A stretch of DNA of 21,977 nucleotides from a virus, in the IMG/VR virus record IMGVR_UViG_3300028654_000070, positions 1-21,977 of that record; one strand, 5' to 3'. A model generated the notes under the pieces. That model saw only the letters and a list, made by a program, of their open reading frames with translations. It searched no databases and had not been told where the DNA came from. Position numbers and translations under genes: made by a program. The stretch's first letter is position 1. Each line of letters begins with the position of its first letter. Below are positions 1 to 21,977 of the stretch, in pieces.

Positions 1-2
1 AT

Positions 3-323
3 GTTGTATCAAGACAACGTGACGCTATTGCACTTCAAGACTTTGGTGACGGCAAAGTATCAGTTGGATTCCTTGTACAAGGTAACACAGTGACAGACAG
101 TTGGAACGGGATTTGGATGACCCTTGACGACAGTATAATCAGTAATAATATAGTGACCAATAATGTCAATGGAATAGACATTAAAGGCACAGCAAACAAA
201 ATTATAAACAACATCCTCAATGGAAACAGTAATTGCGACATCGCAAGCACAGGTGGAACCAATACTATTTCAGGAAACACCTACAACGGTAAAACAACCG
301 GTGGCAAACTCTACTATGGGTAA
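3..323 (+). CDS. Adhesin-like beta-helix protein, C-terminal fragment (host gene)
   Basis: The frame is open from the window edge to a TAA at 321-323, so this is the last ~106 residues of a larger protein. It is rich in Asn, Gly, Thr, Ile and Val and repeats short units such as NNIVTNNVNGIDI, NKIINNILNGNSN and TNTISGNTYNG. That is the pattern of a right-handed parallel beta-helix (NosD/Pbh1-type repeats), the core of large surface adhesin-like proteins in Methanobrevibacter and relatives. No membrane anchor is seen in the fragment, which ends KLYYG. A T-run terminator follows, then the integrase, so I infer it is host DNA flanking the provirus. It could be a viral fibre if the element is circularly permuted, but that is less likely. 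Confidence 0.75.
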   Translation, partial: VVSRQRDAIALQDFGDGKVSVGFLVQGNTVTDSWNGIWMTLDDSIISNNIVTNNVNGIDIKGTANKIINNILNGNSNCDIASTGGTNTISGNTYNGKTTGGKLYYG

Positions 324-337
324 ACCACTTTCTACTC

Positions 338-345
338 TTTTTTTT
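338..345 (+). terminator. T-run terminator after adhesin gene
   Basis: Eight consecutive T residues lie 15 bases after the adhesin stop codon. Oligo-T on the non-template strand is enough for intrinsic termination in archaea. It would separate host transcription from the provirus. Confidence 0.5.
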
Positions 346-443
346 AAACTATTAAAACAGATAATTTAAACAGTCATGATAATTCATTAATGTATTATAT
401 GAACATAAATGATATATCGTGTCTGTACTATTTTTTATTTCGT

Positions 444-469
444 GGTACACATTTATTATATAGAGGGTT
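444..469 (+). repeat. Direct repeat, copy 1
   Basis: A 26-base unit here and at 511-536 differs at one position (offset 67 bases). The core reads ACATTTATTATATAGAGGG. A shorter related unit (GGTAACATATTATATATAGA) lies at 543-562. All contain a TATA-like run and lie between the adhesin end and the integrase start. They may be integrase arm-binding sites, operators for the integrase promoter, or duplicated promoters. Confidence 0.7.
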
Positions 470-510
470 TTTTCGGACTATGGATATATATTGATGAGCC
501 TTATTAGTCT

Positions 511-536
511 GGTAAACATTTATTATATAGAGGGTT
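511..536 (+). repeat. Direct repeat, copy 2
   Basis: Second copy of the 26-base unit at 444-469 (GGTAAACATTTATTATATAG then AGGGTT), with A for C at the fifth base. It sits 48 bases before the integrase ATG. A third, degenerate relative at 543-562 overlaps the presumed integrase TATA box. Confidence 0.7.
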
Positions 537-549
537 CTTCATGGTAACA

Positions 550-560
550 TATTATATATA
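550..560 (+). promoter_or_regulatory. TATA box of integrase gene
   Basis: TATTATATATA is centred about 28 bases before the ATG at 584. In archaea transcription begins about 25 bases after the TATA centre, so the mRNA would start at or a few bases before the ATG, making it effectively leaderless. No SD is present, which agrees. Confidence 0.55.
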
Positions 561-583
561 GAGAAGAATTTATAAAATATTCC

Positions 584-1708
584 ATGGACATCACAGAAGA
601 CCCAAGGGTTCAAGAATTTCTATCCAACAGGGAATTATCACATAGAACCGTAGAACGGTATTTAGTGACTTTACAACATTATTCAAAAGCAACAGGGCTA
701 TCGTTAACTGACCTAATCCAACAGGCGGAAGATGAAGAGGATGAGGGAATACGGAAACGTTCAAGGTCTATTAAAAAACATTTCCTTGAATTTAAGAAGT
801 ATGTTGAAGACAAGGATTTTAGTGATACTAATATCTCAACATCATTTGCTATTGTACGAACATTCTACAATGAATATGAAATTGATTTACCCAATGTAAA
901 AATAGCAACACCACATACTGAGGAAACAATTGACTCACTACCTAATAAAGATAATATAAATTATGCACTTCAACATGTGAACCTGAAATACAGGGCAATC
1001 ATACTATTAATGGTATCCAGTGGCATGGGAACCAGTGAAATCATAAGTTTACGGTATGGTGACTTTTTAAAGTCAGTCGAAACCTATGTAAAAGGGTCAG
1101 TTGATATAGATGTGATAGCCGATAAACTGGCATCTCTTCACAGTGCTGAACGCATTATAGTTGGAACATGGTACATTCAAAGGGTGAAGACAAAGAATCA
1201 TTACTACACGTTCAGTACATACGAATCCATAGATGCAATTATACAGTACCTGAAAAAAGAACCACCAACAGATGTTAATGATTATTTATTTAGGGCTACC
1301 AAAAAATATGGTGGACAGATGAGAAGGAAAACCTTTACCAACTATTTCACTGAACTCAATAAAAAATGTGGATTCGGTATTCCTCATAGACAGATATTTT
1401 TTAGGTCACACAACCTACGGAAATACTTTGCATCAACCTTGTTTAAGAATAAAATACCTAAACTGGTGGTGGATTGGATGTTAGGGCACAGAATCGACTC
1501 AACCAGTAATGCCTATTTCAAGGCAGATATACCGTCATTACAAAACCAATACATTGATTGTATCCCTGATTTAACAATGGCTGATGTAGATGTTATTACA
1601 ATAAAATCAGATGAAGTGTTGAAGATGGAAGAGGAAATCAAAGAAATAAAAGAAGAATTAGAGTTTATTAAAGGGTTAAGAGAACAAACTCAATCTTCAA
1701 GCAGATAG
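584..1708 (+). CDS. int: Tyrosine recombinase / provirus integrase
   Basis: A 374-residue site-specific recombinase, expected to integrate and excise the provirus. The N-terminal ~100 residues look like a SAM-like core-binding domain. The C-terminal catalytic domain shows His276-x2-Arg279 (HNLRKYF), His302 (LGHRI) and the nucleophile Tyr311 (NAYFK). At the usual first catalytic Arg (the TGLRxSE position) this protein has SGMGTSE, with Gly149 where Arg is expected, so a different Arg must serve or activity is altered. A Glu/Lys-rich coiled-coil tail follows (about residues 345-366). The ATG fits a leaderless transcript from the TATA at 550-560. The 3' end overlaps the convergent minus-strand gene by 12 bases. 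Its place at the left edge beside host-like DNA is typical of a provirus. Confidence 0.93.
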   Translation: MDITEDPRVQEFLSNRELSHRTVERYLVTLQHYSKATGLSLTDLIQQAEDEEDEGIRKRSRSIKKHFLEFKKYVEDKDFSDTNISTSFAIVRTFYNEYEIDLPNVKIATPHTEETIDSLPNKDNINYALQHVNLKYRAIILLMVSSGMGTSEIISLRYGDFLKSVETYVKGSVDIDVIADKLASLHSAERIIVGTWYIQRVKTKNHYYTFSTYESIDAIIQYLKKEPPTDVNDYLFRATKKYGGQMRRKTFTNYFTELNKKCGFGIPHRQIFFRSHNLRKYFASTLFKNKIPKLVVDWMLGHRIDSTSNAYFKADIPSLQNQYIDCIPDLTMADVDVITIKSDEVLKMEEEIKEIKEELEFIKGLREQTQSSSR

Positions 1709-1978
1709 TAGATGTTCATGTTTTTTAATATATTCATCCATGGCCTGTCTAAAAGCAATGCCAAGGGCATTATCAGGGCTCATCAGGAATTCTTTATGTT
1801 TTTTCAGTCCTATCTCTGTTAGTTTTTCTTTATAAACTCTATGAGATATTCCCACGCTCATCCACATATCCAACGCCTCTTGAACACATTTACCCATATA
1901 CCCTTTTTTAAACGATTCAGTTGTCGCTGATTTCGTTTTAAACTTTTCAAGAGTCGTTTCATCTATATTTACACACAT
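1697..1978 (-). CDS. Small ribbon-helix-helix-like protein
   Basis: 93 residues, convergent with and overlapping the integrase by 12 bases. The N-terminus fits a ribbon-helix-helix DNA-binding fold: a short strand (MCVNID), a first helix (ETTLEKFKTK), a turn with KKG, and a second helix (KCVQEALDMWM). The remaining ~50 residues are helical with no motif I recognise. A good SD (CGGAGGCGAT on the minus strand, 1988-1997) lies about 10 bases before the ATG. Given its position it may regulate integrase or act as a directionality factor, but that is inference. A shadow of another gene is unlikely because nothing else is coded opposite it. Confidence 0.7.
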   Translation of the reverse strand: MCVNIDETTLEKFKTKSATTESFKKGYMGKCVQEALDMWMSVGISHRVYKEKLTEIGLKKHKEFLMSPDNALGIAFRQAMDEYIKKHEHLLSA

Positions 1979-2154
1979 TCTTTTAATATAATCGCCTCCG
2001 CTTATCTATACCTCCTTTTGGTTATCAAACCACACTCCGTAATACTCCGTACAACCCTTAATATTCCTTTGGTCGTACTCCCATATAAGTTTAGAGTTTA
2101 ATCATGTGAGAAGTATTGGGGTGGTAATAAAAGATAGTGTCATCGTGTCATCAA
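1979..2154. other. Intergenic region with short tandem repeats
   Basis: No gene seen. It holds the SD and leader of the minus-strand gene, a tandem ACTCCGTA pair (2033-2050), a possible minus-strand TATA (2083-2092) and a tandem GTGTCATC pair (about 2137-2152) just before an inverted repeat. It looks like a divergent control region. Confidence 0.4.
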
Positions 2155-2184
2155 GTGCATGATTGCTTTGAGTCAATCTTGCAC
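2155..2184. promoter_or_regulatory. Inverted repeat, likely operator
   Basis: GTGCATGATTG (2155-2165) and CAATCTTGCAC (2174-2184) form 11-base arms with one mismatch around an 8-base spacer. It ends seven bases before the BRE/TATA at 2191-2203, where an activator or repressor would bind. The RHH-like products nearby are candidate ligands; this is inference. Confidence 0.5.
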
Positions 2185-2190
2185 AACTCG

Positions 2191-2203
2191 AAAGGTTTAA
2201 ATA
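2191..2203 (+). promoter_or_regulatory. BRE/TATA promoter
   Basis: AAAGG followed by TTTAAATA, preceded by CG, matches an archaeal BRE plus TATA box. Transcription should begin about 2220-2226, at or next to the ATG at 2219, reading into the small leader ORFs and the zinc protein. Confidence 0.6.
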
Positions 2204-2218
2204 GAGTCGTGGACTACT

Positions 2219-2326
2219 ATGAGTTGTAAATTACTTAAAACAAGTATGGTAAGGCGGAGAGTTAAGTTTTTGGTTGAACTCTCTCCTCTCCTTACCTACA
2301 AACACAAATACGGAGCGTGTCTGTAA
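2219..2326 (+). CDS. Putative 35-residue leader peptide ORF
   Basis: ATG to TAA gives MSCKLLKTSMVRRRVKFLVE and 15 more residues, basic, with no known domain. It begins about 20 bases after a good BRE/TATA, so the mRNA may be nearly leaderless. The stop codon directly abuts the ATG of the next mini-ORF (TAAATG). The middle of the ORF coincides with a strong hairpin (2248-2296), so ribosome passage could control folding of the message. Alternatively it is untranslated leader. No homology is recognised. Confidence 0.35.
   Translation: MSCKLLKTSMVRRRVKFLVELSPLLTYKHKYGACL
2248..2296 (+). ncRNA. Hairpin in leader transcript
   Basis: GGTAAGG (2248-2254) pairs with CCTTACC (2290-2296), and inside it GAGAGTT (2257-2263) pairs with AACTCTC (2277-2283) around a T-rich loop. 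It lies within the leader transcript, 14 bases before an SD (CGGAGCGTG, 2311-2319). It may be an attenuator or stability element. A smaller hairpin of similar design lies at 3767-3792. Confidence 0.5.
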
Positions 2327-2401
2327 ATGAATATAGAACAATCATGTTATATAAACATTGCTAAAAATACCTTATTTATTTTTGATGGGTGGTTCGATTG
2401 A
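2327..2401 (+). CDS. Putative 24-residue coupled mini-ORF
   Basis: ATG at 2327 with SD CGGAGCGTG (2311-2319) and stop TGA at 2399-2401. The peptide begins MNIEQSCYINIAKN. The stop overlaps the TTG start of the zinc protein as TTGA, like the ATGA overlaps used elsewhere in this window. A separate TATA-like run (TTATATAA, 2346-2353) lies inside it, so the downstream gene may also have its own start of transcription. Confidence 0.4.
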   Translation: MNIEQSCYINIAKNTLFIFDGWFD

Positions 2402-2589
2402 ACTGCTCTAACTGTTTTTCAGGAAATGCAGTATTTGTTGCTAAAACCAATACTCATGTAATATTCGAGCACCTACCCTATTTATGTGCTGATTGTGCAA
2501 GTAAAGCAGATGTTCATCTCTTAAACAAGTATTATACTGAGATAAGCCATGATTCTGCCAGTGCTAAGGTTAAAATTAGTATAGAATAA
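2398..2589 (+). CDS. Small CxxC zinc-binding protein
   Basis: 63 residues starting MNCSNCFSGNAVFV, with a second pair CADC about 30 residues on. Two CxxC knuckles suggest one zinc site, as in small zinc-ribbon proteins. I chose TTG at 2398 because it overlaps the stop of the preceding mini-ORF (TTGA) and has GGGTGG 5-6 bases upstream; a GTG at 2389 would add three residues. It is convergent with the minus-strand gene ending at 2607. Function unknown; nucleic-acid or regulatory binding is a guess. Confidence 0.6.
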   Translation: MNCSNCFSGNAVFVAKTNTHVIFEHLPYLCADCASKADVHLLNKYYTEISHDSASAKVKISIE

Positions 2590-2606
2590 ATAGGTTGGGG
2601 TAGTAT

Positions 2607-2849
2607 TCACTTTTTTTCTAATGCGGCCTTGGCTATCAGGATTAACTTGGTTAATTCCATGCCTACGGCTCCTTTTTTCATCATTCCAAAATCATGGAAG
2701 GCCATTTGCTCTAAAAATTCAAAAGCCTCTTCTGTTATAGTTGCCCTGACCTGTCTTTTATCTGATATAATCCAATTTTTTTCAAGACTGTCAAGGTTTC
2801 CAAGTTCAGGTGTCTGTGTTGTCATGATGTCTTTTTTCGTTATTGACAT
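2607..2849 (-). CDS. RHH-like transcriptional regulator (putative repressor)
   Basis: 80 residues, transcribed leftward and divergent from the early operon. The segment RQVRATITEEAFEFLEQMA followed by a helix ending MELTKLILIAKAALEKK fits a ribbon-helix-helix or similar small DNA-binding fold. The ATG lies 27 bases from the centre of a minus-strand TATA (2872-2880) and has no SD, so a leaderless start is supported. Its position next to an array of palindromes overlapping the rightward start sites makes it a strong candidate for the lysogeny repressor, by analogy with phage control regions; binding has not been shown. A longer plus-strand frame opposite it (2629-3159) is hydrophobic noise. Confidence 0.7.
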   Translation of the reverse strand: MSITKKDIMTTQTPELGNLDSLEKNWIISDKRQVRATITEEAFEFLEQMAFHDFGMMKKGAVGMELTKLILIAKAALEKK

Positions 2850-2871
2850 AGTTACTATTTTGGTTTTTGAC

Positions 2872-2880
2872 TTATATATA
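2872..2880 (-). promoter_or_regulatory. Minus-strand TATA box
   Basis: On the minus strand the run reads TATATATAA, centred 27 bases from the ATG of the divergent RHH-like gene. It predicts a leaderless transcript. A palindrome, GTGTAT/ATACAC, lies just upstream at 2890-2907 and could be an operator. Confidence 0.6.
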
Positions 2881-2910
2881 GTTATCCTTGTGTATATCTA
2901 CATACACCGA

Positions 2911-2966
2911 TATTCTTGTGTACCCAAATGTTTATATAATCCAAGATACAAAGTACGCATGTACTT
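2911..2966 (+). promoter_or_regulatory. Tandem promoter/operator unit 1
   Basis: The unit has ATTCTTGTGTACCCAAATG, then TTTATATA (2931-2938), then AAGTAC-GCAT-GTACTT (2951-2966). The palindrome covers the expected start site 20-30 bases after the TATA, so a bound repressor would block initiation. The same arrangement recurs at 2990-3048. Confidence 0.65.
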
Positions 2967-2989
2967 AGATGTGTATGAATTTATAGGTA

Positions 2990-3048
2990 CAAATTCTTAT
3001 GCACCCAAACCTTTATATAGTACAAAGGATATAAGTACATCTGTACTT
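2990..3048 (+). promoter_or_regulatory. Tandem promoter/operator unit 2
   Basis: The unit repeats the plan of 2911-2966: ATTCTTATGCACCCAAACC, TTTATATA (3012-3019), then AAGTAC-ATCT-GTACTT (3033-3048). The six-base palindrome arms are identical in both units and the TATA-to-palindrome spacing differs by one base. It probably drives the rightward early operon. About 110 bases of leader follow before the next ORF. Confidence 0.65.
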
Positions 3049-3161
3049 GGGAACACAAGTCTTCAAACAAACAAAAAAGATGCAAGACTTCAAAACCCAC
3101 AGTACAGCAAACAACGAACAAATAACTCCCCTACGACTTTAATGGGCATCATGAAATAAGC

Positions 3162-3405
3162 ATGAATAAAATTACACCCCAGTGTTACAGGGGTTACCAT
3201 ACCAGTAACCGTCACGGCTGCTATTAATAAGCGGTTAAAGACGATGTATCCGGATTTAGACCGGAAGTTTGAAAAAACATTAAATAATTATTTGAAGGGT
3301 ACAGGGCCTGCTTTACGTTGTTATCACCTATCCTTATATTATGAGGTTCGATTCCTCAGCCCTTCATTCCTTAAAACAAGGATAACGGAGCGTGATGAAT
3401 TATGA
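3162..3405 (+). CDS. RHH-like protein with frame break or noncanonical start
   Basis: The frame is open from 3166 to TGA 3403-3405 and reads KLHPSVTGVTIPVTVTAAIN, then KRLKTMYPDLDRKFEKTLNN, a convincing ribbon-helix-helix N-terminus. It has no ATG/GTG/TTG before 3244. An ATG at 3162 lies one frame away: dropping one C from the CCCC at 3177-3180 gives MNKITPSVTGVTIPV, about 80 residues in all. So there is a +1 frameshift, a one-base error or mutation, or an unusual start (ATA at 3166, or ATG 3244 giving a 53-residue product). The stop overlaps the next ATG as ATGA (3402-3405), supporting real translation. First gene after the tandem promoters, so perhaps a Cro-like or early regulator. Confidence 0.5.
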
Positions 3406-3758
3406 GTGTTAAAGTGGTCTTCTCACGACAGAAGACAGAAGAAAGAATAACACAACAGGTTGTAAGGATACCTAAACTACGGTCTTTTAAAAACCTTACA
3501 GGAAAAGTTGTGAGTAAATTACCAGACACTGGCCCTATATTGGTACAGGGCACTAAGAGGAAACCATACCCAGTACACCTTACAAAGAAGACACAATACA
3601 ACGCAGATGACCTCATAAAGGGTGGGGCGTTCAATGCAGAGATAGACACGACAACAACCCCATGGACTGTTATAAAATTAGAACTGGTAATTGATGAATT
3701 TGAATCTCCACTTGAAGAACAGAAGAAAGAATATAATGACCTCTGTGGAGATTACTGA
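3402..3758 (+). CDS. Hypothetical protein, possible OB-like beta fold
   Basis: 118 residues starting MSVKVVFSRQKTEERITQQV. The middle (about residues 30-95) alternates short strands and Gly/Pro turns: LTGKVVSKLPDTGPILVQG, PYPVHLTKKTQYNADDL, TPWTVIKLELVID. This could be a small beta-barrel of OB type, like the product at 5629, but I do not recognise a family. ATG 3402 overlaps the stop of the preceding RHH-like ORF (ATGA) and has SD ACGGAGCGTGAT at 3385-3396. First larger gene of the early operon. Confidence 0.8.
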   Translation: MSVKVVFSRQKTEERITQQVVRIPKLRSFKNLTGKVVSKLPDTGPILVQGTKRKPYPVHLTKKTQYNADDLIKGGAFNAEIDTTTTPWTVIKLELVIDEFESPLEEQKKEYNDLCGDY

Positions 3759-3766
3759 ACTTGACC

Positions 3767-3792
3767 GGGAGGGGTTTTTGCCAACCTCTTCC
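3767..3792 (+). ncRNA. Small hairpin between early genes
   Basis: GGGAGGGGTT (3767-3776) pairs with AACCTCTTCC (3783-3792) with two G-U pairs and a six-base loop (TTTGCC). It lies in the 58-base gap after the 118-residue gene. It is followed by CTTACCT, also found after the hairpin at 2248-2296. It may be an attenuator or processing site. Confidence 0.4.
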
Positions 3793-3816
3793 TTACCTCC
3801 TTTAAACGGGTGATAA

Positions 3817-3948
3817 ATGATGTTAGATAATATGACATGGATTTTAATTATAATTGCATGGCTTTTAGGGATACTTGTAGGATATTGGTTATTTGTTTTT
3901 GTATTCCTTTATACTACCAAGAAGTTCACGATTAATTTTGATAAATAG
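3817..3948 (+). CDS. Small single-TM membrane protein
   Basis: 43 residues beginning MMLDNMTWILIIIAWLLGIL; one hydrophobic helix spans about residues 7-32, and the tail TTKKFTINFDK is basic. An SD (CGGGTGATAA) lies directly upstream. No family recognised. One of a set of very short membrane proteins in the early operon. Confidence 0.65.
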   Translation: MMLDNMTWILIIIAWLLGILVGYWLFVFVFLYTTKKFTINFDK

Positions 3949-3964
3949 TCAGGAGGCGATATAT

Positions 3965-4096
3965 GTGTTGTTTTATCCAAAACTACTGGTAAAAAGTTTT
4001 GTTGATGGAATAGACCACATGTACCGATATTTTATGGTACATGCGTATCTGCACCGTCAAGACCAAAAGATGAAAGAACGACAGGTGTTCAAATGA
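3965..4096 (+). CDS. Small basic hypothetical protein
   Basis: 43 residues from GTG 3965 (MLFYPKLLVKSFVDGIDHMY...), Lys/Arg/His-rich at the end (HRQDQKMKERQVFK). I chose GTG 3965 because the strong SD AGGAGGCGAT (3951-3960) is correctly spaced; a longer reading from 3893 lacks an SD and would overlap the previous gene. The stop overlaps the next ATG as ATGA. No recognised domain. Confidence 0.6.
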   Translation: MLFYPKLLVKSFVDGIDHMYRYFMVHAYLHRQDQKMKERQVFK

Positions 4097-4176
4097 ACAT
4101 TCTGATATTGATAGGAGCATGGATTATTGTTGTAATGATAATATTGATGTTCTTAGAGCAAACGGACACGTGGTGA
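4093..4176 (+). CDS. 27-residue single-TM peptide
   Basis: ATG 4093 overlaps the previous stop (ATGA). The peptide MNILILIGAWIIVVMIILMF followed by LEQTDTW is one transmembrane helix with a short polar tail. Too short for most gene finders, but it fits exactly between coupled neighbours. Function unknown. Confidence 0.55.
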   Translation: MNILILIGAWIIVVMIILMFLEQTDTW

Positions 4177-4182
4177 TAGAGT

Positions 4183-4323
4183 ATGTATGAAATAATTATT
4201 GAACTCACTGCTACTGAAATTGATGAGTTGACTGGTGAGTTGAATGAAGTATTGGAAGACTCAGAGGCAACACCAGAGGATATATTTCTGGTATTCAAGA
4301 ACTATGGCGTGGTGGTAGAGTGA
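4183..4323 (+). CDS. Small acidic hypothetical protein
   Basis: 46 residues beginning MYEIIIELTATEIDELTGEL, very acidic, with strand-helix-strand character. SD GGTGAT (4172-4177) precedes the ATG by five bases, and the stop overlaps the next GTG (GTGA). No family recognised. Small acidic early proteins can mimic DNA or bind host factors, but nothing here shows that. Confidence 0.6.
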   Translation: MYEIIIELTATEIDELTGELNEVLEDSEATPEDIFLVFKNYGVVVE

Positions 4324-4544
4324 GAAGATGTACATGGACAGATGACGAGGTTAGCACCTTAGTTACTATGTTTAAAGATGGTAAAACAGACAAAGACATA
4401 GGTAAAGTATTAGACCGTGCACCTTATGGGGTAGGGGCTAAAAGGCGTGAAAAGGGTTTAAAACGTTTAATACCTAATGACCCTTTCCAAGTTATTCTGC
4501 AAAGACAGGAGAAATTACGAGAAAAAATGGCAGAGGCGAGTTAA
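4320..4544 (+). CDS. SANT/Myb- or GcrA-like HTH DNA-binding protein
   Basis: 74 residues from GTG 4320, overlapping the preceding stop. Residues ~5-45 read WTDDEVSTLVTMFKDG, KTDKDIGKVLDRAPYGV, GAKRREKGL, which matches the Trp-start, helix-turn-helix layout of SANT/Myb-like and GcrA-like domains. The C-terminal 30 residues are a charged helix. Probably a small DNA-binding regulator of the virus. SD is GGTGG, seven bases upstream. Confidence 0.72.
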   Translation: MRRCTWTDDEVSTLVTMFKDGKTDKDIGKVLDRAPYGVGAKRREKGLKRLIPNDPFQVILQRQEKLREKMAEAS

Positions 4545-4545
4545 A

Positions 4546-4704
4546 TTGCCAATCAATACAATAGAAACAACATTAGAGGCTGTTACAACCAGCATAGAAT
4601 ACCTTGACCATAAGCAAGACAAGGATAACTTTGATTATCTGATATTATGTGGTTTAAGGATTGAACGTGAGAAATTGTTAAAGCGTATGAACTTGAAGGG
4701 GTAG
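4546..4704 (+). CDS. Small hypothetical helical protein
   Basis: 52 residues from TTG 4546 (MPINTIETTLEAVTTSIEYL...), ending LKRMNLKG. I prefer this start to ATG 4477 because it starts one base after the previous stop and has SD GAGGCGAG (4533-4540), whereas 4477 would overlap the HTH gene by 68 bases. Predicted mostly helical, no recognised domain. Confidence 0.6.
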   Translation: MPINTIETTLEAVTTSIEYLDHKQDKDNFDYLILCGLRIEREKLLKRMNLKG

Positions 4705-4709
4705 TATCT

Positions 4710-4877
4710 GTGAAATACGATGTAACATACAAAGATGTTGAAGACGGTATAACCATTGTTGAGAATGTGCGTCCATTAGATGAACACGATGCACATGTAC
4801 TAATGGCTAAATTAATTAGGCGTGGATTTAATTGGGTTAAGGTACGTAAAACCCAATATATCGGAGCCAAACCATAA
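4710..4877 (+). CDS. Small hypothetical protein
   Basis: 55 residues from GTG 4710 (MKYDVTYKDVEDGITIVENV...), with a beta-rich first half and an amphipathic helix (EHDAHVLMAKLIRRG). SD AAGGGG lies nine bases upstream, inside the end of the previous gene. It is followed by an ACGGAGCGTGAT SD for the next gene. No family recognised. Confidence 0.6.
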   Translation: MKYDVTYKDVEDGITIVENVRPLDEHDAHVLMAKLIRRGFNWVKVRKTQYIGAKP

Positions 4878-4901
4878 AATACGTTACGGAGCGTGATTAA
4901 T

Positions 4902-5156
4902 ATGAGTAAATCATTTACAAGAATGTTATTGGAAGAACCAGTACAGTTATTAGGGGCACCAAGTCCCATGACACCAGAGTCAGTTTCACAGTTCTTTGGT
5001 ATGAGTAGAACAAATAGGGGACGGGTTTATCCTGCACTTAAAGTTTTACAAGCACAAGGACTTGTTAAAGTAGTCGAAAACGCCGATGGCAGGGCAACAG
5101 CATTTGCACCAACCGAGGCAGGATTGGCGAGATTTAAAAAAATGAATAGTAAATAA
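4902..5156 (+). CDS. Winged-helix DNA-binding protein (MarR/PadR-like)
   Basis: 84 residues. The segment PESVSQFFGMSRTNRGRVYP followed by ALKVLQAQGLVKVVEN and ATAFAPTEAGLARFKKM is a classic winged-helix: recognition helix, then a two-strand wing (VKVVENADGRATAFAPT) and a closing helix. MarR/PadR/ArsR-type small regulators have this shape. I chose ATG 4902 because SD ACGGAGCGTGAT (4886-4897) lies just before it; GTG 4893 lies within the SD. Likely a viral regulator; its target is unknown. Confidence 0.75.
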   Translation: MSKSFTRMLLEEPVQLLGAPSPMTPESVSQFFGMSRTNRGRVYPALKVLQAQGLVKVVENADGRATAFAPTEAGLARFKKMNSK

Positions 5157-5177
5157 ATAAACGGAGCGTGATTGGAG

Positions 5178-5300
5178 ATGGACGAAGAATGGTGTGCGTA
5201 CATGAATGAATTAGTGGACGCAGTAAAAGAAGTAGCAAGCGAATTGAAGAGGGCAAATGACCTGAAAGAGAAGGAGCGTGTCAGTGTTGTCAGAAAATAG
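5178..5300 (+). CDS. Small acidic helical protein
   Basis: 40 residues beginning MDEEWCAYMNELVDAVKEVA, probably one long amphipathic helix. SD ACGGAGCGTGATT (5161-5173) precedes ATG 5178. The 3' end overlaps the next gene by 17 bases and contains that gene's SD (AGGAGCGTG, 5272-5280). No domain recognised. Confidence 0.6.
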   Translation: MDEEWCAYMNELVDAVKEVASELKRANDLKEKERVSVVRK

Positions 5301-5625
5301 TTTGCTTGAAGATCTGCGGATAGCAGAGCAGGAGTATGTACAGGCTAAATATGAAGTTGAATACAAGAAAGCCCAATTGTACGTACATACTGACTGGAAA
5401 GAATTGAAAATAACTAACCAGAAGGAACGTGATTGTTGGGTGATAATACAATCCGATAAGAAGATTGTTGAAACTGGTTTAAGAACTAAACAGACACTAT
5501 ACAACCATTTAAAAAGAATGTTTGAATGGGAAGTATCAAAACAAAACACAGCACCACTAAGCGATAAAGCCTTAGATAATCTGTGTGAATACGTGGTAGA
5601 ACAAATAAAAGGTATTGAGGTGTAA
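5284..5625 (+). CDS. Hypothetical coiled-coil protein upstream of OB/ERF genes
   Basis: About 113 residues, mostly helical and charged. The first ~50 residues (SLLEDLRIAEQEYVQAKYEV...) are likely coiled coil, followed by a basic helical region (RTKQTLYNHLKRMFEWEV). Start is uncertain between GTG 5278, GTG 5284 and TTG 5287; 5284 gives the best spacing to SD AGGAGCGTG. Proteins like this often sit next to viral recombination genes, but I do not recognise a family. Confidence 0.75.
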   Translation: MLSENSLLEDLRIAEQEYVQAKYEVEYKKAQLYVHTDWKELKITNQKERDCWVIIQSDKKIVETGLRTKQTLYNHLKRMFEWEVSKQNTAPLSDKALDNLCEYVVEQIKGIEV

Positions 5626-5628
5626 TTT

Positions 5629-5952
5629 ATGTCATGGAAAACATTAACTGAGAAAGAAATGGAATCAACTGAATTTGAAGACAACGCAGAATTCTGGAAT
5701 CCTGAGAAGGACGATGTATTACAGGGAACCGTAAAAGTAGTTAAAATGGGTAAGTACGAAAAACTCTTCATGGTAATTGAAGACGATGAAGGACTTACAT
5801 GGATAACCACCCAATGTGGAAGTCTTGACAGACAAATCAGAAGACAACAGATAGAACAGGGCGATATTGTACAGTTACTGTACAAGGGTAGGAAGGATGA
5901 CGAATACCAGACCCACATGTACATATTAAAGAAATGGGAAGATGAAGAATGA
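5629..5952 (+). CDS. Putative OB-fold ssDNA-binding-like protein
   Basis: 107 residues. After an acidic N-terminus the segment DVLQGTVKVVKMGKYEKLFMV, IEDDEGLTWITTQCGSL, GDIVQLLYKGRKDDEYQTHM forms an OB-like series of strands with a helix (DRQIRRQQIEQ) between. This is the pattern of small viral single-strand-binding or accessory OB proteins, and it lies shortly before an ERF annealing protein, a partnership known in phages. SD GAGGTG precedes ATG 5629; the stop overlaps the next ATG as ATGA. The ssDNA-binding role is inferred. Confidence 0.72.
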   Translation: MSWKTLTEKEMESTEFEDNAEFWNPEKDDVLQGTVKVVKMGKYEKLFMVIEDDEGLTWITTQCGSLDRQIRRQQIEQGDIVQLLYKGRKDDEYQTHMYILKKWEDEE

Positions 5953-6134
5953 ATTACCTTTCCATTTTTTTCATAATAGTTGTATGGGTACTTTTATTAG
6001 TTAAAATTTTAGTGTATCCTGACGCTGTAATAAGTACATCATTTGAGGGTTTTTTAGCAGCCGAAATGGTGGCCATGGGTATATTAATCGGTATTCTACT
6101 ACAAGAGTTTGTGGAGTTGAAAATACATGTATAA
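5949..6134 (+). CDS. Small two-TM membrane protein
   Basis: 61 residues with hydrophobic helices at about 3-25 (YLSIFFIIVVWVLLLVKILV) and 36-54 (GFLAAEMVAMGILIGILL), starting at an ATGA overlap with the OB-like gene. No family recognised. It overlaps the next small membrane protein by eight bases, so the two may act together. Confidence 0.7.
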   Translation: MNYLSIFFIIVVWVLLLVKILVYPDAVISTSFEGFLAAEMVAMGILIGILLQEFVELKIHV

Positions 6135-6291
6135 TATAACTTATATGGATTTATTTATCCCAAATGTTTTTATTTTAATTTTATTTGTATTTGGGGTATT
6201 CAATAGTGCATTGGATTATGTATTATACATGACTGCTTACCTTGGTATAATGCTGATAATTGATTGGTTGGTTGAACGTAAACATAAATAA
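6127..6291 (+). CDS. Small two-TM membrane protein
   Basis: 54 residues from ATG 6127, beginning MYNITYMDLFIPNVFILILF with two hydrophobic segments (about 9-24 and 33-47) and a basic tail WLVERKHK. It overlaps the previous membrane protein by eight bases. No clear SD, so it probably depends on coupling. Function unknown. Confidence 0.6.
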   Translation: MYNITYMDLFIPNVFILILFVFGVFNSALDYVLYMTAYLGIMLIIDWLVERKHK

Positions 6292-6317
6292 AACACGAAA
6301 CGGAGCGTGAATGTAAT

Positions 6318-7040
6318 ATGACTGAAAGTAACATAGCGAAGGCTTTGTTAAAGGTTCAAAAGGATATAACAAATCCCGTGAACACGGCAACAAATCCTTT
6401 TTTCAAAAGTAAATATGCACCATTAAATGATATATTAAACCTTGTGAGGCCATTACTTACAAGGAATGGCATACTCATGACTCAGAACATTGGTACGGAT
6501 GACGAGGGAAGACCTTATGTCCAAACTATTCTGATACATGAAAGTGGTGAACATTTGGAAACTGACAAGTTAACAGTGAAACTTGACAAGAATAGTGTGC
6601 AAGGGGTAGGGTCTGCTATAACTTATATACGCAGATACCAGTTATCTGCTATGCTTGGTATAAGCAGTGAAGACGATGACGATGCTAACCAAGTGAGTCC
6701 ACAGCCTACCAGTAAACCTAATGGTAAATCAGAGCCAAAGACAAAGACAAGACCTCCAAAGTTAGAAGACAAGAAACCTGCTCAACGCAAAGGCCCTATG
6801 GCAGATAAAAAGAAGAAAACAGACGAACCAGAGGTCTTGCAGATGCCCAAAGACGATGACAATAACAGTGAACTCTTAAATAAAATAGAAGGAATAAGCA
6901 AACCATTAGACCGTATGTTTCGTAATGTAGCCAACAAAGAAGCCATAACCAAAGAAGGTATATTGAAAGGTGCAAACAACCTATTGGGTGAGTCGTTAAC
7001 TCCTGAACAGATGAATGAGATACGTGCAGCCTTAGAATAA
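6318..7040 (+). CDS. erf: ERF-family single-strand annealing protein
   Basis: 240 residues. The N-terminal ~130 carry the ERF signature: NPFFKSKYAPLNDILNLVRP, then GILMTQNIG, then VGSAITYIRRYQLSAMLGIS and an acidic EDDDDAN. ERF proteins (phage P22 type) anneal complementary single strands during recombination and genome circularisation or repair. A Lys/Pro-rich linker (~130-170) joins a C-terminal helical region. ATG 6318 has SD ACGGAGCGTGA (6300-6310). With the OB-like protein and the helicase it forms the viral replication/recombination core. Confidence 0.92.
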   Translation: MTESNIAKALLKVQKDITNPVNTATNPFFKSKYAPLNDILNLVRPLLTRNGILMTQNIGTDDEGRPYVQTILIHESGEHLETDKLTVKLDKNSVQGVGSAITYIRRYQLSAMLGISSEDDDDANQVSPQPTSKPNGKSEPKTKTRPPKLEDKKPAQRKGPMADKKKKTDEPEVLQMPKDDDNNSELLNKIEGISKPLDRMFRNVANKEAITKEGILKGANNLLGESLTPEQMNEIRAALE

Positions 7041-7074
7041 ATCTGCACTACTTTTTTATTTTAACAACTGTTAC

Positions 7075-7089
7075 GGAGGTGACGGCACG
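7075..7089 (+). promoter_or_regulatory. Perfect SD with ACG in the start position
   Basis: GGAGGTGA (7075-7082) is the best SD in the window, followed at the right distance by ACG (7087-7089). No ATG, GTG or TTG occurs in the helicase frame until TTG 7144, 62 bases away and without an SD. Confidence 0.6.
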
Positions 7090-8832
7090 ACTGAAACAAT
7101 AGAAGAGCCAATAGAAGAATTAGAAGATGTTGAAGACTTTGAATTGCCTAATGGTGAATTTATAGAGATTATTAAGTTAGGCCCTTCATACATATACATT
7201 ATCAAGGATGAGAAGGGCAATGAAGTAATGCAACGAAAGGGTGATACACCTAACCGTATTACAGAGGCATCGGCAGTTGGCAAAGAAATTAAACGATTAT
7301 TAGACCCTAAAAAGGAATATACTAAGTCGGCGATTAAAGATAAATTTATACTTGCAATGCAAGCGTTACAACAATATTGGGAAGCCAAGAGTTTGGTTGA
7401 ACAGAAACGCAATGTAATGACAGAAGTTGATACTGAGAAGATACGACTTGAACGGGTTGAGAATGGGTTTAAGCATTTAGATGAACTCACACGTCCTATA
7501 CTATGGACTGCCAGTACAATTGATTGGTTTACCGCAGGGGAACGGATGAATATTCTACTTGCTTGGATATGTTTCGTAGGCCAAGTAGTGCTAAAAGAAC
7601 AGATAAGCGTGATTCTTGAAGGCGAAGGGTCACAAGGTAAAACCCACATCCAAGACACAGCACTGGAATTAATACCACAAGAACATGTCTTAAATGTGAA
7701 ATCGGCAACAATGGCCGTTGTATATGCAATGGCAGATAAAGACCCATGGTATTTTGATGGAATGATAATTAACATGGGCGATATGGGAGGTCAGAATGAC
7801 CATGAAGAGGCAGATGAATTCAAGAATATAATGAAAGAATTACAAAGTGATGGACATGTAATGCGTACAAAGATGGTTAAAGGTGCTGACGGTGAACCAA
7901 CACCAAAAGAGTTTCACCTATATGGACATCCAATCATTACCTACACTAATGTGCCCGGTCATGACTATGATGACCAAGAAATGAGCCGTAGCATATTACA
8001 GCAACCATTACCTCGTAAATATCACCAAACCGCATTCATGATATTTAAACGCCTGAACAAACAAAAAGGTACAAAAAGTGCAAAACTAATACAGGAACAC
8101 CGTGACATGATACCTGCCATTAGAGATATGGTAAGAGCGTTACGCAAACGATTGGAAACAGTGACAATCTACAACCCTTATTGGAGTTTCATGGAAGAGT
8201 ATCTTGCTAATAGTAAATATATATTCAGGGATACTGACAAGTACGATGCAATATTAAGGGTTATCACCTGTATCAATGGTTATAATCGTAAGATATATGA
8301 TGTTGATGGTCAACCTACATTGTTTACAACCAAAGAAGATATTGGGTTCTTTTTGGAGTTACTTGACCAATACCATAAAAGTATTGTATCTAACATGTCA
8401 CCCGGTGCCATGGATTTACTCAACAACTTGACAGAGAAAGCAGATATATGGTTTGGAGATGACCGTGGTGCTGATGAGCAATATACATTTAGAAAGGGGT
8501 TGACTATTTCAGATTACATTGAAGAGTCCAGTACCTCTCTATCACGGACTACATTACAACGATATTTTAAAGAACTTGCAGATGTGGGTTATTTGAAAAT
8601 TATTGGTAACGAAAGCCGTGAATATCTATACGATATTGGTAAGGACAGCGTAATTGACGACATGGGTAAAGTTAACTTATCAGAATTAGACCTTAAAATC
8701 ATGGAATTCAACTACGGGTCTGATATAATCGCTACTTTTGAAGATGGGTGGATTGAGGATATTCATTTATGGGATATGCACCCTGATGTTGATGCTCCTA
8801 TGTGGAATAAATATCTGTCCAAAAAAATGTGA
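7087..8832 (+). CDS. P-loop helicase/primase-like replication ATPase
   Basis: About 581 residues if started at ACG 7087, or 562 from TTG 7144. Walker A is GEGSQGKT (about 179-186) and a Walker-B-like hydrophobic strand is MIINMGDMGG (about 226-235). A later Asn and Arg-rich stretch (IITYTNVPG, MSRSILQQPLPRKYHQ) resembles sensor regions of virus replication ATPases of the virulence-E/D5-like type. The C-terminus (SLSRTTLQRYFKELADVGYL) is a winged helix. It probably unwinds viral DNA at the origin, and follows the ERF gene. The frame is open from 7036 and the SD at 7075-7082 points to 7087, which would give MTETIEEPIEELEDVEDFEL at the N-terminus. TTG 7144 is the conventional alternative. Confidence 0.85.
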   Translation, partial: TTETIEEPIEELEDVEDFELPNGEFIEIIKLGPSYIYIIKDEKGNEVMQRKGDTPNRITEASAVGKEIKRLLDPKKEYTKSAIKDKFILAMQALQQYWEAKSLVEQKRNVMTEVDTEKIRLERVENGFKHLDELTRPILWTASTIDWFTAGERMNILLAWICFVGQVVLKEQISVILEGEGSQGKTHIQDTALELIPQEHVLNVKSATMAVVYAMADKDPWYFDGMIINMGDMGGQNDHEEADEFKNIMKELQSDGHVMRTKMVKGADGEPTPKEFHLYGHPIITYTNVPGHDYDDQEMSRSILQQPLPRKYHQTAFMIFKRLNKQKGTKSAKLIQEHRDMIPAIRDMVRALRKRLETVTIYNPYWSFMEEYLANSKYIFRDTDKYDAILRVITCINGYNRKIYDVDGQPTLFTTKEDIGFFLELLDQYHKSIVSNMSPGAMDLLNNLTEKADIWFGDDRGADEQYTFRKGLTISDYIEESSTSLSRTTLQRYFKELADVGYLKIIGNESREYLYDIGKDSVIDDMGKVNLSELDLKIMEFNYGSDIIATFEDGWIEDIHLWDMHPDVDAPMWNKYLSKKM

Positions 8833-8923
8833 ATGAAACAGAAGGTGTCTTTGTCTTGGGGATGTTTCCCTGACCATTTTTAAAATGTACCTATCTGAGG
8901 ATTGAAAACACTCCTTTTGGTTT

Positions 8924-9073
8924 ATGGCGACTTCTAAACGCCTCCGAGGCGATGCGAGGCGTTTAAAAATAAGCCCTTTTAAAATGAAAATAAGGCACTG
9001 TAAATGTTTCTTTGATTATATGGTAAAATCTGAATACCTGCGAGGCGATAGAATGCGTTTAGGAGGGGATTAG
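8924..9073 (+). CDS. Putative small basic protein with LRGD repeats
   Basis: ATG 8924 to TAG 9071-9073 gives 49 residues. The motif LRGDARRL near the start recurs as LRGDRMRL near the end, flanking CKCFFDYM, and the protein is strongly basic. The stop overlaps the next gene's GTG by one base (TAGTG). There is no SD. The LRGD motif is encoded by the GC-rich repeat described below, and another copy of that repeat (11061) lies outside any gene, so the ORF may be fortuitous. Confidence 0.35.
   Translation: MATSKRLRGDARRLKISPFKMKIRHCKCFFDYMVKSEYLRGDRMRLGGD
8934..8965. repeat. GC-rich palindromic repeat, copy 1
   Basis: TAAACGCCTC (8935-8944) and GAGGCGTTTA (8956-8965) are perfect 10-base arms around an 11-base spacer that itself contains GAGGCG. 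The first 28 bases (8934-8961) recur exactly at 11061-11088; a partial version (GCGAGGCGATAGAATGCGTT) lies at 9040-9059. The GC content is far above its surroundings. It follows the replication helicase, where an origin may lie. Confidence 0.8.
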
Positions 9074-9564
9074 TGTTGAGCATGTTAGAAGACCAACTAT
9101 GGAAATACCGTAATAAGAAATATAAAATCTTACAAAACAACAACAACTGTCCTGACTGTACATGCTACGGCTGTTACAAGAAAGGAGAGTGTGGTGGTTG
9201 TAATAACAATTATAAACAGAATTGGAAAGTTAAAAAAATATATAAAATCAAAACACATGTCTGCGAATACGAAGGAATACATTGCAGACAGAAGTGTGAA
9301 TTAAGGAGTGAGAATATGGCAATAGACGATTACTGTTCAACTTACATACCTTTGGGAGATGGTAAAGCCATTAAAACATGTACTATAATGCCACAGACAT
9401 GGTTTTGGCAAGAACATCACATACCCATGGAACTGTTAATGTTAGATGAAGGAGATAAAAATTTTACTTTTTATATAAAATTGTGGGTTTATCGTGAACT
9501 ACCCAATGTAAAGGATTTCCTACAATATTTAAGGAGGGAATACCTTTGCTTGCCTTTCAACTGA
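9073..9564 (+). CDS. Cysteine-rich hypothetical protein
   Basis: 163 residues from GTG 9073, with SD AGGAGGGG (9061-9068). The N-terminal ~90 residues carry about eleven Cys, including CPDCTCYGCYKKGECGGC and CEYEGIHCRQKC, suggesting zinc or Fe-S binding. The C-terminal half has no Cys cluster and is beta/aromatic rich. An internal in-frame ATG (9316) has its own SD (AAGGAGTGA), so a shorter C-terminal product beginning MAIDDYCSTY may also be made. No family recognised. Confidence 0.72.
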   Translation: MLSMLEDQLWKYRNKKYKILQNNNNCPDCTCYGCYKKGECGGCNNNYKQNWKVKKIYKIKTHVCEYEGIHCRQKCELRSENMAIDDYCSTYIPLGDGKAIKTCTIMPQTWFWQEHHIPMELLMLDEGDKNFTFYIKLWVYRELPNVKDFLQYLRREYLCLPFN

Positions 9565-9770
9565 ATTTTAAAGATGAATTCCAAGGCAAACTACCACCAC
9601 AGAAGTTAAAAGAAATTAACGAGGCACTTTCTGCGAATCCGTATGGAATAGATATGGATAAACTAACCGTTGCAAGTATGATAATGGAATTACAATTACA
9701 GGGTTTTGATTACCTTGCCACCTATGTCCTTGCACTGGCAAGAGATGTTGACAGGAAGAATGCAAAATGA
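9546..9770 (+). CDS. Hypothetical helical protein
   Basis: 74 residues from TTG 9546 with SD AAGGAGGG (9531-9538), overlapping the previous gene by 19 bases. Sequence begins MLAFQLNFKDEFQGKLPPQK and is mostly helical. No domain recognised. Confidence 0.7.
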   Translation: MLAFQLNFKDEFQGKLPPQKLKEINEALSANPYGIDMDKLTVASMIMELQLQGFDYLATYVLALARDVDRKNAK

Positions 9771-9785
9771 AAGGGTTTGGTAGGT

Positions 9786-9953
9786 ATGGGTAGTCTAATA
9801 CATATTAAATGTTATGGGGAAATCGACAAACGCAAAGATGGCACTTATTATTGTTCAAAGTGTGGCTGGAAAGTACCAGATAACAATGTATTGTTTGCAT
9901 ATTTGGATGGGTTGGTAGAGATACCAATATCATCAGGAGCGTGTGAAATATGA
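9786..9953 (+). CDS. Small zinc-ribbon protein
   Basis: 55 residues from ATG 9786, with Cys at about residue 9 and the pair CSKCGW at about 23, followed by a hydrophobic second half. AAAGGG lies ~10 bases upstream. The stop overlaps the next ATG (ATGA). Function unknown; it pairs with another zinc protein directly downstream. Confidence 0.6.
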   Translation: MGSLIHIKCYGEIDKRKDGTYYCSKCGWKVPDNNVLFAYLDGLVEIPISSGACEI

Positions 9954-10114
9954 AGAAAATTGTAACGACAGGTAAATACTGCCCTCATTGTGGTGGACTG
10001 GTAAAACCTTTTGGAAGAAAAGAATACGCACAATACAGATGCGTGGAGAACCCTGAGCATTACTGCTCATGGGAAACAGTATATAATAAGCGGAGCGTGA
10101 TTTTAGATGAATGA
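9950..10114 (+). CDS. Small C4 zinc-finger protein
   Basis: 54 residues: YCPHCGGLVKPF, then GRKEYAQYRCVENPEHYCSW. The CxxCGG...C...C spacing resembles the C4 zinc ribbons found at the end of type I topoisomerases and in small DNA-binding proteins. SD AGGAGCGTG (9935-9943) and an ATGA overlap support the start. It overlaps the next gene by eight bases. Confidence 0.68.
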   Translation: MKKIVTTGKYCPHCGGLVKPFGRKEYAQYRCVENPEHYCSWETVYNKRSVILDE

Positions 10115-10628
10115 ATGGAAGATGTATGAATTTGTAGATGTAGTTAAAAATTACCTTAAAAACGAGGATTGGGAACAGTTAAAGTTGGATATGGATAAAA
10201 TAGACCAACACGACTATGACCATAAGAACAGGGTTAAAACAGACAAGGAGAAACAGTTAGAAGAAAGATTAAGCGAATTAGATAGTCTGATGGAAGCCGA
10301 CCCTTATGTGAAAGAAGAGGAATATCCATGGGCACAGTTGTATCTTATATTCCAATTGCTCAGAGAAACAGTCGAACCATTGCCATTTGAGAGTAAATTA
10401 GAACTGTTATTTGAAATAGTACACACAGAAGACTCTGAGGCAAACAGTTATGAAATATTTGGTGAGCAAATACATGAATTGACCTGTAACTTTGGATTGG
10501 TCATGGGTAGGGATTTCCCTGACGATAGAATGATGAATGAGGCGTTTAAGGTATTGGTAAGGGATAAAAAGGTTTTCCTGCGATTCATGCAGAACCTTCA
10601 ATTTGTAATGTTTGTTTTAAACCATTAA
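10107..10628 (+). CDS. Hypothetical acidic helical protein
   Basis: 173 residues, strongly acidic and helical (MNEWKMYEFVDVVKNYLKNE...). SD GCGGAGCGTGATT (10090-10102) precedes ATG 10107. No cysteines in a metal pattern, no TM segment, no known motif. Role unknown. Confidence 0.78.
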   Translation: MNEWKMYEFVDVVKNYLKNEDWEQLKLDMDKIDQHDYDHKNRVKTDKEKQLEERLSELDSLMEADPYVKEEEYPWAQLYLIFQLLRETVEPLPFESKLELLFEIVHTEDSEANSYEIFGEQIHELTCNFGLVMGRDFPDDRMMNEAFKVLVRDKKVFLRFMQNLQFVMFVLNH

Positions 10629-10642
10629 GGACGGTGATTGTG

Positions 10643-10912
10643 ATGATACAGATTAGAATGCACCCAAACAATGATGTAATTGTAATATCGGATGTTGACA
10701 GTGAGGATGGAGAAATCTACGAACAACTACTATTAGATTATAATGACTGTTTAAAGATATATAGGGAATTACAGTACATAATACCTTCAATGAAGTCTTA
10801 TACACCCAATGATTTAACAACATCAGAAGCCATGGAACAGATGAGATTAGAAGTCGATAATTTAACAGTGGCGTTATGGGAAACACTTAAAAAATCTTTT
10901 AATAAGAATTGA
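10643..10912 (+). CDS. Hypothetical protein
   Basis: 89 residues starting MIQIRMHPNNDVIVISDVDS, a beta-rich first 25 residues then helices with acidic character. SD GGACGGTGAT (10629-10638) favours ATG 10643 over GTG 10634 and GTG 10640. No recognised family. Confidence 0.72.
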   Translation: MIQIRMHPNNDVIVISDVDSEDGEIYEQLLLDYNDCLKIYRELQYIIPSMKSYTPNDLTTSEAMEQMRLEVDNLTVALWETLKKSFNKN

Positions 10913-10926
10913 AGGATGGTGATAGA

Positions 10927-11064
10927 GTGAAGACTGAATGTGAACTAATTGACAGGAATATGTTACCTGATACTGACTATAAAATACATGTGACAGTTGA
11001 AGGTGACAGTACCCAAATAAAGATGTTATTAAATATCTTGGATAAAGAGTATAGCGTGACCTAA
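10927..11064 (+). CDS. Small hypothetical protein
   Basis: 45 residues from GTG 10927 (MKTECELIDRNMLPDTDYKI...), a possible strand-helix protein ending IKMLLNILDKEYSVT. SD GGATGGTGAT (10914-10923). The TAA stop is the start of the second copy of the GC-rich repeat, so the repeat abuts the gene exactly. Confidence 0.55.
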   Translation: MKTECELIDRNMLPDTDYKIHVTVEGDSTQIKMLLNILDKEYSVT

Positions 11065-11088
11065 ACGCCTCCGAGGCGATGCGAGGCG
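11061..11088. repeat. GC-rich repeat, copy 2
   Basis: Identical over 28 bases to 8934-8961, but here the right arm is degenerate (GAGGCGATGG instead of GAGGCGTTTA), so the outer palindrome is lost. It starts at the stop codon of one gene and ends before the SD of the next. Together with copy 1 it suggests a mobile or recombining short element, or paired protein-binding sites. Confidence 0.75.
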
Positions 11089-11117
11089 ATGGTAGGTCGT
11101 TATAGGAGATGGTAGAG

Positions 11118-11276
11118 ATGTACTTAAAAGAATTTATTTTACTAATAATAATCCCGTTTATACTATATTGTCTATGGGGTTTATGGACTGGAATATTTTT
11201 TATAATAGGGGTTATTGCGTATATGGTGCATGAGGAATTTAAACGTAATAGAAACGGGAAGTGTGATGTATCATGA
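11118..11276 (+). CDS. Small two-TM membrane protein
   Basis: 52 residues beginning MYLKEFILLIIIPFILYCLW; two hydrophobic helices (about 4-20 and 22-38) and a polar basic tail (EEFKRNRNGKCDVS). SD TAGGAGATGGT lies upstream and the stop overlaps the next ATG (ATGA). No family recognised. Confidence 0.6.
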   Translation: MYLKEFILLIIIPFILYCLWGLWTGIFFIIGVIAYMVHEEFKRNRNGKCDVS

Positions 11277-11452
11277 GTATTTTTTTAACAGAAGAACAGA
11301 GAAGGAATGAAATCAATACACAAGACTTTTGGACACGGGAACGCCTTATTAATAGGATGATAAAACTTGAACGAACCATTATAGACATAGTACAAGAATA
11401 TCCTGAACCCAACAAAGATGAAATTTTAAATCGTTTGAATAAGGTGATATAA
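11273..11452 (+). CDS. Small helical hypothetical protein
   Basis: 59 residues starting MSIFLTEEQRRNEINTQDFW, charged and helical, translated by an ATGA overlap with the membrane protein upstream. Its end contains the SD (AAGGTGAT) of the next gene. No domain recognised. Confidence 0.62.
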   Translation: MSIFLTEEQRRNEINTQDFWTRERLINRMIKLERTIIDIVQEYPEPNKDEILNRLNKVI

Positions 11453-11453
11453 T

Positions 11454-11678
11454 ATGTATGCGGGATACCAACTTAAATTTTATAAGAACCATGAAATAAC
11501 ACAGGATGAAATGGACAGAGCCATTGACAGAGCAATATGGGGAATTAACATTTACTTGGAAAGAAACCCTAAACTATTTGTTGGGTGGAAAACAAACGGT
11601 TTTGATAGTATTGAAACATCAGGATATAGTACACCAGAAATGGAGGTAATAGAGTTATATACTTCTGGTTCTAAGTAA
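11454..11678 (+). CDS. Hypothetical protein
   Basis: 74 residues starting MYAGYQLKFYKNHEITQDEM, with a helix (DEMDRAIDRAIWGINIYLER) and an aromatic second half. ATG 11454 follows the previous stop by one base and has SD AAGGTGAT. No recognised family. Confidence 0.72.
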   Translation: MYAGYQLKFYKNHEITQDEMDRAIDRAIWGINIYLERNPKLFVGWKTNGFDSIETSGYSTPEMEVIELYTSGSK

Positions 11679-11695
11679 ATAACGAGGGTGATACG

Positions 11696-11971
11696 GTGGA
11701 TGAAGAAGTTACAGGCATTGAAAAGATAGTGCGAAAGAACGAACATTTAAAAGGTAAGATAGCACAGTTGGAATTAGTAAATAAAACATTGAACAGCCAA
11801 TGGCGTGAAGTGATACATAAAAACAATCACCTTGAAAATGAAATGAAAACAGTTAAAAAAGACTTGCGAGATGAGTCCGATGTTTTTACATTAAGTCAAG
11901 AGAAACGGATAAAGGAAATAGTAGAACAAGCCATTAACGATGCAAGGAGAGATATTGAAGAATGGAGATGA
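11696..11971 (+). CDS. Coiled-coil protein
   Basis: 91 residues from GTG 11696 (SD GAGGGTGAT), almost entirely heptad-like helix: IAQLELVNKTLNSQWREVIH, KNNHLENEMKTVKKDLRDES, IKEIVEQAINDARRDIEEWR. Likely oligomeric. No enzymatic motif. Its end carries the SD of the lipoprotein gene, which it overlaps by 10 bases if that gene starts at 11962 and not at all if it starts at 11977. Confidence 0.72.
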   Translation: MDEEVTGIEKIVRKNEHLKGKIAQLELVNKTLNSQWREVIHKNNHLENEMKTVKKDLRDESDVFTLSQEKRIKEIVEQAINDARRDIEEWR

Positions 11972-11976
11972 TAAAT

Positions 11977-12375
11977 ATGAAGAGATATGGGATAATAGGG
12001 GTATTGGGAATTGTTTTATTAGTGGTTGCAATGTCAGGGTGCACAAGTAACACGCCAACCAATACAACAGGTTACCAGACAGATATTGTACTTGATGGGG
12101 ACACCTCTGGCAATATCACAGGTGGGCAATGGAACACTGATGGTAACACCCAATGGGCCAGTGACGGTGGAAACATTGTAAGTAAAAGCAATACAGAATA
12201 TACCAACATTACACTACTTTTTACTGCCTACAATAAAAAAGGTAAAGTAGTAGGTAAAAAGAAGGTCACAACATACCTTGATAGTAGTGGCATGAGTAAT
12301 GTAAACCCTGTTATAATTGTTAATGGTACACCTGCCTACGTTATGATGACTGTTGTAAATGCAACGGCTAAATAA
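11977..12375 (+). CDS. Secreted lipoprotein-like surface protein
   Basis: 132 residues. The N-terminus MKRYGIIGVLGIVLLVVAMS then GC is a signal peptide with a lipobox-like MSGC ending at Cys22, followed by a Thr/Asn-rich linker (TSNTPTNTTG). The mature part is a beta-rich domain (ITLLFTAYNKKGKVVGKKKV...) resembling FxLYD/DUF-type immunoglobulin-like archaeal surface domains. I chose ATG 11977 because of SD GGAGATGAT (11964-11972); ATG 11962 would add five residues. It is the last gene of the early operon, followed by T9. A provirus-encoded surface lipoprotein suggests lysogenic conversion or superinfection exclusion; this is inference. Confidence 0.82.
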   Translation: MKRYGIIGVLGIVLLVVAMSGCTSNTPTNTTGYQTDIVLDGDTSGNITGGQWNTDGNTQWASDGGNIVSKSNTEYTNITLLFTAYNKKGKVVGKKKVTTYLDSSGMSNVNPVIIVNGTPAYVMMTVVNATAK

Positions 12376-12382
12376 CTTATTA

Positions 12383-12391
12383 TTTTTTTTT
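12383..12391 (+). terminator. T9 terminator after lipoprotein
   Basis: Nine T residues lie 7 bases after the lipoprotein stop, within an AT-rich stretch. It probably ends the long early operon. Confidence 0.6.
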
Positions 12392-12470
12392 AATTTTATG
12401 TGTGTAATTAATCAGGGGTTAATCTTTATGTACACCATAACATATAAAAGTTTTCATTAGAACCCATTTG

Positions 12471-12478
12471 TTTATATA
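12471..12478 (+). promoter_or_regulatory. TATA box before TFB-like gene
   Basis: TTTATATA, preceded by an A/C-rich BRE-like stretch (AGAACCCATTTG). Expected start of transcription about 12500, leaving a ~30-base leader with SD ACGGAGGCGAT (12515-12525) before GTG 12530. A second weaker run (ACATATAAAAG, 12440-12450) lies upstream. Confidence 0.6.
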
Positions 12479-12529
12479 GAACCAAACTAAACTAATACAT
12501 AGACAATTATCGTTACGGAGGCGATACAT

Positions 12530-13291
12530 GTGAGGAATTGTAAAATATGCGGAACCGTGTTGGTCAAGGTTGACGGCTCACTGTGTGAGTTCTGCTATGC
12601 ACGAAACAAGCACCTTATCAGAACTTGTGAATGGTGTGGTGATGAGTTTATTGTTAAGAGTGCGTTCAGTCAAGACAAATACTGTTCTGATGAGCATAAG
12701 AAGGAAGCGAAGAAAGATAAAACGAATCAGAGGGTTAGAAAATACCGTAAACAGAATAAGTTGAAGGATAATTTGAGAACAGTTGGAACCACTACTATTA
12801 GTCCACATCCTATGATTAATTCTGTTATGAAAATGAGTTGTACTTACCTTGGTGTGTATATCCCGTATCTTGAATTTTATGAAGAACAAAAGTTAATACA
12901 AAATGAGAGATTGCGTAATACCAGCGTTAGTACAAGTAGTAAGGGAAAGCGTAATAATAATTTTTGGATTGATTATACGGGAACGATGGAATATGGGTCA
13001 AAACAACCAATCGGCATACAAATTACACACAACTATGCAAACTTTAACGATTACTTCAACATGGCCGTATCTTACTGGATGGAAACGTCATCCAAATGCC
13101 CTGAATGTGGCAGTACACACCACCTGCGAGATGTGAGCCGTGCAGAGATAAGTTGTGAATGTGGATTACTATTAGCAGGCCCGCCACATAGAAGCGTGAC
13201 ATATCCAACCGATAACTACCCAAATATCCCTATTGCGAAATATAGTCATGAACACAAATGGAAGAAAAGAAGAGTTGAGGACGATGGCTGA
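12530..13291 (+). CDS. Multi-zinc-finger protein with TFB-like ribbon
   Basis: 253 residues. The N-terminus has CKICG and CEFC (residues 4-22), then CEWCGDEF...KYCSDEH (34-55), two zinc knuckles, followed by a very basic helix (KKEAKKDKTNQRVRKYRKQN). The C-terminus has CPECGSTHHLRDVSRAEISC then ECGLLLAGPP (about 190-218), like the zinc ribbon of archaeal TFB/eukaryotic TFIIB, except that the second pair is CxC rather than CxxC. No cyclin-like TFB core is present. It has its own promoter and lies at the boundary between early and late genes, so a role in late transcription is attractive but inferred. It overlaps the next gene by eight bases. Confidence 0.78.
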   Translation: MRNCKICGTVLVKVDGSLCEFCYARNKHLIRTCEWCGDEFIVKSAFSQDKYCSDEHKKEAKKDKTNQRVRKYRKQNKLKDNLRTVGTTTISPHPMINSVMKMSCTYLGVYIPYLEFYEEQKLIQNERLRNTSVSTSSKGKRNNNFWIDYTGTMEYGSKQPIGIQITHNYANFNDYFNMAVSYWMETSSKCPECGSTHHLRDVSRAEISCECGLLLAGPPHRSVTYPTDNYPNIPIAKYSHEHKWKKRRVEDDG

Positions 13292-13442
13292 TTACACCTA
13301 TGAATGCACAGAATGTGAAACAAGATTCATATTAGATGAATACGACTTTGAAGAGATACCAACATGCCCTAAATGTGGCAACACTGATGTTGACATTGTT
13401 AGACGTGGTAATCTTGATGGCATCGTTTACAACATTGATTAA
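13284..13442 (+). CDS. Small rubredoxin-like zinc ribbon protein
   Basis: 52 residues: YECTECETRFILDE, then IPTCPKCGNTDVDIV, a double CxxC zinc ribbon of the FmdB/rubredoxin-like type. ATG 13284 lies within the end of the previous gene; GAGGAC lies just upstream. Likely a co-factor of the preceding zinc protein; function unknown. Confidence 0.72.
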   Translation: MADYTYECTECETRFILDEYDFEEIPTCPKCGNTDVDIVRRGNLDGIVYNID

Positions 13443-13445
13443 AAC

Positions 13446-13593
13446 GTGGCTTGGGTAAGCAAACCTTATATTAAATTGATTAAATGCACAATTATCCAAG
13501 CCATTATAATACTGTTTACCATGGGGTGGGTGAGGACATCTCCTATATCTTCTTCCACACAATATTTCATCTCCAATCCCTCATTCACCCCAT
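13446..13593 (+). ncRNA. Predicted structured RNA between early and late genes
   Basis: No gene is seen in 13443-13623. Two long-range stems are: TGGCTTGG (13447-13454) with CCAAGCCA (13496-13503), extendable by wobble pairs, and the 15-base stem 13521-13535 with 13579-13593, which pairs completely if two G-U pairs are allowed. The G-U pairs form only in the plus-strand transcript. Loops are ~41 and 43 bases. It could be a regulatory or processed RNA, or a terminator-like structure. Confidence 0.45.
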
Positions 13594-13597
13594 TATA

Positions 13598-13606
13598 CTT
13601 ATAGAT
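13598..13606 (+). promoter_or_regulatory. Possible TATA box before 30-residue ORF
   Basis: CTTATAGAT, within CATTATACTTATAGAT, is centred about 22 bases before ATG 13624. It would give a leaderless message for the small ORF and possibly the holin-like gene. Confidence 0.35.
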
Positions 13607-13623
13607 AAAGGGAAGTAACCCCT

Positions 13624-13716
13624 ATGGACAATAACATTGAATGTATAGATAAGAATTGCTGCATTGAGCAGTTAATGGAGGATTTATACCTCCAACAAAG
13701 ACCGTATGAAGATTAG
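13624..13716 (+). CDS. Putative 30-residue Cys-containing peptide
   Basis: MDNNIECIDKNCCIEQLMED plus ten residues, acidic, three Cys. No SD, but a TATA-like run is placed for a leaderless start. It ends 26 bases before the holin-like gene. No family recognised. Confidence 0.4.
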   Translation: MDNNIECIDKNCCIEQLMEDLYLQQRPYED

Positions 13717-13742
13717 AAATAAATTTAAAGGAGATAAATATC

Positions 13743-13949
13743 ATGGATGAAAGAATAATAGACTTTGGAACATTTTTATTAGGTGCCTTTGTAGTGGCAA
13801 TCTTATACTACATGCCAAGTATCCAAGCACTGGCAGGTAACAATCCAACATACCAGTTAATCATTGGTATATTAGGTATGGTTCTATCACAGATAGGAAG
13901 TCGATACGCTATTGGTATGGTCAAACAAGCCCAAACAGATGCTTGCTAA
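13743..13949 (+). CDS. Small two-TM protein, possible holin
   Basis: 68 residues with hydrophobic segments at about 8-23 (FGTFLLGAFVVAILYYM) and 37-52 (YQLIIGILGMVLSQIG), short charged ends. SD AAAGGAGATAA precedes ATG 13743. Size and topology fit class II-type holins, and a coiled-coil protein with a C-terminal TM follows, but no lysin gene is in the window, so the lysis role is tentative. Confidence 0.65.
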   Translation: MDERIIDFGTFLLGAFVVAILYYMPSIQALAGNNPTYQLIIGILGMVLSQIGSRYAIGMVKQAQTDAC

Positions 13950-13977
13950 TTAATTTCTTTTTTTGGTGGAATTTCTG

Positions 13978-14502
13978 ATGGAAGAAACAAATAAACAAAC
14001 AGCAAAAGAAGAAAACGCAAAATTTCACTGTATGCAAACCCAAGCCACCGAAGAAATAAGGCAAAGCCAAGAAGTAACATTAGAAAATCAGGAAAGTATT
14101 AAACAAACATTGGAAGCGTTAAATGGAAGTTTAACTCGTATTTTCCAGTTATATAAAAAACAAGATGAACGATTGGATGAGGGCGATAAAAGATTCCAAG
14201 AAATCCGAGATTTCATGGTGAAAAAAGATACTACTAATGGTTATTTTGAGAAGGAAATCGGTGAAAGTAAAGGAGATATATTAAAAGGCCATGATAACCG
14301 GTTAGAAATATCAATGCGTGTAACTAAATTAGAATCGAACTATGAACATATAATAGATTTGATAAAAGAAAAAAACACCGCTAAATCTGATAAGAAAATT
14401 AGTAATCGAACATGGATGATAGCGGGTTTTACTTGTATTGTCGGGCCATTAATATTTTTATTGATTTTACAATTAGTTAAAACTTTTATCTGGCATTTTT
14501 AA
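13978..14502 (+). CDS. Coiled-coil protein with C-terminal TM anchor
   Basis: 174 residues from ATG 13978 (SD GGTGGAA). A long charged coiled coil (about 10-140, e.g. TLEALNGSLTRIFQLYKKQD) ends in a single hydrophobic helix (WMIAGFTCIVGPLIFLLILQ) and short tail. The shape resembles XhlA-type phage lysis accessory proteins, which are shorter; a membrane tether is another possibility. It sits next to the holin-like gene. Confidence 0.7.
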   Translation: MEETNKQTAKEENAKFHCMQTQATEEIRQSQEVTLENQESIKQTLEALNGSLTRIFQLYKKQDERLDEGDKRFQEIRDFMVKKDTTNGYFEKEIGESKGDILKGHDNRLEISMRVTKLESNYEHIIDLIKEKNTAKSDKKISNRTWMIAGFTCIVGPLIFLLILQLVKTFIWHF

Positions 14503-14548
14503 AAGGTTAGTGTTATAGATTACAGATATTTACAACATCATTGGTATT

Positions 14549-14560
14549 ATTAATATATTT
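14549..14560 (+). promoter_or_regulatory. TATA box before phosphoesterase gene
   Basis: ATTAATATATTT lies 24-35 bases before ATG 14584, which also has SD AGAGGTGGC. It may start a late operon running through the head genes. Confidence 0.45.
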
Positions 14561-14583
14561 AAGACGTAGTTAAGAGGTGGCAC

Positions 14584-15339
14584 ATGAAAACAGGTTATAA
14601 ATTAAGGGCAAACGAGAAAATATATCTGTGTCCTATCAGTGACATTCACCTTGGAAGTCCTGAATGCAATCCAGAATATTTTGAATATTGCTTAGACACC
14701 CTTAGCAACATCAAACAGCCCAAACGAATTTACCTTGTAGGCGACCTGATAGAACAGGCAAGTAAAAACATAGGTAATAGTAGTTACAGGCAGATTATGA
14801 GTGTTGATGACCAAGTAGAAGAGATAATACGTTATCTTAAACCTTTTAAGAAGGATATTGTTTTCAGTGCAATGGGTAACCATGAACTCAGAAGCCTCAA
14901 AGAATTTGACATGAACGTTAACAGATTCATAGCCAACTCTCTTGGATGTAAATATGGCAACCAATACATTGACAGGTTCACAATCAACGGTGACCCATTC
15001 GATGTGTATATAGCCCACGGTAAAGGCAGTTCTGCCCATTTTTATACGGCAGAATCTAAGATACTGCGTGACACACAACATATAGACGCTAACGTGTACC
15101 TTAATGGCCATAACCATAGGTGTGGGTACTTCTCAGTGCCTAAACGTACACATGATGGAATTGTACGTAAACATTACGCTTTTACAGGAAGTTTCTTGAA
15201 ATATATGGGGTATGCTGACCAAATGCAACTGCCCGTACTACCAGAGGCGTTTTTAAATTTATCAGTGAATAAGGATTTAATGGTGCGTGGAAATCTCCAC
15301 TACATAGACCAAGTACGCCCTGACCTTATGGAGTTATAG
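14584..15339 (+). CDS. Calcineurin-like metallophosphoesterase
   Basis: 251 residues with the full set of metal ligand motifs in order: SDIHLG (Asp20, His22), YLVGDLIE, MGNHE, AHGKG and GHNH. These define the calcineurin-like two-metal phosphoesterase fold (related to Mre11/SbcD nucleases and MJ0936-type phosphodiesterases). A DNA or nucleotide phosphodiester substrate is plausible in a virus, but specificity cannot be read from sequence. SD AGAGGTGG supports ATG 14584. The next gene starts two bases after its stop. Confidence 0.88.
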   Translation: MKTGYKLRANEKIYLCPISDIHLGSPECNPEYFEYCLDTLSNIKQPKRIYLVGDLIEQASKNIGNSSYRQIMSVDDQVEEIIRYLKPFKKDIVFSAMGNHELRSLKEFDMNVNRFIANSLGCKYGNQYIDRFTINGDPFDVYIAHGKGSSAHFYTAESKILRDTQHIDANVYLNGHNHRCGYFSVPKRTHDGIVRKHYAFTGSFLKYMGYADQMQLPVLPEAFLNLSVNKDLMVRGNLHYIDQVRPDLMEL

Positions 15340-15341
15340 AA

Positions 15342-15788
15342 TTGAGAGATAAAGATGGGATGTACTATAAACGGACTGTAAAGGATGAACATGGACTAAT
15401 ATACAAATACCATGACACTTACAAATTGAAGGGAAAGGATATGAAACTTTTATACATAGCAGGCAAACTCAACGGTGATGCCTGTGAATACATCCGAAAC
15501 ATGAACACCATGGTAAACTATGCAGAACGTGTACGCCAACTCGGATGTGCAGTCACGGTGCCCTGTAACGACTTCATACAAGGAGCCATAATAGGCGAAT
15601 ATAACTATGATGACTATTTTGATAACAATGTTGAACTAATGAAACGATGCGATGCAATTGCACTATGTCCTAATTGGATGGGTAGCAAAGGCGTAACCAG
15701 AGAAATAGAGATAGCACAAGACCTTAAAATTCCTGTTCTATTTGACTTTGTTGAAGTACGCCGATTCATAGATGGGGTGATACTATAA
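15342..15788 (+). CDS. DUF4406 / nucleoside deoxyribosyltransferase-like protein
   Basis: 148 residues. From residue ~34: MKLLYIAGKLNGDACEYIRN, then YAERVRQLGCAVTVPCNDFI, CDAIALCPNWMGSKGVTREI, a Rossmann-like layout typical of DUF4406 and nucleoside 2-deoxyribosyltransferase-like proteins (substrate loop near GKL, acidic DYFDNN, SKGV.EIEIA helix). It may act on nucleotides. TTG 15342 follows the previous stop; an internal ATG at 15441 with AAAGGAT upstream would give just the core domain. The stop TAA overlaps the ATA proposed as the next gene's start. Confidence 0.8.
   Translation: MRDKDGMYYKRTVKDEHGLIYKYHDTYKLKGKDMKLLYIAGKLNGDACEYIRNMNTMVNYAERVRQLGCAVTVPCNDFIQGAIIGEYNYDDYFDNNVELMKRCDAIALCPNWMGSKGVTREIEIAQDLKIPVLFDFVEVRRFIDGVIL
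15776..15787 (+). promoter_or_regulatory. SD with ATA in the start position
   Basis: GGTGAT (15776-15781) is followed after three bases by ATA (15785-15787), which overlaps the previous gene's TAA as ATAA. No ATG, GTG or TTG exists in this frame between there and TTG 15863. Confidence 0.5.
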
Positions 15789-16429
15789 CGTGTATAGTAG
15801 GTCTTATAGACGATGATAACATTTACATAGGTGGTGATAAACTTGCAACCAATGAATCAGGATTGTGTTATCACCAAAGTAAAAAGAAAGTATGGCATAA
15901 GAAAGACACCATACGTAATATTGATATGATATTTGGAAGTGCAGGCAGTGTACGTGGAGCCCAACTACTTGCATATAGCAGTACAATAAGTCCACCACAA
16001 GCAGGTCAACCCTTAGAGGAATATTTAACCATAGACTTTACACGTGCAATGAAATTAGCACTTGCCACAGGCGGTGAATTATTTGCTCATCATGGAATTG
16101 AACTCGGGTTCAATCATTTCCTATTAGGGTTCCAAGGACGACTTTTTAGTTTTTATGAAGACTTCTGTTTCATAGAGGTAGTGGAGAAATACACTGCCGT
16201 TGGAAGTGGTAGTCGATTTGCACTTGGTTCACTGTACAGTACAGAGAATAGTGACCTGACAAGTGAGCAAAGGATAGAATTAGCCCTTGAATGTGCAGAA
16301 TATTATGACGCTTATGTAATGGGTGATTATGATATAGTATCAATACCACGAGAAGACCCTGTTGACAAAGCAATGGGCGATATATTGGCGAAAGCCCAAG
16401 ATAAGATGAGTGAGGACGAAGGTGATTAA
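15785..16429 (+). CDS. Proteasome beta/HslV-like Ntn-hydrolase
   Basis: About 214 residues if started at ATA 15785, giving M-TCIVGLIDDDNIYIGGDKL at the N-terminus: a Thr2 nucleophile after the initiator Met, then the strand and GGD loop typical of proteasome-type Ntn hydrolases. Further family marks are KKKVWHK (possible catalytic Lys region), IFGSAGSVRGAQLL, YTAVGSGSRFALGSLYS and LALECAEYYDAYVMGDYDIV. Starting at TTG 15863 would remove the nucleophile and first two strands. SD GGTGAT and a 4-base overlap with the previous stop (ATAA) support 15785. It lies just before the terminase, suggesting a role in head maturation or protein turnover, as for HslV-like proteins seen in some phages; substrate unknown. 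Confidence 0.8.
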   Translation: MTCIVGLIDDDNIYIGGDKLATNESGLCYHQSKKKVWHKKDTIRNIDMIFGSAGSVRGAQLLAYSSTISPPQAGQPLEEYLTIDFTRAMKLALATGGELFAHHGIELGFNHFLLGFQGRLFSFYEDFCFIEVVEKYTAVGSGSRFALGSLYSTENSDLTSEQRIELALECAEYYDAYVMGDYDIVSIPREDPVDKAMGDILAKAQDKMSEDEGD

Positions 16430-16682
16430 AACGCCTTCTTACAGTAAAAAATTAAACGTATTAAACTCATGTGAATTTTTAATAAAGTACCATGGATTCT
16501 GTTATAAAAGAGGTCATGGAGAACACACCTTGACCATAGAGGAACCAAGCCATATACTTGGCATGGACAGGTACGCCGACTACATAGAATTAAGAGATTT
16601 AATACCATTATACTTTGAAGACCTTGAAATAATAAACCAGAGAGGATGCTTTAAAATACAAATAAAACATAAAGGAGATTAG
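16422..16682 (+). CDS. Hypothetical protein
   Basis: 86 residues from GTG 16422 (90 from GTG 16410), beginning MIKTPSYSKKLNVLNSCEFL and ending FKIQIKHKGD. GAGGAC precedes 16422 and it overlaps the Ntn-hydrolase stop by eight bases. Mixed alpha/beta, no family recognised. Its end contains the SD of the small terminase (AAAGGAGAT). Confidence 0.68.
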   Translation: MIKTPSYSKKLNVLNSCEFLIKYHGFCYKRGHGEHTLTIEEPSHILGMDRYADYIELRDLIPLYFEDLEIINQRGCFKIQIKHKGD

Positions 16683-16685
16683 ATT

Positions 16686-17192
16686 ATGGCATACGACTGG
16701 GCAATAGTACGTAGAGAATATGTACAAGGCTGTCCAGACACGGAAGGTGAAATACGCAAACCAACCCTGCAATTTCTCGCAGACAAACATGGACTCAGTA
16801 TGTCCACGTTAAAGAAACGAGCAGCAAAAGAGAAATGGGTACAGGAACGGAACATTTTTAGTGCAAAGAAAGAACAAGAGGTCATGCAACACCGTATGTA
16901 CATTATGGCTGGTGAGGCGGCTGCTTTTGATAGTAAATCCTTGGATGCAGCGAATGCAGGTATTGAGGATGGTTTGAGAAGGTTAAAACAATCTGACCTT
17001 TCCAATAATGATTTTCATAAACTAAGTAGTGCACTTGTTAATTTCCAAAAGATAGGTAAACTTGCACTTGGCGAGCCAACTGAACATGTACAGTCTGATA
17101 ATAAACACGATGTGAGTATAGATGACAAAGACCCTGACAGAAGAGCAGATATTACAGATTTATTCCAACGATGGGATGAGAAAGCAGATTAG
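16686..17192 (+). CDS. terS: Terminase small subunit
   Basis: 168 residues. The N-terminal ~55 are a helix-turn-helix (PTLQFLADKHGLSMSTLKKR, AAKEKWVQERN) of the type in phage TerS proteins, where it binds the packaging site. The middle is helical (oligomerisation) and the C-terminus acidic (DDKDPDRRADITDLFQRWDE), a usual TerL contact. SD AAAGGAGAT precedes ATG 16686. It directly precedes and overlaps terL. Confidence 0.85.
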   Translation: MAYDWAIVRREYVQGCPDTEGEIRKPTLQFLADKHGLSMSTLKKRAAKEKWVQERNIFSAKKEQEVMQHRMYIMAGEAAAFDSKSLDAANAGIEDGLRRLKQSDLSNNDFHKLSSALVNFQKIGKLALGEPTEHVQSDNKHDVSIDDKDPDRRADITDLFQRWDEKAD

Positions 17193-18543
17193 TCCCGTTG
17201 AATTGGCCAAGGTCGATACTCAGTTCAAGTATATGAGTCCTGCTCACATTCTGGAAATCAACAGGTTCTTGTTACAGATAGCAGAGCGTAAGATTAAACG
17301 CTTTGCTGTTTTCTTGCCTCCACGTCATGGTAAGTCTGAACTTATCAGTAAATATTTTACAGCATGGTACCTTGCAACACATCCTGATGATAGGGTTATA
17401 CTTGCAAGTTATGAGGCTGATTTTGCTGCGACATGGGGAGCAAAGGCAAGAAATATAATCGAAACACATGGAAGTGACTTTAAAGATAACATTACCATTG
17501 ATGAAAACAGTAAGGCAAGGAATAGATGGGATATAAAAGACCACAACGGTGGAATGATGACCGCTGGTGTAGGTGGCCCTATCACAGGTAAAGGTGCAGA
17601 CTTACTAATTATTGATGACCCTGTGAAAAACTTTGAAGAGGCTAACAGTGCCACCTATCGTGATAAAGCATGGGATTGGTACACTACAACGGCTTATACA
17701 AGGTTAGAACCAGATGGTGCAATTATACTTATTCAGACACGATGGCATGAAGATGACCTTGCAGGAAGGATCCTCGCCAACAGTAAAGAAGATTGGACAA
17801 TATTGGAACTGCCGGCATTAGATGAACATGGACATGCACTATGGCCTGAACGATTCAATACAGAGGATATTAACAATATAAAGGAAGAAATAGGCAGTTA
17901 CCAGTTTGAAGCGTTATATCAACAACACCCACAACCTGCAACAGGTGGATTACTCAAACGTGACTGGTTAGATTATTATGATAAAAAAGGATTAAACATA
18001 GCAGCATTTACCAAATACACAGGTTGGGATTTGGCAATAAGTACCAAACAAACAGCCGATTACACATGCAGTTGCACAGTAGCCCATAACACCAAGACTA
18101 ATGATATATATGTACGGGATTGGACACGTGACCATATAACATTTCCAGAACAGTTAAGCATGGTTAACAGTCAATATGACAAGTACCACCCTATGTTGAT
18201 TGGAATAGAAACCAACGCATACCAAGCAGCATTACCACAACAACTGTTAAAGGATAGGATATTACCTATTAGGAACATGCCAAGTGTTAAAGATAAAGTG
18301 ACACGTATTACTTCTACTTTTACAATGTTTGAACAGGGCAAAGTACACCTGCCCAAAGACCACCCGTTACTTGATGAATTTGAGAAAGAATATACCACGT
18401 TCCCAAGAGGAACACATGATGACCTGTTAGACGCAACGGAGATGGCAATAAGCCTGTGTAGTCAAGGCGGTGGTAATCCTTACGGTACATCTGGTGCATC
18501 CTATGAATTCAGCCGTGCAAGAAGGAATAAACAAAGAAGATAA
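17176..18543 (+). CDS. terL: Terminase large subunit (packaging ATPase/nuclease)
   Basis: 455 residues from ATG 17176 (473 from ATG 17122). ATPase motifs: Walker A PPRHGKSE (about 48-55), Walker B LLIIDDP, and an Arg/coupling region (ILIQTRWHEDDLAGRIL). The C-terminal RNase-H-like nuclease shows acidic residues in YTGWDLAIS, LIGIETNAYQ and DDLLDATEMA. It powers DNA packaging into the prohead and cuts the genome. I prefer 17176 because it gives a 17-base overlap with terS; 17122 would overlap by 71 bases. Neither has a strong SD, so coupling is likely. Confidence 0.95.
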   Translation: MRKQISPVELAKVDTQFKYMSPAHILEINRFLLQIAERKIKRFAVFLPPRHGKSELISKYFTAWYLATHPDDRVILASYEADFAATWGAKARNIIETHGSDFKDNITIDENSKARNRWDIKDHNGGMMTAGVGGPITGKGADLLIIDDPVKNFEEANSATYRDKAWDWYTTTAYTRLEPDGAIILIQTRWHEDDLAGRILANSKEDWTILELPALDEHGHALWPERFNTEDINNIKEEIGSYQFEALYQQHPQPATGGLLKRDWLDYYDKKGLNIAAFTKYTGWDLAISTKQTADYTCSCTVAHNTKTNDIYVRDWTRDHITFPEQLSMVNSQYDKYHPMLIGIETNAYQAALPQQLLKDRILPIRNMPSVKDKVTRITSTFTMFEQGKVHLPKDHPLLDEFEKEYTTFPRGTHDDLLDATEMAISLCSQGGGNPYGTSGASYEFSRARRNKQRR

Positions 18544-18558
18544 TATTGGAGGATTTTT

Positions 18559-19968
18559 ATGGGAATAACAGACAGTATCAGATTAAGATTACAGGCGGCA
18601 CTATCACCCCAACAGATGACAACGCAGATGTCACGTTCAACCAACAGGGCAATGAATGACTTTGAACACTTGTTTGGTATTAAATATAAACAGACTGGTG
18701 ATTTAACTTTTAAAGAGTATGATAAAATGATGCAGGACTCGCAAATTAAAGCGGGTTATGAACTTATCCGTATGTTCCTTTTAACACGTAAACTCATCAT
18801 TACACCGGCATCAGATGACCCAAAGGACAAGGAAATCGCAGATGCCATTGAAGACATGTTCAATAACATGGACTATCCACTGCGTAAGGTAAGAAACGAC
18901 ATATACAGTGCATTACCTTATGGTTACAGTGTAGGTGAGATTATATGGAAATATAATGAGGATACAGACTTAACAGAACTCAAAAGGATACGCCCTATTC
19001 CAATCAGTACATTACAGAACTGTTTTAGTTATGATGAGAACGGTGACCTTGACACTATCACACAAACAATTGAAGGTGAAGACCCTATACCTATTCCCGC
19101 AGAGAAGTGTCTTGTTTACAGTTATGATGAGAAGTTTGGTGACCGTAGTGGTAGAAGTATCCTTGATGCTTGTTATGATAACTGGTATATGAAACAAAAG
19201 GTACTGGCTATGTGGAATGTGTTTTTAGAGAAACATGAAGGCCCTACACTTGCAGCGTTCCTTGAAAACCAACAATTCAAAGAGGACGCAATAGATGGAT
19301 TGGAACAGATACATGAAGGCCGTGCAAACATTACCATGGGTCAAGGTGACCGTTTAGAAGTTATAGAGTCATCACATCGTGGTGAAGGTTTCCAGACAGC
19401 AATCGAGTATCATGACACCATGATATTCAGGAAGATGAACATAGGAACCATGATATTAGGCCAGCAAAATGGTCGTGGTGCATACGCACAAAGTCAAACA
19501 CAAAATGATGTCCTTAATGTATTCCTTGATGGTGTTAATGAAGATGTTGCAGCCGAATTACAGATTAAAGTTCAGGAATTATGTGATATGAATTGGGAAG
19601 GTATTACAGACTATCCCACAGTATCATTTGAACTATTTGAACAAAAAGATTTACTTGGACTTATACAGGCATTAGAACCTTATGTAAAGGATTTATCCAT
19701 AGACCCTAACAGTGGATGGTTTAAACAGTTAATTGCCGATGTTGTTAGTAGATACAGTGATGTTGACACTTCTGATTTAACAGAAGAGAAGAACGACCAA
19801 CAACCAATCGAGAATATTCAACAACCTATTCAGCAACATAATCAACAACCTACTAATCTACCAGATAATGGAGAGGTTACACCAACACCAGAAGAACAGA
19901 AAACCAGTGCAGACCAAGCCAATATGATAGGCGATGTCAACAACGCATTCAATATAAACAAGAAGTGA
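18559..19968 (+). CDS. Portal protein, DUF935/Mu gp29-like
   Basis: 469 residues. The core (about 60-390) matches the DUF935 type of portal: SALPYGYSVGEIIWKYNE, then RSILDACYDNWYMKQKVLAM, WNVFLEKHEGPTLAAF, MNIGTMILGQQNGRGAYAQS. Portals form the dodecameric ring through which DNA enters the head. The C-terminal ~70 residues are a Gln/Pro/Asn-rich tail (QQPIENIQQPIQQHNQQP), probably disordered. SD TTGGAGGAT precedes ATG 18559. It lies between terL and the Mu F-like gene, the standard order. Confidence 0.92.
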   Translation: MGITDSIRLRLQAALSPQQMTTQMSRSTNRAMNDFEHLFGIKYKQTGDLTFKEYDKMMQDSQIKAGYELIRMFLLTRKLIITPASDDPKDKEIADAIEDMFNNMDYPLRKVRNDIYSALPYGYSVGEIIWKYNEDTDLTELKRIRPIPISTLQNCFSYDENGDLDTITQTIEGEDPIPIPAEKCLVYSYDEKFGDRSGRSILDACYDNWYMKQKVLAMWNVFLEKHEGPTLAAFLENQQFKEDAIDGLEQIHEGRANITMGQGDRLEVIESSHRGEGFQTAIEYHDTMIFRKMNIGTMILGQQNGRGAYAQSQTQNDVLNVFLDGVNEDVAAELQIKVQELCDMNWEGITDYPTVSFELFEQKDLLGLIQALEPYVKDLSIDPNSGWFKQLIADVVSRYSDVDTSDLTEEKNDQQPIENIQQPIQQHNQQPTNLPDNGEVTPTPEEQKTSADQANMIGDVNNAFNINKK

Positions 19969-19974
19969 TAAGCC

Positions 19975-20790
19975 ATGTCTGTTGATGAGAAGAAACTGTC
20001 ATTGTTAAAGAAACGCCAACGGTTAGGTGAAACTAAACTTGAAAACATACTCATACGAGTAATGAAAGGACAGAAAACCGTACTTGGCAGAGCAAAGACA
20101 GTTGATGTACTAACCAGTTTAGTAGGAGCAAATATATTCCTTAAACCTTCCAGTGCGGCAGACATGGCTGAGTTCAAGGCATGGGTTGATAAGTTATACA
20201 ACTTTGGATTACACTATGTTGACACCACACCACCTGAACATGTCAAGTTAATGTCAGATATTGTACAGGAGAAGGTGATGGGGTTTGTATCCAAGATGGG
20301 TGACGATATAAAAGACGATGCGTTGAAGATTGTTTCTGATGGGGTTAAACAAGACCTATTACCTTATGATATATCAAAGCAACTGATACAACAGTTGGAT
20401 ATAAGTCAAACACGTGCCAAGGCCATTGCCCGTACAGAAACAATGAGGGCAAGTAACACAGCATCATTCTTACAGGCCAAAGAGAACGGTAACACCCACT
20501 TTGTTGTTGATAACCGAGAAGAGGCGTGTGAAGAATGTGTAGATGAATATGAAGGCCAAGTGTTCACGATAGGTGAAGATGACGGTGAACTGCCACCATT
20601 ACATGTAAACTGTGCATGTGTTGCCGTGTATTTTAATAACCAAGACGATGCCAGTGAATGGTCAGACCAATTACAAACAGAGAACAAAGACCAAAGAATA
20701 GAGATAGAAGATAAACAAGGATTTCCCATACCCACTGATGGTACAGGCCAATATCCTAACACACCAGAACCCAAGGGGAAATCAACATGA
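19975..20790 (+). CDS. Mu F / SPP1 gp7-like minor head protein
   Basis: 271 residues. The C-terminal domain carries ARTETMRASNTASFLQAKEN, then CEECVDEYEG and PPLHVNCACV: the Arg-Thr-Glu helix and Cys/His zinc residues of the phage Mu F-like (SPP1 gp7) family. These proteins sit inside the head near the portal and may be ejected with DNA. The N-terminus is helical. SD-like TGAT precedes ATG 19975; the stop overlaps the next ATG as ATGA. Confidence 0.92.
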   Translation: MSVDEKKLSLLKKRQRLGETKLENILIRVMKGQKTVLGRAKTVDVLTSLVGANIFLKPSSAADMAEFKAWVDKLYNFGLHYVDTTPPEHVKLMSDIVQEKVMGFVSKMGDDIKDDALKIVSDGVKQDLLPYDISKQLIQQLDISQTRAKAIARTETMRASNTASFLQAKENGNTHFVVDNREEACEECVDEYEGQVFTIGEDDGELPPLHVNCACVAVYFNNQDDASEWSDQLQTENKDQRIEIEDKQGFPIPTDGTGQYPNTPEPKGKST

Positions 20791-21977
20791 CAACAAGACA
20801 TACATTCACAATCATGGCAAGTGACCAACCAACCAAGCGAAGGCGTGTTGGTGATGGTGTCAGTCTAATATTAACAGATGATAAGGGAAAACTAAAAGCC
20901 CAATCATACGAGTTTAATCCAGAGAAATACACCTTTGAAGAGGCCCAAAGTTGGATTGACAAAGCAGGGGTTGATTATATTAAAAAGATTAATGCAAATT
21001 TAAGTTTAAAAGCATGGGATGGTAGTGCATCCAATTATACGCTTGAACAATGGAAGAACGCATGTGTAATGAAGGTATGTGACAAGGATGTTAAGGATTG
21101 TTACAAATTACCAGTCAAAACACCTGATGGAACATTAGATGAAGGCGGTGTAAAAGCAGCATGGGGAGTGTTAAATGGTAGTATGGGTGGAGTTAAAGCC
21201 TCACCTGAACTTATAGCACAAGCCAAGAAGACAGTTGACGGTTATTACAGTAAACTTGGAATTAAACACACAGTTAATGCAGCAAGGCCTGATGGTATGA
21301 TTTGGAGTAAAGGTATTCATCATGTTTATGTTAATGATAAGCCGGCACGAATCAAAGTGCCACAAGAAACTATAATGCAGACATTTCAAAGCATCCGTGA
21401 CATAATCAACCGTGATGGACGCATGAGTATAGGAATTGACCACCTATCTGATGATATATTGTTACAGAATGAAATCCTTGCCAAAATGAACCTACTTGAT
21501 GTAGGGGATGTAACCAAAGTAGGCACGGATGGGGATAGTATATTCCTATTAGATAGTGAGTTAACCAATGATAACATCCAAGAATTGTATGACAAAGGAG
21601 AAATTAACGCTTATAGTATCGTTGGAGGCATAGACGCAAAGCCATGCCCAACCGGCGAAGTAGATTATGTTGTTGAAAATGTAAATGTTGAACGGGTGGA
21701 TTTCGTAAATGAAGGCGGTTGCCAGATATGTAAGACAGGTGTTCAACCAAACGAACTGATTTTAACATCAAAGAATGCAAATATGGAGGATAAAAGTATG
21801 ACAGAAAATGAAGTTAATCCAACAGAAACTGTGGAGGAACCCCAAGAAGTGGTTACTAATGAAACAGAACAAGTAGATGAAACAGAAGTCGAAACAAGTG
21901 AGAATGTTGAAGAGAATGAGGTTATTGTGGAACCAGAAACACCCGCAACACCAGAGGGCTTTGACCCTGAGAAATTC
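20787..21977 (+). CDS. Prohead protease/scaffold fusion (runs off window)
   Basis: 397 codons are present with no stop before the window end. Residues ~70-160 hold a domain seen in phage head proteins (AWDGSASNYTLEQWKNACVM; KLPVKTPDGTLDEGGVKAAW). Residues ~185-310 look like a prohead protease: IDH in MSIGIDHLSDD, FLLDSELTNDNIQELYDKGE, then AYSIVGGID with a candidate Ser nucleophile. From ~338 on the chain is highly acidic, scaffold-like. An in-frame ATG at 21798 with SD GGAGGA would make the scaffold alone. ATG 20787 overlaps the Mu F-like stop (ATGA). Confidence 0.85.
   Translation, partial: MTTRHTFTIMASDQPTKRRRVGDGVSLILTDDKGKLKAQSYEFNPEKYTFEEAQSWIDKAGVDYIKKINANLSLKAWDGSASNYTLEQWKNACVMKVCDKDVKDCYKLPVKTPDGTLDEGGVKAAWGVLNGSMGGVKASPELIAQAKKTVDGYYSKLGIKHTVNAARPDGMIWSKGIHHVYVNDKPARIKVPQETIMQTFQSIRDIINRDGRMSIGIDHLSDDILLQNEILAKMNLLDVGDVTKVGTDGDSIFLLDSELTNDNIQELYDKGEINAYSIVGGIDAKPCPTGEVDYVVENVNVERVDFVNEGGCQICKTGVQPNELILTSKNANMEDKSMTENEVNPTETVEEPQEVVTNETEQVDETEVETSENVEENEVIVEPETPATPEGFDPEKF
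21785..21800 (+). promoter_or_regulatory. Internal SD and ATG for nested scaffold
   Basis: GGAGGA (21785-21790) lies seven bases before an in-frame ATG (21798-21800) inside the protease gene. The nested product begins MTENEVNPTETVEEPQEVVT, all acidic, as expected of a scaffold. Confidence 0.6.

Follow-up and report, generated by a model that had tools for sequence, protein, structure and literature searches.

AUA is among the rarest start codons, and in E. coli the genes infC and pcnB start with AUU. Conserved AUA and AUU starts with an extended Shine-Dalgarno sequence (SD) have been described in S. aureus for infC, ccpN and cvfC1, where reporters with a non-AUG codon gave about 10% of the AUG output and one AUA site gave up to 30% (PMC13009471). 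In both Haloferax volcanii and E. coli, genes whose stop and start codons overlap are coupled by termination-reinitiation (PMC6728339). For archaea and archaeal viruses, our search of the open-licence literature returned no report of an AUA start. An archaeal change from ATG to ATA has been recorded as a start-codon SNP in nadA, acquired in one engineered strain (PMC11834397). In Saccharolobus (Sulfolobus) solfataricus, initiation complexes formed on non-AUG mRNA are reported to be destabilised by aIF1 (cited in PMC6237735), which counts against AUA. The proteasome-like enzymes of group I (HslV/BPH/PPH/AAH) were found in a survey only in bacteria and bacteriophages (PMC8665760).

The window, i.e. 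the whole stretch of 21,977 bases analysed here, is an IMG/VR virus fragment and most likely belongs to a tailed virus of the Methanobacteriales, as its gene content indicates. The integrase is closest to those of the Methanobacterium/Methanothermobacter viruses psiM2 and psiM100 (33%), the large gene at 7144-8832 has its match in a Methanobacteriales virus, and genes for a large terminase, a Mu-type portal and head morphogenesis lie downstream of the region with the Ntn hydrolase gene. Relatives of the Ntn protein and the terminase were not found in genome contigs. The window also encodes a protein (12530-13291) whose match to a TFIIB-type zinc ribbon falls short of the Pfam cut-off, and a large protein (20787-21977) that is cut by the fragment end and shows distant similarity (26%) to a hypothetical protein of Haloarcula hispanica tailed virus 1. 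The features around the junction of interest are the following.

15441-15788, + strand: DUF4406/nucleoside 2-deoxyribosyltransferase-like gene (PF14359, PHROG_355), stop TAA at 15786-15788
15764-15766, + strand: ATT, the sole other near-start codon upstream in frame; rejected, no SD
15774-15781, + strand: Shine-Dalgarno-like GGGGTGAT, in the last part of the DUF4406 reading frame, three bases before ATA
15785-15787, + strand: proposed AUA initiation codon, homologous to the conventional starts of the family
15785-15788, + strand: ATAA, overlap of start AUA and stop UAA, read from the sequence
15785-16429, + strand: predicted proteasome-like (HslV/BPH-type) Ntn hydrolase gene, Met plus 213 residues (PHROG, Pfam, model)
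15788-15790, + strand: Thr1, predicted nucleophile after Met removal (conservation; residue-1 structural alignment)
15836-15838, + strand: Asp17, catalytic position, invariant in both alignments
15863-15865, + strand: TTG, first conventional in-frame start; rejected, deletes Thr1 and Asp17, poor SD
15887-15889, + strand: Lys34, equivalent of proteasome Lys33 (conservation)

According to the original prediction, ATA 15785 is the sole start from which a complete Ntn hydrolase can be read, no ATG, GTG or TTG precedes TTG 15863 in that frame, and ATA overlaps the previous stop. All three points hold on reading the frame. Upstream of ATA the Ntn frame is open only to 15755, with an in-frame TGA at 15752-15754, and between this stop and TTG 15863 there is no in-frame ATG, GTG or TTG. 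The ATA at 15785-15787 and the TAA of the upstream gene at 15786-15788 form the 4-nt overlap ATAA. The ATT at 15764 was rejected as a start, as it has no SD (-0.9 kcal/mol) and lies outside the family alignment. The prediction further held that the overlap copies those of many neighbours; 4-nt NTGA overlaps indeed exist in the window, but at five gene junctions (5949, 9950, 10909, 11273 and 20787), which is several rather than many. Outside the 4-nt overlaps TAA is the commonest stop in the window (18 of 30 complete genes). The upstream gene itself (Pfam PF14359, E=1.6e-13; PHROG_355) probably starts at ATG 15441, the residue at which the homologue in contig L142 also starts, and a longer reading frame from TTG 15342 is less likely.

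The gene product is, by sequence and model, a predicted proteasome-like Ntn hydrolase on the HslV/BPH side. It matches PHROG_1040 (E=3.9e-18) and Pfam PF00227 (24.5 bits, cut-off 22.4), and an AlphaFold2 model built with 50 locus-derived sequences has a pLDDT of 93.3 and the four-layer Ntn fold. The best solved structures are BPH (5ovs, Z 22.3 over 175 residues) and HslV (Z about 20), and residue 1 of the model aligns with residue 1 of both. Thr1 occurs in 12 of the 13 homologues from a phage collection, the remaining one having Ser, and is invariant in the alignment derived from a sequence pattern, which itself required Thr. Asp17 is invariant in the independently chosen phage set as well as in the pattern-derived set (where the pattern demanded it), and Lys34, at a position that the pattern left unconstrained, is conserved in at least 90% of the latter. 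The Thr1/Asp17/Lys33 arrangement with an N-terminal Thr would thus be present if AUA is the start, with Met presumably removed.

The strong evidence for the proposed ATA start is the alignment of the protein family and not the SD. Read at the DNA level, each of the 13 phage homologues has ATG, GTG or TTG in the homologous place, and in most of them the translation from there is M-T-C-I. A pattern scan of IMG/VR, in which the preceding codon was left free, yielded a sample of at least 120 homologues; all 120 listed were confirmed by a profile that combined the phage set with the window protein. Among these 120 matches listed, 112 have a conventional start exactly at the homologous codon (ATG 87, GTG 21, TTG 4); the others have ATA (2), ATT (1), AGC (3), TTA (1) or GGA (1). 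In the AGC, TTA and GGA homologues start codons are found a few to several codons upstream, giving N-terminal extensions. In line with what the original prediction had proposed as a check, relatives begin M-T-C-I-V-G at exactly the position of the ATA codon, and the alignment places the start there with no conventional alternative at hand.

Targeted scans of IMG/VR, for ATA with flexible spacing and for ATA, ATT and ATC with fixed spacing, gave complete listings and revealed three near-cognate lineages: that of the window, that of contigs L142 and L222, and that of L186 and L272. The last has ATT at the family start position (L186:13622-13624; L272:1840-1842); an AAGGAG SD of the GGAG type lies 4 nt from it, and upstream the frame offers no conventional start. 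By its sequence this is a second natural near-cognate start within the Ntn family. Some further observations concern family members elsewhere. In L127 (8101-8115) and L251, TTA stands at the usual start; with an ATG three codons before it the protein would begin MKNLTCIVG and carry a short N-terminal extension that would have to be removed. The deposited HslV-family gene of Moorella phage MTATph1 (L004:401-445, OR602862.1) starts 14 codons late; since the family alignment puts its start at TTG 401, the deposited annotation drops the catalytic Thr. One virus carries two different Ntn homologues head to tail (L228:1931-3067).

The ATA is found in both contigs of the window lineage that span the start. 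The second of these, L002 (metagenome 3300031242), shows 22 differences to the window over 4,943 positions, none of which alters the ATAA; a relative with ATG at this position had been named as evidence against the proposal, and this independent, near-identical contig has ATA. The Ntn genes of the window and L002 differ at one position and those of L142 and L222 at two, and as all three differences are synonymous the gene looks maintained, small as these numbers are. Elsewhere, the sites at which the window and its near-identical contigs disagree cluster in the portal gene (19236-19614) and in a short stretch of the terminase (17691-17814), which suggests local recombination.

The lineage of L142 and L222, two contigs from different metagenomes, has an Ntn protein only 34% identical to that of the window. 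The gene directly upstream again encodes a DUF4406 protein (34% identical), the junction again reads ATAA, and an SD-like AGGACGUGGUU (-9.0 kcal/mol) lies three bases before ATA. The gene preceding DUF4406 in this lineage matches a pseudomurein endo-isopeptidase (PF12386), which points to a Methanobacteriales host. The occurrence of the same ATA in the same overlap of a distant methanogen virus suggests that it is probably real and kept, rather than a sequencing error. In a Pfam scan of the upstream neighbours of 70 homologues, DUF4406 came up twice, in exactly the two ATA starters; if the labels were independent the odds of this coincidence would be about 1 in 2,400, a figure that ignores kinship. 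The tree joins the Ntn proteins of the window and L142 with weak support (79/54), and the nearest relatives of the DUF4406 proteins are found in other viruses that have no Ntn gene.

These two lineages bear on several other explanations. Since the window and its near twin L002 are both metagenome assemblies, a sequencing or assembly error at 15787 might be suspected. However, L002 retains ATA despite its scattered SNPs, so that ATA is no single-contig error, and two contigs of a distant lineage share the ATA position; an error is therefore scarcely credible. It is also unlikely that the gene is decaying, having lost its start by a change from ATG to ATA so that the protein is absent or made in traces. 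ATG is the family norm (87 of the 120 matches listed), one G-to-A change turns it into ATA, and the near-identical L002 could share a recent loss; yet the reading frame is intact, with its catalytic residues and a confidently predicted fold, the few differences within the lineages are synonymous, a lineage of 34% identity has ATA at the same junction, and the SD exceeds that of most genes in the window.

A -1 ribosomal frameshift from DUF4406, producing a fusion from which Thr is exposed by self-processing, would fit the Ntn frame, which is -1 relative to DUF4406 in both ATA lineages, and proteasome beta subunits are able to remove propeptides. The window, however, has no X-XXY-YYZ heptamer (GAT GGG GTG ATA CTA TAA), and in L142 the match is no more than partial (G TTA AAA); a conserved slippery site is thus lacking. 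Homologues lacking DUF4406 start directly at Met-Thr. We regard such a frameshift as highly improbable.

The SD itself was assessed by its pairing with the archaeal anti-SD. As predicted, GGTGAT (15776-15781) stops three bases short of ATA, and the 20 nt upstream of ATA, with AUCACCUCCU, pair at -11.6 kcal/mol, an extended SD at a usable distance of 2-3 nt. This is stronger than for most genes in the window (median -6.7 kcal/mol over 37 likely gene starts), and only three of the 716 ATA trinucleotides in the window, ATA 15785 included, have an SD as good as this at usable spacing. Both ATA lineages have an SD-like match 2-3 nt upstream of ATA. Across 1.9 Mb of viral DNA, SDs were not enriched at ATAA junctions generally (3 of 65): the rate resembles that of the CTAA, GTAA and TTAA controls, whereas 41 of 231 ATGA junctions have an SD. 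Of the three SD-bearing ATAA junctions, one belongs to the window lineage and two represent a single locus where an ordinary ATG directly follows ATA. That viral DNA makes general use of such ATAA starts was thus rejected, the SD frequency being no higher than in the non-start controls. It follows that the SD supports but does not prove an ATA start, and that the junction in the window is a special case and not part of a widespread habit.

The SD also helps to weigh a conventional start elsewhere, at TTG 15863 in the window or at a GTG three codons upstream of ATA in L142 and L222. Standard gene finders take only ATG, GTG and TTG and would therefore begin at TTG 15863, giving an enzyme without the catalytic Thr and Asp; a GTG is indeed present in L142 as a possible alternative, and a few homologues (L126, L127, L199) have short N-terminal extensions. 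We nevertheless consider a conventional start very unlikely. TTG 15863 was rejected because it would strip Thr1, Asp17 and predicted strands 1-4 and has no usable SD (-3.1 kcal/mol, spacing zero). An upstream in-frame GTG is lacking in the window, and the one in L142 falls within the stretch that pairs as SD (-3.6 kcal/mol at spacing 0, versus -9.0 kcal/mol at spacing 3 for ATA).

It appears, then, that AUA 15785 is the probable start of the Ntn hydrolase. The coupled AUA start of the original prediction is supported by the family alignment, the L002 contig and the 34%-identical relative with the same ATAA after DUF4406. We consider it quite likely, taking the proposal as a whole, that AUA is a real start at which ribosomes terminating on DUF4406 begin anew, giving a low dose of enzyme. 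The SD GGGGTGAT (15774-15781) lies within the upstream reading frame and the stop and start overlap (ATAA, 15785-15788). Ribosomes would terminate at the UAA of DUF4406, be held by the strong Shine-Dalgarno GGGGUGAU and restart one base back on AUA, using ordinary initiator Met-tRNA with the third codon position mispaired. An unusual viral tRNA that decodes the AUA start was rejected: no unusual tRNA was found, as the window has no tRNA and L142 has only a tRNA-Gln. Met would be removed before Thr, exposing Thr1, with TCIVGLIDDDNIYIGGDK as the expected N-terminal peptide. Synthesis from AUA would be low, and the dose of enzyme would be tied to the translation of DUF4406.

The overlap may also explain the origin of the AUA. 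An NTGA overlap is present in 33 of 88 homologues, and ATAA is one transition away from ATGA. The start probably arose from an ATGA overlap by a single G-to-A change, which would have made TAA of the TGA stop and, at the same stroke, AUA of the AUG start. Such a change keeps the upstream stop and demotes the downstream start, and as TAA is the commonest stop in the window, we infer that it may be favoured by the upstream gene. A broader reading is that Methanobacteriales viruses keep a dedicated AUA within a UAA/AUA overlap, so that only restarting ribosomes make the enzyme, in low dose; this is possible, and we offer it tentatively. If true, no earlier conserved AUA start in an archaeal system is known to us, and the case would define a class of overlap whose upstream stop is under selection (TGA to TAA), with the strength of the downstream start set by it. 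The ATAA overlap likewise suggests a simple evolutionary rule: when the stop codon of one gene changes, the start of the gene behind it can be weakened. With a natural AUA start in an archaeal virus one could probe the stringency with which archaeal initiation factors reject non-AUG codons, and also whether reinitiation relaxes the archaeal start-codon check.

Finally, with infC, ccpN and cvfC1 of S. aureus and infC and pcnB of E. coli the locus has in common a probable near-cognate start, a strong SD and an expected low expression, and perhaps also conservation among relatives (ATA in the window lineage and in the 34%-identical lineage, a pairing with weak tree support, 79/54, the latter lineage having the GTG as a possible alternative). 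It is unlike those cases in being found in an archaeal tailed virus, in its 4-nt overlap with a stop codon and in encoding a predicted proteasome-like enzyme. With the ATGA systems of termination-reinitiation (PMC6728339) it shares the 4-nt overlap and an SD inside the upstream gene, but its overlap is ATAA, with stop TAA and start AUA. The predicted fold, Thr1/Asp17/Lys33 and the start directly at Met-Thr are common to the phage proteasome-like homologues (PHROG_1040; the PPH/AAH clusters of PMC8665760) and BPH/HslV; unlike phage PPH/AAH and BPH/HslV, the window protein belongs to a Methanobacteriales virus. Near-cognate starts themselves are known, and what is new here is the probable use of such a start in archaeal viruses, within an ATAA overlap.
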